Assembly (NCBI GenBank): GCA_016219965.1
Contig: JACRJM010000003.1
Location: 62,001-126,000, forward strand
From: Candidatus Schekmanbacteria bacterium
GTDB taxonomy: Bacteria; Schekmanbacteria; GWA2-38-11; J061
Direction: 5' to 3'
DNA length: 64,000 bases
The notes under the pieces are model-generated. The model ran no database searches and was not told the DNA's origin. It saw nothing but the letters and a program-made list of their open reading frames with translations. Each line of letters begins with the position of its first letter. Within the stretch, counting starts at the first letter, position 1. Shown piece after piece: positions 1-64,000 of this stretch. The translations under genes were made by a program, and so were the position numbers.

Positions 1-101
1 CCAACCTGACGAGCACCGATTATCCCGACTACGGGATGGCGGCGAAGTAGTCCGCGCAGTCTGTCACATTCTTTGTCCCTGTTTATCATGCTAAAACAAT
101 A

Positions 102-138
102 CATTGAATATCCGGTGCTGTCAACTGAATATTCAATG
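102..138. repeat. Perfect 10-bp inverted repeat, 17-nt loop
   Basis: The arms CATTGAATAT (102-111) and ATATTCAATG (129-138) are exact reverse complements. They lie in the gene-free 244 bases at the left edge. No T-run follows on either strand, so it is not an obvious terminator. It may be an operator or the remnant of a repeat. Bases 3-50 can be read as the last 15 codons of a gene ending in TAG, but that is too short to support. Confidence 0.45.
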
Positions 139-244
139 CATGTCAAGACATATCAAGGAATGTTGCATGGATGATTTTTTTATTTGTGGTTAATGTTTCT
201 GTTATATTATATTTTAGAAACAAAACAGTTTAAACTATGACAAA

Positions 245-1159
245 ATGTATCTGGGAATCGACTTTTTAATAGCAGGTGACGGGACTCCATTTATTTCCGA
301 AGTCAATATCGGGCTTCCCGGAGGAGCCTTCGAATACGACGTGGCAAGCAGGTTGACTTACGGACGCAGTTCTGGAATTTACGACCGCATCGATGAAATC
401 GCAAAGAAAGTATACGGTAGATCTTTCTCCGATTATATCACCAGCACTCCATGGTTTGAAGAACACCGCAAATTCAAGATATGGCTCGACAGGAAAGGAC
501 CTTTGCCTCAAAAGCTCTATCCTCTATTCCGTCTTGAAGACAAATGGGTGCAGTATGAGTTTTTGAAAGAGAAATTCAATCTCCCTTATAGTGAAATATA
601 TACAGGCAAAGCAGAGCAGGTTGAGAAAATGATTGAGAGATTCGGGAAGACCGCACTTAAAAGACGTGCCGGCAGATGGAGCAAGGGATTCAGGGCTATA
701 GCCGGCATCGCTGATTTGCCTCTCCTTGAAAATGAATTGCCGGAAGAATATATCTGCTCGCAGTTCATAACATCTAAAATCTCAGATTATCTTTTTTCCG
801 TGAGAGCCAATGTATTTGAAGAAGAGTTCCTATGTCTGAGCGGAGATTTGACCCCTTCTTACCAGTCTAAATGGCGATTCATTGTTGCAGTTGAAGAGGG
901 GAAAGGGTTGCAGTTAAGAGATGAGCATTTTGAGACTGTAGATGTCTGCGAACCAGCATGGGAAGGAGAAGTCTGGTGCAAGGACATGGAAATACCGGAG
1001 CACATGAAGCTTAATCTTACCAGTGATATGGCTGCTCTCACAATCGCTTATCTTACAAAGAAAACAATAAAGGATATCAAAGAGACGTCGCTTAAAATTG
1101 GAAAGTTCTACGACAGCCTTGATCCTGAAACTCTTCCAAAAGCTTTTTTCGAAAAATAA
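245..1159 (+). CDS. ATP-grasp-like protein of unknown substrate, N-terminus possibly truncated
   Basis: This is a 304-residue protein. Residues 3-27 (GIDFLIAGDGTPFISEVN and the following GLPGG) look like the closing strand of an ATP-grasp fold, where the E-x-N pair binds metal. The rest looks like the front of a second ATP-grasp unit, with a DKW..YEFLKEKFNLP segment near residue 98 and a K-rich loop near 138-150. Starting with the end of a domain is odd. The reading frame is open back to 218 with no further start codon, and no Shine-Dalgarno sequence precedes the ATG at 245. The gene may therefore be a 5'-truncated remnant. The family assignment is by motif only, and no substrate can be inferred. 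The next gene is convergent. Confidence 0.5.
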   Translation: MYLGIDFLIAGDGTPFISEVNIGLPGGAFEYDVASRLTYGRSSGIYDRIDEIAKKVYGRSFSDYITSTPWFEEHRKFKIWLDRKGPLPQKLYPLFRLEDKWVQYEFLKEKFNLPYSEIYTGKAEQVEKMIERFGKTALKRRAGRWSKGFRAIAGIADLPLLENELPEEYICSQFITSKISDYLFSVRANVFEEEFLCLSGDLTPSYQSKWRFIVAVEEGKGLQLRDEHFETVDVCEPAWEGEVWCKDMEIPEHMKLNLTSDMAALTIAYLTKKTIKDIKETSLKIGKFYDSLDPETLPKAFFEK

Positions 1160-1162
1160 AAA

Positions 1163-1186
1163 AGCCGCAGGATTCTATCTGCGGCT
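1163..1186 (-). terminator. Rho-independent terminator of the ABC exporter operon
   Basis: A perfect 8-bp stem (AGCCGCAG / CTGCGGCT) has an 8-nt loop. On the minus strand the stem is followed by a T-run, so it ends the operon whose last gene stops at 1212. On the plus strand the downstream tract is A-rich, so it would be weak for the upstream gene. Confidence 0.8.
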
Positions 1187-1211
1187 ATAAAAAATTTCGT
1201 TGCGAAAATTA

Positions 1212-2936
1212 CTATACGGCTGAGGCTGAGGCCTGTCTTCCCGGAATTCCAATCTCAACAAGCTTGCCGTTCTGAAGACGATATGCCTTGTCAACATTGG
1301 CAAGAAGCGACAGCCTGTGAGTTACTATTATAACTGTCTTGTCTTTGCAAACTTCGTTAATCGTTTCCTGGATGGCATTCTCGTTGTAGTAGTCAAGGTT
1401 CGATGTGGGCTCGTCAAAAAGAAGTATGGGAGGGTTTTTCAGCAGCAATCTGCTTATAACTATGCGCTGGCGTTCTCCGCCGGAAAGTTTGTCTCCAAGC
1501 TCTCCTATGGAAGTATCATATCCTTTTGGAAGCGTTAAAATAAAATCATGAATGTTTGCCATCTGCGCGGCTTTAGTTATCTCATCCATGGTTGCATCAG
1601 GCTTTGAGATAGAAATGTTGTCTTTAATGCTTGTATCAAAAAGATGTGAATCCGGTGAAACAATGGACATCATATCGAAGATTGTCCTCTGTTGAAACCC
1701 CCTGATATCCTTTCCTCCTATCATGATTTCTCCGCTGCTAAATTCCCAGAACCTCATGAGAAGGCGCAGTATCGTGCTTTTGCCGCTTCCGCTTTCACCT
1801 ACTATGGCAATAGACTGCCCCTGCGGGATAAAGAGGTTTAATTTATCGAGGACAGCCGGACCTTCTTCCTTATATTTAAAAACTACATTCTTTAAATTGA
1901 TGTCAAAATTCTTTGGAAGCTCGGTCGTAGCATCTGGAGAGTCAACCACTTCCGGTTTTTCGTCAATGATTGTAAAAAGCCTCTCTCCTGCGGCAAATGA
2001 TTCTGTGAGGTAATGGGACACAAGTCCTACAGAGAGAAGAGGTGTAAAGGCGCTTACCGTGGCAACTGATACGGTTATCATCCCCTGTGCAGTGAGCGCA
2101 CCCGAGAGGTATCCCTGCACTGCAAAATATATTACTGTGAGGTTTGCAAGGAGTATCACTGCATTCACAAAACCTATGAGCCAACCCTGACGGATTGAAT
2201 GTCCTCTTTTAATATTGTTCAAAGCCAGCCCTTTTTTGTTTATCATATCTTTCCGGCTGGGGCCCTGATTAAAGAGGAGAATTGTTTCAAGTCCCTGAAG
2301 AGAATCGGTAAGATACGCATTGGTTTCTCCAAGGGTGCCACGAAGCTTCTGGCCGGTCTTTCTCACATACCGCTCCCATGACACGGGAACGACGAATCCG
2401 AGAATAAACTGAAAAGGTAAAACAACAAGCGGGAGAACCCACCACCATGCAGAGAGGAATATCAACACTGCAAGGGAAACGCTGTAAGCGATTGCAAAGG
2501 GAGAAATGGTATGGGCAAAGAAAACCTCGATTATCTCTATATCGCCGGCAATCCTCGAAATAACATCGCCACTCCTTTTATCAAGGAGTTTCGCCGGGAC
2601 AAGAGGTTCAAGCTCCTTGTAGAATGAAGTTCTAAGGTGTGCTAAAAGTTTGAATGCAACATCATGATTGCCAAGCTGTTCAAGATAAGCTCCTACTGCT
2701 TTCATTATTCCAAATACAAAAAGAAGGACATATAAAATTGTACCTGGAGGAGTGGCACCAGGAATAAGAAAGGATGAAACAAGCCATGCACCTAATGTGA
2801 GCAGCGCGATATTTGACAGATGGTTTATAATACCCCAGGAAATCGCATAGAACATCATCCCCTTAACTGGCTTTACCATCTTGAAGAGGCGGAGGATGAT
2901 CTTGGGCCTCGACATCTCTTTATTCTTATTTTCCAT
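1212..2936 (-). CDS. ABC exporter half-transporter, CydC-like, Q-loop atypical
   Basis: This 574-residue fused permease-ATPase is the second gene of a heterodimeric type I exporter operon, 34 nt after its partner. The N-terminal half has about six membrane segments, including a CydC-like GAWLVSS stretch in the first helices. The ATPase half has Walker A GESGSGKS, signature LSGGERQR, Walker B ILLFDEP with the catalytic Glu, and the H-loop THR. The Q-loop reads VSPDSHLF where VPQD is usual, so the Gln is missing in this half only. CydDC-type pumps export cysteine and glutathione to the periplasm for cytochrome assembly. Other heterodimeric exporters look similar, so the substrate is open. A GAGGT ribosome site precedes the ATG. 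Confidence 0.85.
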   Translation of the reverse strand: MENKNKEMSRPKIILRLFKMVKPVKGMMFYAISWGIINHLSNIALLTLGAWLVSSFLIPGATPPGTILYVLLFVFGIMKAVGAYLEQLGNHDVAFKLLAHLRTSFYKELEPLVPAKLLDKRSGDVISRIAGDIEIIEVFFAHTISPFAIAYSVSLAVLIFLSAWWWVLPLVVLPFQFILGFVVPVSWERYVRKTGQKLRGTLGETNAYLTDSLQGLETILLFNQGPSRKDMINKKGLALNNIKRGHSIRQGWLIGFVNAVILLANLTVIYFAVQGYLSGALTAQGMITVSVATVSAFTPLLSVGLVSHYLTESFAAGERLFTIIDEKPEVVDSPDATTELPKNFDINLKNVVFKYKEEGPAVLDKLNLFIPQGQSIAIVGESGSGKSTILRLLMRFWEFSSGEIMIGGKDIRGFQQRTIFDMMSIVSPDSHLFDTSIKDNISISKPDATMDEITKAAQMANIHDFILTLPKGYDTSIGELGDKLSGGERQRIVISRLLLKNPPILLFDEPTSNLDYYNENAIQETINEVCKDKTVIIVTHRLSLLANVDKAYRLQNGKLVEIGIPGRQASASAV

Positions 2937-2970
2937 ATCTTAACCTCAAATTTAGTTTTTTATATTCCCG

Positions 2971-4752
2971 TCAATTCATGCTTGGAGTTTCAAGCCGTTG
3001 CTGGCTGTTCACAAGTGTCGCATAAGCCGCTTTCCTGTTTATAAGTTCATCGTGCGTTCCTGTTTCAACAACATTCCCCTTGTCTATAACTACTATCTTA
3101 TCAGCCTCACGGACTGTACGAAGTCTGTGTGCGATGACAAGGGTTGTTTTTGTTTTTGCAATTTCATGAAGTGTTGCCTGTATCTTCTCTTCATTCTCAA
3201 CATCAACATTTGAGGTCGGTTCATCGAGGATAAGTATGGGAGCATCTTTAAGAAGTGCACGGGCAATACCTATCCGCTGTATCTGTCCGCTTGAGAGGTT
3301 CCTGGCCTGCTCTACGAGAGATGCATCAAGTTTTTCAGGAAGGGAATTTACAAAATCTATGATGCCTGCCTTCCTGCAGGTTTCATAAAGTTCTGCATCC
3401 GTTGCATCAGGTTTTGCTATAAGGAGGTTTTCCCTTATACTTCCGTGGAAAAGGTATGTTCTCTGGGCGACAACAGCTATGTTTTTACGAAGCTCAAGGG
3501 GATTGATTTTATAAAGAGACTGATTGCCAATAGTTATCTCCCCTCCTGTCGGCTCATAAAATCTTGTAATCAAATTTGCAATCGTGCTTTTCCCGCACCC
3601 GCTGGAACCAACAAGAGCTGTAATCTGTCCAGTTTTTAATTCAAGGTTAAGACCTTTTAGAACCGGATTCCTGTCATCTTTGTAAGAGAAATTTACGTTC
3701 CTGAAAACAATGTCATAGTTGCCATTAAGATTTACCGTTTCCACTGCGGTTTTCCTGCTAAGCTCATCCTTTTTTGGATCCTGATTTAAAAGCTCGAATA
3801 TCGACCTTATGGCTGCCATCGCCTGCATTGCAATGTGCGTATAAGCACCCAGCAGACGAAGGGGACGGAAAAACTCGTAAGCGATAAGGACTACAACTGT
3901 TGCAGAAGCTACTGTCAGCGAACCGCTTTGCAGGTAGTGTATTGCAAGAGCTATTCCTGTTGCCGTACCTACCATGGATATAATGTCCATAGATAATGTA
4001 GAAACAAGATTAGAATAAAGGAGACTCATTGTTCTTATGCGAAAAGCTTCACTTTTTTCTCCTATCAGTTTTGTGCGCTTTTCAAGAAGTTTGAAGGTTT
4101 TCAGCGTAGTAATACCCTGCAAAGAATCGAGATAATAGGCATTGAGATTCTCATAAACCCCCCAGTGCGACTTTGCCACCCTGCTTATCCACGCGCGCAC
4201 GAAGACAAGGCTTATCGGTATTAGGAAAACCATGAGAAGAAGGGTCAATGCAATGGTACTATTAATAGGTTTGAGATAAAAATAAAGACCTGCCGGAACA
4301 AGGACACTTAAGAATGCCTGAGGAGTCACAAGACCATAGATGTTCTCAAGCTGTTCGACACCTTCCACTGTGGTGGTCGAAAGACTTCCTGTTTTTTTAA
4401 CATCACGGTACGCAAGTTCAAGGTCCAGTATCTTTGAATAAATCTTCCTCCTCGTATCAAGCTTAACCTTTGCACCTATTTCATAAACAGCCTTGGTTGC
4501 AGACCATGAGAAGATAAGCCTTATAACAACCGCGCAAAACATTATAATCAGCGCCTGCTGAAAAACCTCTGTCGGGAAAGTTCTTGTTTCCGGATTTGAT
4601 TTCATGAAATCTTCGACGAGCTTGACTATAGCTCCTGTGCGGTCAATAAAAACAACTGTAGCAGTTGTAATCAGCAGATTGGCAATGATGGCAAGAACCA
4701 TCCAGCCTTTTGAAGTTTCGCCCAATGTAAAGAGCGTATGTTTCTCACTCAT
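2971..4752 (-). CDS. ABC exporter half-transporter, CydD-like
   Basis: This is a 593-residue permease-ATPase and the first gene of the exporter operon. It has an N-terminal six-helix membrane domain. The ATPase domain has Walker A GSSGCGKS, an intact Q-loop (VVAQRTYLF), signature LSSGQIQR (one Ser replaces the first Gly), Walker B ILILDEP and H-loop AHR. Together with the downstream gene it should form a heterodimer in the inner membrane. An AGGTG ribosome site precedes the ATG. The promoter about 165 nt upstream overlaps an ArsR/SmtB-type palindrome, which suggests metal-responsive control. The family is certain and the substrate is not. Confidence 0.85.
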   Translation of the reverse strand: MSEKHTLFTLGETSKGWMVLAIIANLLITTATVVFIDRTGAIVKLVEDFMKSNPETRTFPTEVFQQALIIMFCAVVIRLIFSWSATKAVYEIGAKVKLDTRRKIYSKILDLELAYRDVKKTGSLSTTTVEGVEQLENIYGLVTPQAFLSVLVPAGLYFYLKPINSTIALTLLLMVFLIPISLVFVRAWISRVAKSHWGVYENLNAYYLDSLQGITTLKTFKLLEKRTKLIGEKSEAFRIRTMSLLYSNLVSTLSMDIISMVGTATGIALAIHYLQSGSLTVASATVVVLIAYEFFRPLRLLGAYTHIAMQAMAAIRSIFELLNQDPKKDELSRKTAVETVNLNGNYDIVFRNVNFSYKDDRNPVLKGLNLELKTGQITALVGSSGCGKSTIANLITRFYEPTGGEITIGNQSLYKINPLELRKNIAVVAQRTYLFHGSIRENLLIAKPDATDAELYETCRKAGIIDFVNSLPEKLDASLVEQARNLSSGQIQRIGIARALLKDAPILILDEPTSNVDVENEEKIQATLHEIAKTKTTLVIAHRLRTVREADKIVVIDKGNVVETGTHDELINRKAAYATLVNSQQRLETPSMN

Positions 4753-4823
4753 ATAAACACCTCATATTTGAGTTTTTTTATTAATAACTTCTGACAATAT
4801 TATTATCAACCTTTTGTTAACTT

Positions 4824-4837
4824 AATATGGCCATATT
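4824..4837. promoter_or_regulatory. Perfect 14-bp palindrome in exporter leader
   Basis: AATATGGCCATATT is its own reverse complement. It lies between the exporter promoter and its first start codon, 72 nt upstream of the ATG. It could be a second operator or a chance AT-rich palindrome. Confidence 0.3.
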
Positions 4838-4899
4838 GTAAAAAAAATTTACGCACTTTAAAATTTGTAGCTTGTTGTCCCGCTAAAATGCCAATTGAT

Positions 4900-4943
4900 T
4901 ATATGAATAACTATTCATATATAAAAACTATAATATCCGTCAA
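4900..4943 (-). promoter_or_regulatory. Sigma70-type promoter with overlapping ArsR/SmtB-type operator
   Basis: On the minus strand, -35 TTGACG (4943-4938), a 16-nt spacer and -10 TATATG (4921-4916) point at the ABC exporter operon. The -10 is the first half of a perfect 10-2-10 palindrome at 4900-4921 (TATATGAATA, AC or GT, TATTCATATA). Its core is TGA-N8-TCA flanked by ATAT, the 12-2-12 pattern bound by SmtB, CzrA and CadC repressors. The same arrangement occurs at the metal repressor gene in this window (43282-43330). Confidence 0.55.
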
Positions 4944-4988
4944 GCGTTTTGTTGAGATGAGAGAACAAGCTCATTACGAGTAGTCAGG

Positions 4989-5900
4989 TCAGGAACCGCT
5001 TTTTCCGGAAAAATAATGTCTCAGTATATCCCTTGAGCTCATCCCGAGAAGTTCTTTTATCCCTTTACTTTTGTAAACTGATTCAACAACTTTAAATCCG
5101 TAAAAATAATCTTCTCTTCCCGGAGAACCCTCTCTGAGTGTGCCTTTACGGTAATATCTTCCGATATTTCCGATCTGATTTGCCTCTTTGAGCAGTTTCT
5201 CTTCGATAAACCCCATGTTTTCTTCGCACCATAGAAGTGCATCATCTCCATAAAAAAGATAATGTTTGTCCGGATGTCCGGGGACAAGAAGCTTTGAAAA
5301 AAAGGTTGCCATCCCTTCTCCTATGAAATGTTCGCTGAAGGGAGTTATGGAAAGAAGCCTTCCGTGCTCCATATCAAGATTGGCGCCATAGCTTTCAAGT
5401 ACTCCCGGAGTTGTATCCCTTGCAACATGCCCTATCTCATGTCCTGCAATTGTCTCAAGGTATGACTTGTCAGCCTCGGGATAATCAAGCCCTATATATA
5501 TGGTGGGTCTTCCGCCGAAATAAACAGTGATGCCATCGACGAGATGTCCAAAAGTGAAGAATAATATTATATCGCAGCAAATCTTGTGCCCTGCAAGTTC
5601 CTCTGCATTCCTGTGAACCTCTGCAACGGCATCCTTTATCTTCCAGTCTGAAAGACTTTCAAGCAGCCGGGCATAAGAAGTAACATCAAAGGTTTCATTG
5701 TTAAAAAAAGATGCCGGGTCCTTGAACCAGAAATTGGCAAATGAACGAAGAGGGACAAGATATTCAGCAGAAGGATTGATATAGTATTCCTTAAACTTCC
5801 GGGCAGTTTCATTTTTATCATTATTAAGCGGGATATTAGCGAGGAATTTTTTAAAATAATCTGTAAGGTCTACAATACGAACTTCGCTCTCTTTATTCAT
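4989..5900 (-). CDS. Putative zinc metallopeptidase (DUF2268-like)
   Basis: This is a 303-residue soluble protein. It carries a clear HExxH zinc site (HEIGH, residues 154-158) and, about 37 residues later, HFIGEGMA with Glu195 placed as a third ligand, the layout of gluzincin-type peptidases. The family resembles predicted Zn-dependent proteases of the DUF2268 type. I see no signal peptide, so it probably acts in the cytoplasm. It is transcribed toward the exporter operon, but that operon has its own promoter in the 236-nt gap. The substrate is unknown. Confidence 0.6.
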   Translation of the reverse strand: MNKESEVRIVDLTDYFKKFLANIPLNNDKNETARKFKEYYINPSAEYLVPLRSFANFWFKDPASFFNNETFDVTSYARLLESLSDWKIKDAVAEVHRNAEELAGHKICCDIILFFTFGHLVDGITVYFGGRPTIYIGLDYPEADKSYLETIAGHEIGHVARDTTPGVLESYGANLDMEHGRLLSITPFSEHFIGEGMATFFSKLLVPGHPDKHYLFYGDDALLWCEENMGFIEEKLLKEANQIGNIGRYYRKGTLREGSPGREDYFYGFKVVESVYKSKGIKELLGMSSRDILRHYFSGKSGS

Positions 5901-6143
5901 GCAAGTATCTGGTTTGCATTTTCGCCGGAGTGCATAAGAGCATTTATAATCATAAAGTTATGGTAAACTGACAGATTGTAAATGTAAACCAAAAAAGCCT
6001 GACGTTTTCATATTGACTAAAAAAACACCATACGTTAGTAGTGTTTCTGTAGGTTTTGCAGGCTGGTATCAGCGGTTATAAGAAAGTAGTTGAATTATAT
6101 CCTGTTAACAATAATTAATCTAATTAAATACAGGAGGTAAAGA

Positions 6144-8090
6144 ATGAAAGACAAGAAAAATATCGAAGCTCTGCTTGACGAAAGGCGGCTCTTTGAACCG
6201 TCTAAGGAGTTCGTAGATAAAGCGAATATGAGCAGGGCAGATATTTACGAAGAAGGCAAAGACATCGAGAAATTCTGGGCCAAAGCTGCTGATAATGTAG
6301 ATTGGTTCAAGAAATGGGATACACTTCTTGAATGGAAGCCTCCATTTGCAAAATGGTATATCGGAGGTAAGCTTAACATATCCTACAACTGCCTAGACAG
6401 GCATCTGAAAACCAGGAAGAACAAGGCAGCCTTAATCTGGGAAGGCGAACCCGGCGATGAAAAGGTCTATACTTACTGGGATCTATACAGGGAAGTAAAT
6501 AAGTTCGCAAATGTCCTCAAACATTTCGGGGTGAAAAAAGGAGACAGAGTTACAATCTACCTCCCAATGGTGCCGGAACTGCCTATCGCCATGCTTGCCT
6601 GTACGCGAGTCGGTGCTGTACACAGCGTTGTCTTCGGCGGATTCAGCCCTGAGTCATTAAGAGAGAGGATAAATGATTCTGACTCTAAGGTGGTTATAAC
6701 TGCTGACGGAGGATTTAGGCGTGGGGCGATCGTCCCGCTTAAAAGGAATGTCGATGTAGCTATCGAAGACTGTCCCTGCGTACATAATGTGATAGTGGTA
6801 AAAAGAGTTGGCGAAGAAGCGCGCATCCACATGAGTGACGGAAGAGACCACTGGTGGACAGACCTTATGGATGAGTCTGACGGTTATTGCGCACCGGAAC
6901 AGATGGACAGCGAAGACTTGCTCTACATTCTATATACCAGCGGAACAACCGGAAAGCCCAAAGGGATAGTCCATACCACAGGAGGATACCTCGTTGGTAC
7001 AACGTTGACCGCAAAATGGATCTTTGATTTAAAAGATGAAGATACTTACTGGTGCAGTGCAGACATTGGATGGGTTACAGGGCACAGCTACATAGTTTAC
7101 GGGATACTTTCAAATGGCGCGACAACAGTCATGTATGAGGGCTCGCCTGACTATCCGGAAAAAGACAGATTCTGGGAAATAATAGAAAAATATAATGTTA
7201 ACATCTTTTATACTGCACCCACGGCAATAAGGACTTTCATGAAATGGGGAGAAGAGTGGACAAAGAAAAGGGACCTCTCTTCTCTGAGGCTTTTGGGCTC
7301 TGTGGGAGAACCAATCAATCCCGAGGCATGGATGTGGTACCAGAAGAACATTGGAAAGGGCAAATGCCCTGTTGTCGACACATGGTGGCAGACTGAAACA
7401 GGGATGATACTTATTTCCCCGCTCCCCGGGATAGTTAATACGAAGCCGGGGTCTGCAACAAGACCATTTCCCGGGATTGAGGCTAAAGTATTTGATGATA
7501 AGGGAAATGAAGTGCCGCCTGAGTCCGGAGGATATCTGGTTCTGACAAAGCCCTGGCCAGCAATGCTTCGCACAATATACGGAGATGCGGATAGATACAA
7601 AGAGCAGTATTGGTCAAAATACAAAAATATATATTTTACCGGCGATGGGGCAAGGAAGGACAAGGACGGCTACTTCTGGCTCATGGGAAGAGTCGATGAT
7701 GTAATAAATGTTTCCGGTCACAGGTTAAGCACAATGGAGATTGAAAGCGCTCTTGTTGACCATCCTTCAGTCGCTGAATCAGCTGTAATAGGCAAGACTC
7801 ATGAAATAAAAGGACAGGCAGTTGCAGCATTCGTAACTCTGAAACAGGGGGTTACTGCAAATAAAGCCATGCAGGATACTTTAAAGGAACATGTAGCGAA
7901 AAAAATCGGCTCAATGGCAAGACCTGAAGACATCTACTTCACAGCGGAGCTTCCCAAGACAAGAAGCGGGAAAATAATGAGAAGGTTGCTGCGCGATATT
8001 GCAGAAAAGAGAGCGCTCGGGGATACCACTACGCTCGCTGACCCAAATGTAATTGAAAGCTTAAAACAGCAGTACGAGGACGAAGAATAA
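6144..8090 (+). CDS. acsA: Acetyl-coenzyme A synthetase
   Basis: This 648-residue AMP-forming enzyme makes acetyl-CoA from acetate, ATP and CoA through acetyl-AMP in the cytoplasm. It has the family's N-terminal lid ([18 protein letters not shown]), the P-loop [11 protein letters not shown], the acetyl-site WWQTETG, the hinge region [14 protein letters not shown] and the C-terminal [10 protein letters not shown] that holds the Lys used for adenylation and regulated by acetylation. Its length matches bacterial Acs. A strong AGGAGGT ribosome site lies 7 nt before the ATG. It stands alone between divergent and convergent neighbours. A weak -35-like TTGACT at 6013 lacks a good -10. Confidence 0.97.
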
Positions 8091-8107
8091 TCATATAAGA
8101 TTTCCTG

Positions 8108-8153
8108 CAATCCCCTTCCTTCCCCTTATCTAAAGAGGGAAAGAGGGGGATTG
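8108..8153. repeat. Imperfect hairpin between acsA and pilR
   Basis: CAATCCCC (8108-8115) pairs exactly with GGGGATTG (8146-8153). Inside, C/T-rich and A/G-rich tracts pair imperfectly. It sits between convergent genes and could end transcription in either direction, although no T-run follows. It also has the look of a dispersed intergenic palindrome. Confidence 0.5.
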
Positions 8154-8158
8154 TCATA

Positions 8159-8254
8159 TTGGTAGAACGATTATGGAAATATTTAAATACAACCTCCCTT
8201 GAAGCGGCAAACAGAAGGGCAGAGTCCCGTATAAGACAGGCAGAGAAAAATTAG
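8159..8254 (+). CDS. Small open frame, 31 residues, doubtful
   Basis: A TTG-started frame encodes a charged helix-like peptide with the segment SLEAANRRAESRIRQAEKN. It has no ribosome site and runs 4 nt into the end of pilR on the other strand. Its composition looks protein-like, so it may be the tail of a decayed gene rather than a working one. Confidence 0.15.
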   Translation: MVERLWKYLNTTSLEAANRRAESRIRQAEKN

Positions 8255-9636
8255 TTTATATTGTACTTGCCGAGGAGGTAGCGGAAGGACCTGAAGCTTA
8301 ATTTCAAAAGGTCGGCAGCCTTTGTCTTTTTCCCGCCGGTATTCTCAAGGGCCTTAAGCAGGTATTTTATCTCTATGCTGCTTATAATCTTTTCAAAGTC
8401 TATACCTTCAGGCGTTATCTCGGGGAGCATCTCATTCTTGTTTCCACGGCTTCCTTTGTAAAGCTCAGGGTTGAGAATCTCATCAGGAAGATAGTTAGAT
8501 GTTATTATGTTCCCTGAACAAAGTATAAGAAACCTTTCAATAACATTCTCAAGCTCCCTGATATTGCCGGGCCAGGAATAACTTTTCAGATAATTCAGGG
8601 TATCAGGATGCATCGAAGGAGGAGTTCTTCCTATCTTACGGGAAACTCTTTTTATCAAATAATCTGCGAGCTCGTCAATATCCTCAATACGTTCCCTCAG
8701 CGGATGAACATGGATGGGAAATACGTTTACCCTGTAGAAAAGGTCCTCTCTGAATTTTTCCTCTTCAACAAGTTTTTTAAGATCCTTGTTGGTCGCAGAT
8801 ATTATCCTCACGTTTACCTTTATTGTCTGCCTGCCGCCGACTCTTTTTATTTCCATCTCCTGAAGCACACGGAGGAGCTTGACCTGGGTCGACGGAGACG
8901 TCTCACCTATCTCGTCAAGAAAAAGGGTGCCGCCGTCAGCTATTTCAAAAAGCCCCTGCTGAGTTCTCACGGCATCAGTAAAAGCTCCCTTTTCATGTCC
9001 GAAAAGCTCGCTTTCAAGGAGTGTTTCAGGCAGCGCTCCGCAATTTATCGATTCGAATGGTTTGTTCTTCCGTACGCTGTTAGCATGGATCGCTCTCGCA
9101 ATAAGTTCTTTTCCGGTTCCGCTCTCTCCATAAATTAAAACCGTACTGTCCGTACCAGCCACCTTCTCTATAAGGTCAAGAACACGTTTTACCTCAGGAG
9201 AATTGCCTATAATCGTTTTGGCGCCGTCCTCCCTTTCTATCCTCCGCCTCAGTCTCAGGTTCTCTCTCTTTAAATCATGCTTCTCAAGTGCCTTTCTTAT
9301 TACAAGCTTTATCTGTTCATTGTTAAAAGGTTTGCTTATATAGTCGCAGGCACCCAGCTTCATGGCTTCCACCGCTGTTTCATGCGATGCATAAGCTGTT
9401 ATCATGATTACATCAGTATCAGGGGATGTTTCCTTTACAGACTTTAATATGTCAATGCCGCTTACAATGGGCATTTTTATATCGCTGATAACGATATCAA
9501 AAATATTGTCTTTCAAAATTTCAAGAGCTTTTCTCCCGTCACTGCACGTCTCAACTTCAAACCCCTCCTGCGAAAGCATAATGTGCATGAATTCCAGAAG
9601 ATTTTTTTCATCATCTACAACCAGTATTCTTGGCAT
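8251..9636 (-). CDS. pilR: Sigma54-dependent NtrC-family response regulator, PilR type
   Basis: The protein has three parts. The receiver domain (ILVVDDEKN, phospho-acceptor in DIVISDIKMP) is followed by an AAA+ ATPase with Walker A GESGTGKE, the sigma54-contact loop GAFTDA and Walker B LFLDEIGE. The C-terminal Fis-type helix-turn-helix is near the last 40 residues. It activates sigma54 promoters when phosphorylated by the adjacent kinase. The likely start is the ATG at 9636, with GGAAGG 8 nt upstream; a TTG one codon earlier also exists. It begins 3 nt after the pilS stop, so the pair is translationally coupled. The Pil assignment rests on the adjoining pilS, pilC and pilB. Confidence 0.9.
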   Translation of the reverse strand: MPRILVVDDEKNLLEFMHIMLSQEGFEVETCSDGRKALEILKDNIFDIVISDIKMPIVSGIDILKSVKETSPDTDVIMITAYASHETAVEAMKLGACDYISKPFNNEQIKLVIRKALEKHDLKRENLRLRRRIEREDGAKTIIGNSPEVKRVLDLIEKVAGTDSTVLIYGESGTGKELIARAIHANSVRKNKPFESINCGALPETLLESELFGHEKGAFTDAVRTQQGLFEIADGGTLFLDEIGETSPSTQVKLLRVLQEMEIKRVGGRQTIKVNVRIISATNKDLKKLVEEEKFREDLFYRVNVFPIHVHPLRERIEDIDELADYLIKRVSRKIGRTPPSMHPDTLNYLKSYSWPGNIRELENVIERFLILCSGNIITSNYLPDEILNPELYKGSRGNKNEMLPEITPEGIDFEKIISSIEIKYLLKALENTGGKKTKAADLLKLSFRSFRYLLGKYNIN

Positions 9637-9639
9637 CAA

Positions 9640-11361
9640 TCAATCCTTCCCGTCAGATATATTAAAGCAGGGGAGATAGAGAAAAAATTTGGTCCCCTTC
9701 CACTCAACGCTCTCAACTTCGATCTTCCCCCCCTGTTCCTCAAGAATTCTATATACTATAGAAAGCCCAAGCCCAGTGCCTCCGGTTTTTGTAGTATAGA
9801 ATGGAGAGAAAATTTTATTCCTGTTCTCTGTCTTTATCCCAATACCAGTATCTGCAAATATTATTCTTATAAACTCCACATTGTTTTTTGAAAGTCCGTA
9901 ATAATCGTGCCGCATACTATATCTTTCAGCAGTTATTTCAAGTTCTCCATCCCTGCCGTTCATTGCCTCGATCGCATTTATTGCAAGATTCCAGAAAACC
10001 TGCTCAAGCTGGCTTCCATCACCCTTCACATAGAGGTCACCACTTTCACAGTTAAGCCTGATATTTACATTTTTATTATCGCATTTGGGATCATTTTTTA
10101 TCAGGGTCACAACATCAGTAAGTATTCTCACTACATTGCAAACTGCAACATTGGCGGGAACTGGCCTCGCATATTGTAAAAAGTTCTTGATGATGGAATC
10201 AAGGCGATCGGATTCCTTTATGGTTATATCCATGAGCTTCCTGTTCATACCCTCGGCGTGTGTTGTTTCTCTAAGCATCTGGATTGAACCGCTTATGGAT
10301 GCCAGAGGGTTCCTTATCTCATGAGCAATTCCAGCTGCGACCTCCCCAATTGCAGCAAGCCTGTCAGCACGCTTTAGGTTCTCCTCCATTTTTTTTACCT
10401 CAGTCCGGTCCTGAAAATTCCCAATCATACCGGTGACAACGCCTGATTCTGTCCTGAGCGGGAGAAGAGAAATCTCTATATATCTTGTTTCACCGTCAAT
10501 GGCCATCTCAAGCTCCCTTGAAAGCTGTGAATCATTGCCTCCGGAGAGGATCTCCATGCATTCCGAGTAATTCAACCGTGGAAAGATATCGCCAAGGTCT
10601 TTGCCTATAACTTCATCCCTCCTGCGCATAGTTATTTTTTCAGCCGCCATATTGAAAGAATTTATCTTCCCTGCAAGATCCGTAGTAACAAGCCCGTTTG
10701 ACAGGCTTTCAAGAATATTTTCATTGAATCTTTCTAACTCCCTTACTGTCTCAGATTTTTCTTCAAGCTCTTCATGGGTTTTCTTCAGATTCTCAAGCAG
10801 AACACCGCTGAAGAATGCCACAAGATAAAAGGCAGCCACATTAAGAAATACCTTAAGAAAAATCTCCCAGAAGAAATGAGGAGTGAGGGGAATCAGAAAG
10901 TTATCAGGAAGCGGAAGTAATTTTATCATGCTCGTCTGGAATATGACCAAAGCAACAAAAAGAAGAGAAGATACAGAGGCGGCAACAAATCCACCAATCC
11001 TGAAAAGCACGATGCCCGCAGTGATAATAGCCAGAAAATACAGGAAAACAAAGGGACTTTCCATACCCCCTGTAAGGTAAACAAGCGCTGTATCGAACAG
11101 AATGTCCCCTACTATCTGAACATAGGCAAAAAGGGCTGTGTTCTTTATCCTGTTAACCAGCAGAGAATAAATGATAGTAAGCAGGTAAATAACAATTATG
11201 AGAATATAAAGTATGGAAAGAAATGGAGTTAAATAAGAATCTTTCTGCTGGATCTCAACGAGTATCGTGGTCCCGAGGAGCGCTGTAACCACGACAATAC
11301 GCATGGTCATAAGCCACTTCAACCCCACCGAGCTATGACTGCCCTGCATTATTCCAAACAA
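9640..11361 (-). CDS. pilS: Membrane sensor histidine kinase, PilS type
   Basis: This 573-residue kinase has about six hydrophobic segments in its first 190 residues, a short coiled linker, a PAS domain (SNGLVTTDLAGKINSFN), the dimerisation and phospho-acceptor helix with AGIAHEIRNPLA, and an ATPase domain with NAIEAM, ADTGIGI and GGTGLGLSI boxes. It should sit in the inner membrane and phosphorylate the adjacent regulator. The start is a TTG at 11361 whose ribosome site lies in a small hairpin (11371-11386); an ATG at 11349 is the alternative. Its place between pilC and pilR matches pilus clusters in which PilS senses pilin levels. Confidence 0.88.
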   Translation of the reverse strand: MFGIMQGSHSSVGLKWLMTMRIVVVTALLGTTILVEIQQKDSYLTPFLSILYILIIVIYLLTIIYSLLVNRIKNTALFAYVQIVGDILFDTALVYLTGGMESPFVFLYFLAIITAGIVLFRIGGFVAASVSSLLFVALVIFQTSMIKLLPLPDNFLIPLTPHFFWEIFLKVFLNVAAFYLVAFFSGVLLENLKKTHEELEEKSETVRELERFNENILESLSNGLVTTDLAGKINSFNMAAEKITMRRRDEVIGKDLGDIFPRLNYSECMEILSGGNDSQLSRELEMAIDGETRYIEISLLPLRTESGVVTGMIGNFQDRTEVKKMEENLKRADRLAAIGEVAAGIAHEIRNPLASISGSIQMLRETTHAEGMNRKLMDITIKESDRLDSIIKNFLQYARPVPANVAVCNVVRILTDVVTLIKNDPKCDNKNVNIRLNCESGDLYVKGDGSQLEQVFWNLAINAIEAMNGRDGELEITAERYSMRHDYYGLSKNNVEFIRIIFADTGIGIKTENRNKIFSPFYTTKTGGTGLGLSIVYRILEEQGGKIEVESVEWKGTKFFLYLPCFNISDGKD

Positions 11362-11370
11362 TTTAATCTC

Positions 11371-11386
11371 TCTTCCTTCGGGAAGA
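11371..11386 (-). promoter_or_regulatory. Hairpin over the pilS ribosome-binding site
   Basis: In the minus-strand transcript TCTTCC, loop CGAA, GGAAGA form a perfect 6-bp stem. The 3' arm is the purine tract that would serve as the pilS Shine-Dalgarno sequence. Translation of pilC through this spot could melt it, which would couple the two genes. The structure is read from sequence only. Confidence 0.35.
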
Positions 11387-11393
11387 ATTTTTC

Positions 11394-12605
11394 CTATTTA
11401 ATAGCGCTAGCCAGTGTAAAGATCGGCAGATACATGGCTATAAGGATAAAACCTACTATTCCTCCAAGGACCACCATCAGGGCAGGTTCCATAAGCGCCG
11501 TAAGGGCATCTACGGCATTGTCTACTTCTATCTCATAAAAATCTGCAATTTTAGCAAGCATTGTATCAAGAGCGCCTGTCGCCTCGCCAACCCCTATCAT
11601 CTGAACAACCATTGGAGGAAAAACTTTTGTCTTCTCAAGTGGTTCTGCTATGGATTTTCCTTCAGCAATACTCGCCCTTGTTTCCATTACTGCAGCACCT
11701 ATTATAACATTCCCTGCCGTCCTTGAGACTATTTCAAGTCCGTCGAGTATCGGTACTCCGCTCGATATGAGCGTTGAAAGAGTTCTCGTGAATTTCGCAA
11801 CAGCAGATTTCCTTATTATGTCTCCGAAAATGGGAAGCCTGAGAAACAGGGCATCAGTTACTTTTAAGCCATTAGCGGTACCACGATAAAATCTCAGGGC
11901 AAAAATAAGGGCTACTATCACGACAAGAACCATTCCGCCTTTCCAGCTAGCAGCGAAATGACTTAAATCTATTACCATCTGAGTGGGAGCAGGAAGGGTT
12001 CCTCCAAAATCAGTAAACATTTTCGCAAAAGTCGGTATAACAAAGACAAGGAGTGCCGCAACAACGACAAATGCAACAGAAAGGATCGCTATAGGATATA
12101 CGCTTGCCTTTTTCACCTTAGCTTTGAGCGCTGATGCTTTTTCGATGTAGGTTGCGAGCCTTTTTAATACAGTATCAAGAATACCGCCGGCTTCTCCTGC
12201 CTCAATCATATTGGCAAAAAGCGAATCAAAAACATCAGGGTGCTTTCTGAGAGAGTCGGCAAATGTTGACCCTGATTCAACGTCCTCTTTTATTTTCGTA
12301 AGTACCTGCTTGAAGACTTTCTTTTCGCTCTGGTTAGCGAGGATTTCAAGGCACTGGACCAGGGGAAGACCTGCCTCGATCATGGTGGCAAACTGGCGTG
12401 TAAAAACTACAATATCCTTCTCTGTTACCTTCTCCTTCATTCCCGGTATATTGAGTTGAAAGGCAACAGCTTTTTTCTTTATAGAGGTAACTATTAGTTT
12501 CTGTGTGCGGAGAAGTTTGCGGGCCTCTTCTATGGTTTTAGCCTCTATCTCCCCTTTTTTTATATCCTTGGATAATGTTCTTGCTACATATTGGAAGGCT
12601 GGCAT
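11394..12605 (-). CDS. pilC: Type IV pilus inner-membrane platform protein
   Basis: This 403-residue GspF/PilC-family protein begins with the MPAFQYVART motif and a basic N-terminal region. It contains the two repeated T2SSF domains (FTRQFATMIEAGLPLVQCLEIL near residue 70 and FTRTLSTLISSGVPILDGLEIV near 270) and three membrane helices, the last at the C-terminus. It anchors the PilB ATPase and the growing pilus in the inner membrane. A GGAGGT ribosome site lies 7 nt upstream of the ATG. It follows pilB by 61 nt and precedes pilS by 32 nt. Confidence 0.95.
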   Translation of the reverse strand: MPAFQYVARTLSKDIKKGEIEAKTIEEARKLLRTQKLIVTSIKKKAVAFQLNIPGMKEKVTEKDIVVFTRQFATMIEAGLPLVQCLEILANQSEKKVFKQVLTKIKEDVESGSTFADSLRKHPDVFDSLFANMIEAGEAGGILDTVLKRLATYIEKASALKAKVKKASVYPIAILSVAFVVVAALLVFVIPTFAKMFTDFGGTLPAPTQMVIDLSHFAASWKGGMVLVVIVALIFALRFYRGTANGLKVTDALFLRLPIFGDIIRKSAVAKFTRTLSTLISSGVPILDGLEIVSRTAGNVIIGAAVMETRASIAEGKSIAEPLEKTKVFPPMVVQMIGVGEATGALDTMLAKIADFYEIEVDNAVDALTALMEPALMVVLGGIVGFILIAMYLPIFTLASAIK

Positions 12606-12666
12606 TTCAAATACCTCCTATCTTTATATTTTAACTCATTACCGGCTAAAGTATAAAGATAATATT

Positions 12667-14469
12667 TTAGTCGCTCATTGTAACACGCACTACTTCCTCT
12701 AACGTTGTTACTCCTTCCTTTATTTTGTTGAGCCCGCTTCTCCTCAATGTCTGCATCCCATCGGCGATGGCTTGTCTTTTTATTTCCGGCGTCTGCGCCC
12801 CCTGGAGAATGAGCTCTTTAAGTTCCTTTGAAAGAGGCATAACCTCGTAAAGTGCAACTCTTCCCTTATAACCTGTGTTGCCGCATACTCCGCACCCCTT
12901 GCCGTGAAACACTTTAATCCCGGCGCTTATCTCTTCTTCTGTAAACTGCACACCGAGCAGTGCTTCCTTGTTAGTTTGAATTTCTTCAGAACAATTGTAG
13001 CATACCTTCCTTGCAAGCCTCTGGGCAACGATAAGATTGGTAGCGGAAGCGACAAGGAAAGGTTCAACACCCATGTTAAGCATACGGTTTATAGTTTCAG
13101 GAGCATTGTTGGTATGCAATGTGCTAAGCACGAGATGCCCTGTAAGGGCTGCCTTGATTCCAATTTCTGCTGTCTCAAAATCTCTGATCTCTCCAACCAA
13201 TATGATATCAGGGTCCTGTCTCAGGAAGGATCTGAGAGAGGCGGCAAAATTCAGCCCTATATCCTCGTTCATCTGCACCTGATTCACCCCCATAAGGTTA
13301 AACTCCACCGGGTCTTCAGCAGTCATTATGTTTTCAGTTATTTTGTTGAGTTCACTGATAGCGGAATAGAGCGTTGTTGTTTTCCCGCTCCCTGTCGGAC
13401 CTGTGACAAGAACCATGCCAAAGGGCATATGGATAGCATGCTGAAAATGCTTTAATGGTAAATCATCGAATCCTAGTTTTGTCATGTCAAGCTGAAGGTT
13501 TGACTTGTCAAGGAGACGCATGACAACTTTTTCACCGAAAAGCGTGGGAAGTACTGACACCCTGAAATCCATCTCGCGCTTCGGCCCCAGCTTAAGCTTT
13601 ATCCTGCCGTCCTGAGGAAGTCTTCTTTCCGCTATGTCAAGTTTAGACATAACTTTTATGCGGGATACCATTGCGTTTTTTATTTTTAACGGCAAATCCA
13701 TCGCTTTGTGAAGGACACCGTCAAGCCTGTATCTCACCCGGAAATTTTTTTCATAGGGTTCAATATGGATATCGGAAACCTTCATCTTTATGGCTTTAAG
13801 GAGAATCCCGTTTACAAGCCTTACTACAGGGGCCTCGACATCCCTCGACATATCTTCATCAAGATTATCCTCCACAACCTCAACTGCGTCAGCGGCGCCT
13901 GACACCAGCTTGTCGAGTTCATCAACCTCAATATGAGCTTCCTCTTCCTCAAACATCGAGGAAGCTAAACCATCTTCTTCCTCAAGCAGTATATCCTTCT
14001 CTTCTATCAGCATCTGAGCCGGTGTCTGAGAAACACCTCCTTCTCCGCTTCCGCCATAGAATTTCCCTATAGCAGCCTTAATCGCGCTTTCAGGCGCTAC
14101 AACAGGCTCGACATTATAACCGGTCATGAATTTAATGTCGTCAATGGCAAAGACATTGGAAGGATCCACCATCGCGACAGTAAGAGTGGAACCAATCCTG
14201 CTGATGGGAATTACCTCATATTTTCTTGCGGTCTTGGGCGGAATGAGTCTGCATATTGAAGCATCTATATCAAAATCATCAAGATTGATTGACGGGACGC
14301 CATACTGCTGGCTTAAGAAAGATGTGATAGTGTCTTCAGTGAGTACACCTTGTTTTATAAGGACAGAGCCCAACCTTTCATGGGTTGTTTTTTGTGCCCG
14401 CAAAGCTTCATCAAGCTGCTTCTCGTTTATGAGCCCTCCTTCAATCAAAAGCTGTCCTAGTTTTGCCAT
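12667..14469 (-). CDS. pilB: Type IV pilus extension ATPase
   Basis: This 600-residue GspE/PilB hexameric ATPase drives pilin polymerisation. The N-terminal domain (1-140) is of the GspE-N type. A very acidic linker spans about 154-212. The ATPase core has Walker A GPTGSGKT (357-364), an Asp box with TAEDPVE, Walker B ILVGEIRD and a His box TLHTNNA. The zinc tetracysteine is Cys490, Cys493, Cys526 and Cys529. All catalytic motifs are intact. It starts 4 nt after the pmbA stop. The retraction ATPase gene pilT, often next door, is absent from this window. Confidence 0.96.
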   Translation of the reverse strand: MAKLGQLLIEGGLINEKQLDEALRAQKTTHERLGSVLIKQGVLTEDTITSFLSQQYGVPSINLDDFDIDASICRLIPPKTARKYEVIPISRIGSTLTVAMVDPSNVFAIDDIKFMTGYNVEPVVAPESAIKAAIGKFYGGSGEGGVSQTPAQMLIEEKDILLEEEDGLASSMFEEEEAHIEVDELDKLVSGAADAVEVVEDNLDEDMSRDVEAPVVRLVNGILLKAIKMKVSDIHIEPYEKNFRVRYRLDGVLHKAMDLPLKIKNAMVSRIKVMSKLDIAERRLPQDGRIKLKLGPKREMDFRVSVLPTLFGEKVVMRLLDKSNLQLDMTKLGFDDLPLKHFQHAIHMPFGMVLVTGPTGSGKTTTLYSAISELNKITENIMTAEDPVEFNLMGVNQVQMNEDIGLNFAASLRSFLRQDPDIILVGEIRDFETAEIGIKAALTGHLVLSTLHTNNAPETINRMLNMGVEPFLVASATNLIVAQRLARKVCYNCSEEIQTNKEALLGVQFTEEEISAGIKVFHGKGCGVCGNTGYKGRVALYEVMPLSKELKELILQGAQTPEIKRQAIADGMQTLRRSGLNKIKEGVTTLEEVVRVTMSD

Positions 14470-14473
14470 ATTT

Positions 14474-15811
14474 TCAGTGCCCGCTTATACTTAACAAAGA
14501 AATCTTCAGAGACTGGGACCCGATTCTTCCAAAGAATCTAATCCTGTCTTCCACCATCTCTATATTCCGTATCATATCTATTACATTCCCGGATATCATA
14601 ACACCTCTCACCGGATGTGACAATTTTCCCGATTCGATAAGAAGCCCTTCAATCCCGAAGGAGAAATCACCTGTAACAGGATTAGCCGTATGAACCCCCA
14701 TTGCTTCGGTTACGAGTATCCCTTTGTCGACAGAAGCTATTATATCTTTCATGGAATCTACTTTCTCAGACCGGACATATAGAATTCCAGTCCCGACAGA
14801 TGGCGTGCTCTTATAGCTTCCTCTGAAACCATTGCCCGTAGATTTTACACCATCTTTGCATGCGGTATATGTATCATAGAGGAATCCCTGCAACAGGCCT
14901 CCTGATATAAGTTTTTTTTCTGCAACAGGAACACCTTCAGAATCAGCAGGGAATACAGAAACAGCATCAGGATGGAATCCGCAGTCAATAAGGTTAATTG
15001 ATGCCGGAGCAACACTTATTCCTTTTTTTCCGGCAAACATGGACTTTCCCTTTTGAACATTGTCTGCACAAAGGGAGGATGAAAGAAGCCCCAGGAACTC
15101 CATTGCCACGTAGTTGTCGAGCACTGCCGGATATGAACCTGTGGCAACTGATTTCGCTCCAAGCATCCGGACAGATTTTTCTGCCGCAGTCCTGCCTACC
15201 TTTTCAAAGTCAAGGGCTGAGAATTTCCTTGCCCTGTCCATCTCCCAGCCGGTTTCCATGGTTTTAGAGTCTTCGGCTACAAGAGTTATGCTGCACCCGC
15301 AAGCAGTCCCTGACTGGAAATAGTCAATGCCCAAAGTATTAGCCACAGCCACTTCAAACTCGCTGTCCCAGTATGCACTTTTGTTGCTCTTCGTTATCCT
15401 CTTGTCGTATTCCATCCCGCTTCTTTCAAGCAGCCGGGCTGCACCGATTTTCTCTTCCACGGAGACCGATGAGATATCTGAAGGTGAAAGATTATATTCA
15501 GGATAACCCTTCTCCTGTTTTTCCGGCAGCAATCGCGCTTTATCTTCCCCTGCAAACGCACTGCTTTGGATTGCATTCTCAATTATCCCTGAGATAAGAT
15601 CATCTCCGGTCCCTGAGCATGAAGAAAAGCCGACCTTGCGGCCATCGATAACACGCAGCCCTATCCCCCAATCCTCTGACTGTTCGAAAGTTTTTATATT
15701 GTCTTTCTCAACTTCAATGGAGAGTCCCCTGTTTCGGCTGATATAAACTTCAGCCTCTACAGCTTTCTTTGCTTTTACCTGCTTTAATATTTTTTGTGCC
15801 AGATCTTTCAT
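14474..15811 (-). CDS. pmbA: Metallopeptidase subunit PmbA/TldE
   Basis: This 445-residue member of the TldD/PmbA family shows the family's N-terminal signature (EVYISRNRGLSIEVEKDN) and the C-terminal barrel with EAMGVHTANPVTGDFSFG. TldE pairs with TldD to make a cytoplasmic peptidase that trims small ribosomal peptides and degrades unfolded chains. The zinc-site HExxxH belongs to TldD and is not present here, as expected. No tldD is in the window. It lies between the N-acetyltransferase gene (18-nt gap) and pilB (4-nt gap), so it is co-transcribed with the pilus genes. Confidence 0.9.
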   Translation of the reverse strand: MKDLAQKILKQVKAKKAVEAEVYISRNRGLSIEVEKDNIKTFEQSEDWGIGLRVIDGRKVGFSSCSGTGDDLISGIIENAIQSSAFAGEDKARLLPEKQEKGYPEYNLSPSDISSVSVEEKIGAARLLERSGMEYDKRITKSNKSAYWDSEFEVAVANTLGIDYFQSGTACGCSITLVAEDSKTMETGWEMDRARKFSALDFEKVGRTAAEKSVRMLGAKSVATGSYPAVLDNYVAMEFLGLLSSSLCADNVQKGKSMFAGKKGISVAPASINLIDCGFHPDAVSVFPADSEGVPVAEKKLISGGLLQGFLYDTYTACKDGVKSTGNGFRGSYKSTPSVGTGILYVRSEKVDSMKDIIASVDKGILVTEAMGVHTANPVTGDFSFGIEGLLIESGKLSHPVRGVMISGNVIDMIRNIEMVEDRIRFFGRIGSQSLKISLLSISGH

Positions 15812-15829
15812 AAGCCAAACAATAATTGT

Positions 15830-16288
15830 TTATTCGAGATACTTTACCATTGCTGATTCATCGCAGACAGGAAATTTATGACACCTTATACATTCACCCC
15901 ATATCTTCTGGGGAAGTTTCGATTTATCTATCTCCTCGAAACCGTTTTCAGCAAAGAAACCGGGGACATAAGTAAGAACAAATACTGTAGTTATCCCCAT
16001 TTTTTTTGCCTCGGAAAGAGTGTGATTTAAAAGGAGCGTTCCCATCCCCTTTTTTTTTTCGCGGATTCCAACTGCGAGAGAGCAGATTTCTGCAAGATCT
16101 TTCCAGTATATCTTCAGACAGCAGGTCCCGACCACCTTCCCCTTTTTTTCATAAACAAAATAGTTCCTGATGTTCTCATAGATCTCGCTTAATGATTTCT
16201 GGATCATCAATCCTTTACGGCTGTAATAATTGATGATCTTTTGTATCGGTTCGGCGTCCTGAATTTTCGCCGGTCTTATGTTTTTCAA
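15830..16288 (-). CDS. GNAT N-acetyltransferase, short N-acetylglutamate synthase type
   Basis: The 152-residue product has the GNAT acetyl-CoA fold with AEICSLAV and the KKKGMGTLLL pyrophosphate-binding loop. Its C-terminus (VFVLTYVPGFFAENGFEEIDKSKLP then a CIRCHKFPVCDE Cys cluster) is typical of short ArgA-like enzymes and of the acetyltransferase domain fused to ArgH in some bacteria. These acetylate glutamate in arginine synthesis. The start is a TTG at 16288 with a GGGGG tract just upstream. It is the first gene of the pmbA-pil transcription unit, behind a strong promoter. Confidence 0.75.
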   Translation of the reverse strand: MKNIRPAKIQDAEPIQKIINYYSRKGLMIQKSLSEIYENIRNYFVYEKKGKVVGTCCLKIYWKDLAEICSLAVGIREKKKGMGTLLLNHTLSEAKKMGITTVFVLTYVPGFFAENGFEEIDKSKLPQKIWGECIRCHKFPVCDESAMVKYLE

Positions 16289-16338
16289 TATATACCCCCT
16301 GAAAGTCAGGCTGGAAGCCCTGTTCCTGCGATTGTATA

Positions 16339-16367
16339 AAAATACTTTAAAGACGATGCAGTGTCAA
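16339..16367 (-). promoter_or_regulatory. Sigma70 promoter of the argA-like/pmbA/pil operon
   Basis: The minus strand shows -35 TTGACA (16367-16362), a 17-nt spacer and -10 TATTTT (16344-16339). Transcription would start near 16332, about 45 nt ahead of the first gene. The consensus -35 and ideal spacing make this one of the best promoters in the window. Confidence 0.6.
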
Positions 16368-16379
16368 TTTTTTTGAGGT

Positions 16380-16709
16380 TTATTCTCCCCAAACCCTTAT
16401 GGTCTGTTTCTTCCAGATTCCGCCCAGTAAGCTGAAGGTATTCATATCAGCATAATATATAGCCGTAAGCCCCGCCTTCTTTGCCGCATCACCTATTGCC
16501 CTGCTGTTCCATTCTGCATTCACATTTATTCGCGTAAACGGCTCTTTTATTTTCTTGGTGCTGAGGACAGCGAGCTTGGTACCCACCGGAGTCATGTCCA
16601 TATTGGTCACAAAGGGCTCTGTGGTGTTGGTATAAATAAGCCCTGTCGTACACCCGGCAAACAAAGGGATGGAAAACAAAAGCAAAATCTTAAACAAAGA
16701 TTTCTTCAT
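16380..16709 (-). CDS. TRL-like small lipoprotein
   Basis: This protein of about 109 residues has a lipoprotein signal peptide ending in the lipobox LFAGC. The body matches the TRL-like family, with GLIYTNTTEPFVTNMDMTPVGTK followed by a strand-rich region and a conserved GDAAKKAG segment. The family has no known biochemical role. A GTG at 16718 overlaps the upstream gene, but the GGAGAG ribosome site sits 8 nt before the ATG at 16709, so I choose that start. It forms a two-gene unit with the next entry. Confidence 0.7.
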   Translation of the reverse strand: MKKSLFKILLLFSIPLFAGCTTGLIYTNTTEPFVTNMDMTPVGTKLAVLSTKKIKEPFTRINVNAEWNSRAIGDAAKKAGLTAIYYADMNTFSLLGGIWKKQTIRVWGE

Positions 16710-16714
16710 GTTTT

Positions 16715-17014
16715 TCACTCTCCATATGCAATAGTAGTTACACGGGTATACAATCCGAAAAGAACAACAAAGTATTCTGAGTCAAGGTGCTCAATCATTG
16801 TTATCTGTCCGTTTGCTGCTGCTGCCTGAGTCCCTCCATCACCCCAGGAAAACAACCAGAGCGCTGACTGGAAGCTTGCCTTTCCCACTTTATCTCCAAG
16901 CTCAGTTTCGCTGACATCACTATCAAGCGGTACTTTTATTTTTGCATACAAACAACCTGAAACTAACGATGAAAGAAAAATACCAATGACAACAGCAAGC
17001 AATAATCTTTTCAT
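16715..17014 (-). CDS. TRL-like small lipoprotein
   Basis: This 99-residue protein has an N-terminal signal peptide and the lipobox LVSGC at residues 17-21, followed by a short body (KASFQSALWLFSWGDGG) that resembles TRL-like proteins and related bacterial lipoproteins. It is likely anchored to the outer or inner membrane. It is the upstream partner of a second TRL-like gene that starts about 6 nt after its stop, and the pair may have arisen by duplication. The function is unknown. Confidence 0.65.
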   Translation of the reverse strand: MKRLLLAVVIGIFLSSLVSGCLYAKIKVPLDSDVSETELGDKVGKASFQSALWLFSWGDGGTQAAAANGQITMIEHLDSEYFVVLFGLYTRVTTIAYGE

Positions 17015-17041
17015 TTATAATCTCCTTTTGTTATGTGATTT

Positions 17042-17081
17042 GATAATCATTATTGACAAAAATACACACATTTATTATTTA
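17042..17081 (+). promoter_or_regulatory. rib operon promoter with overlapping Fur-like site
   Basis: TTGACA (17053-17058), a 17-nt spacer and TATTTA (17076-17081) form a good sigma70 promoter about 80 nt before ribE. GATAAT-C-ATTATT at 17042-17054 fits the 6-1-6 half-site pattern of Fur boxes and overlaps the start of the -35. I see no FMN riboswitch in the leader. Iron control of riboflavin synthesis is known in several bacteria; here it is inference. Confidence 0.45.
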
Positions 17082-17161
17082 AAATCAACAAATAAACACC
17101 GGCAAAGATTTTTAACCGACCAGATAATTCCTGATCTTAAATCATAAACAGGAGATAGTCT

Positions 17162-17815
17162 TTGTTTACTGGAATAATTGAATGTACCGGTAAAATAGTT
17201 TCTCTCAGAAAAAAAGGAGCTTCTGCTGAGATCTCAGTAGATTTTTCCATAACAGGAGAAGCTTTGAAAATGGGGGAAAGCATTGCAGTTGACGGCGTAT
17301 GTCTGACTGTGAAGTCCTTTTCATCAGGAGGGTTTTTGGCAGACATATCAAGTGAGACACTGTCTCTTACGACGCTTGCAAGGAAAAAGGCCGGAGAAAA
17401 CGTCAACATTGAAAGAGCAATGGCATATGGCGGCAGGATCGGAGGGCATTTTGTTACAGGACATGTTGACGGGACAGGAATTATAAAATCAAAAAAAACA
17501 GGAGCTGAAGGAGGAGTTATTGTTATACAAGCACCCCGCAATATAGCCAAAGACATCATAAAAAAAGGCTCTGTCGCAGTTGACGGTATAAGCCTTACAG
17601 TAACAGAAACAGGAGAAGATGTTTTCTCGGTAGCTCTCATTCCGCATACCATAGAAAACACTGTTCTCAAACAAAAGCATGAAGGTGATGAGGTAAACCT
17701 TGAAACCGACATGCTCGGCAAGTATGTAAGGAGAGCTGTTGAATCCTATCTTCCCGGGAGCAGCAAGGAAAAAATAAGTCTTGAATTTTTAAGAGATACG
17801 GGGTTTATAGATTAA
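17162..17815 (+). CDS. ribE: Riboflavin synthase alpha subunit
   Basis: This 217-residue enzyme joins two lumazine molecules to give riboflavin. It has the two expected internal repeats: MFTGIIECTG with GESIAVDGVCLTV, and GGHFVTGHVDGTG with GSVAVDGISLTV. The start is a TTG at 17162, with AGGAGA 6 nt upstream; the residues after it match the family's usual N-terminus, so this start is firm. It opens the operon ribE-ribBA-ribH-nusB-grx/trxB, with a 27-nt gap to ribBA. Confidence 0.95.
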   Translation: MFTGIIECTGKIVSLRKKGASAEISVDFSITGEALKMGESIAVDGVCLTVKSFSSGGFLADISSETLSLTTLARKKAGENVNIERAMAYGGRIGGHFVTGHVDGTGIIKSKKTGAEGGVIVIQAPRNIAKDIIKKGSVAVDGISLTVTETGEDVFSVALIPHTIENTVLKQKHEGDEVNLETDMLGKYVRRAVESYLPGSSKEKISLEFLRDTGFID

Positions 17816-17842
17816 AATTAATAATTTGGAATAGGTGCATAA

Positions 17843-19072
17843 ATGAAGGAAACTACAAGAGAGAACTATAAATTCAATTCCATAGATGAGGCGTTAAAAG
17901 ATATAAAAGCAGGGAAGATGATAATTCTCTGCGACGACGAAGACAGGGAAAATGAGGGTGACCTCACTATGGCTGCCGAGAAAGTAACCCCGGAAGCCAT
18001 AAATTTCATGGCAACATACGGCAGGGGACTTATATGTCTGCCGCTTACCCCGGAACAATGCGATGACCTCAAGCTTCCGCTCATGGTTTCAGACAATACC
18101 AACCAGTTCAACACAGCATTCACCATATCGATAGAAGCAAAAGAAGGAGTCACCACAGGAATCTCTGCAAAGGACAGAGCAACAACCATTCTTACAGCCA
18201 TCAATCCTGAAACAAAACCTGAAGACATAGTCAGACCCGGACATATCTTTCCGTTAAGGTCAGCCACAGGAGGTGTGCTCCAGCGCACAGGACAGACTGA
18301 AGGAGCTGTAGACCTTTCAAAGCTTGCAGGGCTTAATCCGGCTGGAGTTATATGCGAAATAATGAATGATGATGGTTCGATGGCAAGACTTCCACAGCTT
18401 GTTGAATTTGCAAAAAAACATAATCTGAAAATAGTAACTATCAAGGATTTGATCGAATACCGCCTCCGCAAGGAATCGCTTATCGTAAAGGAAGCAACAA
18501 CAAGAGTGCCTACACCTTACGGCGAATTCACAGCTATCGCATACCGGAGCATCATTGACAACCACTGCCATGTGGCACTGGTAAAAGGAGATGTAGCTGA
18601 CGGAAGCGACATACTGGTAAGGGTCCATTCAATGTGCCTTACCGGAGATGTCTTCGGATCCCAGAGATGCGACTGCGGAGAACAGCTTCATGCGGCAATG
18701 AAAAAAGTTCAGGAAGAAGGGAAAGGGGTAGTCCTTTATCTTTATCAGGAAGGGAGAGGGATTGGACTCATCAACAAATTAAAAGCCTATGAGCTTCAGG
18801 ACAAAGGATTAGACACTGTTGAGGCAAACGAACATTTAGGATTCAAGCCTGATTTGCGTGAATATGGGATCGGGGCTCAGATACTTGTTGCCCTTGGTAT
18901 AAAGAAAATCAAACTTATGACCAATAACCCAAGAAAAATAGTAGGCATAAAAGGATACGGACTAAAAGTAGTTGAACGTATCCCTGTGGAAATAACACCT
19001 GACGAAAACAATATAAGGTATCTCAGGACCAAACAGAAAAAACTTGGACACATTTTTGAAAACCTTAAATAA
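17843..19072 (+). CDS. ribBA: Bifunctional DHBP synthase / GTP cyclohydrolase II
   Basis: This 409-residue fusion feeds both branches of riboflavin synthesis. The N-terminal half is dihydroxybutanone-phosphate synthase ([17 protein letters not shown] acidic metal site, RPGHIFPL). The C-terminal half is GTP cyclohydrolase II, with the zinc site [15 protein letters not shown] and the catalytic [11 protein letters not shown]. Both active sites look complete. The RibBA-RibH-RibE trio covers the later steps of the pathway; the deaminase-reductase RibD is not in this window. Confidence 0.97.
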
Positions 19073-19096
19073 TAAAAATTAAACGGAGAAACCGTC

Positions 19097-19561
19097 ATGC
19101 CCTCTTATGTCGAAGGTAAGCTTGATGCAACAGGAATGAAATTCGGTATAGTAGTAAGCAGGTTCAATGAGTTTATAACAGAGAAACTTCTTCAGGGATG
19201 CCTTGACGGTCTGTTAAGGAACGGGGCAGCTGACCAGAATATCAAGGTAGTGCGCGTTCCCGGATCCTTTGAGATTCCCCTGATTGCCAAGAAGCTTGCA
19301 TCAGGAAAAGACTATGATGCTATCGTTTGTCTTGGAGCCCTCATACGTGGTCAAACTCCTCATTTTGATTATATAGCGGCAGAGGTCACAAAAGGGCTGG
19401 CACAGGCTCAGTTCGAGTCCGGAATTCCTGTAGCATACGGCGTAATAACAGCTGACACCATAGAGCAAGCCATAGAAAGAGCAGGTACAAAGCTTGGGAA
19501 CAAGGGGCGTGATGCGGCACTTTCTGCCATAGAAATGGCAAACATCCTTAAGGCCTTATGA
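19097..19561 (+). CDS. ribH: 6,7-dimethyl-8-ribityllumazine synthase
   Basis: This 154-residue capsid-forming enzyme condenses the products of the two RibBA halves into lumazine. Family marks are [48 protein letters not shown] with the catalytic His, and the phosphate loop near [12 protein letters not shown]. The length is standard. A GGAGA ribosome site precedes the ATG. It is the third gene of the rib operon. Confidence 0.97.
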
Positions 19562-19633
19562 TTTTTTTTATTTTCTCGCAGCCATGCAGTCAACACGGCA
19601 AATATGAAATAACAGGATTGATGTAGGTGATAT

Positions 19634-20092
19634 ATGGGTTTAAGAAGGGAAGCGAGAGAATATACCCTCCAGTTTCTGCATAAGTTCGATGCTGCAAAGA
19701 CATTGCCTGACAGAAAGACAATTGAAAGCGAACTTAAAGCTTTCTGGAAAAGCTTTTCACCGAATTTCTACAAAGAGGGAAAAGAATTTTCTGAGCGGCT
19801 TATATGGAGCGTGTTTGATCACAGAGAAAGGATAGATTCCTTCATTGAAGGATGCCTTAAAAACTGGAAGATCGGAAGATTGGCAGCAATAGACAGGAAC
19901 ATCATACGAATTGCCATTGCTGAATTCCTTTACTTCGATGATATTGATTTCAATGTGACCATCAATGAAGCAATTGAAATATCCAAAAAATACGGCATGG
20001 AAAAATCGCCGCAGTTCATAAACGGGGTTTTAGACAGATTAAAGGGAATAGTGGAAAAAGAAGAAGGCATAAAAAAACAATGCCAGATGTAA
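19634..20092 (+). CDS. nusB: Transcription antitermination factor NusB
   Basis: This 152-residue all-helical RNA-binding protein acts with NusE (S10) at boxA sites in rRNA transcription. It begins with the family motif GLRREAREYTLQFLHKFD, followed by RLAAIDRNIIRIAIAEFLY and the closing INEAIEISKKYG...FINGVLDRL. Sitting after ribH is the common bacterial order. Its last 13 nt overlap the start of the next gene in another frame, so the two are probably coupled. Confidence 0.95.
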   Translation: MGLRREAREYTLQFLHKFDAAKTLPDRKTIESELKAFWKSFSPNFYKEGKEFSERLIWSVFDHRERIDSFIEGCLKNWKIGRLAAIDRNIIRIAIAEFLYFDDIDFNVTINEAIEISKKYGMEKSPQFINGVLDRLKGIVEKEEGIKKQCQM

Positions 20093-21294
20093 ATCGTGAA
20101 ATAAAAATAGTCATCTACACTTTAAACGACTGTCCTTACTGCACCCTTGCAAAAGATCTTTTGAAAAAAAAGGGGGCAAGTTTCGAAGAGCGTAACATTT
20201 CAGACAGCGAAGAGCTGGAAAAAGAAATGTCCGAACGCACAGGAAAGAACACTCTTCCTCAAATCTTTATAGACGAAAAACATGTTGGCGGCTTCGATGA
20301 TTTAAATGCCCTTGACAAGAAGGGAGAGCTTGACAGGCTTTTAGGAATCAAAGGAGAAAAACAATTGGAAAAGCGGACAAGACTACTGATAATAGGCTCC
20401 GGTCCGGCTGGACTTACTTCTGCTATTTATGCGGCACGCGCAGATCTTGAACCCCTAGTCCTCTCAGGAAGACAGCCCGGCGGCCAGCTTACAACTACTA
20501 CAGAAGTTGAAAACTATCCGGGTTTTGTAGGCGGAGTAATGGGTCCTGAGCTTATGGACATAATGAGAAAACAGGCAGAGCGTTTCGGCGCGGCTTTCCT
20601 TGATAAAGAGCTAACAGACGTTGATGTAACAGAACGTCCTTTTAAAGTAACAGCTGAAGACACTAAGATATCGGCAGACTGCATAATAATAGCCTCCGGT
20701 GCATCTGCACAGTTCATAGGGCTTCCTGCAGAAAAAGAACTCCTGGGACACGGCGTATCGACATGCGCAACATGCGATGCTTTCTTTTTCAGGGGACGTG
20801 ATGTTGCTGTTGTGGGAGGCGGTGATTCAGCCCTTGAAGAGGCAATGTTCTTAACCAAGTTCGCAACAAGGGTCTATCTGATTCACAGGAGAGACAAATT
20901 GCGCGCAAGCAAGATAATGCAGGACAAGGCTTTTAAAAATGAAAAGATAACCTTTGTCTGGGACTCCTTGATTGAGGACATAATGGGAAACAAGACTGAT
21001 GGAGTAAAAAGCATAAAAGTCAAAAATATTAAGAGCGGTGCATTATCGGAGCTTTCATGCCAGGGTGTCTTTGTTGCCATCGGACATAAGCCTAACACCG
21101 CACCCTGGGCAGGGAAGATCGAACTTGATAAGGCAGGCTATATTGTTTCCAGCGGGACAAAAACTTCAGTAGAAGGAATATTCTGCGCCGGAGATGTGCA
21201 GGATCATGTTTACAGGCAGGCTATAACAGCCGCAGGCAGCGGATGTATGGCGGCATTGGATGCGGAGAAATATCTCGAATCCCTCGCCGATTAA
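20080..21294 (+). CDS. Glutaredoxin-thioredoxin reductase fusion
   Basis: This is a 404-residue fusion. Residues 1-88 are a glutaredoxin/NrdH-like domain with active site Cys18-Pro-Tyr-Cys21 and the TLPQIFID cis-Pro loop. From residue 101 a full thioredoxin reductase follows, with FAD motif IIGSGPAG, redox pair Cys229-Ala-Thr-Cys232, the NADPH motif VVGGGDSA and the closing GIFCAGDVQD. The reductase may pass electrons to its own glutaredoxin domain. The gene starts inside the end of nusB. No separate thioredoxin gene is nearby. Such fusions are known in some anaerobes; the rib-nusB location looks uncommon. Confidence 0.92.
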   Translation: MPDVNREIKIVIYTLNDCPYCTLAKDLLKKKGASFEERNISDSEELEKEMSERTGKNTLPQIFIDEKHVGGFDDLNALDKKGELDRLLGIKGEKQLEKRTRLLIIGSGPAGLTSAIYAARADLEPLVLSGRQPGGQLTTTTEVENYPGFVGGVMGPELMDIMRKQAERFGAAFLDKELTDVDVTERPFKVTAEDTKISADCIIIASGASAQFIGLPAEKELLGHGVSTCATCDAFFFRGRDVAVVGGGDSALEEAMFLTKFATRVYLIHRRDKLRASKIMQDKAFKNEKITFVWDSLIEDIMGNKTDGVKSIKVKNIKSGALSELSCQGVFVAIGHKPNTAPWAGKIELDKAGYIVSSGTKTSVEGIFCAGDVQDHVYRQAITAAGSGCMAALDAEKYLESLAD

Positions 21295-21302
21295 TCCTGG
21301 GC

Positions 21303-21364
21303 TTTGCTCAGGCAATCCCTGCTTTGCACTTCAAAGGTGCTCTCGCAGGGACAGCCTGAGCAAA
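21303..21364. repeat. Long nested hairpin
   Basis: TTTGCTCAGGC (21303-21313) pairs with GCCTGAGCAAA (21354-21364). After a 2-nt internal loop TCCCTGC (21316-21322) pairs with GCAGGGA (21345-21351), and inside that GCAC pairs with GTGC around a 7-nt loop. No T-run follows. The nested TCCC-GCAC-GTGC-GGGA plan resembles the repeat 120 nt further on. Confidence 0.65.
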
Positions 21365-21486
21365 ATATAAATCCTTTCTTGAAACACTCTGACAAACATT
21401 CGAAAGTTAACCTTTACCGGATGCAATATTTGGCGTAATATTTCTTAATCAATCTGCTCATAAATTCTTAGATACAAAATAAACTT

Positions 21487-21550
21487 TTGGTTTGACAGAT
21501 CCCGCGGCAGGCACCTGCTGTTTAGTGCCAGAGCGGGACTGTCAAACCAA
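21487..21550 (+). repeat. Dispersed palindromic element, copy 1
   Basis: A 64-nt hairpin has a 12-bp outer arm (TTGGTTTGACAG / CTGTCAAACCAA), one bulged A, a TCCCGC/GCGGGA stem and an inner GGCAC/GTGCC stem. Its central 37 bases (21501-21537) are identical to the reverse complement of 30299-30335. It lies between the grx-trxB fusion and a convergent membrane-protein gene. Confidence 0.75.
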
Positions 21551-21587
21551 TGATCTGATACAATCTTTTACGAAGCATAAATAGGTA

Positions 21588-22016
21588 CTATTTAAATTTG
21601 TCTTTGTTCAGATATAAAACCAGGCAGATCAGCCCGCCGCCGATTAATGCAAAAATATCATAACCAAGCTTTGCACGCTTAGTAGCAGTAATATCCATCA
21701 ATGCCCATGAATGGACGCTCACAAAGGCATAGACCATGTATGCGAAAGGCAGAACGCAGCCAAGAAGTTTATTCATTTTGAAAATCCCATATATCATAAG
21801 ACCTATGATGATAAGTTGCACTACATCCATTACCTTAGCGTAGGTGCCAAAAACTCTGAAACCTAATATAACGTTAACAACCTGACCGTTCATCTTTGGG
21901 CTTGATATTCCGGTAAAATCAAGGAGTACAAGAATTTCCCATACTATGAAGAAAACACCGATGATTGTAATCAAAAGCGGGCGGCTGATTTTCCCCTGAG
22001 ATTTTGTTTCTTCCAT
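21588..22016 (-). CDS. Hypothetical membrane protein, four helices
   Basis: I do not recognise this 142-residue protein. It has four hydrophobic segments, at about residues 14-36, 62-77, 85-100 and 118-135, separated by short charged loops, and a basic C-terminus (YLNKDKFK). It is probably an inner-membrane protein. A longer start at 22031 is possible, but GGAGGT lies 7 nt before the ATG at 22016 and inside the longer version, so I take 22016. It is separated by 76 nt from the unknown gene upstream on the same strand. Confidence 0.6.
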   Translation of the reverse strand: MEETKSQGKISRPLLITIIGVFFIVWEILVLLDFTGISSPKMNGQVVNVILGFRVFGTYAKVMDVVQLIIIGLMIYGIFKMNKLLGCVLPFAYMVYAFVSVHSWALMDITATKRAKLGYDIFALIGGGLICLVLYLNKDKFK

Positions 22017-22092
22017 GACAGGCACCTCCATAAAAAAGGTAAAGGAAGACTGAATAAATTCTAAATCTATATCACTACTGTTTCAAGCTTTT

Positions 22093-22806
22093 TCATTTCT
22101 CCTTTATCATCTTCTCGATACCAGATGAGAAATCGTCCTCTTTGTCAGGAAGTTCCCTCTGGTCAAGGAGCATAGTGAAGAAAGCTCGCTGTCCTGAAAG
22201 TGGGACATCAAATCCTTCTTTTTTGAAAAGGTGGAATTCAGTCACTGACTGGTCTCCGACTATCCTTTGAACCCAGTCATTTACAGGGCATTCACAGGGT
22301 TCTGATTTTAAGACCTCTTCATAGGCACTGCAAACGATGTCAAGTAAGCTCGGTGCAAGGCTCTCATCAATGACATCCTTTTTCATATAGAGGAATCCGG
22401 TCATGTTGATCTTTCTTGCAAGGGTCTTTTCCTTTAGTTCCTTTGAGTGTTTGTCATAATCAATCCCTTTTGCCGCAAGCTTTTCCCTTAGATAGCCGTC
22501 GAATATCTTTATATGCGTTTCGCTCTGGACAGTGGGAAGACCGGCAAAGAAAAGAGTAAGGTCTCTGTCAAATACATGCTGGAGCGCTGCATCAGTGGAA
22601 AGCGGAGGATAGCCCGGGCATGTCACCCATATACTTGAAGGAAGTTTTACGAAAATATCACCTTTGCGCGTCTCCTTTTTAAGAAGAACCAGCCTTATCT
22701 TTCTTTTCTCATCAAAGAACTCATCTATATGGTGGGTGATGTATGTACTTTTGTAGCGGTAGTTGTAATCGTACTCGCCGATTTTTTCCCCTTTTAAATT
22801 TTCCAT
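22093..22806 (-). CDS. Conserved-looking protein of unknown function, paired with endonuclease Q
   Basis: I do not recognise this 237-residue soluble protein. It starts with a strand-rich part (KSTYITHHIDEFFDEKRKIRLVLLKKE), has a CPGYPPLSTDAALQ segment near residue 63 and a helical second half with PCECPVNDWVQRIVGDQS near residue 173. There is no signal peptide or membrane segment. It begins 15 nt after the stop of the endonuclease Q gene, so the two are very likely co-transcribed. A role connected with DNA repair is possible on context alone. Confidence 0.6.
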   Translation of the reverse strand: MENLKGEKIGEYDYNYRYKSTYITHHIDEFFDEKRKIRLVLLKKETRKGDIFVKLPSSIWVTCPGYPPLSTDAALQHVFDRDLTLFFAGLPTVQSETHIKIFDGYLREKLAAKGIDYDKHSKELKEKTLARKINMTGFLYMKKDVIDESLAPSLLDIVCSAYEEVLKSEPCECPVNDWVQRIVGDQSVTEFHLFKKEGFDVPLSGQRAFFTMLLDQRELPDKEDDFSSGIEKMIKEK

Positions 22807-22821
22807 ATCATTGCTCCTATT

Positions 22822-24030
22822 TTAGGTATCGCATATTTTAATTTTACCGAACACCCCGTCATAACCCGGAGTTATATCAACCCTTCCTTCGCGCACTGCA
22901 AGTATTGCCAAGGCAATTTCTTCCGCTGCCATACTTTTCAGCTCATCTTCCGCAGCATCAAGAAGAATATGAAACTCAGTTCCCGCTGACTCTATCATCT
23001 TCTCATAAATTTTTTTAACATGGAGAGATGTAACTTTTTTGTTAACCACAAAAGCGATTATCTCTTCAAGCGGAATAACATATTTTGGAGGTATTGCATT
23101 TACAGGTTTGCTTCCATGCTTCCTGTCAGAAAGCTCTCTTACCCGGTGAAGCACCCCTTTTGTCACCTTGCCGCCACACTCAGGGCATCTGTCGCCATTT
23201 GCTTTGGTTTCTTCAGGATCAAATGAAATCCCGCATTTCCTGTGTCCGTCTGTGAAATATTTCCCTTCCTGCGGATAAAATTCTATAGTGTTCAGGAAAA
23301 ACTCTCTCTTTTCACCCTTCAATATGCTTTTAAGCTCCTTAAAATCCGGCATCTTTGAAAAAACATTCGCCTCCCTTCCTAGCTTTGACGGTGAATGTGC
23401 ATCGGAATTGGAGATAAGTGTCATCCGGTCAAGCCCGGATATACTCCAATTCATCGGAGGGTCAGATGAAAGCCCTGTCTCTATGGAAAAAATATTGTAT
23501 GACTCCTCTTCAAAGCACTCCTCAATTGAATCAAACCCGGAGAATGCGCCAAAAACAGAATACCATGGAGTCCATGCATGTGCAGGGACAATAAATGATT
23601 CAGGAGAGCAGTCAAGTACACGCTTTAAAAGCTCCTTTACATGGAACTTGAAAATAGGTCTTCCGTTTGAAGATGTCTTACCAAGCTTGCCGAATATCTT
23701 TGAAAGCTTCGCACAGTCCCGAAGTGATGGCGTAAATATAAGTGTATGAATTTTTCTCGTCTTACCACCGGTCCTGAAAATATTCGATACTTCAACAGTT
23801 GGCATAAAAGCAACTTTACTTTTACCTTTCTTAAGACGGTAAATGCCGTGCTTTTCCTCTTCAAGGCTTTCATTTAGAATATTGAGATATCCAGGGTGGA
23901 GGAAATCTCCTGTGCCTACAAGTCCTATCCCTTTTCTCCCGGCTGCCTGAGCAATGGAAACCGGCACCATAAGCGGGCTTGTGGCAAGGCTGAATTTAGA
24001 ATGAATGTGAAAATCAGCGATTGTAACCAT
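22822..24030 (-). CDS. Endonuclease Q-like PHP-domain repair nuclease
   Basis: This 402-residue protein has an N-terminal PHP metal-dependent phosphoesterase domain with DFHIHSKFS (His8, His10), VPAHAWTPW (His151) and ISNSDAHSP (Asp210, His212). A zinc finger follows (HRKC at 263-266 and CPECGGKVTKGV from 282), then a helical region. This order is that of EndoQ, which cuts DNA 5' of deaminated bases such as uracil and hypoxanthine; it is best known in Thermococcales and present in some bacteria. It is the first gene of a two-gene unit and divergent from the glycosyltransferase gene. Confidence 0.8.
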   Translation of the reverse strand: MVTIADFHIHSKFSLATSPLMVPVSIAQAAGRKGIGLVGTGDFLHPGYLNILNESLEEEKHGIYRLKKGKSKVAFMPTVEVSNIFRTGGKTRKIHTLIFTPSLRDCAKLSKIFGKLGKTSSNGRPIFKFHVKELLKRVLDCSPESFIVPAHAWTPWYSVFGAFSGFDSIEECFEEESYNIFSIETGLSSDPPMNWSISGLDRMTLISNSDAHSPSKLGREANVFSKMPDFKELKSILKGEKREFFLNTIEFYPQEGKYFTDGHRKCGISFDPEETKANGDRCPECGGKVTKGVLHRVRELSDRKHGSKPVNAIPPKYVIPLEEIIAFVVNKKVTSLHVKKIYEKMIESAGTEFHILLDAAEDELKSMAAEEIALAILAVREGRVDITPGYDGVFGKIKICDT

Positions 24031-24120
24031 GAGTAAATAATTAGCGGCTGATACTGATTAAAGCAACATAAATAATCAACATTGATTGTTTTCTTCCGGC
24101 AATTAGAATAAAATTCTTCC

Positions 24121-25743
24121 ATGAAAAAATACATTCCCATCCTTCTTGTCCTGTGTCTTTTCTCCGTCATGGCCTTTCACTACCCATACCAGGTCTTTAT
24201 GGACGAGTTCTCATCATACGGCTCAGGGATGAAACTTTACAAGTACTCGCACTTTGCAAACATCTGGGTAACCCATGGAATTATAAATCCCTACATTACC
24301 GAAGCCTCGGCTTATATCTTAGGTGAGTCGGAAAGCTTTATGGCTTCGAGGATTGCCAACGGGATAATAGGTCTCTTTACTGTCATTGCAGCTTATTTAC
24401 TTGCGAGAAAATTATTCGATGAAAAGGTTGCAATACTCTCCGGGGTCTTTCTCATGTCATCCCCTTATTTTATAGTCTCATCTCACAGGGAACTCTCAGA
24501 TAATCCTGCAACTCTATTTTTTATACTCACTTTGCTTGCTTTTGTCAGGTACTGGGAAAAGCAGGATACAAAAAATCTTTTTATTCTAAGCTTTTTTTTC
24601 AGTCTCTCCCTTGCTTCTAAGCTTACCGTAGGCCCTTATTTTGCCATAATAATCTTCTTATTGTTCTTAAAAAACAGATTTAAACTAAAAGAGAGTTTCA
24701 CCCCATCACTTTTATTCGTGTTATTCACTGGATTACTCTTCTTTATGATTTTCCCTCATACCCTGCTCTACTTCCGGGATTTTTATAATGAATTCATGGG
24801 ATTCCAGATTTCAAGGACCGGCAATGACATTGATCCCTTCAGGACCGGAGAGATTAAAAATTTTTTATCAGGCTATAAATTCTATTATTCAGAGCTTAAG
24901 GAATTTGGATTCCCCTACATTGTCATGGTTCTTTCTTTTCTGGGAATAATCTATTACTCCATCTCTCTTCTGAAGAAGAATTCAAGCTCCGATGATTTGA
25001 AGAAACTCATTGTTTTCCTTCCTGCGGCCTTTGGTTTTCTTTTCTACGGAAGCTTTAACAGCTATTATATGAGATATCTGATGCCAATTTTTCCTTTAAT
25101 AGCAATAAGTGCTGCAGCTTTCACCTTCAGTATGTTACGGGAGAAACTGAAAAAATATATAATCCCTGTTACCCTTTTAAAGATCATTACCTGCGGAATA
25201 ATAATTTTTTCGCTGCTCTTTAACTTCAGACTGATATGGAAAATAAACGAGGTAAAAAAAAGAAGGACAGAATTCTTTGATCTCGCTCACAAAATAAAAC
25301 AATATGAAAAAAAAGGAGACATAATAGTTTTTGATTTTCCGCAGGGATTTACATTTGACTCATCAAACTTTGGCCATCCTTATGGCGCTTACCCTCTTAT
25401 GATGTCAGGGATTGATGAAAAAACTATTTTAGTTTATCCTCCTGCGTCAGCCATCCATCCTGAAAAATTCGATATTCTCATAACCACTAATGAGATTTCT
25501 GATGAAAAGTTAATGCTCATTGATGAAGTTTCTCCCCCCGCAGAGATGGAAGACGAGATACTTGCCATAGAATTCGGCTCAAAAGAAAGGTACAAAGAAC
25601 TTCTGAACACCAATCCCTCCTATGTAGAGAAACAAATTCATTTCATGGAAAAAGAAGGAGGGGGATACCCTACAAGATTTTTTATTTACACTACGAAGGA
25701 ACAAAGTAAAGTTAAGCGTGAATCTTCTGCATCATCGGGATGA
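24121..25743 (+). CDS. Membrane glycosyltransferase, GT39/ArnT-like
   Basis: This is a 540-residue polytopic protein with about ten hydrophobic segments. Just after the first helix is the YPYQVFMDEFSSYGSG region, whose acidic pair fits the catalytic loop of lipid-linked-sugar transferases of the PMT/ArnT class. An ASRIANGIIGLFTVIAAYLLARKLF stretch marks the next helices. It would transfer a sugar from a polyprenyl carrier on the periplasmic side. The acceptor is unknown. The last 32 nt overlap the end of lon on the opposite strand. No ribosome site is obvious before the ATG. Confidence 0.7.
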   Translation: MKKYIPILLVLCLFSVMAFHYPYQVFMDEFSSYGSGMKLYKYSHFANIWVTHGIINPYITEASAYILGESESFMASRIANGIIGLFTVIAAYLLARKLFDEKVAILSGVFLMSSPYFIVSSHRELSDNPATLFFILTLLAFVRYWEKQDTKNLFILSFFFSLSLASKLTVGPYFAIIIFLLFLKNRFKLKESFTPSLLFVLFTGLLFFMIFPHTLLYFRDFYNEFMGFQISRTGNDIDPFRTGEIKNFLSGYKFYYSELKEFGFPYIVMVLSFLGIIYYSISLLKKNSSSDDLKKLIVFLPAAFGFLFYGSFNSYYMRYLMPIFPLIAISAAAFTFSMLREKLKKYIIPVTLLKIITCGIIIFSLLFNFRLIWKINEVKKRRTEFFDLAHKIKQYEKKGDIIVFDFPQGFTFDSSNFGHPYGAYPLMMSGIDEKTILVYPPASAIHPEKFDILITTNEISDEKLMLIDEVSPPAEMEDEILAIEFGSKERYKELLNTNPSYVEKQIHFMEKEGGGYPTRFFIYTTKEQSKVKRESSASSG

Positions 25744-28117
25744 GTGGTTCTTTCTCGATAGCCTTTTCAACTACTTCATCGATGGTAGATATAAAATAGA
25801 ATTCCATATCCTTCCTGTGGTCAGGTGATATTTCTTCCATATCCTTCTCATTCTGGCTTGGAAGTATTACTTTCCTTATCCCTGCTCTTTTCGCTGCAAG
25901 GATTTTCTCTTTTATTCCGCCAACAGGAAGCACTGTGCCGCGAAGCGTGATCTCACCTGTCATGGCAACATCACTTTTAACCTGCTCTCCTGTAAGAAGC
26001 GAAAGCAATGCAATGAAAAGTGTTATCCCTGCTGAAGGACCGTCTTTTGGTATAGCCCCTGCAGGAATATGTATATGGATATCGTTTTTGTCGTAAAAAT
26101 TTTCTTCGATGCCGTAATTCGTTGCCTGCGACCGTATGTATGTGAGCGCAGCCTGGGCAGACTCTTTCATTACATCTCCAAGCTGTCCTGTAAGTATTAG
26201 ATTCCCTTTCCCCGGCATTTTTGAAGCTTCTATAAAAATAATGTCTCCTCCGGTCATGGTCCATGCAAGCCCTGTGGCAATACCGGGTCTTGTAAGCCTT
26301 AGAGCGACTTCAGAGAAAAATTTTCTGGGGCCGAGATATTTATGTATGCTTTCCTGATTTAGCAGAACGTTTTCTGTTTTCCCCTCTGCAGCCTCTTTTG
26401 CAATCATACGGCATATTGTTGCAATTTCACGTTCAAGGTTTCTGAGTCCTGATTCCTTTGTATAATTCCCGATGATGTCTATAAGCGCTGAATCTTCAAA
26501 ACTTACCCATTCCTCTTTTAACCCATGTTCATCAACCTGTTTAGGGATTATATGTTTCTTCGCTATCATCACTTTCTCTTCTTCTGAATATCCGGGGATA
26601 TTGAGCACTTCCATCCGGTCAAGGAGCACCGGCGGGATCGATTCAAGGACATTGGCTGTCGCTATGAACATAACCTTCGAAAGATCGAAGGGAAGGTTAA
26701 GGTAATGGTCTGAAAATGCAAAATTCTGCTCCGGGTCAAGCACTTCTAGCAGTGCGCTTGCAGGGTCTCCCCTGAAATCTGTCCCGAGCTTGTCTATTTC
26801 ATCAAGCATGAAGACCGGGTTCCTTGCGCCGGCTCTTTTTATTCCCTGTATTATCCTCCCCGGGAGAGCTCCGACATAAGTGCGCCTGTGTCCTCTGATC
26901 TCTGCTTCATCCCTTGTACCGCCAAGTGATATCCTTATAAATTTCCTCCCAAGCGCTTTTGCTATGGATTTCCCGAGGCTTGTCTTTCCTACACCCGGAG
27001 GGCCGGCAAAGCAGAGGATGGGACCTTTCTTATCAGGTTTAAGTTTTCTTACGGCAAGAAATTCAATTATCCTTTTCTTGAGTTTCTCAAGATCGTAGTG
27101 GTCTTCCTCAAGAATACCTGCCACATTCTTCAAGTCCAGATTATCCTCTGTTTCAACTTTCCAGGGCAAGTCTGTGAGCCATTCAATATAAGTTCTTGAA
27201 ACAGTATATTCAGAGGAAGAGGGATGCATTTTACCAAGTCTTCCAAGCTCCTTCATTGCCTCTTTCTCGACATCTTCCGGCATACCTGCATTCGTTATGC
27301 GCGTCTTAAGCTCCTTCATTTCGCTGTTTTCTTCAGCACTCTCCCCAAGCTCCTTTTTTATCGCCTTTAGCTGTTCCTTGAGATAAAATTCTTTTTGTGC
27401 CTTTGATACGTTCCCAACTACATCAGAATGAATTTTGTCTGCCAACTCAAGCGCCTGCAATTCCCTGTTTAGGTGGAGCGCGGTATATCTCAGCCTGGTC
27501 TTTATATCGAATGTTTCCAGTATCTTTTGTTTTTCAGAGACTTGGATATTGAGGTTGGAAGAAACAAGGTCGCAAAATTTCCCCGACTCGTTAAGGTTCT
27601 CTATCATCCGCGCAAATTCGTTAGGGACATTCTTTGACAGGGCAACAGTGCGTCTTGCCATTTCCTTTAAGTTGAGAAAGAGAGCCTCCGCTTCTATGTC
27701 GCTTGTCCAGTTGTCTTCTATATAATCAACGCGTGCAAGAAAATAGGGTTCTTCCTTTATCACTTCTCTTATACTAAACCGGCTTAGTCCCTGAAGAATT
27801 ACACTTATGGTGTTTTCATTAAGTTTTGAAATACGAAGGATTGAAGCTGCAGTGCCGGTTTTGTAAAAATCTTCCGGCCTCGGATTTTCTATTTTTTCGT
27901 CTTTCTGGGAAACTACACCGATTATCTCTTTTCTGCTGAAGGCTTCTTCAATCTGCTTAAGAGATTTTTCCCTTCCAACTACTATTGACATTACCGTGCT
28001 GGGAAACATCACGCTGTTCCTCAGAGGCAATAATGAGAGCTGCTTGGGAAGTCTTGTCTCGCTGCCTTCGCTTTTCAGGCGCGCTCGTTTTTTCAGTAAA
28101 AAATCTAAGATTTTCAT
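25712..28117 (-). CDS. lon: ATP-dependent protease Lon
   Basis: This 801-residue LonA-type protease has the N-terminal substrate-binding domain ([16 protein letters not shown]), the AAA+ module with Walker [10 protein letters not shown] and Walker B FMLDEIDK, and the C-terminal protease domain with the Ser in KDGPSAG and the partner Lys in GIKEKILAA. It degrades misfolded and regulatory proteins in the cytoplasm. The start overlaps the htpX stop by 4 nt (ATGA), and the 3' end overlaps the convergent glycosyltransferase gene by 32 nt. Confidence 0.97.
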
Positions 28118-28953
28118 ATAGTGAGTTCAAGCAACCTCCTGATCCTTTCTTCTGTGGGCGGATGAGTTGAAAAAAGAGTTGCAATGCTCCCTCCCCTTAA
28201 GGGGTTGACAATGAACATATGTGCAGTGGAAGGATTTGCATTCATTGGTATGCTGGTGCATCCCTTTTCAAGCTTTCTTAAAGCATTTGCAAGGTATTCA
28301 GGATTGCCGGATAACTTTGCTCCCCCCTGATCAGCCCCGTATTCGCGGGACCTTGAGATGGCCATCTGTATTATCATTGCAGCTATGGGAGCAAGGATTA
28401 TCATGATGATCCCTGCTATCGGGTTGCCCCTTTCCTCGTCATCATTTCTTCCACCGAATATCATAGCCCACTGCGCCATCTGGGCAAGCATGCTTATAGC
28501 GCCCGCAACTGTGGCAGCAATAGTTGCTATTAATATGTCCCTGTTTTTAACATGGCTAAGTTCATGGCCAATTACACCCTTAAGTTCTTCCCTTGAAAGG
28601 AGACTCATTATGCTTTCGGTAACAGCTACAGCGGCATGTTCAGGGTTCCTGCCTGTTGCAAAGGCATTGGGAGTTTCAGAAGGGATTATATAGACCTTAG
28701 GCATAGGAAGCGCCGCTCCCGCGGCAAGTTCTCTTACCATGCTGTAAAGTTCAGGCGCATTTGCCTCATCAACTTCTTTGGCTTTGTACATCCTTAACAC
28801 GATTTTATCGCTGAACCAGTAGCTTCCCATATTAATCAGGCACGCAAAAAGGAAAGCATATATCATCCCTCCTTTTCCTCCTAAGGCACCTCCTGCAAAT
28901 ACAAGAAGAGCCATCAGGGTTGCCATTAAAACCGCAGTTTTAACGCCATTCAT
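28114..28953 (-). CDS. htpX: Membrane protease HtpX
   Basis: This 279-residue M48 zinc protease performs quality control of inner-membrane proteins. It has two N-terminal membrane helices, the zinc site GHELSH (His130, Glu131, His134), further hydrophobic helices, and the third-ligand region [16 protein letters not shown]. It lies in the order rpoZ-htpX-lon, with an 11-nt gap to rpoZ and a 4-nt overlap with lon. This makes a compact proteostasis operon. No sigma32-type promoter is visible. Confidence 0.95.
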
Positions 28954-28964
28954 CTTTTCTTCTC

Positions 28965-29168
28965 CTATTCTTCTACTTCTTCTATTTTTATTTTCCCGTC
29001 AGCTATTTCAAGAAGCGAAATGCTTGTTGGCTTTGCAAATTTTTTATCCACAAGAGGAAGATAACCGCTTACTAGCTGCCTTGCTCTTTTTGAGGCAAGA
29101 GAAACAAGATAGTATCTATTTTTGCTGGCTTTTATTGCTCTGTCTACAAGGTCTTCTACGTTTTTCAT
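28965..29168 (-). CDS. rpoZ: RNA polymerase omega subunit
   Basis: This 67-residue protein is the small assembly subunit of RNA polymerase. The conserved core is [19 protein letters not shown], with the closing [15 protein letters not shown]. It has a strong AAGGAGG ribosome site and its own promoter. It heads the operon with htpX and lon; rpoZ more often sits beside gmk or spoT, neither of which is here. Confidence 0.9.
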
Positions 29169-29208
29169 TTATCCTAATTACCTCCTTAGTTACAATATTG
29201 ATAGTATG

Positions 29209-29237
29209 CATATAAGCAAAAGCCCTTTAAATATCAA
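29209..29237 (-). promoter_or_regulatory. Promoter of rpoZ-htpX-lon
   Basis: The minus strand reads -35 TTGATA (29237-29232), 17 nt, -10 TATATG (29214-29209). The predicted start near 29202 leaves a leader of about 34 nt that carries the rpoZ ribosome site. Confidence 0.45.
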
Positions 29238-29367
29238 TGTTTTTTTACTCTTACAAAAATAGAATCAATTCTTTTCATCTATATTTTCCCTTCCACAACA
29301 ATAGTTTGAATGATATATAGAGAAACTGATTTTTTAACTGATTTATTTAAAATAAGGAGTAGCCCAG

Positions 29368-30264
29368 ATGAGTATTCTTGATCAGATCGGAAACACACCT
29401 CTTGTTGACCTAAGTATATTATCCAAAGGCGGCGGCAAGATTTATGCAAAGAATGAATCTAAAAATCCTTCCGGAAGCATCAAGGACAGGATAGCAAAAT
29501 TCATGGTTGAGATGGCAGAGATTACCGGAGAATTAAAACCCGGCGACAGGATAGTAGAAGCCACAAGCGGTAATACAGGCATTGCATTCTCAATGGTTGC
29601 AAAAGAGAAGGGTTATAAAATGATTGTAGTAATGCCAACAAATATGAGTGAAGAAAGAAAAGAGAGAATAAAGGGTCTTGGCGCAGATCTTATTCTTGTT
29701 GGAGAAAGTGATTTCGAAGGAGCCATAAAAAAAGCATTTGAAATCGCCTCTGAACCCAATACCTTTATCCCCAGACAGTTTACAAACTACACAAACACTC
29801 TTGCACATATAACAACAACAGGCAGGGAAATAATAAAGCAATACAAGGAAAGAGAAGGGGATAAACCAATTGACGCTTTTGTCGCCGGCACAGGTACTGG
29901 CGGAACACTAATGGGAGTACGGGTAAGATTGTTAAGAGAATATCCAAATATCCAAACAGTCGCAGTGGAACCGGAAGAGTCAGCCGTCATGAGCGGCGGG
30001 AAGCCAGGTCTTCATAAAATTCAGGGAATAGGCGACGGGTTTATTCCGGAGCTTGTTGACATGTCTTATGTAGATGATGTTGTTGCTGTCCCCTCCGAGG
30101 AAGCCATAAAGACAGCGAAAATGCTGGCTGAAAAATTTAATCTTCAAGTTGGCATCTCAAGCGGAGCAAATACATGGGCAGCCATATCAGTATCAAATAA
30201 ATACAAGAACATTGTAACAGTGCTCCCTGATTCTGTAGACCGCTATGTATCAATGGGACTTTAA
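29368..30264 (+). CDS. Cysteine synthase family PLP enzyme, paralogue 1
   Basis: This 298-residue fold-type II PLP enzyme has the Schiff-base Lys in NPSGSIKDRIAKFM, the substrate loop EATSGNTGIAFS, the phosphate-cup GTGTGGTLMG and GISSGANTWAA near the end. These mark O-acetylserine sulfhydrylase or a CysM-like relative making cysteine from an activated serine and sulfide. It is shorter than the second copy at 49063 and differs in several loops, so donor preference may differ. An AAGGAG ribosome site precedes the ATG. It is a single gene followed by a palindromic repeat. Confidence 0.85.
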   Translation: MSILDQIGNTPLVDLSILSKGGGKIYAKNESKNPSGSIKDRIAKFMVEMAEITGELKPGDRIVEATSGNTGIAFSMVAKEKGYKMIVVMPTNMSEERKERIKGLGADLILVGESDFEGAIKKAFEIASEPNTFIPRQFTNYTNTLAHITTTGREIIKQYKEREGDKPIDAFVAGTGTGGTLMGVRVRLLREYPNIQTVAVEPEESAVMSGGKPGLHKIQGIGDGFIPELVDMSYVDDVVAVPSEEAIKTAKMLAEKFNLQVGISSGANTWAAISVSNKYKNIVTVLPDSVDRYVSMGL

Positions 30265-30285
30265 TATAACCGTAATTGCTGCTCA

Positions 30286-30349
30286 TTGGATTGTCAGACC
30301 CGCTCTGGCACTAAACAGCAGGTGCCTGCCGCGGGAACTGCCAATCCAA
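30286..30349 (-). repeat. Dispersed palindromic element, copy 2
   Basis: This is the inverted copy of the element at 21487-21550. Outer arms TTGGATTGTCAG (30286-30297) and CTGCCAATCCAA (30338-30349) pair with one mismatch, and CCCGC pairs with GCGGG. Bases 30299-30335 are the exact reverse complement of 21501-21537. In the outer arm one base pair is swapped relative to copy 1, which keeps the stem. It lies between two plus-strand genes. Confidence 0.75.
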
Positions 30350-30399
30350 CCATTGTCAAAAACTAATTCACGGTAATAAAAAGGAGAATATGAGAAAAG

Positions 30400-30825
30400 A
30401 TGTACAAAACATTTAATGTAAAAAAAACGATTTCAGGAAAGCTGCCCTTTGGAGAAGATATTTTGGAAAGTCTCAAAAAGGTTGCCAAAAGCGAAAACAT
30501 AAGAGTAGCAAATATTCATATTCTTGGTGCAGTCAGGAATGCTACTATAGGTTTCTATAATCAGAGCATGAAAGAATACACATCTCTCAAGTTCTATGAA
30601 CCAATGGAGATTGTCTCATCACTGGGCAATGTATCAATCAAAAGCGATGACATTTTTATCCACCTCCATGTTACGCTTTCAGACAAGGAAGGGAAAGCAT
30701 TAGGAGGGCATCTAATGTCACCTACTGAGATTTTTGCCTGCGAGTTCACAATCCAGGAACTTGAAGGTGATGCCCTTGTCAGGAAATATGATGAGAGGAC
30801 TGGTTTGTACCTGTGGGACTTATGA
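30400..30825 (+). CDS. PPC-domain (DUF296) protein
   Basis: This 141-residue protein consists of one plant-and-prokaryote-conserved (PPC) domain, with GEDILESLKKVAKSENIRVANI, the HLHVTLSDKEGKALGGHL core containing the metal-like His cluster, and the CEFTIQELEG strand. Bacterial members form trimers; the exact role is unsettled. It has no AT-hook, unlike plant relatives. It lies 135 nt downstream of the cysteine synthase gene, with palindromic element copy 2 between. Confidence 0.75.
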   Translation: MYKTFNVKKTISGKLPFGEDILESLKKVAKSENIRVANIHILGAVRNATIGFYNQSMKEYTSLKFYEPMEIVSSLGNVSIKSDDIFIHLHVTLSDKEGKALGGHLMSPTEIFACEFTIQELEGDALVRKYDERTGLYLWDL

Positions 30826-30843
30826 TACTCTCTAATCATTTAA

Positions 30844-31521
30844 TTAATCATTGTAAGAGATTTTCTTAAGAGGACACTCTTCGCAGGCGGGGGTTTTTCT
30901 GCAATAACGGTTACCGGCAAAAACCAAAAGTGCATGGTATTCATTATAGTGGCTCACATTGGGCGATAGATTCTCCACGAAAAACCTCTGCACTTCTTCA
31001 TAAGAACTATTAAAGGGCAGAATCTCATGCCTCGACAAAATCCTTTTAGTATAAAGATCTACAACAAAAACCGGTTTATTCAGGGCATATAAAAGGATGC
31101 TGTCAGCTGTTTCCATTCCTATCCCATTAAGTGAAAGAAGTTCTTCCCTTAATTTGGCGGTATCAGAATCCTCCATCCGTTTTATGGAACCTCCATATTC
31201 TGAGTGTATGAAGTCAGTTAAAGTCTTTAACTTTTTAGCCTTTTGATTGTAATAGCCTGAAGGGCGTACAAGCTGAGCAATTTTTTCGATCTTTAGAGAT
31301 GAGAATTTTTTAAATGATAGAAGTTTTTCTTTTCGAATATTTGCTATTGCTTTTTCGACATTCTTCCATGACGTGTTCTGAGTGAGTATTGCTCCCACCA
31401 TAACCTCAAATGCAGTTTTTGCAGGCCACCATTGGCGCGGCCCGGCTGCCTTTAACAGGGTATTAAAAATTTTTCCTAATATTGCTTTATTTGCCGGGGA
31501 ATGGAATGTTCCTGTTGACAT
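30844..31521 (-). CDS. Endonuclease III-related HhH-GPD DNA glycosylase
   Basis: This 225-residue protein of the MagIII-like branch has a helix-hairpin-helix at LNGIGMETAD (131-140) and the catalytic Asp155 in VVDLYTKR. The position that is Lys in bifunctional EndoIII is Met here, so it should be a pure glycosylase without lyase activity. The iron-sulfur loop has Cys207, Cys213 and Cys216, but the expected fourth Cys is Ser222. It would remove alkylated or damaged bases. Its start shares one base with the stop of the upstream thioesterase gene. Confidence 0.82.
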   Translation of the reverse strand: MSTGTFHSPANKAILGKIFNTLLKAAGPRQWWPAKTAFEVMVGAILTQNTSWKNVEKAIANIRKEKLLSFKKFSSLKIEKIAQLVRPSGYYNQKAKKLKTLTDFIHSEYGGSIKRMEDSDTAKLREELLSLNGIGMETADSILLYALNKPVFVVDLYTKRILSRHEILPFNSSYEEVQRFFVENLSPNVSHYNEYHALLVFAGNRYCRKTPACEECPLKKISYND

Positions 31522-32024
31522 TAGTAGAGATATTTTGCCCAGCTTTCAGGAATATCATCCCAGCCGGTAAATTTCTTAAACAAAGCCTTATTTACTGCCA
31601 GAACCTCGGAAATCACCTTAGTACAGAGGACTCCTTTTTCATTAAAAAGTTTCCCTTCCACTGTATAGATGTTGCCGCTTTCAGTTATTATTTTACCTTC
31701 AAGGGTAAGCTTTTCACCCACATAGGTTGGTTTGTAAAAATGGGCCTTAAGTTCTTTGGTCGCACCCATCTTCCCTCTAAGAACCATCACTGTCCATATA
31801 GTCAGGTCATCAAGCACAGTGCACTGAAGTCCGCCATGAAATATCTTTTGAAACCCGCAATAATGCTCTGCCGGAGTAACCTCAGAAATCACCTTGTCTT
31901 TCTCCCGAAAGTACCTAAGATGAAATCCCATCGGATTTTTGGGACCACAGACAAAACATCCATTGTTCTCAAGATCATTAGGTATTTCAATTTTCATCTT
32001 TTTATCTTTCTGTTCTTGTCGCAT
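31521..32024 (-). CDS. PaaI-family hotdog thioesterase
   Basis: This 167-residue protein has a single hotdog fold. Features are NNGCFVCGPKNPMGFHLRY near the start, HYCGFQKIFHGGLQCTVLDDLT holding the HGG active-site turn, and KAHFYKPTYVGEKLTLEGKI. It probably hydrolyses acyl-CoA thioesters; the substrate is unknown. It abuts the glycosylase gene downstream and likely forms an operon with it. The start at 32024 has only a weak ribosome site, and an internal Met at residue 10 is an alternative. Confidence 0.75.
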   Translation of the reverse strand: MRQEQKDKKMKIEIPNDLENNGCFVCGPKNPMGFHLRYFREKDKVISEVTPAEHYCGFQKIFHGGLQCTVLDDLTIWTVMVLRGKMGATKELKAHFYKPTYVGEKLTLEGKIITESGNIYTVEGKLFNEKGVLCTKVISEVLAVNKALFKKFTGWDDIPESWAKYLY

Positions 32025-32213
32025 TCCACTTCTTTAAATTACCATACAGAGGTTTTGTAGTCCACAAAAAGCTTGTCATCTATTTGTCATTAAATACCAA
32101 AAATTATGACCAATTATGACAATAATCGTCAAAATAATGCCTATGTAATTAAACCTCTCAAAAAAAAACTCAATACATTCAAAGAGATTTCATTTTAAAT
32201 CCTTTTATATAAT

Positions 32214-32231
32214 TTGGCACATAGTTTGCAT
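32214..32231 (+). promoter_or_regulatory. Sigma54 (-24/-12) promoter of the decaheme cytochrome
   Basis: TTGGCAC, five bases, TTGCAT matches the sigma54 consensus TGGCAC-N5-TTGCW at every fixed base, with GG and GC 12 nt apart. It lies 66 nt before the cytochrome ATG in an AT-rich 272-nt gap. A sigma54 activator is required; several NtrC-type activators may exist in the genome, PilR being the one seen here. Confidence 0.8.
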
Positions 32232-32296
32232 AAGTATCACATTGTAATCTAACCTGAACCTAATTTAAGAGCTAACTGTTACTAAAGGAGGATGTT

Positions 32297-34996
32297 ATGT
32301 TGAAGAAGCGAAGTAAGGTGTCAGCAAAAAGGATGGGGGTTTTTCTGTTAATTTTCTTTTTTGCCTTTTCCTGTCTATTATTGACTGGAAATGAAGCAAG
32401 TGCAGCAGCGAAAAAAAATATTGTTGTGAAGATTAAAGCCTCATCAGCGGTAAAGAAAGGGGTAAGTGTTGAGGTTTCAGGAGAAAGTCTTGCAGAGCCG
32501 TTAACAAAAATCACTAATAAAGGTGGGACAGCAAAGTTCACGAAACTTGCAGCAGGGGAGTATACTATAACGCCTACCAAAACAGGATATTATTTTGTCC
32601 CCACATCAAAAACAATTACACTTGGCAAAAAAACCACAACAACAGTAAGCTTTACTGCTAAAAAATCACCGGCTGTTTCTTCAATATCTATTGACAACAG
32701 CGACGTAGAAACAAACGAAAGTCTCTCTGAAGATGTCACGGTTACAGTAAAAGACAGCAAGAGCAATGGGATTCTAAATAAAACCATAACTGCCGAAAGC
32801 TCAGACGCACTGGTCGCATCAGTATCTCCTTCTTCAAATACATCAGATTCTGATGGTGAAGCTTCATTCACTATCGAAGGTATTGCAGAAGGAAATGCAG
32901 TAATAACTTTCACAAGTGAAACAAAAACAGTAACGACATCTGTATCAGTACTTCCTGCAGACGCATCAATTAAATGGCAAACATCAGGCCATGCTGACTA
33001 TACTGCAGAAGCTTTTAACCACTGGAACAGTGATGGAGAAGTATCTTCAAGTTGTGCAAAATGCCACTCAAGCAGCGGGTTTCTTGATTACGCAGAAAAT
33101 GGAGAAGTGACTATTTCTCCGACAGTTGGCGAAGTAATTAACTGCCTTACCTGTCATGATGATGCTGCCATGGATTTGGAAACAGTTACATTTCCATCAG
33201 GTATGACAGTTACCAATCTTGGACATGAAGCAATATGCATGACATGCCATCAGGGACGTGAATCAAAGGTTAGCGTTGATGCTGCACTGGAAGGTATAGA
33301 AACAGACACAATATCATCAACGATCGGGTTTAAAAATATTCATTATTTCGCCGCTGGTGCAACGCTCTATGGGACACAGAGCAAGGGCGGATACGAATAT
33401 GACGGAAAGTTGTACCATGGCAAATTCCAGCATGTATCAGATGCTGATACCTGCATTGAATGCCATGACATGCATTCACTTAAGGTAAATGTTAATAAAT
33501 GCGCAGAATGCCATACAGATGTTACGAATGTTGAGGATCTCAAGGATATCCGCATGGCATCATCATCTCATGACTACGATGGCGATGGAAATATAACAGA
33601 AGGTGTATATTATGAAATGGTTGACTTGCAAGAAGCATTGCTCAGTGCAATCCAGGCTTATGCTACAATAACAGGAACTACGGCTATTGCATACGACGCA
33701 AACACCTATCCATATTTCATCATAGACACAAACGGTAACGGCATAGTGGATGCGGGCGAAACAAGCAAGTATAATGCATGGACACCAAACCTGATGAGAG
33801 CAGCTTACAATTATCAGGTAGCGCAGAAGGACCCGGGCGCATTTGCTCATAACTCAAAGTATATAATCGAGCTTCTCTATGATTCAATAGAAGCCCTCGG
33901 AGCAGATGTAAGTACATATACTCGCAATGACAGCGGGCATTTTGACCAGACTGGAATGCCTTTCAGGGATTGGGATCCGGAAGATCCTCTGCTTATCAAC
34001 ACCTCTACAGTTTCAAAATCATGCACACGTTGTCACACTACAGATGGATTCAAGTATTACATTGATCCGGATGGAGCCGACTATAGCGACGGCGCGTTAA
34101 AAACACAACCCATATCGTATGGGTTCGCCTGTGAAACCTGCCACACCAGCGATGGCTTCAAAGATGGAAGCTATCAAAGAGTATATGTTGAAAAAATAGT
34201 CTGGCCCGGTACAACGACAAACACAATAACAACAAGCAACAATGCTATAGACAGCGATCCAGATGATTCCTTCATCTGTATGAGTTGTCATAGAGGCAGA
34301 GAATCAAAAGCGACTATTGACGATGCTATTGAGAAAAATACTCTCTACGGCACAGCACTGTCCTTCAAGAATATTCATTATCTCTCTGCAGGTGCCACAG
34401 TATTTGGTACCGAAGCAAAGGTAGGATATGAATATGATAGCAAAGTCTATGCAGATCCCTTTACCCACTGGGGCGGAGATTCAGAGGGTATAGCAGCAAA
34501 ATGCACATATTGTCATGCTCTGAGTGCTGAAGAACACAGCTTCGAGCCCAAACTTACCACAACATGTACGGGATGTCATACTGAGGTAACTGGAAGCGAT
34601 ATTGAAACAATCCGCAAGAGCCGTACAACAGACTATGATGGCGATAGCAATACAACGGAGGAGCTTAAGGACGAAATAGCAACATTGAGTGCTGCGTTAT
34701 TTACAGAGATGCAGACAGTAGCTACAACCGCGGGCTTCCCGATAGCCTATGACGGCAGTGCATATCCTTACTTCTTCAATGACACTAACGGAAATGGTGT
34801 TGTTGACACAGATGAAGCTACTTCCGGCAACAAATATTCACATTGGACTGCAGCTCTGTTGAAAGCAGCTTTCAACTATCAGTACTCCCAAAAGGAACCG
34901 GGAGCATGGGCACACAACACGGATTACATAGCCCAACTTCTTATAGACTCAATTGAAGATCTTGGCGGTAATGTAAGCAGCTACAACCGTCCGTAA
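32297..34996 (+). CDS. Exported decaheme c-type cytochrome with Ig-like N-terminus and duplicated pentaheme modules
   Basis: The 899-residue protein has a signal peptide (1-37), two Ig-like beta domains (about 41-122 and 125-220) and ten CxxCH haem sites at Cys253, 283, 314, 386, 402, 576, 612, 661, 736 and 757. Residues 226-545 and 546-899 are tandem copies. Each has five hemes, a CM(T/S)CH(Q/R)GRES motif, an FKNIHY.(A/S)AGAT segment, an EF-hand-like DTNGNG(I/V)VD loop that should bind calcium, and a helical end with QK(D/E)PGA(F/W)AHN. It likely carries electrons at the cell surface. A GGAGG ribosome site precedes the ATG. No porin or other cytochrome gene is adjacent. Confidence 0.9.
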   Translation: MLKKRSKVSAKRMGVFLLIFFFAFSCLLLTGNEASAAAKKNIVVKIKASSAVKKGVSVEVSGESLAEPLTKITNKGGTAKFTKLAAGEYTITPTKTGYYFVPTSKTITLGKKTTTTVSFTAKKSPAVSSISIDNSDVETNESLSEDVTVTVKDSKSNGILNKTITAESSDALVASVSPSSNTSDSDGEASFTIEGIAEGNAVITFTSETKTVTTSVSVLPADASIKWQTSGHADYTAEAFNHWNSDGEVSSSCAKCHSSSGFLDYAENGEVTISPTVGEVINCLTCHDDAAMDLETVTFPSGMTVTNLGHEAICMTCHQGRESKVSVDAALEGIETDTISSTIGFKNIHYFAAGATLYGTQSKGGYEYDGKLYHGKFQHVSDADTCIECHDMHSLKVNVNKCAECHTDVTNVEDLKDIRMASSSHDYDGDGNITEGVYYEMVDLQEALLSAIQAYATITGTTAIAYDANTYPYFIIDTNGNGIVDAGETSKYNAWTPNLMRAAYNYQVAQKDPGAFAHNSKYIIELLYDSIEALGADVSTYTRNDSGHFDQTGMPFRDWDPEDPLLINTSTVSKSCTRCHTTDGFKYYIDPDGADYSDGALKTQPISYGFACETCHTSDGFKDGSYQRVYVEKIVWPGTTTNTITTSNNAIDSDPDDSFICMSCHRGRESKATIDDAIEKNTLYGTALSFKNIHYLSAGATVFGTEAKVGYEYDSKVYADPFTHWGGDSEGIAAKCTYCHALSAEEHSFEPKLTTTCTGCHTEVTGSDIETIRKSRTTDYDGDSNTTEELKDEIATLSAALFTEMQTVATTAGFPIAYDGSAYPYFFNDTNGNGVVDTDEATSGNKYSHWTAALLKAAFNYQYSQKEPGAWAHNTDYIAQLLIDSIEDLGGNVSSYNRP

Positions 34997-35015
34997 GATA
35001 CACAGCATAAACCAA

Positions 35016-35048
35016 AAGCCGGGTGCTTAAAAAGCATCCGGCTTTTTT
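35016..35048. terminator. Bidirectional rho-independent terminator
   Basis: A 13-bp stem AAGCCGGGTGCTT / AAGCATCCGGCTT with one G-U pair and a 3-nt loop is followed by a T-run on the plus strand. The upstream A-run gives a T-run on the minus strand. It ends both the cytochrome gene and the hem operon. Confidence 0.85.
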
Positions 35049-36015
35049 ATTTTATAAGAGAAACAGCTTCTTTAGCAAAGTAACTGATAATTATATCTGC
35101 TCCTGCTCTTTTGATTGAAAGCAGACTTTCAAGCATGGCTGTTTTTTCATCAATATAGCCAAGGTTGCCTGCGGCTTTAATCATCGAATATTCGCCGCTC
35201 ACCTGATATGCAGCTATTGGAACATCAAATCTCTCTTTAGCCATTTTGATTATGTCGAGGCAGGGCATGGCTGGTTTCACCATTATGATGTCGGCCCCTT
35301 CGCTTATATCAAGTTCAATCTCCCGCATCGCCTCCCTGCTGTTTGCCATGTTCATCTGGTGTGATTTCCTGTCACCTGATTTAGGTGCTGATTTTGCCGC
35401 ATCCCTGAAAGGACCATAAAAGGCTGTGCTGTATTTTACTGCATAAGACATTATTGGCAGATGATAAAATCCGCCGGAATCAAGCGCCTCCCTAATTTCA
35501 TGCACCCTGCCATCCATCATATCTGAAGGAGCAACTACATCAGCGCCCGCCTTTGCATGCGAAAGGGCTGTATCTGCAATGAGGGAAGCTGTCTCATCAT
35601 TTAAAATCTTACCATTTTTTATTATCCCGCAATGACCGTGACTTGTATATCCGCATAGACACACATCAGTTATAACAAGGATATTGGGTACCATGTCCTT
35701 TAATTTTTTCACGCATTTTTGAACTACACCATCCTGGGCATAAGCACCGGATCCCAGTTCGTCTTTTCTATCAGGTATCCCGAAAAGTATTACAGCATTG
35801 ACTCCGGTTTTCTGTAATTCCCTTGCCTCTTTTATTATCAAATCACTCGAAAGACGGAATATTCCAGGCATTGAAGGAATTTTTTCTCTTTTACCCTTTC
35901 CGCTAATCACAAAAAGTGGATATATAAAATCTTTTGCTGACAGCCTGTTTTCTTCCAGTATTTCACGAAGAATGGGATTTTCTCTCAGTCTTCTCATCCT
36001 TGTCTGTGGAAACAT
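35047..36015 (-). CDS. hemB: Porphobilinogen synthase (delta-aminolevulinate dehydratase)
   Basis: This 322-residue cytoplasmic enzyme condenses two aminolevulinates into porphobilinogen. It has the cysteine zinc site in [14 protein letters not shown], so it is the zinc-type enzyme, and the two active-site lysines in [14 protein letters not shown] and [12 protein letters not shown]. It is the last gene of the activase-hemC-cobA/hemD-hemB series, 3 nt after the fusion gene, and ends at a shared terminator. Confidence 0.97.
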
Positions 36016-36018
36016 TCT

Positions 36019-37542
36019 TTATCCTCTCATAAAAAAATAAGACTCTATCGCTGAAATCATGTCAGGTATTGTAAATCTTTGCGGAACAACATTTACATCT
36101 ATATTAAACCTTTTAAGCTCCCCTGCTGTAACATCTCCTATGGCGGAAATAATGGAGTGACTGCCAAGACTTTCAAACTTTTTCTTACCCGCAAGTTCGG
36201 CAAATCCCCTTACAGCGGAAGCTGAAGTGAACGTGATTATATCAACACCCAAGTCAAGTGCAATATTAAGCTTTGCCTTATTCTCTTTAGCCGGAGCTAT
36301 ATCATAAAGAGAAAACTCCTTTACAATAGCGCCAAGCTTTTTAAGCTCTGCAGGAAGAGTTTTCCCTGCTTGCTCTGCGCGAAAGAGAATGATTCTTTTC
36401 TTATTAATACCTGACTTTGAAAATCCCTTTAATATTCCCTTCGAAGAATATTCGTTGGGGATAAAATCAACCCTGAGCCCTTCTTTCTTCAGAGATTCAG
36501 CAGTGACGATTCCAATAGCACATACCTTAACTTTTGGAGGAATAAATTTGATTCTTTTCCCAAGAAGTTTTTTAAAACATTTTACGCCATTGGTGCTTGA
36601 AAATATTAACCAGTCTGTACATTTAAGTTCATTTAATATTTTGCTTTTTAAATACTCATTCTTCCTCTCAACTATTTTTATAACAGGAACCTTTATAGCT
36701 ATTCCTCCTGCATCTTTTATGAGGCTCGAGAATTTTGCCGCTTTGTCCCCAGAAGATGTAATAAGTACCCTCTTCCCTGAAAGGGGTGAGATACTATTTA
36801 ATTTATTCATCAGCCTTATAACTTTTCCTGCCATAAATATAGATGGAGAAGATATTTTCATTTTTTCAACAAGGTTCGAAATATTGCCTACTGTTCCTGC
36901 TGCAATTCTTTGATGAGCTGTTGTTCCCCTCTCGATTACCACCGCAGACATCGTCTTTGAGATTCCTTCTCCCGCAATGATCTCAGTTATCTCTCTGATT
37001 TTTCCTGCCCCCATTAGAATGATAAGAGTTCCGCCGGATTTTTTAAATGCCTGCATTTGTTTTTTTATTTGCGATTTTTGACCTTCTGCCCTTGCTCCAG
37101 TTACAATAAGAACAGATGATGAAAAATCCCTGTGAGTTACTGGTATCCCGGCTATGGCCGGAACCGCGAGAGCAGAGCTTACTCCGGGAATAACTTCAAA
37201 AGGTATATTACATGAAGCAAGCATTTCTGCTTCTTCGCCACCTCTGCCAAACAAATATGGGTCGCCGCCTTTAAGCCTTACTGTCTGTTTTCCTTTTTCT
37301 GCTTCATTGAGAAGAATCCTGTTTATTTCAGACTGGGAATCTTTTCCTGACATTGATTCTTTCCCGCAATATATAAGTCTTGCCTTCTTATTGGCATACC
37401 TTAAAAGCTTCTTATTTATCAGCCTGTCATAGACAATAACATCAGCCTTTTTCAGGCACTCTATACCTTTCAGAGTAATGAGCTTATCATCTCCAGGTCC
37501 TGCCCCAACCAAAAAAACTTTTCCTTCTTTTTTTGTTTTCAT
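36019..37542 (-). CDS. cobA-hemD: Fused uroporphyrinogen-III methyltransferase / uroporphyrinogen-III synthase
   Basis: This is a 507-residue two-enzyme fusion. Residues 1-250 are SUMT/CobA, with GAGPGDDKLITLKG, VIVYDRL, LKGGDPYLFGRG and PGVSSALAVPA; it methylates uroporphyrinogen III toward siroheme and cobamides. From about residue 260 the HemD domain begins (KRVLITSSGDKAAKFSSLI, DWLIFSSTNGV, IITFTSASAVRGF) and closes the macrocycle. The fusion order is common in Desulfobacterota-like and clostridial genomes. The start overlaps the hemC stop by 4 nt. Confidence 0.95.
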   Translation of the reverse strand: MKTKKEGKVFLVGAGPGDDKLITLKGIECLKKADVIVYDRLINKKLLRYANKKARLIYCGKESMSGKDSQSEINRILLNEAEKGKQTVRLKGGDPYLFGRGGEEAEMLASCNIPFEVIPGVSSALAVPAIAGIPVTHRDFSSSVLIVTGARAEGQKSQIKKQMQAFKKSGGTLIILMGAGKIREITEIIAGEGISKTMSAVVIERGTTAHQRIAAGTVGNISNLVEKMKISSPSIFMAGKVIRLMNKLNSISPLSGKRVLITSSGDKAAKFSSLIKDAGGIAIKVPVIKIVERKNEYLKSKILNELKCTDWLIFSSTNGVKCFKKLLGKRIKFIPPKVKVCAIGIVTAESLKKEGLRVDFIPNEYSSKGILKGFSKSGINKKRIILFRAEQAGKTLPAELKKLGAIVKEFSLYDIAPAKENKAKLNIALDLGVDIITFTSASAVRGFAELAGKKKFESLGSHSIISAIGDVTAGELKRFNIDVNVVPQRFTIPDMISAIESYFFMRG

Positions 37543-38453
37543 CCATTGGACCCTGTTATTATCTCTCTCGCTCCTTTTCTCATCATTAATTCTGCAAGCC
37601 TTCTCCCCAGATTCAGAGAATCAGTCTTTTCACCTTCAAGAGATTCTCGTAAAATTGTTCCGCCATCAGGTGAGAGGATGACAGCGCGGATAAAAACCTT
37701 TTCCTTCTTCACTTCTGCATAAACCCCAACAGGAACATCACAATCCGCTTCTATCTGAGATATAAATTCCCGTTCTGCTCCGACAGCACAGGAAGTGTCA
37801 GAGTGGTTTAATCTGGAAAACAAATCACCTATCCAGCTTTTACCAGTTGCAGTCTCCACTGCAATAGCCCCCTGCCCTGCTGCAGGTATAAAAATTTCCG
37901 TATCAAAGAATTCTGTGACTATACCGAGAAGGCCAAGCCGTTCAAGCCCTGCTGCCGCAAGTATTATTCCATCATATTCACCACTTCGAAGTTTCTTTAA
38001 TCTTGTATCAACATTCCCGCGGATCTCTTTTACAACTATGCCGTTTCTCAGGTGCTTCAAAAGAGCACTTCTCCGCGGACTTGATGTGCCCACAATAAAA
38101 CCGCTTTTAAATTCTGCCAATTTTCCCCCATTATTTGCCACAAGCACATCTCTTGGATCATCTCTTTTAAGAACCGCTTTAATTTCAAGCCCTGAAGGGA
38201 GATTGACTCCCATATCCTTAAGGCTGTGGACGCCGGCATCGATTTCACCTGATAAAATTTTTTCTTCTATTGTTCTGACAAATCCTCCTTTTGGAAGCAA
38301 ATCCCCTTCCTGCTTTTTTCTATCTCCCTCTGTAGTTATTCCAACAATCTCAACTTCAACAGAGCTGTCAGTCTGTAAAATTGCGGATTTCACAATCTCG
38401 GCCTGCTTAATTGCAAGAAGACTTTTTCTGGTTCCAAGCCTGATTTTCTTCAT
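37539..38453 (-). CDS. hemC: Hydroxymethylbilane synthase
   Basis: This 304-residue enzyme polymerises four porphobilinogens. The family marks are RLGTRKSLLAIKQAEIV, DAGVHSLKDMG, GTSSPRRSALL and the AERE segment (GAEREFISQIEADCDVPVG) that holds the Cys binding the dipyrromethane cofactor. It lies 44 nt after the giant activase gene and overlaps cobA-hemD by 4 nt. The hemA gene that often starts such clusters is absent. Confidence 0.97.
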   Translation of the reverse strand: MKKIRLGTRKSLLAIKQAEIVKSAILQTDSSVEVEIVGITTEGDRKKQEGDLLPKGGFVRTIEEKILSGEIDAGVHSLKDMGVNLPSGLEIKAVLKRDDPRDVLVANNGGKLAEFKSGFIVGTSSPRRSALLKHLRNGIVVKEIRGNVDTRLKKLRSGEYDGIILAAAGLERLGLLGIVTEFFDTEIFIPAAGQGAIAVETATGKSWIGDLFSRLNHSDTSCAVGAEREFISQIEADCDVPVGVYAEVKKEKVFIRAVILSPDGGTILRESLEGEKTDSLNLGRRLAELMMRKGAREIITGSNG

Positions 38454-38497
38454 TTCATAGAGAGATGCTAAGATTACTAAATGAGAGAATGGTGGAT

Positions 38498-41400
38498 TTA
38501 AGATTTACCACGAAACTCCTTAGCCTGATGCACAAAAGCTTCGAGACGATTCTCTGAGCCTGACTCATCAATCCCATCGTAGGCTATGTTCAACCATGGA
38601 ATATTCCCGGAATCTTTGCTCAGCCTCTTAGATATGGCGGTAACCACTGTTCCCGGCAAACATGTGAATGGAATTGCATTTATAATCCCATTCAATCCTT
38701 TGTTTATATAATCTATAGCTTTTCCTACACTTAATACTGCTTCACCATCAAATGACGGGTCTATGTATTTGCGGCTTGAATCAATAAGCACATCCGTATC
38801 AGGTTCGCATCCGTTTTTTAAAAACCCTTCGAATGTTTTATAAATTTTATGTTCATGCGTTTTTTGAACACGGTCTTTAATTATACGTTTTATATATTCT
38901 ATCTTTTTTCCTCTTTCCGTATTGCGTACCTTATAGACATAGTTTGCGTAAAGGAACCACTCGCTTAGCGGAGCTACCCATGCCTCAGAGCCTAATGCTT
39001 CAATTTTTTTAACAAGTCCCTGATTCGCAAACCTGTTACTTCTTATATATATCTCTCCTACAATTCCAATCTTTGGCTTACTTCCTCTTCCATTGACCTT
39101 TATTGCCTCAAATTTTTCCCTGCAGTGATCTAATGCGGCAAGTATATCTCCCTTACATTTCATGACATTGCATACATATTTCAGGCAGTAATCGTACACA
39201 GCATCCGTTTCCCCTTTATTTACCTCGTATGGTCTTACCTGCCTTGCTGCCTTCTCAAGTACATCAATGGCTACAACTCCCTTCCATGCAAGAAGGTCAA
39301 AACCATTGCCGAACATGCTGTCTCCATAAGAATGCTGTGGCTCAAGGGAATAAATCGGAATATCTTCGTATCCGTTCTCATCGAGGAGAAGCCTCTGGAA
39401 CTGGTGATACTGGCCGAACCGGCATGGTCCTTCAGCGGATGGCATAAAGAATGCGATCTTTTCAGGAGTCAGCCCGGATTGCCTTATCGCCTTAAAAAGA
39501 TCTCCTGTAGTAAGTATGCAGGGATAACACTCCTTGCCTGAAGTATATTTTCTTCCAAGCTGGAGAGTTTGTCCGTCTGATTCTTCAACCACCTCAGCAT
39601 CAACACTGTTGGAATTGAATGCAGCCTTGATAGCATAGGCATGGTCTGTCATATTCGGAATGAAGATAGTACGGTTTCGCGATTTAAGATTTCTTATTAT
39701 TGTGGTCTTGAGATTCTCTACAGGCAGACTTACAGTCCTGTAATTGTTAAGGCTGTCAAGGAACGCTTCACATCGTGTGATTGCACCCGCATCTGCGCTG
39801 TGTTCGTCTATCTCAAGCTGAAGATATGGTTTCCCCTTCATCATATCCGCAAAGAAATGATTTATGAATGAATCAGGTCCGCACCCGAAATTTGTAAGAT
39901 AAACTGCAAAAAGATTCGGATGTGATTTTATATATTTTGCAGCGGCTAAAATCCTCTGACCGGATTTCCAGTACATATTGGGATGGTAATCAGATATGTC
40001 CACGTCATCTAAAGGAAGAAAATCCATGGGAATGGTCTTTACTCCCAAAGCACGGAGTTTCTTGGGAAGCCCCAAATTCACTCCTGAATCAAGACCGTTA
40101 TAGGAGCGGCTTACAAGAACCAGCGCCTTTTCATCAGGCAAAAGTGATTTTAATAATTCTGCGCCACTTTTTTTTATCATGTAATAGAAGCGCGATTGTA
40201 TATCTGCCGCGACACGATAAGCTCTTAAAGCGGAACCCGAATCAGCGCCGACACTTCTTCCAATGTCAATAAAAGTATTCTTTATGGATTTTTCGCCGGC
40301 CTGGAACCTGAAAATAGGCTGAAGAATCTTTTTCCCCGCAGAATCAATCCCTAGTGAAGCGTTTATTATATAAGGACTCGCCTGAACGTACGGACATGTA
40401 TGGTTTTCACAGTTCGTAGCCTTGTCTCTGTACATGCTTATAATGCTTGGGAGGAAAAGATAATCCATCTCTTTTTCGAGAAGGTCTATGACATGACCGT
40501 GGGCGACCTTTATAGGAAAACATGTTTCTGCCGCGACATTTTCAAGCCCGTTCTGGATAATTTTCTTGTTTGTCTGTGAAGAAAGTACAACCTCAAAACC
40601 AAGCTCTTCAAAGAAAGACTGCCACATGGGATAAAGCTCGAATGCATAAAGGATGCGCGGTATCCCGACTTTTTTGCCATTTCCCTTCTTCCCTGAGCCT
40701 TTATAAGAATTTAAAAGATGATTTTCCCGTTCTTCAAAGAAATCAGGCATATCATTCTTAACAATTTTTCTCTCTACATCAAACTTTTCACATCTGCTCC
40801 CGTAAAACAGGGGCTTTTCCCCATCAATGGTAACACGCCTGATTTCGCAGAGGTTTGAACAGTCAGAGCACTCAAAGGTCTTTGTTTCATAACGTCTCTT
40901 TGAAAGGTCAAATCCCTTGAATAAAGTCTTTTCTATATTGCTCTCAGCCGCAAGCATGGCAACACCTATTGCCCCTGTAACATCATGGTGCGGAGGAACT
41001 ATGATCTTTTTATCTACAACTTTTTCAAAAGCAGAGATAACCCCTTTATTGTAAGCTACACCCCCCTGAAAAAATATCTTGTTCCCTATCTTCCTGTTGC
41101 CTACTACGCGGTTCAGATAATTATAAACTATTGAGTAGCAGAGGCCTGCAACAATATCCTCAGTCTTTGTCCCTCTCTGTTGATGGTTTACTATATCGCT
41201 CTCGATGAAGACTGTGCAACGTTCCCCCATCTGAACCGGATTCTTGGAATGCAATGCAATCCGGCTGAATTCTTTTTTGATATCAACCTGAAGTTTTTCA
41301 GCCTGTTCTTCTATAAATGAGCCTGTCCCGGCCGCACAAACCTTATTCATTTCAAAATCAGAGACAACACCTCCGGAAAGGCTTATATATTTTGAATCCT

Positions 41401-42709
41401 GACCGCCTATTTCGAAGATTGTATCAACCTCAGGGTCTATTGCTGCAGCTGCACGCGCCTGAGCAGTTATCTCATTCCTTACTACATCTGCCCCGACAAA
41501 ATCTCCGATGAGATATCTGCCTGAACCTGTAGTACCTGCTCCGATCACTTCAACCTTATCCCCTACCTCGCCCGCAATCTCTGAAAGTCCCTGCCTTACA
41601 GCCTCGATAGGCCGGCCGGCAGTCATGAGATACCTTCTTGCCACCACATTAAAGTTCTCATCAATTGCAACAACATTGGTGCTGATTGAGCCAATATCTA
41701 TACCCAAATAGACCTTTACTTTCTCCCCTTTCCCATATCTGCTGAAATCATACGATTTTGAAGGATCATGGAGATAAACACTTTTTTCCATATCCAGCCG
41801 GGGGAGAGTCCCAACAGAAATAACATTTTTGTCCCGGCTGAATGCTTTAATCTTTTCAAGTCCTGTAAAAGAAAACTTTTCTCTCCCCTCTTCAATAAGT
41901 GCAAGTGCAGCACCAATAGCACCGGCTACAGAATGATGTTCATGTACTATAAGTTCCCCATCATTTAATCCCAATACATCAGTAAAAGCCTTTATCATCC
42001 CTCCATTGCTTGCAACCCCTCCCTGAAATGCAATCGGTTTTACGAACTCCTTGCCGCGGGCGATTGTACTTTTGAAATTCCTTGCGACAGCATAGCAAAG
42101 CCCCGCCACGATATCGTAATCAGGAGTTCCTATCTGCTGAAGATGTATCATGTCGCTTTTTGCAAAGACGCTGCATCTTCCGGCAATTCGAGGCGGGCAA
42201 CTTGATTTCATGGCAAGGCAGGCAAACTCGTCTTCTATGCTAATATTCAGCCGATTTGCCTGCTGGTCAAGAAATGAACCTGTGCCTGCTGCACATATGG
42301 TGTTAGTCGCAAAATCTTTTATTCTGGACCTTCCTGACAAATCTTTCTCAATAAGTATGAACTTGGAATCCTGTCCTCCCATTTCAATGACAGTATTTAC
42401 GTGCGGATAAAGGAACTCAGCCCCTTTTGCCTGGGCAATAATCTCATTTACGAAAAACCCTTCAAGGCAATTGTTTACTAGCCTTCCTCCTGCTCCTGTG
42501 GTGGCAATTGCTTTTATTTTTCCGGGTTTAAATTCTTCAACTGCGTCGCTTAGGACTGCGGTAGCTTCTTTTACCGGTTGACCATGAAACCTTCGGTAAA
42601 CAGTTTTTATCACTCTTCCGGAATTTAAATCAAAGACAGCAAGATTGACACTTATTGAACCTATATCTAGACCTATTACATATTCAGCGGAGCCATGAGC
42701 ATCAGCCAT
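38498..42709 (-). CDS. Giant BadF/HgdC-type activase with two ASKHA ATPase domains and dehydratase-like C-terminus
   Basis: This protein of about 1403 residues has two tandem actin-fold ATPase domains, starting near VIGLDIGSISVNLAVFD and LGIDIGSISTNVVAID. Each has its own CAAGTGSF loop, where Cys ligates a [4Fe-4S] cluster in HgdC-like activators. A Cys-rich linker (CSDCSNLCEIRR) leads to a DUF2229-type and 2-hydroxyglutaryl-CoA dehydratase-like region (KECYPCILTTGD). Such COG1924/3580/3581 fusions are widespread in anaerobes and poorly characterised. The likely start is the ATG at 42709, with GAAGGAG 8 nt upstream; a TTG seven codons earlier is possible. It precedes hemC by 44 nt. No dehydratase subunits lie nearby. 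Confidence 0.85.
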   Translation of the reverse strand: MADAHGSAEYVIGLDIGSISVNLAVFDLNSGRVIKTVYRRFHGQPVKEATAVLSDAVEEFKPGKIKAIATTGAGGRLVNNCLEGFFVNEIIAQAKGAEFLYPHVNTVIEMGGQDSKFILIEKDLSGRSRIKDFATNTICAAGTGSFLDQQANRLNISIEDEFACLAMKSSCPPRIAGRCSVFAKSDMIHLQQIGTPDYDIVAGLCYAVARNFKSTIARGKEFVKPIAFQGGVASNGGMIKAFTDVLGLNDGELIVHEHHSVAGAIGAALALIEEGREKFSFTGLEKIKAFSRDKNVISVGTLPRLDMEKSVYLHDPSKSYDFSRYGKGEKVKVYLGIDIGSISTNVVAIDENFNVVARRYLMTAGRPIEAVRQGLSEIAGEVGDKVEVIGAGTTGSGRYLIGDFVGADVVRNEITAQARAAAAIDPEVDTIFEIGGQDSKYISLSGGVVSDFEMNKVCAAGTGSFIEEQAEKLQVDIKKEFSRIALHSKNPVQMGERCTVFIESDIVNHQQRGTKTEDIVAGLCYSIVYNYLNRVVGNRKIGNKIFFQGGVAYNKGVISAFEKVVDKKIIVPPHHDVTGAIGVAMLAAESNIEKTLFKGFDLSKRRYETKTFECSDCSNLCEIRRVTIDGEKPLFYGSRCEKFDVERKIVKNDMPDFFEERENHLLNSYKGSGKKGNGKKVGIPRILYAFELYPMWQSFFEELGFEVVLSSQTNKKIIQNGLENVAAETCFPIKVAHGHVIDLLEKEMDYLFLPSIISMYRDKATNCENHTCPYVQASPYIINASLGIDSAGKKILQPIFRFQAGEKSIKNTFIDIGRSVGADSGSALRAYRVAADIQSRFYYMIKKSGAELLKSLLPDEKALVLVSRSYNGLDSGVNLGLPKKLRALGVKTIPMDFLPLDDVDISDYHPNMYWKSGQRILAAAKYIKSHPNLFAVYLTNFGCGPDSFINHFFADMMKGKPYLQLEIDEHSADAGAITRCEAFLDSLNNYRTVSLPVENLKTTIIRNLKSRNRTIFIPNMTDHAYAIKAAFNSNSVDAEVVEESDGQTLQLGRKYTSGKECYPCILTTGDLFKAIRQSGLTPEKIAFFMPSAEGPCRFGQYHQFQRLLLDENGYEDIPIYSLEPQHSYGDSMFGNGFDLLAWKGVVAIDVLEKAARQVRPYEVNKGETDAVYDYCLKYVCNVMKCKGDILAALDHCREKFEAIKVNGRGSKPKIGIVGEIYIRSNRFANQGLVKKIEALGSEAWVAPLSEWFLYANYVYKVRNTERGKKIEYIKRIIKDRVQKTHEHKIYKTFEGFLKNGCEPDTDVLIDSSRKYIDPSFDGEAVLSVGKAIDYINKGLNGIINAIPFTCLPGTVVTAISKRLSKDSGNIPWLNIAYDGIDESGSENRLEAFVHQAKEFRGKS

Positions 42710-42951
42710 AAAAATTGCTCCTTCACACAAAGAAAATCCAATACAATCTATTGATCTATCAACGCCATGGTGCTGATATTTTAAAAGGTTTGGAATAAAA
42801 TGCCAAAATAACCTTTAATTTTGTGAAATATTAATTCTATTTCAGAATCTGTCAAATAAAATAAGCCATCATTTTCAGAATGCTTGACAATATCTTTTCT
42901 ATTAATAGACTATAGCAATATTTTAGCAAAGGAAATAAGGAGAAGTTGATA

Positions 42952-43272
42952 GTGATAAATAATAATCATAGACCAATAACAGAAACTATAAAACGGGCAT
43001 GGGTATTTAAAGGTACCATCAGACGATATTTTATATGCCGTTTCAAGCCCGCATATATTGAGGAACAGTTAAAGAAAAGAACAGGTTCATGCCTTCAATG
43101 CGGGAAGTGTTGTGACATGAGCATTAAATGCCCCCTGCTAAAAAAATGCAATGATACTATTTCCTGCCGCATTTATTCCTCCGGCAGACCTAAGAGCTGC
43201 ATCCTCTTTCCTATTGACAGGCGTGACATTGCTGATGTCGGCAATATCTGTGGATATTCTTTTAATGATTGA
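42952..43272 (+). CDS. YkgJ-like cysteine-cluster protein (possible zinc/iron chelator)
   Basis: This small protein of about 106 residues has a CLQCGKCC cluster near the middle and further Cys in CPLLKKC, SCRIY and SC, the CxxCxxCC layout of YkgJ-type putative metal-chelating proteins. It has a basic N-terminus and no signal peptide. AGGAG lies 9 nt before a GTG at 42952; a TTG at 42946 is too close, so I choose the GTG. It ends 10 nt before the metal-repressor promoter and is divergent from the activase gene. Confidence 0.65.
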   Translation: MINNNHRPITETIKRAWVFKGTIRRYFICRFKPAYIEEQLKKRTGSCLQCGKCCDMSIKCPLLKKCNDTISCRIYSSGRPKSCILFPIDRRDIADVGNICGYSFND

Positions 43273-43281
43273 ACTTCCGGC

Positions 43282-43330
43282 TTGACAAGGCAACCTGATA
43301 TATATAATATGTGAGCATATATTCAAATAT
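43282..43330 (+). promoter_or_regulatory. Metal-repressor promoter with overlapping operator
   Basis: TTGACA (43282-43287), 17 nt, TAATAT (43305-43310) is a near-perfect sigma70 promoter. A 24-nt imperfect palindrome at 43307-43330 overlaps the -10 and predicted start; its core TGA-N8-TCA flanked by ATAT is the SmtB/CadC operator pattern. Autoregulation by the downstream gene product is the natural reading. Confidence 0.65.
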
Positions 43331-43337
43331 AACATAT

Positions 43338-43730
43338 ATGAAAAACATTAACCTTAAGCAGAATACGTTAATAGAGGCGGGAGAAATATCATGTGAAAAT
43401 CATGTTATAGACCGCAAACGTGTGGAATCCGTATCAAAACAGCTATTAAATGATACTGCGGCTATTGAGCTTGCGGAACTTTACAGAGCTCTCGGGGATG
43501 GAACGAGAGTTAAGATACTTTATACTTTATCTCTTGGAGAGTTCTGTGTCTGCGATATTTCAAGCCTTCTCGGTATGAGTTCATCTGCTATCTCTCACCA
43601 GCTCAGGATATTGAGATCCCTGCGTCTTGTTAAAAACAGAAGGGCCGGGAGGGTAATTTATTATTCACTCGATGATGAGCATGTTGTAAGGCTTTTTGAA
43701 GAAGGGCTAAAGCACATCGAACACAGATAA
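43338..43730 (+). CDS. CadC/SmtB-like metal-responsive repressor (ArsR family)
   Basis: This winged-helix repressor of about 130 residues releases DNA on binding metal. It has both classic metal sites: alpha3N Cys pair in GEFCVCDISSLL, and alpha5 pattern D-x-H-x10-H-x2-H in DEHVVRLFEEGLKHIEH. The recognition helix reads SSSAISHQLRILR. The Cys pair suggests Cd/Pb/Zn. A GTG at 43311 would lengthen the protein, but it lies inside the operator and upstream of the expected transcript start, so the ATG at 43338 is chosen; the leader is about 20 nt without a clear ribosome site. The P-type ATPase gene follows after 94 nt. Confidence 0.9.
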   Translation: MKNINLKQNTLIEAGEISCENHVIDRKRVESVSKQLLNDTAAIELAELYRALGDGTRVKILYTLSLGEFCVCDISSLLGMSSSAISHQLRILRSLRLVKNRRAGRVIYYSLDDEHVVRLFEEGLKHIEHR

Positions 43731-43762
43731 TAAAATAGATAAAAAAATTTTTCTTTTAAATA

Positions 43763-43776
43763 TGAAAGATTGTTCA
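43763..43776. promoter_or_regulatory. Possible second ArsR-type site before the ATPase gene
   Basis: TGAAAGATTGTTCA has TGAA/TTCA arms with the same TGA-N8-TCA spacing as the two operators above. It lies 49 nt before the P-type ATPase start. AT-rich flanks make a chance match possible. Confidence 0.3.
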
Positions 43777-43824
43777 ATTAAGCACTTTGTTGAATTTTTA
43801 AAAACCGAATAAGGATAAGAAAGA

Positions 43825-46686
43825 ATGTCATCCATTAAAACAAATTCAAAACATATAGAAGTAGTTACTAACCCAATTTCTGCATCTGACTGTTCACGCT
43901 GCGAAAATCGCTTAAGAGAGAAACTTCATACAATCCGGGGTATCGATGAGCTGAGTTTTCTTAAAGACACCTCCCAGGTAAAAATATCGTATGATCCAAA
44001 TCTGATTCAGGTGGATACCATAAGAGAGATTGTAAAGAAAGAAGGAGCTCAAATTGACAGCCGTTTCAGGCACGAAGACCTTGAGCTCACTGGTCTTGAC
44101 TGCCCGGACTGCGCCTCAAAGGTTGAAAAATCCATAAACAACATGAAGGGCATTGAGTGGTGTTCGGTAAATTATGCAACCTCGAAAATGTTCGTCGAAT
44201 TTATGGGCGACACTGTGTCACTTTCAGAGATAACAAGCGCTGTACATTCCTTCGGTTATGACATACGTGATGCCGGCACTTCAACAACAGACAGGAAGAT
44301 GGTTTTCAATATAAGAGGCATGGACTGTGCTGATTGTGCGGCAAAGCTTGAAAAGCAGATGAACAATCTTGACGGAGTGCATGAAGTCTGGGTTGATTTC
44401 AATCTTTCCAGAATGACGGTAAAATATAAGGAACTGCCTGGAATGATAGACAGGATAATACATCTTGTCGACAAAGCCGGCTATTCGGCAATTCTGCTAA
44501 ACGAAGACACCGGAAAGAGCCTTTCCATAATCTCATGGATTAAAAAAGACCGGAAAGCAATATCCACCTCAATCTGCGGGCTCTTCATTCTTCTTGGATA
44601 TATGGGACGGTTCACTCCTTATAATATGCTTGAGTATATTTTCTTCGGCCTTGCAATGCTGGCAGGCGGCTTTTATACCGCAAGGGCAGGATTCACCGCT
44701 TTAAGATATAAAACAATTGATATGAACTTTCTGATGTCTATCGCTGTTGCAGGTGCTGTAGCCATAGGTGAATGGGAAGAAGCCGCAATGGTAGTTTTTC
44801 TCTTCTCTCTTGGTAATGTCCTTCAAAACTACACAATGGATAAGACCAGAAACTCCCTTAAATTCCTGATGGATCTTTCTCCAAAGGAGGCAAGAATCAA
44901 AAAGAGAGAAACCATAATCTCTGTTCCGGTTGCGAACGTGAACATAGCGGACATCATGATAGTACTGCCGGGAGAAAAAATCGCCATGGACGGAATAGTA
45001 ACCTCAGGGGAATCAGAAGTAAATCAAGCCCCAATTACAGGTGAATCCATTCCGGTTGTTAAGATTGAGGGGAACGAGGTTTTTGCAGGAACAATAAACG
45101 GCTCTGGAATGATGGAGGTAAGAATTACCAAACTATATGAAGAGACAACTCTTTCAAAAATAATTCACCTTGTAGAAGAGGCACAGGCTCAAAAAGCCCC
45201 ATCCCAGCTTTTTGTAGATAAATTCGCAAAATATTATACGCCTGCTGTTATAATAACAGCTACCCTCATAGTCGCCTTGCCAGTATTGTTATTTGGTGGT
45301 TCATTTAATGACTGGTTTTATAAAGGATTGATGCTGCTTGTCATATCCTGCCCCTGCGCCCTTGTGATTTCAACACCTGTATCCATTGTATCCGCAATAG
45401 GAAATGCATCACGCAACGGAGTTCTTATCAAAGGTGGCGCATACCTCGAGGAAGCAGGGAAAATAAATGTCGTGGCTTTTGACAAGACCGGCACCCTTAC
45501 AAAAGGACATGCCGGGATTACTGATATAATAGGTCTTAACGGATTAAGTGAAACTGAAGTCCTTCAGTATGCTGCATCAATTGAACAGCGCTCAGAGCAT
45601 CCCATAGGCAGGATAATAAAGATGGAAGCAGATGTAATGGGATTGACACTTTTCCGCGTATCAAAATCAAAGTCGCTCACAGGAAAAGGAGTTGAATCTG
45701 AGATAAACGGAAAACTTTACTATGTCGGAAGCCATCGCCTTGCAGACGAGACAGGGATTGAGCACACAAGAAGCGAAGAAGAGCTCATGGAAGAACTTGA
45801 ATCGAGCGGGAAAACTGTGCTTCTCGTTGCTGACCAGAAAAAACTCATCGGGATAATTGCTCTTCGTGACATGATAAGGGAAGAAAGCAGACATGCGATT
45901 GCAGAACTTAAATCAGCAGGGATTAAAAGAATTATAATGCTTACCGGGGATAACCGGAAAACTGCAGAAGTCGTTGCAAAAGATCTCGGCATAGATGAAT
46001 TCAGGGCACAGCTTCTTCCGGAAGACAAAGTAGATGCTGTAAAAGAGCTTAGAGCCCTGTACGGCAATATTGCTATGGTAGGAGAAGGGATAAATGATGC
46101 ACCTGCACTTGCCGCATCTGATGTTGCAATAGCTTTGGGCGTTGCTGGGACTGATACTGCACTTGAGACAGCAGACATAGCGCTCATGTCCGATGATATG
46201 TCAAACATTCCCTTTACGCTCAAACTCAGCAGAAAAGCTCTTGGTATAATAAAAGGTAACATAGCTTTTTCCCTTATTGTAAAGGCGGCATTCTTTGTTC
46301 TTGTATTCTCAGGGCTTTCAAATCTCTGGATGGCCGTGCTTGCAGACACAGGGACATCACTTATAGTTATCGCTAACGGTATGAGGCTTCTGAGATTTGG
46401 TTCAAAAAGAAAGAACATCTCCGAGCTTGAACATGCCCATTCACATGAAAGCGAAGAGACTTGCGGATGCGGGCAGGACCACGATCATGAACATGATGAA
46501 GATGAACACGAACATATGGAAGCGTCAGCATGCGGTTGCGGACATGACCATCACGAACATCATGAAGAGCATGACCACGAAGATGAACATACTCATAAAG
46601 AATATTGGGAAGAGGATGAGCACAAAGATGCTCATTATTCAGAGTGCGGATGTGGACATGACCACGAACACGGGCATAAGCATTAA
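43825..46686 (+). CDS. Zn/Cd/Pb-exporting P1B-type ATPase with three HMA domains and His/Cys-rich tail
   Basis: This 953-residue ZntA/CadA-like pump is larger than usual. Three N-terminal HMA domains carry Cys pairs at 23/26, 93/96 and 168/171. Membrane helices follow, with the CPC ion site at 509-511, TGES actuator loop, phosphorylated Asp553 in DKTGTLTKG and nucleotide-site SEHPIG at 590-595. The hinge reads GEGINDAP instead of GDGINDAP. After the last helix, residues 866-953 form a tail rich in His, Asp and Glu with three CGCG(Q/H)DH blocks that should bind metal. It follows the metal repressor by 94 nt and is probably under its control. Confidence 0.93.
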   Translation: MSSIKTNSKHIEVVTNPISASDCSRCENRLREKLHTIRGIDELSFLKDTSQVKISYDPNLIQVDTIREIVKKEGAQIDSRFRHEDLELTGLDCPDCASKVEKSINNMKGIEWCSVNYATSKMFVEFMGDTVSLSEITSAVHSFGYDIRDAGTSTTDRKMVFNIRGMDCADCAAKLEKQMNNLDGVHEVWVDFNLSRMTVKYKELPGMIDRIIHLVDKAGYSAILLNEDTGKSLSIISWIKKDRKAISTSICGLFILLGYMGRFTPYNMLEYIFFGLAMLAGGFYTARAGFTALRYKTIDMNFLMSIAVAGAVAIGEWEEAAMVVFLFSLGNVLQNYTMDKTRNSLKFLMDLSPKEARIKKRETIISVPVANVNIADIMIVLPGEKIAMDGIVTSGESEVNQAPITGESIPVVKIEGNEVFAGTINGSGMMEVRITKLYEETTLSKIIHLVEEAQAQKAPSQLFVDKFAKYYTPAVIITATLIVALPVLLFGGSFNDWFYKGLMLLVISCPCALVISTPVSIVSAIGNASRNGVLIKGGAYLEEAGKINVVAFDKTGTLTKGHAGITDIIGLNGLSETEVLQYAASIEQRSEHPIGRIIKMEADVMGLTLFRVSKSKSLTGKGVESEINGKLYYVGSHRLADETGIEHTRSEEELMEELESSGKTVLLVADQKKLIGIIALRDMIREESRHAIAELKSAGIKRIIMLTGDNRKTAEVVAKDLGIDEFRAQLLPEDKVDAVKELRALYGNIAMVGEGINDAPALAASDVAIALGVAGTDTALETADIALMSDDMSNIPFTLKLSRKALGIIKGNIAFSLIVKAAFFVLVFSGLSNLWMAVLADTGTSLIVIANGMRLLRFGSKRKNISELEHAHSHESEETCGCGQDHDHEHDEDEHEHMEASACGCGHDHHEHHEEHDHEDEHTHKEYWEEDEHKDAHYSECGCGHDHEHGHKH

Positions 46687-46893
46687 CAGCTAATCAAATA
46701 TATGCTGCTATTTTGCATACAGTTTTCATATTGAAATTTCTCTTCAGATAAACTTGCTTCCATAAAGAAAAAAATCTGGATATTACTTTTCAACTAAGCT
46801 ATACAGAAAGCCTTTGGTAAAAGGGAATGTGTCAGCAGTTGAAAGTTCTGCGGCTACTATAAGAAATAACATTCTGATACCGGTAAAATTCCT

Positions 46894-48072
46894 ATGGAAA
46901 TAAAAAAAGAGCTGATTAAGTGTGCTGATGAATTAGGAAAACAGCTTATTGCATTGAGCGGCAAGATTCATAATGCTCCTGAGCTTGGATTTGAGGAATA
47001 TAAAGCAGTCGAATGGCTTACAGGTTTTCTTAAAAAAAATGGATTTGCCGTAAAAAAAGGGATCTGCAATCTTCCGACAGCCTTTTCCGCAACATTCGAA
47101 ACCGGAAAACCGGGAATTAAAAAACCTTCAATAGCATTTATTGCTGAATATGATTCTCTGCCGGGAATAGGTCATGGCTGCGGTCATAACATAATAGGTC
47201 CTGCAAGCTGCGGTGCTGCCATCGTATTAAAAAAGATCATCTCAAAACATGGTATCAGCGCAAAGATTCATGTAATAGGAACACCTGCAGAAGAAGGGGG
47301 CGGCGGAAAAGTTCATTTGATTAAACGGGGAGCTTTTGCCGGGATTGATGCAGCCATGATGATTCATCCTGATATTAAGACCCGCGTTCGGAGCGATTTT
47401 TTAGCCAACAAACAGGTGCGATTCCATTTCTATGGCAAAGCCGCGCATGCTGCGGCATCTCCTCATGAAGGAATAAATGCACTTGATGCAGTTATTCTCA
47501 CATTTAACAGTATCAATGCAATGAGGCAGCAGCTTACACCGGATATAAGGATTCACGGGGTAATTACAGACGGAGGTGTGAGGCCAAATGTTATCCCTGA
47601 TTACTGCTCATGCTGGTTTTATGTACGGTCAAAAGAAAAAAAAGATATTTCTGTTATCTTCAATAAGGTAAAAAATTGCGCATCCGCGGCGGCAAAGGCC
47701 ACTGGATGCCGGTTTAAAGCGGAAGAAGGAGAAGTAACATATTTTCCAATGAAGCATAACCCTGCCATGGAAAACCTCTTCAGGAAAAATCTTGAAATAA
47801 TAGGAGAACCTGAAAATCTAACAGACATCAGGGGGGCAGGCTCGTCAGACATAGGAAATCTAAGCCATGTAGTCCCCACTATACATGCTGACATCAAAAT
47901 AGGAGATGGACTTAAGGGAATCCATACGGAGGAGTTTTGCAAAGCTGCCATCTCAAAATCAGGAAATAAAGGTTTAATAAGAGGAGCCTCTCTTCTTGCA
48001 ATGACAGGATACGACCTTCTGTCAAATCCCCAAAACTTGAATAAAGTAAAATTGGAATTCAGAAAATATTAA
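46894..48072 (+). CDS. M20-family amidohydrolase (AbgB/M20D type)
   Basis: This 392-residue metal-dependent amidohydrolase has the family motifs GHGCGHNIIGPAS for the metal site, TPAEEGGGGKVHLI with the catalytic Glu, an inserted dimerisation domain (KAAHAAASPHEGINALDAV) and a C-terminal site near GAGSSDIGNLSHVVP. Relatives cleave aminobenzoyl-glutamate, amino-acid amides or acylated dipeptides; the substrate here is unknown. No ribosome site is obvious before the ATG. The uppP gene begins at the very next base. Confidence 0.85.
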   Translation: MEIKKELIKCADELGKQLIALSGKIHNAPELGFEEYKAVEWLTGFLKKNGFAVKKGICNLPTAFSATFETGKPGIKKPSIAFIAEYDSLPGIGHGCGHNIIGPASCGAAIVLKKIISKHGISAKIHVIGTPAEEGGGGKVHLIKRGAFAGIDAAMMIHPDIKTRVRSDFLANKQVRFHFYGKAAHAAASPHEGINALDAVILTFNSINAMRQQLTPDIRIHGVITDGGVRPNVIPDYCSCWFYVRSKEKKDISVIFNKVKNCASAAAKATGCRFKAEEGEVTYFPMKHNPAMENLFRKNLEIIGEPENLTDIRGAGSSDIGNLSHVVPTIHADIKIGDGLKGIHTEEFCKAAISKSGNKGLIRGASLLAMTGYDLLSNPQNLNKVKLEFRKY

Positions 48073-48876
48073 ATGGGACTTATACACTCCATAATACTGG
48101 GAATGATTCAGGGGTTAGGGGAATTCCTGCCTATATCAAGCTCAGGACATCTTGTCGTAATCCCTCAGATATTGAGATGGGAAGACCAGGGATTAGCGTT
48201 TGATGTTGCATTACATATTGGGACATTGTTTGCAGTTATTTATTATTTCAGGCAGGAAATAGCAAAATTAATCTTTTCCTTTGCTGAAGGAATATTCAGT
48301 TTTAGTCCTTTCTCAGACAAAGACAGCCGCTTTTGCTGGTATATATTAGCTGCCACAGTCCCGGGTGCAGTTGCAGGATACCTTCTCGAAAAGCAGGTTG
48401 AGACAGTCTTTAGAAACCCGGCAATTGTCGCAACCACCATGATATTACTTGGAATCATTCTTTTTTACGCTGACAGAAAGACAAAAGTTTCAACCATGCT
48501 TAACGAGATTTCCTTTGGAACTGCTATGATAATAGGTTTATCTCAGGCATTAGCTGTAATCCCCGGAGTTTCAAGGTCAGGCATTACTATATCAATGGCA
48601 CTTCTTCTTAATATGAAAAGAGATGACGCAGCAAGGTTTTCATTTCTTCTTTCTATCCCCATTATTGGAGGAGCAGGTCTGCTTGAAATAAAGGAACTTT
48701 TCAGGACAGGATTTTCATCAGACATTTTAACAGGAATGGCTTCTGCTGCAATTTTCGGATTTTTGAGCATCAAATATCTGCTCGCATATGTGCGGACTAA
48801 AAACTATCTCCCATTTGTCTGGTACCGTTTTTTGTTTGGAGCAATCGTACTGGGATGGATTTTCCTTTCCAGATGA
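48073..48876 (+). CDS. uppP: Undecaprenyl-diphosphate phosphatase (BacA)
   Basis: This 267-residue inner-membrane enzyme removes a phosphate from undecaprenyl diphosphate to recycle the carrier for peptidoglycan and O-antigen. It has the two family motifs QGLGEFLPISSSGHLV and PGVSRSGITIS, which face each other in the active site, and about eight membrane helices. Its start follows the M20 stop with no gap, so the two are coupled. High expression of this enzyme gives bacitracin tolerance in other bacteria. Confidence 0.96.
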   Translation: MGLIHSIILGMIQGLGEFLPISSSGHLVVIPQILRWEDQGLAFDVALHIGTLFAVIYYFRQEIAKLIFSFAEGIFSFSPFSDKDSRFCWYILAATVPGAVAGYLLEKQVETVFRNPAIVATTMILLGIILFYADRKTKVSTMLNEISFGTAMIIGLSQALAVIPGVSRSGITISMALLLNMKRDDAARFSFLLSIPIIGGAGLLEIKELFRTGFSSDILTGMASAAIFGFLSIKYLLAYVRTKNYLPFVWYRFLFGAIVLGWIFLSR

Positions 48877-48961
48877 CTAAGTTGACTTTATAAGTAATAA
48901 TAGCCAGCTTCACTTATTAAACCAGATAAAATCCAAACAACATCAATTTCAATAACAAATA

Positions 48962-49019
48962 ATAATCATTATTTATCAATAAGATTATCTTGACACATAC
49001 TATAATTTTCTACTAAACT
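48962..49019 (+). promoter_or_regulatory. cysK upstream region: Fur-like site and candidate promoter
   Basis: ATAATCATTATT (48962-48973) repeats the core of the Fur-like site before ribE. TTGACA (48990-48995), 18 nt, TAAACT (49014-49019) is a candidate promoter about 40 nt before the cysK start. A short TACTA/TAGTA inverted repeat follows the -10. All parts are short and AT-rich. Confidence 0.3.
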
Positions 49020-49062
49020 AATCCCTAGTAAGATAATAATATTTAAGAAACAGGAGATTTAT

Positions 49063-50010
49063 ATGCTTAACATTAAAGAAAACATAGCCCAGCTCATTGG
49101 CAATACTCCATTAGTGAAACTACAGAGAGTCACAAAGGGAATAGACGCAGATGTTATCGTAAAGCTTGAAAGCTTTAATCCCTTTAACAGCGTCAAAGAC
49201 CGGATTGGCGTCAGCATGATTGAAGCCGCCGAGAAAGCAAACTTAATTGATAAAGATACAGTTATAGTTGAAGGTACTAGCGGGAATACAGGAATCGGAC
49301 TTGCATTCGTATGCGCAGCAAAAGGATATAAATTGATACTTACGATGCCTGATTCCATGTCGATTGAAAGAAGGATGCTGCTTAAGGCATTGGGGGCTGA
49401 GATAATACTTACGCCCGGCGCAGAAGGGATGAGAAGGGCTGTGGCAGAAGCAGAGGAAGTTGCGAAAAGATATAAAAAATCTTTTATTCCACGCCAGTTT
49501 GACAACTCTGCAAACCCGGAGATCCATTACAAGACTACCGGCCCTGAAATATGGCGTGATACTGACGGGATGATAGACATACTCGTCGCAGGTGTGGGAA
49601 CGGGAGGAACACTTACCGGTACAGGGAAATATTTACGGGAAAAAAAGCCGGATATTTATATTGTTGCAGTTGAGCCAAAGGGCTCTCCAGTACTTTCCGG
49701 AGGAAAACCAGGTGCACACAAGTTACAGGGGATAGGCGCAGGGTTTGTACCCACAATCCTCGATACCAAGATTTACAATGAAGTTTACACTGCAAGGCTT
49801 AAAAGTTCCGTTGATATGGCAAGAAGGCTCGCAAAAGAGGAAGGCATTTTCGTAGGAATATCGTCCGGAGCCATTGCGTGTGCCGCACTTGAAATTGCAG
49901 GAAGAAAAGAAAACAGAAAAAAGAGAATAGTGGCAATACTTCCTGATTTCGGAGAAAGATACCTTTCAACGTTCCTGTTCAAAGAGGAAGAACCTCTGCC
50001 GCAAGAGTAA
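49063..50010 (+). CDS. cysK: Cysteine synthase A
   Basis: This 315-residue PLP enzyme makes cysteine from O-acetylserine and sulfide. Motifs are the [12 protein letters not shown] start, Schiff-base Lys in [22 protein letters not shown], the phosphate cup [10 protein letters not shown] and [12 protein letters not shown]. It matches standard CysK better than the paralogue at 29368. A CAGGAG ribosome site precedes the ATG. The acyltransferase gene starts 38 nt later, which suggests a two-gene unit, although that partner is not a canonical serine acetyltransferase. Confidence 0.95.
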
Positions 50011-50048
50011 TAAATATAAAACAACAACTTTATTTTTTGAGGATTAAA

Positions 50049-50933
50049 ATGGCTATACAAGAATTAAAACTAGACAAAGAAGTACAGCAGAAGAAGGCTT
50101 TAAGATACATTGAAATTGACAAGAAAATAGGAAATATCTTTGACAACTTTCTGGCTGATCTTGAGTCGAGGATATCCAGGGGAAAAGAAGACCCAAACAT
50201 AATTTGCAGGGACACTCTCCTGGACCTCTATCTTGGGAAAGAATACAACTACGATGAAATAATAGAAAGCAGCAAAGCCTCTTTAGCTCTTAAAACCTCA
50301 GTTGCAAACTTCGATTCAAGAAATATAACATTCGAAGCTGAATATTATGACAATATTGATGAAAAGAAATTCCATGCCGTAAAACCATACATATGGCTAT
50401 GGATGATGTTTGACCGCTCGCCTGCCGGCAGGAACCTTCATCTCGGATTTCCAATGAGAAGACTGCTTGCAAAAAAGATATTCAAAAAGTGCGGAAAAAA
50501 CTTTAAAGCCTTTCAGGACATAGAACTTTCCTTTGGATATAACATTTCAGTCGGCGACAACGTAGTAGTACACAGGAAAGTGCTCCTCGATGACAGGGGA
50601 GAAATCATAATAGAAGACGGCGCATCAATATCGGATTATGTCAACATCTACTCCCACTCGCATTCCATATTTGATGCAGGCGATGTGACTTTAGGGAAAA
50701 CCATTATCCACAAGGGATCAAGACTTACATACCACTCCACAGTTTTATCAGGTGTACGTGTCGGGCAGGATTCAATGGTAGGCGCAATGGGTCTTGTGAC
50801 AAGGGATGTGCGTAACTACCATATCAATGTCGGAATCCCTGCAAAGAGCGTTCGTGTGAAAGAAGGAGTCTGTCTGGATATATGCACTGACAAGACGTGC
50901 AAGACAAAGGGAAAACCGCACTCAAAGCATTAA
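50049..50933 (+). CDS. Left-handed beta-helix (hexapeptide) acyltransferase
   Basis: This protein of about 294 residues has a helical N-terminal half (1-150) of unclear role, then hexapeptide repeats from FGYNISVGDNVVVHRKVLLDD through the loop NIYSHSHSIF with the likely catalytic His, to VGAMGLVTRDV and NVGIPAKSVRVKEG. The C-terminus has three Cys in CLDICTDKTC. It is related to maltose/serine-type O-acetyltransferases, but lacks the signature of CysE. The ATG at 50049 is chosen because TGAGG lies 6 nt upstream; a TTG at 50037 would include that site. One base separates it from the convergent peptidase gene. Confidence 0.75.
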   Translation: MAIQELKLDKEVQQKKALRYIEIDKKIGNIFDNFLADLESRISRGKEDPNIICRDTLLDLYLGKEYNYDEIIESSKASLALKTSVANFDSRNITFEAEYYDNIDEKKFHAVKPYIWLWMMFDRSPAGRNLHLGFPMRRLLAKKIFKKCGKNFKAFQDIELSFGYNISVGDNVVVHRKVLLDDRGEIIIEDGASISDYVNIYSHSHSIFDAGDVTLGKTIIHKGSRLTYHSTVLSGVRVGQDSMVGAMGLVTRDVRNYHINVGIPAKSVRVKEGVCLDICTDKTCKTKGKPHSKH

Positions 50934-50934
50934 T

Positions 50935-52011
50935 TTACAACTCAAAGATTTTTTTGATTTGTTTTGTGAGGACTTCTGCTCCTTCTTTTTTTATGAGCAC
51001 CATGTCCTCTATGCGCACACCGAATTTCCCGGGGATATATAAACCTGGTTCTATGGTTAATACCATCCCCTCTTCTATCTTCTGTGTTATCCCTTTTGTT
51101 ACTGCCGGTTCTTCGTGGATATCAAGACCTACTCCATGACCTAGACCATGCCCGAAGTATTTTCCCATATTTTCTTTTGCGAAAACATCCCTTGCATAAG
51201 CATCAAGCTCTCCGCATGTCATACCGCTTTTTGCCCCCCTTAATGCAGCAGACTGAGCTTTGAATACAAGGTTGTAAATCTTAAGTTTTTCGGCTGATGC
51301 TTTTCCGAGGCAGAATGTCCTTGTTATATCTGAATGGTAGCCTTTATAGACACAGCCAAAATCTATGGTTATGATATCACCCTGCTTTATTTTTTTGTTT
51401 CCCGCTACACCATGAGGAAGAGCCGACCTATATCCTGATGCCACTATAAAGTCGAAAGCCATTTTCTCCGCACCAAGTTTTTTAAGCCTGTACTCTAGCT
51501 CAACTGCTACATCCCGCTCACTTATCCCGGCCTTTAAAACAGCCATTGTCTGGGCTAAACTTTTGTTTGAAATAATTATTGCATCCCTGATCAGGTTTAT
51601 TTCCTCTTCATCCTTTATGGAACGTAATTTTTCAATAATTCCGGAAACAGGCACGAGCTTTACGCTGCTTAGAATTTTTTTAAGATTGTTAAAGAGACTG
51701 AGTGTGAGGTTCCCCTCTTCTACTGCTAATTTTTTTATTTTTTCCTTTTTGCAGACATCCGCAGCACCTTCAACAGAAGACCTGAATTCGAGTATTTTTG
51801 AACAAGCCACCTCTTTTTCAGACTGTTCGATATACCTGAAATCTGTAATGAAAAACGATTTATTCTGCGTAACTATCATTGAAGCGGTAGTACCTGTAAA
51901 ACCGGATATATAACGGATGTTAATGAGGTTTGTTACCAGGATTGCCTGAATATTATTTTTTCTTAAGAAATCTTTTACTTTTCTTATTCGTTTAGCTGTA
52001 TTGTCCTTCAC
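50935..52011 (-). CDS. Xaa-Pro aminopeptidase / M24 metallopeptidase
   Basis: This 358-residue M24B peptidase cleaves N-terminal residues before proline. It has the creatinase-like N-terminal domain and the catalytic domain with dinuclear-metal ligands in ITIDFGCVYKGYHSDITRTF, GHGLGHGVGLDIHEEP and MVLTIEPGLYIPGKFGVRIEDM. All ligand positions look intact. It is second in an aroQ-pepP pair with an 11-nt gap. The efp gene that commonly follows this pair in other bacteria is absent; the next gene is convergent. Confidence 0.93.
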   Translation of the reverse strand: MKDNTAKRIRKVKDFLRKNNIQAILVTNLINIRYISGFTGTTASMIVTQNKSFFITDFRYIEQSEKEVACSKILEFRSSVEGAADVCKKEKIKKLAVEEGNLTLSLFNNLKKILSSVKLVPVSGIIEKLRSIKDEEEINLIRDAIIISNKSLAQTMAVLKAGISERDVAVELEYRLKKLGAEKMAFDFIVASGYRSALPHGVAGNKKIKQGDIITIDFGCVYKGYHSDITRTFCLGKASAEKLKIYNLVFKAQSAALRGAKSGMTCGELDAYARDVFAKENMGKYFGHGLGHGVGLDIHEEPAVTKGITQKIEEGMVLTIEPGLYIPGKFGVRIEDMVLIKKEGAEVLTKQIKKIFEL

Positions 52012-52022
52012 GGCAGGCTGCT

Positions 52023-52478
52023 TTATCTCTTCTGCTTGCTGTTGCCTTTTAGGTAATCAATGGCTGCCATGAGAGCAAAGATATAGCTTTTGCTTCCGAA
52101 GCCTGATATAGTCCCTATCGCTATGTCGGAAAGCATAGATTTGCGGCGGAATTCTTCACGGGCATAGATGTTTGAAAGATGTACTTCTATTACCGGAATG
52201 CTTGTTGAAAGGAAAGCATCCCTTATACTTATTGATGTATGCGTAAGCCCGCCCGGATTTATAATGATAAGCTCAACCTTTTTGTATGATCTGTGGATTA
52301 TATCAATTATTTCGCCTTCATAATTCGACTGGAAAAATTTGATATCGATTCCAGCTTTTTTTGCAATATTTTCCAGGCTCTGGTTTATTGAAGCAAGGGT
52401 TGCCTTTCCATAAACTTCAGGCTCGCGTATACCAAGCATGTTGAGATTGGGGCCATTGATTATGAGCACAGTAGGCAT
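52023..52478 (-). CDS. aroQ: 3-dehydroquinate dehydratase, type II
   Basis: This 151-residue shikimate-pathway enzyme has INGPNLNMLGIREPEVYG, the flexible loop with the catalytic Tyr, FQSNYEGEIIDIIH, NPGGLTHTSISIRDA and IPVIEVHLSNIYAREEFRRKS. It is complete and of standard length. It heads the unit with the Xaa-Pro peptidase. The preceding pathway enzyme, dehydroquinate synthase, is also in the window at 54700 but in a different transcript. Confidence 0.96.
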   Translation of the reverse strand: MPTVLIINGPNLNMLGIREPEVYGKATLASINQSLENIAKKAGIDIKFFQSNYEGEIIDIIHRSYKKVELIIINPGGLTHTSISIRDAFLSTSIPVIEVHLSNIYAREEFRRKSMLSDIAIGTISGFGSKSYIFALMAAIDYLKGNSKQKR

Positions 52479-52562
52479 AACTCTTACTCCTTAAAAGCAA
52501 TATTTGTTAGTTTGTTAATACTATCATTGCATTAAGGCTCTGTCAAATAAACTGACTCAACA

Positions 52563-52592
52563 TTGAAAACACCTGAAAATTAGTATTAAAAT
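52563..52592 (+). promoter_or_regulatory. Candidate promoter of the aldo/keto reductase gene
   Basis: TTGAAA (52563-52568), 18 nt, TAAAAT (52587-52592) lies 40 nt before the start codon. The region is AT-rich, so confidence is limited. Confidence 0.35.
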
Positions 52593-52632
52593 ATTTATAA
52601 GAGCAGTAATATTTCTCTAAGGAAAACAAAAT

Positions 52633-53490
52633 ATGGATGAATTAATCCCAATAAAAAAGATATTTGGAAATACGGGAAGAGAAGTCACCCGGGTAGGCTT
52701 AGGAGGAGAAGGAGTCCTTCGCACACAAGGCAGAAAATCCGAGGCTCGTGATGTTGTAAAAGAAGCGATAGCTCAGGGGATTACATATTTTGATTCAGCC
52801 CAGGCTTATGAAGACAGTGAGATTTATCTTGGCTCCGTATGGGGCGCATCGCCGGAAACACGGGTTAATATTTTTCAGGCAAGCAAATCTGCTTCAAGGG
52901 ATAAAAAGGGTGCGCTAAAAGATCTTGAAAACAGCCTTAAACGACTTCAGACTTCCTACCTTGATCTCTGGCAGATCCATGATGTAAGAACCAAAGAGGA
53001 TTTGGAGGAAATCTCAGGGAAAGGGGGCGCACTTGAAGCTTTCTTACAGGCAAGGAACGCAGGCAAGGTGCGCTTCATAGGTGTTACAGGACATCATGAC
53101 CCGGCAATACTTACTAAAGCAGTGACTGACTGGCCTGTAGATGCAGTCATGATGCCTGTTAATCCGGTTGAAGGTATATTGGGCGGTTTTTTGACTTCAA
53201 CATTGGATGCAGCCAAAACTAAAGGAATTGCTGTAATAGGGATGAAAGTACTTGGGGCATCGCATTACCTCTCTGCCAAGCTTAATGTAACTGCCGAACT
53301 TCTTATCAGGTATGCTCTTTCGCATGAAATTACAGTGGTGATTGTGGGATGTTCCAATATCAACGAGGTTAAAACTCTTGCGAAAGAAGGGAGCGCTTCC
53401 AATCCGCTGTCAGAGGAAGAAATAGTTCATCTTAATGACATATTTAAGCCTGAAACAAAACGACTCGCCTTCTACCGTGGTATGGTATAA
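52633..53490 (+). CDS. Aldo/keto reductase
   Basis: This 285-residue NADPH-dependent oxidoreductase folds as a TIM barrel. It has VGLGGEGVLRTQG at the start, the FDSAQAYEDSEIYLG segment with the catalytic Asp and Tyr, the LDLWQIHDV strand with the active-site His, and VGCSNINEVKTL near the end for cofactor phosphate. The substrate cannot be predicted. It may be the first gene of a unit with the small ORF and MNT-HEPN pair, since no promoter is obvious in the 40 nt between. Confidence 0.85.
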   Translation: MDELIPIKKIFGNTGREVTRVGLGGEGVLRTQGRKSEARDVVKEAIAQGITYFDSAQAYEDSEIYLGSVWGASPETRVNIFQASKSASRDKKGALKDLENSLKRLQTSYLDLWQIHDVRTKEDLEEISGKGGALEAFLQARNAGKVRFIGVTGHHDPAILTKAVTDWPVDAVMMPVNPVEGILGGFLTSTLDAAKTKGIAVIGMKVLGASHYLSAKLNVTAELLIRYALSHEITVVIVGCSNINEVKTLAKEGSASNPLSEEEIVHLNDIFKPETKRLAFYRGMV

Positions 53491-53530
53491 TTAATAACCT
53501 ATAGTTTCAGGAAGATTATAAAGAGAACAT

Positions 53531-53641
53531 ATGGAACCGACAAAAATAAAAATGGGAGAAGAGGTAGTAGAGATCCCTAAGATTCCCTATAGCTCTAAGA
53601 TTGCCGGGAAAGACTACTGCCAGATAGAGATAGAGCTATAA
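53531..53641 (+). CDS. 36-residue ORF ahead of the MNT-HEPN pair
   Basis: An ATG-started frame encodes 36 residues (MEPTKIKMGEEVVEIPKIPY then SSKIAGKDYCQIEIEL). It has alternating strand-like residues and one Cys. It ends 4 nt before the MNT start codon, so it could be translated with the pair. I do not recognise it. It may be a small partner of the toxin-antitoxin locus, a leader peptide, or a gene remnant. Confidence 0.35.
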   Translation: MEPTKIKMGEEVVEIPKIPYSSKIAGKDYCQIEIEL

Positions 53642-53645
53642 AATC

Positions 53646-54086
53646 ATGGCAAGCCTTAAAAAAACTCAGAAAGATAAAATAATTAAACCGCTAAAGGCTT
53701 TCTTCCAGGACCGTGACGAAGTGTCAATGGCATTTCTTTTTGGTTCAAGGGCAAGAGGGACATCATGCAGGGAATCAGATGTCGACATTGCCGTATATTT
53801 TACTCCCCGTGAAAAACGTATTGAGATTGAGGAACTTGCTTCCAAGTTCAAGGCTGAAGATGAAATATGGTCAGAGCTTGAAAAAATACTCAAAAAAGAT
53901 GTTGACCTTGTAGTATTAAACCGCGCTTCGGTTACAGTTGCCGACCTTGCCTTGAAGGGGATTCCAATCCTTATAAAAGACAGAAAGACTTATCTTCATT
54001 TCATGCTCCGTGTCAGCAGGCAGGCTTCGGATTTGCGCGAATTGATCAAGGACTACTGGCGTTTGAAGGAGAGTATGCATTCATGA
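53646..54086 (+). CDS. mntA: MNT-type nucleotidyltransferase antitoxin
   Basis: This 146-residue minimal nucleotidyltransferase has the catalytic signature GSRARGTSCRESDVDIAV (Gly33-Ser34, Asp45 and Asp47), a third carboxylate near DVDLVVL, and a helical C-terminus. In characterised MNT-HEPN systems this protein adds AMP to a Tyr of the HEPN toxin and silences it. The stop overlaps the HEPN start by 4 nt, the usual arrangement. There is no visible promoter directly upstream of the pair. Confidence 0.88.
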   Translation: MASLKKTQKDKIIKPLKAFFQDRDEVSMAFLFGSRARGTSCRESDVDIAVYFTPREKRIEIEELASKFKAEDEIWSELEKILKKDVDLVVLNRASVTVADLALKGIPILIKDRKTYLHFMLRVSRQASDLRELIKDYWRLKESMHS

Positions 54087-54577
54087 AAAAACTTCGAGAG
54101 GAAGACAAGGAGCTTTTTATAAGATATGTAGATTTCATCGAGGGAGAGATGGAAGACTATCCATCTTTTGCCGGGCTTGATTGGGAAACTTATGAGAGCA
54201 AAAAAGAGGAAAGAAGAAATGTTGAAAGATGGATAGAGAATATAGTCAACTCCTCAATTGACATAGCAAAGCTTATCCTTGTATTTGAAAAGAAGAGAAT
54301 CCCCCAGACCTACAGGGAAATTCTTCATGGCCTTGGAAAGACAAAATATTTTGACAGCAAATTCGGCGAGAGGATTTCCAAGTGGTCCAAGCTTAGAAAC
54401 ATCCTGGCACATGAATATCTTGATATAAAATGGGATGTCATAAAGGAATTCATTGATGGAAGCGAACCTGACTACAAACATCTTGTCAGGGTTGTAAAAC
54501 ACAGCCTCCTTGATAATAAGATAGATAATAAAATCGATAATAAGCTTGATAATAAGGATAATAAGCAGGATAAATAA
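54083..54577 (+). CDS. hepT: HEPN ribonuclease toxin (HepT/DUF86) with repetitive tail
   Basis: This 164-residue helical protein carries the HEPN active site R-x4-H-x-Y as Arg105, His110 and Tyr112 (RNILAHEY). In known pairs this cuts RNA, and the Tyr is the site the antitoxin AMPylates. The last 22 residues are a low-complexity run of DNK(I/L) and DNK units encoded by a DNA tandem repeat; most relatives end before this. The overlap with the MNT gene supports a working pair. Confidence 0.85.
   Translation: MKKLREEDKELFIRYVDFIEGEMEDYPSFAGLDWETYESKKEERRNVERWIENIVNSSIDIAKLILVFEKKRIPQTYREILHGLGKTKYFDSKFGERISKWSKLRNILAHEYLDIKWDVIKEFIDGSEPDYKHLVRVVKHSLLDNKIDNKIDNKLDNKDNKQDK
54512..54565 (+). repeat. 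Short tandem repeat in the 3' end of hepT
   Basis: Three 12-bp and two 9-bp units each begin GATAATAA. They are in frame and encode repeating DNK(I/L)/DNK. Unit number is likely to vary between strains by slippage, changing only tail length. Confidence 0.8.
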
Positions 54578-54699
54578 TCGTGGGATTGAGAGTCTAAGGC
54601 ATTAACAGGCACTGTTTAAAGCGTTTTACTGTTGTTTTCCCTTTTTCTTCCTGATAATAAAACACCCTCACAGTTAAAAATTTAAAAAAGAATAATGAT

Positions 54700-55782
54700 A
54701 TGCATAAGATTGTTGTAAATTTAAAAGACCGAACCTACCCGATTCATGTCGGCACCGGTATATTGAGCCATGCAGGAGAGATAGTTGCCTCCTTTTCACC
54801 GCACAAGGTTATGGTAATAACTAATCCTCTGGTGCAGAGTCTTGTCGGAAATAAGCTTCAAGCATCACTGCAGAAAGCAGGATTAAAGTTTTGCAGGACT
54901 GTTGTTCCTGATGGCGAGCGCTACAAAACACTTTCCACGGCAAAGCGTCTCTATGATGAAATGATAAAAAACGGAATCGAAAGAGATTCCATGGTAATTG
55001 CACTTGGCGGAGGGGTTATCGGAGATCTTGCAGGTTTTGTGGCATCTACATTCATGCGCGGCATACCTTTCATACAGATACCAACAACACTTCTTGCGCA
55101 GGTTGATGCAAGTATCGGGGGAAAGGTTGCTGTTGATCATCCGGCAGGGAAAAACCTTATAGGTTCTTTTTACCAGCCAAAGGCTGTAATTATAGACTGC
55201 TCTGTTCTTGATACGCTCAATATAAAGGATTTTAAGAACGGGCTTGCAGAAGTTATAAAGACTGCCGCTATCAGGGATGAAGGACTTTTTTCATTAATTG
55301 AAAAAAATCTTGCGCTGGTTATTTCAAGAGATTCAGAGATGCTTCAGGACGTGGTAAGGCGTACGTGCAGCCACAAGGCGAAGGTTGTTTCAACTGACGA
55401 GAGAGAGGGAGGGATTCGTGCCATATTGAACTACGGGCATACATTCGGACATGCCCTGGAAACTCTGGGCGGCTACAGCCGTCTCAAACATGGTGAGGCT
55501 GTGATGGCCGGAATGATACTTGCTGCAAGGTTAGCTTTACAAACCGATGTTTGCAGCCATGAAACTGCATTCAGGCAGGAGAACCTCATAAGGCGCGTGG
55601 GATTAAACAGAAAAGTTTTTTCATTCAAAGCCGGTGATGTAATGGGGACAATGTCCACGGACAAAAAGAAGAAATCAGGAAATATCCGGTTTATATTGAC
55701 AAAGAAAATAGGCTCTGCGATTATCGCCGGAGATATACCGGCAAAGGAAGTCCTTTACGTACTTAAAAATTTCACAAAATGA
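54700..55782 (+). CDS. aroB: 3-dehydroquinate synthase
   Basis: This 360-residue NAD- and zinc-dependent enzyme is the second step of the shikimate pathway. It has the NAD loop ALGGGVIGDLAGFVAST, FIQIPTTLLAQVDASIGGKVAVDH, zinc ligands in LNYGHTFGHALE and the KHGEAVMAGM segment. It is complete and of standard length. Its stop overlaps the tyrS start by 4 nt (ATGA), so the two are coupled. Confidence 0.97.
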   Translation: MHKIVVNLKDRTYPIHVGTGILSHAGEIVASFSPHKVMVITNPLVQSLVGNKLQASLQKAGLKFCRTVVPDGERYKTLSTAKRLYDEMIKNGIERDSMVIALGGGVIGDLAGFVASTFMRGIPFIQIPTTLLAQVDASIGGKVAVDHPAGKNLIGSFYQPKAVIIDCSVLDTLNIKDFKNGLAEVIKTAAIRDEGLFSLIEKNLALVISRDSEMLQDVVRRTCSHKAKVVSTDEREGGIRAILNYGHTFGHALETLGGYSRLKHGEAVMAGMILAARLALQTDVCSHETAFRQENLIRRVGLNRKVFSFKAGDVMGTMSTDKKKKSGNIRFILTKKIGSAIIAGDIPAKEVLYVLKNFTK

Positions 55783-57020
55783 TGAAACCATTACCGATTG
55801 CAAGCGACATAAATCTCCAGATTGAAGCCATTAAAAAAGGTTCTGTTGAGATAATTGAAGAGCCTGAATTAATTGAAAAGATAAAAGAGTCCATCCGTAC
55901 CGGTGTACCTCTCAATGTTAAGGCCGGCTTTGATCCCACATCAGCGGATCTCCATCTTGGGCACACAGTTCTTCTCCATAAGCTTAAAACATTCCAGGAC
56001 CTTGGCCATGTAGTCACATTCATAATCGGAGATTTTACTGCTACGATAGGTGATCCGTCTGGCAGAAATGAGATGAGAAAGCCCATTACGGCCGAGCAGA
56101 TAATGGAGAATGCAAAGACTTATAAAGAGCAGGCTTTAAAGATTTTACGGCTCGAAAGTACAAATCTCGTTTATAACAGCTCATGGATGGATAAGCTTAC
56201 ATCAAGAGACCTTATAGAGATTGCGGCAAAGCACACCGTGGCACGCATGCTTGAACGCGATGATTTTTCCAAACGCTTTGCCGAGCAGCGCCCCATAGGG
56301 ATACATGAGCTGATGTACCCGATAATTCAGGGTTACGACTCGGTGGCAATAAAGTCTGACGTTGAGCTTGGCGGGACAGACCAGAAATTCAATCTCCTCG
56401 TGGGCAGGAATCTTCAGCGCTCGTATGCGCTGCGTCCGCAATCGATAATTACCATGCCTATACTTGAAGGGCTTGACGGTGTAAACAAGATGAGCAAAAG
56501 CCTCGGCAATTATGTGGGGATCACCGAGAGCCCAAAGCAGATGTTCGGCAAAATCATGTCCATATCAGATGAGCTGATGTTCAGGTACTATGAACTGCTT
56601 TCAGACATGAGCATTAAAGACATTGAAAAACTAAAAAATAGTATCTCTTCAGGGAATATACATCCCATGCAGGCAAAACAGGATATTTCCCGCGAAATAG
56701 TGAAACGATTCCACGGCGAAGATGCTGCTACTTTTGCAGAACGCGAGTTTATCACCCAGTTCCGTGAAAAGAAAACCCCTGAGGAGGTTCCGAGGGTAAT
56801 CATATCTTCGGCCGGAAGCGAGGGGATAGGGGTTTGCAAGTTATTAAAAGAATTAAATGCGGTCTCATCCACATCAGAGGCAAGAAGAAAAATACAGGAA
56901 GGAGCTGTCAGGATTGGCGGAGAAAAGATAGAGGATGAAAACCTCATACTCCCCTGTAAAAATGAGATACTGATTCAGGTTGGTAAAAAAAGATTTTACA
57001 TGGCAGTATTTGAGGGATAA
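55779..57020 (+). CDS. tyrS: Tyrosyl-tRNA synthetase
   Basis: This 413-residue class I synthetase has the HIGH-type motif as HLGH in DLHLGHTVLL, the KMSKS loop in VNKMSKSLGNYVGI, GGTDQKFNLLVGR for tyrosine binding, and a C-terminal S4-type RNA-binding domain (LLKELNAVSSTSEARRKIQEGAV). The overall pattern resembles the TyrZ-like branch. It directly follows aroB, linking aromatic amino-acid synthesis with tyrosine charging. Confidence 0.96.
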   Translation: MMKPLPIASDINLQIEAIKKGSVEIIEEPELIEKIKESIRTGVPLNVKAGFDPTSADLHLGHTVLLHKLKTFQDLGHVVTFIIGDFTATIGDPSGRNEMRKPITAEQIMENAKTYKEQALKILRLESTNLVYNSSWMDKLTSRDLIEIAAKHTVARMLERDDFSKRFAEQRPIGIHELMYPIIQGYDSVAIKSDVELGGTDQKFNLLVGRNLQRSYALRPQSIITMPILEGLDGVNKMSKSLGNYVGITESPKQMFGKIMSISDELMFRYYELLSDMSIKDIEKLKNSISSGNIHPMQAKQDISREIVKRFHGEDAATFAEREFITQFREKKTPEEVPRVIISSAGSEGIGVCKLLKELNAVSSTSEARRKIQEGAVRIGGEKIEDENLILPCKNEILIQVGKKRFYMAVFEG

Positions 57021-57061
57021 AATATCTCTTGCATAAATAGGCAGTTATCAGATATTGGTGA

Positions 57062-57422
<361 letters not shown>

Positions 57423-57424
<2 letters not shown>

Positions 57425-57514
57425 AGGGGACGCAACCCTTTTTTTCTGTAAGATCAAAAAAACATAAAACTCACTGATATAATTTCATGGCCTAAAAAGG
57501 GTTGCGTCCCCTTT
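57423..57514. repeat. 21-bp perfect inverted repeat between glnB and trpC
   Basis: The arm at 57423-57443 (AAAGGGGACGCAACCC then five T) is the exact reverse complement of 57494-57514, with a 50-nt loop. It overlaps the glnB stop and encodes the last residues of trpC. It resembles the REP-type palindromes mobilised by REP-associated transposases in other bacteria; that link is inference. It may also end both convergent transcripts. Confidence 0.8.
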
Positions 57515-58301
57515 TAGTTTTCATCTGAGTAAGTTCGTTAAGAAGTGATGTTCTATTATCTGCACGCATCAGCAGTTCCCCGATCAGAAAACATCTTACT
57601 CCGGAATTTTTAAGCCTTTTTATGTCGTTTATTCCCCTTATTCCGCTTTCGCTTATTATTATTTTGTCTCTGGGTATGTAGGGGACAAGTTCTTCAGTTG
57701 TTTTTAAATCAACTTCAAGGGTTTTAAGATTACGGTTATTTATTCCAATTATTTTTGCCCCTGAGTGGAGAGCCTTGTTAAGCTCGTCTTTATTGTGAAC
57801 TTCTACAATTGAGTCCATTCCCATTCTTTCACCTATATTCCTGAATCGCTCAAGTTCCTGCAATGATAGAAGCGCTGCAATAAGAAGGATAGCGTCAGCC
57901 CTGTATGACCTTGATTCGTAAACCTGGTATTCGTCTATTATAAAATCCTTTCTAAGTATTGGAAGGGTGATTCCCTTTGCTACAAGATGCATGGTATTTA
58001 GGCTGCCCTGAAAATATTTTTCCTCGGTAAGAACAGAAATGGCGGCGGCTCCTCCTTTTTCGTAAGAGCGGGCTATCTCAAGAGGGCGGAATTCCCGTGA
58101 TATTTCCCCGGCGCTGGGCGATGCCTTTTTTATCTCAGCTATTATCCTTACAGGTGTTTTAGTGGAAGAAAGCGATGCGGAAAAGCCAAAAAGAGGATTA
58201 CACTTATCGATGAGCCTTTCAATGCCATTAAGAGGGACAGAACGTTTTTTCTCCTCCAGTTCAGCTTTTTTTATTCCCTTTATTTCCTCAAGAAAATCCA
58301 A
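57492..58301 (-). CDS. trpC: Indole-3-glycerol phosphate synthase
   Basis: This 269-residue TIM-barrel enzyme of tryptophan synthesis has IRIIAEIKKASPSAGEI with the catalytic Lys, LRKDFIIDEYQVYESRSYRAD, IIGINNRNLKTLEVDL and IIISESGIRGINDIKRL. The final residues KRGRNPF are encoded by one arm of an inverted repeat, so the natural C-terminus has been replaced or extended. No other trp genes are in the window. The FmdB-like gene lies 18 nt upstream, so the unit is tal - fmdB - trpC. Confidence 0.95.
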   Translation of the reverse strand: MDFLEEIKGIKKAELEEKKRSVPLNGIERLIDKCNPLFGFSASLSSTKTPVRIIAEIKKASPSAGEISREFRPLEIARSYEKGGAAAISVLTEEKYFQGSLNTMHLVAKGITLPILRKDFIIDEYQVYESRSYRADAILLIAALLSLQELERFRNIGERMGMDSIVEVHNKDELNKALHSGAKIIGINNRNLKTLEVDLKTTEELVPYIPRDKIIISESGIRGINDIKRLKNSGVRCFLIGELLMRADNRTSLLNELTQMKTKRGRNPF

Positions 58302-58319
58302 GCAGAAACTCCGTGGTGG

Positions 58320-58538
58320 TTAATGACAAGTAGAGCAGTTAGATGACGGACATCCTGTGCAGGAAGGGCCTCCTGAAGAGCCTGTAAATTTTCCGCCACA
58401 TGACATTCCGCATACCGACATCTTTTTATTTATATTACTCCCTTTACAATGGGGGCACTCTATTTTGCTTCCGCTTCCCATTACAAGCTGTTCGAAGTCT
58501 CGCTTGCAGTCAAGGCATTCAAATTCATATACAGGCAC
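58320..58538 (-). CDS. FmdB-like zinc-ribbon protein
   Basis: This 72-residue protein starts VPVYEFECLDCKRDFEQL and has a CPHC pair, a CxxC-CxxC zinc ribbon as in FmdB/CxxC_CxxC_SSSS-type regulators. The tail is Gly-, Ser- and Cys-rich (CGMSCGGKF and CTGCPSSNCSTCH), which may bind more metal. A GTG at 58538 is chosen, with GAGGTG 7 nt upstream; a longer frame from 58604 would overlap tal by 50 nt and carry a foreign N-terminus. It lies between tal and trpC. Confidence 0.8.
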   Translation of the reverse strand: MPVYEFECLDCKRDFEQLVMGSGSKIECPHCKGSNINKKMSVCGMSCGGKFTGSSGGPSCTGCPSSNCSTCH

Positions 58539-58554
58539 TTTAATCCACCTCCCA

Positions 58555-59202
58555 TTACTTCTTTGGAATTTTTTTCCAGTCCGACAGGAATTTTTCAATA
58601 CCAAGATCTGTCAGTGGATGTTTGAAAAGCTGATCTATTACCGCAGGCGGGATTGTAGCAACATCACATCCTGCAAGCGCCACATCTATAACATGGAGGG
58701 GATGCCTGATACTTGCTGCTATTATCTGGGTCCTGAAGCCGTAGTTATCGTAGATTGTCCTGATCTGTTCAATGATGTCAGCTCCTACATGGCTTATGTC
58801 GTCAAGCCTCCCAATAAAAGGAGAAACATAGGTTGCTCCTGCCTTAGCAGCAAGCAAAGCCTGGGAAGCTGAAAATATAAGGGTCACATTTGTCTTTATT
58901 CCCTCTGCAGTAAGTTTTTTAACCGCCTTCATCCCTTCCCGTGTCATAGGAATCTTTACTACGATGTTTTTATGGATTTTTGCGAATTCCCTGCCTTCTT
59001 TTATCATTCCCTCAGCATCTTCGCATACAGCTTCTGCGCTTATTGGTCCGTCAACTTCCGCTGAGATTTCTTTTAACACTTCGACATAGTCTCTTCCTTC
59101 CTTCGCTACAAGGGACGGATTTGTCGTTACCCCATCAAGAATACCGATGGCATTTGCTTCTCTTATTGCTTTAATATTTGCAGTATCTATGAATATTTTC
59201 AT
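58555..59202 (-). CDS. tal: Transaldolase, small TalC/FSA-like type
   Basis: This 215-residue protein of the short transaldolase / fructose-6-phosphate aldolase group has [30 protein letters not shown], the Schiff-base Lys in [30 protein letters not shown] and [16 protein letters not shown]. It moves a three-carbon unit in the non-oxidative pentose phosphate pathway. It heads the tal-fmdB-trpC unit, with its own promoter upstream. Confidence 0.93.
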
Positions 59203-59250
59203 TAAATAGTCTCCACTATTTTAGTTTTCTGTTATTGTCTCTACAAAAAT

Positions 59251-59279
59251 TAGTTAAGCCAAACAACACAGCATGTCAA
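59251..59279 (-). promoter_or_regulatory. Candidate tal promoter
   Basis: Minus strand: TTGACA (59279-59274), 17 nt, TAACTA (59256-59251), about 49 nt before tal. The -35 is consensus and the -10 is weak. Confidence 0.4.
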
Positions 59280-59307
59280 GGATATTTAAAAACACTATTC
59301 CTCATCC

Positions 59308-59336
59308 TTGACTTTCAATTTGAGTGCTCCTATGTT
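59308..59336 (+). promoter_or_regulatory. Candidate priA promoter
   Basis: TTGACT (59308-59313), 17 nt, TATGTT (59331-59336) lies 25 nt before the priA ATG, giving a very short leader. No ribosome site is obvious before priA. Confidence 0.4.
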
Positions 59337-59361
59337 GGTTTAAATTTCACCTTATTTAAAA

Positions 59362-61806
59362 ATGACATCACAATTGAAATTAGTCAATGTAGCAGTGGAT
59401 TTCCCGGTAAGGCATCTTTATACATATATTGTACCGGATGATTTGAAAGCTAAAATAGGAGAAGGGAGCCGTGTCATGGTTCCTTTCGGGAAGAGGGAGC
59501 TTACCGGATATGTGGTTAGCTTTGCTGATAATGAGGCAGCTGTCAAAGAGTTTAATCTGGACCATATCAAAGCTGTTTCTTCTGTCATAGATGAGTTACC
59601 GATAGTAAATAACAATCTTATTGCTCTGTGCCGCTGGGTTTCTGATTATTACATTGCACCTCCTGGTTTTGTATACAAGTGCGCTTATCCGGCAGGTACT
59701 AATATAGTTTCCCGCATGGAAGTTTGCATAAACCCCGAAGGGCAAGATAACAAATCTACTCTCTCCACTAATGAGAAATATCTACTTTCAACGCTTAAGG
59801 CTGATGGGAAGACAACTGTAGCTGCATTGAATAGCAAACTCAATATTAAGGACATATATCCGCTTGTAGCAAGACTTAAAGCAAAAAATCTTATAATAAC
59901 AAGCTCACGGTTCTCGCATCCTAAAATCTCGGAAAAGCATGAATCTATAGTCCGTCTGAAGAGTACCGGCAGCATTTTCACAAATGAAGAAGAGAGAATC
60001 AGACTCACCGGAAAACAGCTTCAATTTATCAAAATGTTGACTGAATATGGTGAAACAGAGCTCAAAGAAGCCTGTAAAAGGTGCAAAGTGCAAAGTGCTA
60101 CGGTGAAAAAACTGGCAGAAAAGGGGCTAATCGAAATATCAAGTCGTAGAGTTTTTCGTTCCCCACGCATGGAGCATGATCCTGATTATGTAAATGCCCA
60201 TGAACTTATTCCAGCACAAACATCTGCAGTAAAAACTATAACAGAGGCAATATCTGCCAATTGCAGCAAGGTCTTTCTTCTTCACGGAATTACGGGAAGT
60301 GGAAAAACAGAAATATATATAAGATTAATAGAAAACGTCATAAATTCCGGGAAAACCGCTCTAGTCCTTGTTCCAGAGATATCTCTTACACCGCAGATTC
60401 TTTCCAGGTTTCATGCACGTTTTCCCGGGAAAGTGGCCGTTCTTCACAGTGCATTATCTTCAGGAGAAAGACTTGATGAGTGGTATAGGCTGAGCGAAGG
60501 TGCTGCAAGCATTGCAATAGGAACAAGGTCAGCAGTATTTGCACCTCTTAAAAACCTGGGGCTTATAGTTGTGGATGAAGAACACGACCCTTCGTATAAG
60601 CAGGAGGAATCCCCATGTTACAATGGTCGGGATATCGCCATAAAACGGGGTGAAATCGAATCTTGTCCTGTCGTGCTTGGTTCTGCTTCGCCATCAGTTG
60701 AGTCTTTTTATAAAGCACAGAGAGGAGAATATATCTATTTGCATCTTCCGGATAGAGCAACCGGATCTCAGCTTCCTTCAGTTGAAATCATAGACATGAG
60801 AAAAAAAAGAAAGAGCCTTATCTCCGAGGAGCTTGAGGAAAGAATCCGTAGTGCAGCAGAAAATAGAGAGCAGGTAATTCTTTTTTTAAACAGACGTGGC
60901 TTTTACAGAATTTTTCACTGCACCGAGTGCGGAATGGTTTTAATGTGCCCGAACTGTTCTGTCTCGCTTGTACATCATCTTCCAGATAACATGATTAGAT
61001 GCCATTATTGCAATTACTCTGTCAATGTTCCCGCAACATGTTCTTTCTGCGGTAAAAATGCCATGAAGGGTATTGGTCTCGGAGTACAGATGCTTGAGGA
61101 AGAGGTAAAAAGCAAATTTCCAGAATTAAGGATACAGCGTTTTGATAAAGACTCCACAAGAAAGAAAAATTCATTTTCAAATATCTTATCTGCCTTTAAA
61201 GCAGGGACTATCGATATTCTCCTTGGAACACAGATGTTGTCAAAAGGACATGACTATCCCCGGGTAACCCTTACAGGGATAATACTTGCAGATCAGGAAA
61301 TTAACTTCCCTGATTTTCGTTCAAATGAGCGTGCATTTCAAACATTGCTTCAAGTATCGGGACGAAGCGGTAGAAGAGAGCTTCCTGGCAAAAGCATCAT
61401 TCAGTCCTATAAACCGGAACACTACGTACTTCAGGCGCTAAAGGAACATGATTATAAATGTTTTTTTGAAAAAGAGATAGAATTCAGGGAAAAACTTGGA
61501 TATCCCCCTTTTTCACATCTGATAAATATAGTTTTCAGCGGCAAAGAAAGGGAAGAGACAAGAAGATTATCAGAAAAATTCTCTAATATTCTTCTGCTTG
61601 AAAAAACAAGAGGAGATGTCTTAATAATTGGTCCTGCTGAACCTTTAAGGTGGAAAGTCAGAGGGAAATACAGATGGCAGGTAATTGTAAAATCTCAGGA
61701 AAGACTTTCAGGGGTTGAGTCAGTAAAAAGAGCCCTAAATAAATTCCCATTATCTATGAGAAATATTGGAATTTTTATTGATGTTGATCCGGTAAATCTA
61801 ATTTGA
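59362..61806 (+). CDS. priA: Primosomal replication restart helicase PriA
   Basis: This 814-residue helicase reloads the replisome at stalled forks. It has an N-terminal DNA-binding domain (NVAVDFPVRHLYTYIVPD), a winged-helix part, Walker A GITGSGKTE, Walker B VVDEEHD, and the zinc-binding insertion with paired Cys (CTECGMVLMCPNC, CHYC, CSFCG) inside the helicase core. The LLGTQMLSKGHDYP and QVSGRSGRRELPG motifs V and VI are intact. Somewhat longer than E. coli PriA, which is usual for many phyla. Seven bases separate it from the convergent kinase gene. Confidence 0.96.
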   Translation: MTSQLKLVNVAVDFPVRHLYTYIVPDDLKAKIGEGSRVMVPFGKRELTGYVVSFADNEAAVKEFNLDHIKAVSSVIDELPIVNNNLIALCRWVSDYYIAPPGFVYKCAYPAGTNIVSRMEVCINPEGQDNKSTLSTNEKYLLSTLKADGKTTVAALNSKLNIKDIYPLVARLKAKNLIITSSRFSHPKISEKHESIVRLKSTGSIFTNEEERIRLTGKQLQFIKMLTEYGETELKEACKRCKVQSATVKKLAEKGLIEISSRRVFRSPRMEHDPDYVNAHELIPAQTSAVKTITEAISANCSKVFLLHGITGSGKTEIYIRLIENVINSGKTALVLVPEISLTPQILSRFHARFPGKVAVLHSALSSGERLDEWYRLSEGAASIAIGTRSAVFAPLKNLGLIVVDEEHDPSYKQEESPCYNGRDIAIKRGEIESCPVVLGSASPSVESFYKAQRGEYIYLHLPDRATGSQLPSVEIIDMRKKRKSLISEELEERIRSAAENREQVILFLNRRGFYRIFHCTECGMVLMCPNCSVSLVHHLPDNMIRCHYCNYSVNVPATCSFCGKNAMKGIGLGVQMLEEEVKSKFPELRIQRFDKDSTRKKNSFSNILSAFKAGTIDILLGTQMLSKGHDYPRVTLTGIILADQEINFPDFRSNERAFQTLLQVSGRSGRRELPGKSIIQSYKPEHYVLQALKEHDYKCFFEKEIEFREKLGYPPFSHLINIVFSGKEREETRRLSEKFSNILLLEKTRGDVLIIGPAEPLRWKVRGKYRWQVIVKSQERLSGVESVKRALNKFPLSMRNIGIFIDVDPVNLI

Positions 61807-61813
61807 TGATCTT

Positions 61814-64000
61814 TTAAGCAGATAGTTTGTATAGCTCTGAATCAAGCTGCTGGAATTCAAAGGGTTTTAGAATAAAGGGGTTGGAATTATTTTTCAAAAA
61901 TTCCAATGTTTTTTTGTTAACGCTGTCTCCGGTCATGAATATAATTCTTTGAGCAATTGGAGGAAACATTTCCTTGACTATGGAATAAAATTCTTCCCCT
62001 CCTATTCCGGGCATTCTCATATCGCTTATGACAAAATGATATTGGTTTTTCCCCAACATCTTAATTGCTTCCCTCCCATCATGCGCTTCGTCAACATCAT
62101 AGTTTTTACGTGAAAGGTATTCTTTTACACATAAACGCACATCATCCTCGTCATCAACGACAAGAACTTTTCTCTTGGAATTGTTTTTTATAACTTCGTA
62201 TGGGGTAGTCTCCTCGCTTGATTCGGCTTCTCCTTCCAGTATAGGGAGTTCCAGCACGAAAGTCGCTCCTTCTTTTTTATCATTCCTTGTGTATATTTTA
62301 CCATCATGTTCGGATATTATTCCGTAGCTTATTGAAAGTCCAAGTCCTGTTCCTTTCCCTACTTCTTTGGTTGTAAAGAACGGGTCGAACATCCTTCCAG
62401 CTATTTCGCTCGAAATTCCAGTCCCGTTATCTGAAACTAATATTCTAATTTTGTTTTTTCCTGATTCCTGTATTACATCTGTACTTATTATAATATTTCC
62501 AGAATGACGTTTTGCCTCTGCTATTGAGTGTTCAGAATTAACCATTAGATTAATAAGTACTTGCTGAATCTGTATTGGATCTACTACCGTCATAGGGAGG
62601 CTTTTCATAAGTTCAAGATTAACTTTTATATTGTTAGCTTTGAAATCGTATTCACGCAACTCAACTGTCTTTGTAATTATATTATTTATATCTGTAAAAA
62701 CTCTCTCAGGTTTCTTTTTACGTGCAAAGGTAAGCAGATTGCCTACTATCTTGGCAGATCTTTGTGCCTGATCCAGTATTCTTTCTATTTTCTTTTTGAC
62801 CACGTTATCCAAGTTTGATTTAAGAAGCAGCTGTGAATACCCTACAATCCCGGCGAGAGGATTATTTAGTTCATGAGCAACCCCTGAAACAAGTTGACCT
62901 ATGGAGACCATTTTTTCTGATTGTATAAGCTGATTCTTAAGTTTTTTCTCCTCAGTGATATCTCTTGTAATATGAAGAATGGCAGTTGTTTCGCCTTCTG
63001 CATTTATAATTGGAGATACGGAAATGAAGAAATTTTTGTCAAGTTTTTCGTTGTATATTTCAACAGTTTCAGTTTGTTTACTTTCCATCATTAAACTTTG
63101 TGGACACGATTTATGATAGTTTGAAATTTGATGGAAAACTTCATGGCATTTTTTCCCTATAATTTCTTTAGGGTCTTTCCCAAAGAAATCAGCCAATGAT
63201 TTATTAACCTTTATAATCACTGAATTTAAACTTATGATAGCAACATGGTCACTTACCGCATCAAAAGTCATTTCCCATTCTTCACGTGATTTTTTTATTT
63301 CTTCGAAGAGCATGGAGTTTTCTATTGCTACACCTATCTGTTCAGCAATAGGCTTAAGTTTTTCAAGATCTTTGTTTGTATAAAAATTTGCAGTTCTATG
63401 CCCCAGGTCTATAGTACCAACTATTTTACCTTTACTCCTGACAGGATACGTAATGTAAGATCTCACTCCTTTTTTTAAGAGCAGAGAATCTTCAAGGAAA
63501 AAATGTTCTTTTTTTGTATCTCTTCTTAAAAAAGGTTGCCCGGTTTCAATGACTACGTCCATAGAAGTATTTTTTCTATCAAATAACTGTTCACTGTTTA
63601 TTTTGAATGAATTTTCAGTCACTACAGCAAGAACTTTGAGCATGAGTTTTTCTTTTTCAGATGGAATGACTAGCGCCATCCTCTCGAAATCAACTATATT
63701 TTTAATTTCCGAAGAAAGTTCACTGAATACATCCCTTACATCGAGACTTGATGCAAGGATTCTTGTTATTTTAAAAATAGATGATATCTGTTTCCTGCTA
63801 TCGTTAAGCGATTTCATCAATTTGAAATTCTGGATACTGATACTTATATTTTTACACAGAAATTCTATTGATCTTACATCTTCAGTTGTAAAGTCATCTT
63901 CATATTCAGATCCAATGGTCAAAACTCCAATGATTTTTGACTCAAACCAGAGAGGAATATATAAAATCTTTTTTACGCCATGCTCAAATAGAAAGCTATC
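61814..64000 (-). CDS. Hybrid sensor histidine kinase (GAF-GAF-PAS-HisKA-HATPase-REC), partial
   Basis: The gene runs off the right edge. The frame stays open to base 64000 and the residues there (LFEHGVKKILYIPLWFESKIIGVLT) continue a GAF domain, so the TTG near 63922 is not the true start. Visible order: GAF part, second GAF (residues near GVRSYITYPVRSKGKIVGTIDLG), PAS, phospho-acceptor helix GVAHELNNPLAGIVG, ATPase boxes NLMVNSEH, DNGTGIS and GTGLGLSI, and a C-terminal receiver domain (VLVVDDEDD, VISDMRMP). No membrane segment is seen in the present part. A cytoplasmic phosphorelay kinase is likely. Confidence 0.9.
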   Translation of the reverse strand, partial: DSFLFEHGVKKILYIPLWFESKIIGVLTIGSEYEDDFTTEDVRSIEFLCKNISISIQNFKLMKSLNDSRKQISSIFKITRILASSLDVRDVFSELSSEIKNIVDFERMALVIPSEKEKLMLKVLAVVTENSFKINSEQLFDRKNTSMDVVIETGQPFLRRDTKKEHFFLEDSLLLKKGVRSYITYPVRSKGKIVGTIDLGHRTANFYTNKDLEKLKPIAEQIGVAIENSMLFEEIKKSREEWEMTFDAVSDHVAIISLNSVIIKVNKSLADFFGKDPKEIIGKKCHEVFHQISNYHKSCPQSLMMESKQTETVEIYNEKLDKNFFISVSPIINAEGETTAILHITRDITEEKKLKNQLIQSEKMVSIGQLVSGVAHELNNPLAGIVGYSQLLLKSNLDNVVKKKIERILDQAQRSAKIVGNLLTFARKKKPERVFTDINNIITKTVELREYDFKANNIKVNLELMKSLPMTVVDPIQIQQVLINLMVNSEHSIAEAKRHSGNIIISTDVIQESGKNKIRILVSDNGTGISSEIAGRMFDPFFTTKEVGKGTGLGLSISYGIISEHDGKIYTRNDKKEGATFVLELPILEGEAESSEETTPYEVIKNNSKRKVLVVDDEDDVRLCVKEYLSRKNYDVDEAHDGREAIKMLGKNQYHFVISDMRMPGIGGEEFYSIVKEMFPPIAQRIIFMTGDSVNKKTLEFLKNNSNPFILKPFEFQQLDSELYKLSA

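Follow-up and report, generated by a model that had tools for sequence, protein, structure and literature searches.

The gene under study (positions 32297–34996, forward strand) lies within a 64,000-nt window, the whole stretch of DNA that was analysed, and is an open reading frame with an ATG start that encodes an 899 aa decaheme cytochrome; all features of the gene and its flanks given below are on the same strand. The sequence displays an AGGAGG ribosome-binding site 5 nt upstream of the ATG (32286–32291) and, directly 3' of the gene, a strong hairpin resembling an intrinsic terminator (35014–35046). The gene is probably monocistronic, since the flanking genes, which by eye look thioesterase-like on the upstream side and hemB-like on the downstream side, are both on the opposite strand. 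No second multiheme gene is present in the window. Further along, and again named by eye, are a 1410 aa ORF with a doubled CoA-dehydratase-activase-like region (BcrAD/BadFG type) and a C-terminal extension (38498–42730, reverse strand), and an ArsR-like regulator and, after it, a heavy-metal P-type ATPase-like protein whose long tail is rich in His and Cys (43311–46686, forward strand). The decaheme gene is isolated in its own genome, with no respiratory genes adjoining; an Omp85 is present, no MtrB/PioB-type porin was found in this genome, and NapC-type genes are located elsewhere, on contig C10. The same contig (G000:C10) encodes an OcwA-like nonaheme cytochrome of 505 aa (L085 1303–2820, reverse strand), which adjoins an ORF with 12 CxxCH motifs, while NapC/NirT-type multiheme genes are found about 10–13 kb away from it; this region is a possible extracellular electron transfer cluster.

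At its N terminus the decaheme protein carries a predicted signal peptide (residues 1–37, 32297–32407; sequence and model), with a hydrophobic helix at residues 11–28, a possible cleavage site near ASA-A and no clear lipobox. Two beta domains follow, in agreement with the first-pass annotation: a CarboxypepD_reg-like domain (residues 46–122, 32432–32662) and an Ig-like domain of the Big_1 type that is also similar to the S-layer protein SbsC (residues 124–219, 32666–32953). Both were identified by Pfam, in the predicted model, in which beta strands are visible, and by Foldseek, which matched only this stalk when the full-length model was used; the Pfam matches (CarboxypepD_reg at 48–120 and Big_1 at 128–215, each with E 6e-7) fall slightly below the cut-off. 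In NCBIfam, the C terminus of the anammox S-layer protein Kustd1514 aligns with residues 46–218. Both the signal peptide and beta domain 1 (P0001 residues 12–151) recur on several further large proteins encoded by genomes that belong to the same order (G001, G002 and G003), which suggests that this shared front end may be surface-targeting or S-layer-related.

Two homologous pentaheme modules in tandem

Residues 226–545 (module 1, 32972–33931) and 546–899 (module 2, 33932–34993) were delimited by self-alignment, conservation and the structure model, together with Foldseek for module 1. Each contains five CxxCH motifs, and the protein has no others besides these ten. In module 1 the sequence reads CAKCH at residue 253 (heme 1, 33053–33067), CLTCH at 283 (heme 2, 33143–33157), CMTCH at 314, followed by QGRES (heme 3, 33236–33250), CIECH at 386 (heme 4, 33452–33466) and CAECH at 402 (heme 5, 33500–33514). 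The motifs of module 2 are CTRCH at 576 (heme 6, 34022–34036), CETCH at 612 (heme 7, 34130–34144), CMSCH at 661, followed by RGRES (heme 8, 34277–34291), CTYCH at 736 (heme 9, 34502–34516) and CTGCH at 757 (heme 10, 34565–34579). Self-alignment of the halves had been set as the check on the proposed repeat, and it shows that they are homologous over their whole length, with 40% identity in an end-to-end alignment (227 bits, E 8e-77). When every CxxCH is masked the alignment still scores 184 bits (E 3e-60), as compared to at most 23.1 bits in 100 shuffles, and the strongest similarity is observed in the tails past the last heme motif (51% identity, E 4e-45). Since the similarity persists after masking and peaks in the heme-free tails, the tandem duplication is real and is no artefact of the heme motifs. 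The motifs previously claimed for both halves, namely CH(Q/R)GRES, FKNIHY, DTNGNG and QK(D/E)PGA, are all present; the earlier plan of the module had, however, missed a second calcium-type loop and five extra invariant histidines per module, as well as the relationship to NrfA and OcwA.

Those histidines stand out in an alignment of 106 modules, in which exactly five non-motif histidines per module are 93–100% conserved, as are the five heme motifs. In module 1 they are His232, His349, His379, His393 and His518. His349 of the FKNIHY motif (33341–33343), between hemes 3 and 4, is invariant, as is Tyr350, and the alignment places His694 (34376–34378) as its FKNIHY counterpart in module 2. Each module also displays two calcium-type loops, DYDGDGxxxE and, in an insert ahead of helix 2, DTNGNG. 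The first loop of module 1, D426-Y-D-G-D-G...E435 (33572–33607), is also found in OcwA-like nonahemes, while the second, DTNGNGIVDAGE (residues 477–488, 33725–33760), is inserted between bundle helices 1 and 2; by sequence and alignment, the corresponding loops of module 2 are DYDGDSNTTE from residue 779 (34631–34666) and DTNGNGVVDTDE (residues 829–840, 34781–34816). AlphaFold2 models, computed without hemes, reach a pLDDT of 94.8 and a pTM of 0.92 for the module alone and a pLDDT of 82 and a pTM of 0.75 for the full protein; the three C-terminal helices are present in both. In each unit the N-terminal part would wrap the five hemes, and the three-helix bundle with its two calcium-type loops would close it.

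Repeated modules, in copies of two or three, could also be expected of a subunit of a cytochrome filament, or nanowire, the assembling unit suggested in the first-pass annotation. We consider this very improbable: the module folds alone with high confidence in AlphaFold2, no nanowire cytochrome (OmcS/OmcE/OmcZ/AvECN) is among its 19 Foldseek matches at E<=10, and OmcS, which is present among the PDB chains searched, is only a weak heme-motif match by sequence.

Relatives and age of the pairing

A single scan of 84,980 genomes, seeded by short peptide patterns so that absence from it means little, returned 53 relatives. They come mostly from Anaerolineae and other Chloroflexota and then from Myxococcota, while single relatives are labelled Planctomycetota (Anammoxibacter), Desulfuromonadales, Actinomycetota and Rhodobiaceae. 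Two modules are present in 49 of the 53, one module in a single protein (L055), and three proteins are cut by contig ends; two further genomes carry three-module proteins (L064 and G190/L077). The copy-number search proposed in the first-pass annotation has thus returned genomes with one, two or three modules, and many uncultured bacteria share the two-module plan. Of 386 genomes searched with the profile, 28 gave a match at E <= 1e-10, in many cases through distant single-module proteins.

We also computed a tree of 75 modules, in which first copies for the most part group apart from second copies, whatever the phylum. The copy label changes 4–5 times, as compared to about 25 times in shuffled data (none of 500 shuffles as low); the exceptions are the Desulfuromonadales protein L052 and the three-module proteins. 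As first copies and second copies cluster apart across phyla, the pairing is old. Several individual proteins depart from the common plan. The three-module proteins, with 15 hemes, are encoded at L064 195–3320 and L077 628–3969 (both forward strand), the latter with GxxGxx collagen-like repeats before the modules. The single-module protein, with five CxxCH (L055 7821–8978, forward strand), belongs to a Rhodobiaceae-labelled genome and possibly reflects horizontal transfer or a binning error. The Desulfuromonadales protein (L052 7806–10592, forward strand) has two modules and three extra CxxCH, and both its modules cluster with second copies.

The spacer in front of the modules varies among the relatives. 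It is a short linker in most Chloroflexota, often behind a lipobox-like start, whereas other relatives have different Ig or PKD domains, and L052 and L077 have collagen-like repeats. What is conserved is the module pair and not the spacer. A lenient pattern detects lipobox-like starts in 33 of 56 sequences, and together with the signal peptide and the Ig/S-layer-like domains of the present protein they make the surface-type, secreted location put forward earlier plausible. In Chloroflexota the relatives often adjoin genes for nonaheme cytochromes, cytochrome b561, a NapC/NirT-type heptaheme and NrfD/FeS proteins, neighbours that fit an electron supply from the quinone pool.

Kinship of the modules with OcwA and NrfA

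Neither Pfam nor NCBIfam has a model that covers the module, and in this respect the statement that no named family has its exact plan holds. The view that the module is without known kin was not borne out, as a fold search, profile comparisons on CxxCH-free sequence and the order of the histidines all lead to the NrfA/OcwA superfamily. When the module was compared with the PDB by Foldseek, the only supported fold match was OcwA (6I5B), returned with both chains at a modest E-value (5e-3, probability 1.00) and a TM score on the query just below 0.5 (0.48). Using the module profile we then gathered a set of OcwA-like nonahemes, L085 of the same genome included, against which the profile aligns across the whole module (E 5.6e-34); the set in turn matches OcwA itself (E 1.1e-30) as well as cytochrome c554, octaheme nitrite reductase and NrfA.

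Because heme motifs alone inflate profile scores, we relied on the CxxCH-free tail. The module matches the OcwA-like set there with E 2.2e-14 and the OcwA-like set matches NrfA with E 3.4e-8, while shuffled-column controls give 0.05–0.6. Direct comparison of the module and NrfA tails is not significant (E 0.33), and the kinship between the two runs via the OcwA-like intermediates. A match between the module and NrfA profiles over the heme region (E 7.5e-6) was discarded, given that a control set of unrelated nonahemes, whose match to the module is confined to that region, reaches 5.8e-11 there. Independently, the order of invariant histidines and hemes, H C C C H H C H C H, is the same in the module set and in NrfA, represented by 12 sequences drawn from genomes with the PF02335 model. 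The fold match, the CxxCH-free profile comparison and the histidine order support the placement of each module as an NrfA/OcwA-type pentaheme unit within one superfamily.

Ten hemes in two groups of five could equally recall a distant decaheme of the MtrC/OmcA/MtrF type, each module corresponding to a pentaheme domain II/IV. With the whole protein, PF22113 does exceed its threshold (39.8 vs 30 bits), and it matches 30 of 48 relatives. However, the match is patchy and confined to short stretches around the heme motifs (39 of 176 positions at best), module 1 alone remains under the cut-off (27.7 vs 30), no beta domain separates the modules and Foldseek returns no MtrC-family structure. We dropped the MtrC-like module after the module Foldseek search and regard this reading as largely refuted and its being correct as extremely improbable. 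Pfam matches to cytochrome C7/c3/CIII models were rejected as local CxxCH matches.

Hemes 1 and 6, possible role and comparison with known systems

In NrfA, four hemes have His/His ligation and heme 1, beneath an Arg, a Tyr and a His, forms the open active site (PMC8840924), while in OcwA a His-His motif overlies the heme that opens the pentaheme half, heme 5 (PMC6703420). His349 sits in the same interval, between hemes 3 and 4, as the catalytic His of NrfA. By position, His232, His379, His393 and His518 would be the four distal ligands, giving four bis-His hemes per module, and His349/694 would be either a catalytic-type His over an open heme 1/6 or the sixth ligand there. Hemes 1 and 6 may therefore be open substrate sites or, if His349/694 ligate them, the protein would contain ten bis-His hemes, have no active site and act purely as an electron conduit or charge store. 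The latter explanation shares location and superfamily with the preferred one and differs in the chemistry of hemes 1 and 6. It agrees with the presence of exactly five conserved non-motif histidines for five hemes in each module, and with the large multiheme neighbours of the relatives; yet in NrfA the same five-His order corresponds to four distal ligands and one catalytic His, so that the histidine count alone does not show heme 1 to be bis-His. For this reason we dropped the argument that five extra histidines prove all hemes bis-His, the NrfA set having the same five, and the conduit remains a tentative proposal.

An open heme also raises the possibility of a doubled NrfA-type enzyme that, at hemes 1 and 6, reduces (or oxidises) a small soluble compound, for instance nitrite, hydroxylamine or some other oxyanion. 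The position of His349/694 in the NrfA catalytic-His interval and the invariance of His349 and Tyr350 are in line with this, and nitrite and hydroxylamine are among the compounds that OcwA can reduce (PMC6703420). The nitrite turnover of OcwA is nevertheless only about 1 per minute (PMC6703420), GR(E/A)S takes the place of the Tyr found behind heme 3 in NrfA, CxxCH binds heme 1, and the neighbours of the relatives resemble electron-transfer cytochromes and not a substrate-specific operon. A soluble-substrate enzyme is thus unlikely. We also tentatively suggest that the tandem could be a covalent counterpart of the NrfA homodimer at the cell surface, a doubled catalytic unit in which a His-Tyr pair overlies each of two open hemes (1 and 6), and that it could serve phyla both with and without an outer membrane as a terminal reductase outside the cell.

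In broader terms, the protein is reasonably likely to be a secreted, probably cell-surface decaheme cytochrome whose two tandem NrfA/OcwA-superfamily pentaheme units pass electrons to an extracellular acceptor. Its most likely role would be to exchange electrons with the outside or to act as a terminal reductase. Spacer domains that differ between lineages, here Ig/S-layer-like, would hold the module pair away from the cell; electrons from the quinone pool would arrive by way of periplasmic multiheme cytochromes and would leave to a mineral, a shuttle or a partner, as OcwA passes them to its acceptors. With it the NrfA/OcwA line, where a common ancestry unites reductases of soluble nitrogen and sulfur compounds with those of extracellular acceptors, gains a widespread decaheme architecture, but not a new class of system. 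The doubled plan is conserved in Anaerolineae. Porin-cytochrome complexes were not found in MHC-rich Anaerolineales genomes (PMC7399161), and in these cells electron exchange with the surroundings is poorly understood. The family supplies named, testable candidates, including one from the cultured Longilinea arvoryzae, and searches of open-licence papers returned none that describes a protein with a doubled NrfA/OcwA pentaheme.

Among known systems, the pentaheme cytochrome (PHC) family of cable bacteria and Geobacter (ExtKL, GSU2801; PMC11976967) likewise combines a pentaheme with an Ig-like domain and has a proposed function in extracellular electron transfer. It is set apart by its description as kin of T. 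tepidum c552 and AvECN (PMC11976967), neither of which matched the module in the PDB fold search. MtrC/OmcA/MtrF (PF22113) have in common with the present protein ten hemes in two pentaheme groups, beta domains and a surface role; in contrast, their beta domains (I and III) are interleaved with the heme groups, which is not the case here, there is no Foldseek match and the similarity is limited to the heme motifs.

NrfA (PF02335) has the same five heme motifs, five invariant non-motif histidines in identical order and C-terminal helices, whereas the decaheme protein has two units per chain, CxxCH at heme 1, stalk domains, and GR(E/A)S in place of the active-site Tyr behind heme 3 (CHVEYY in the NrfA set); PF02335 gives only E 0.022 over about 80 residues of the decaheme protein, with no significant full-length match. 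OcwA of Thermincola potens (PDB 6I5B) has been characterised by experiment as a terminal reductase at the cell surface. It is extracellular, and its NrfA-like pentaheme half has a C-terminal three-helix bundle and a His motif over its first heme (PMC6703420), as in the modules. It is, however, a nonaheme in which a c554-like tetraheme precedes one pentaheme, while here the tetraheme front is missing, the pentaheme is doubled, a YPYF/DTNGNG insert is present and FKNIHY replaces the His-His of OcwA. The OcwA-like nonaheme L085 of the same genome shares the DYDGDG loop, the helices and a VHN histidine, and its pentaheme part is a full-length profile match, although it has a single pentaheme unit behind a c554-like tetraheme. 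Altogether, these comparisons support the view that the decaheme protein is neither NrfA proper, OcwA proper nor MtrC/OmcA, and that it is kin of NrfA and OcwA at the level of the superfamily.
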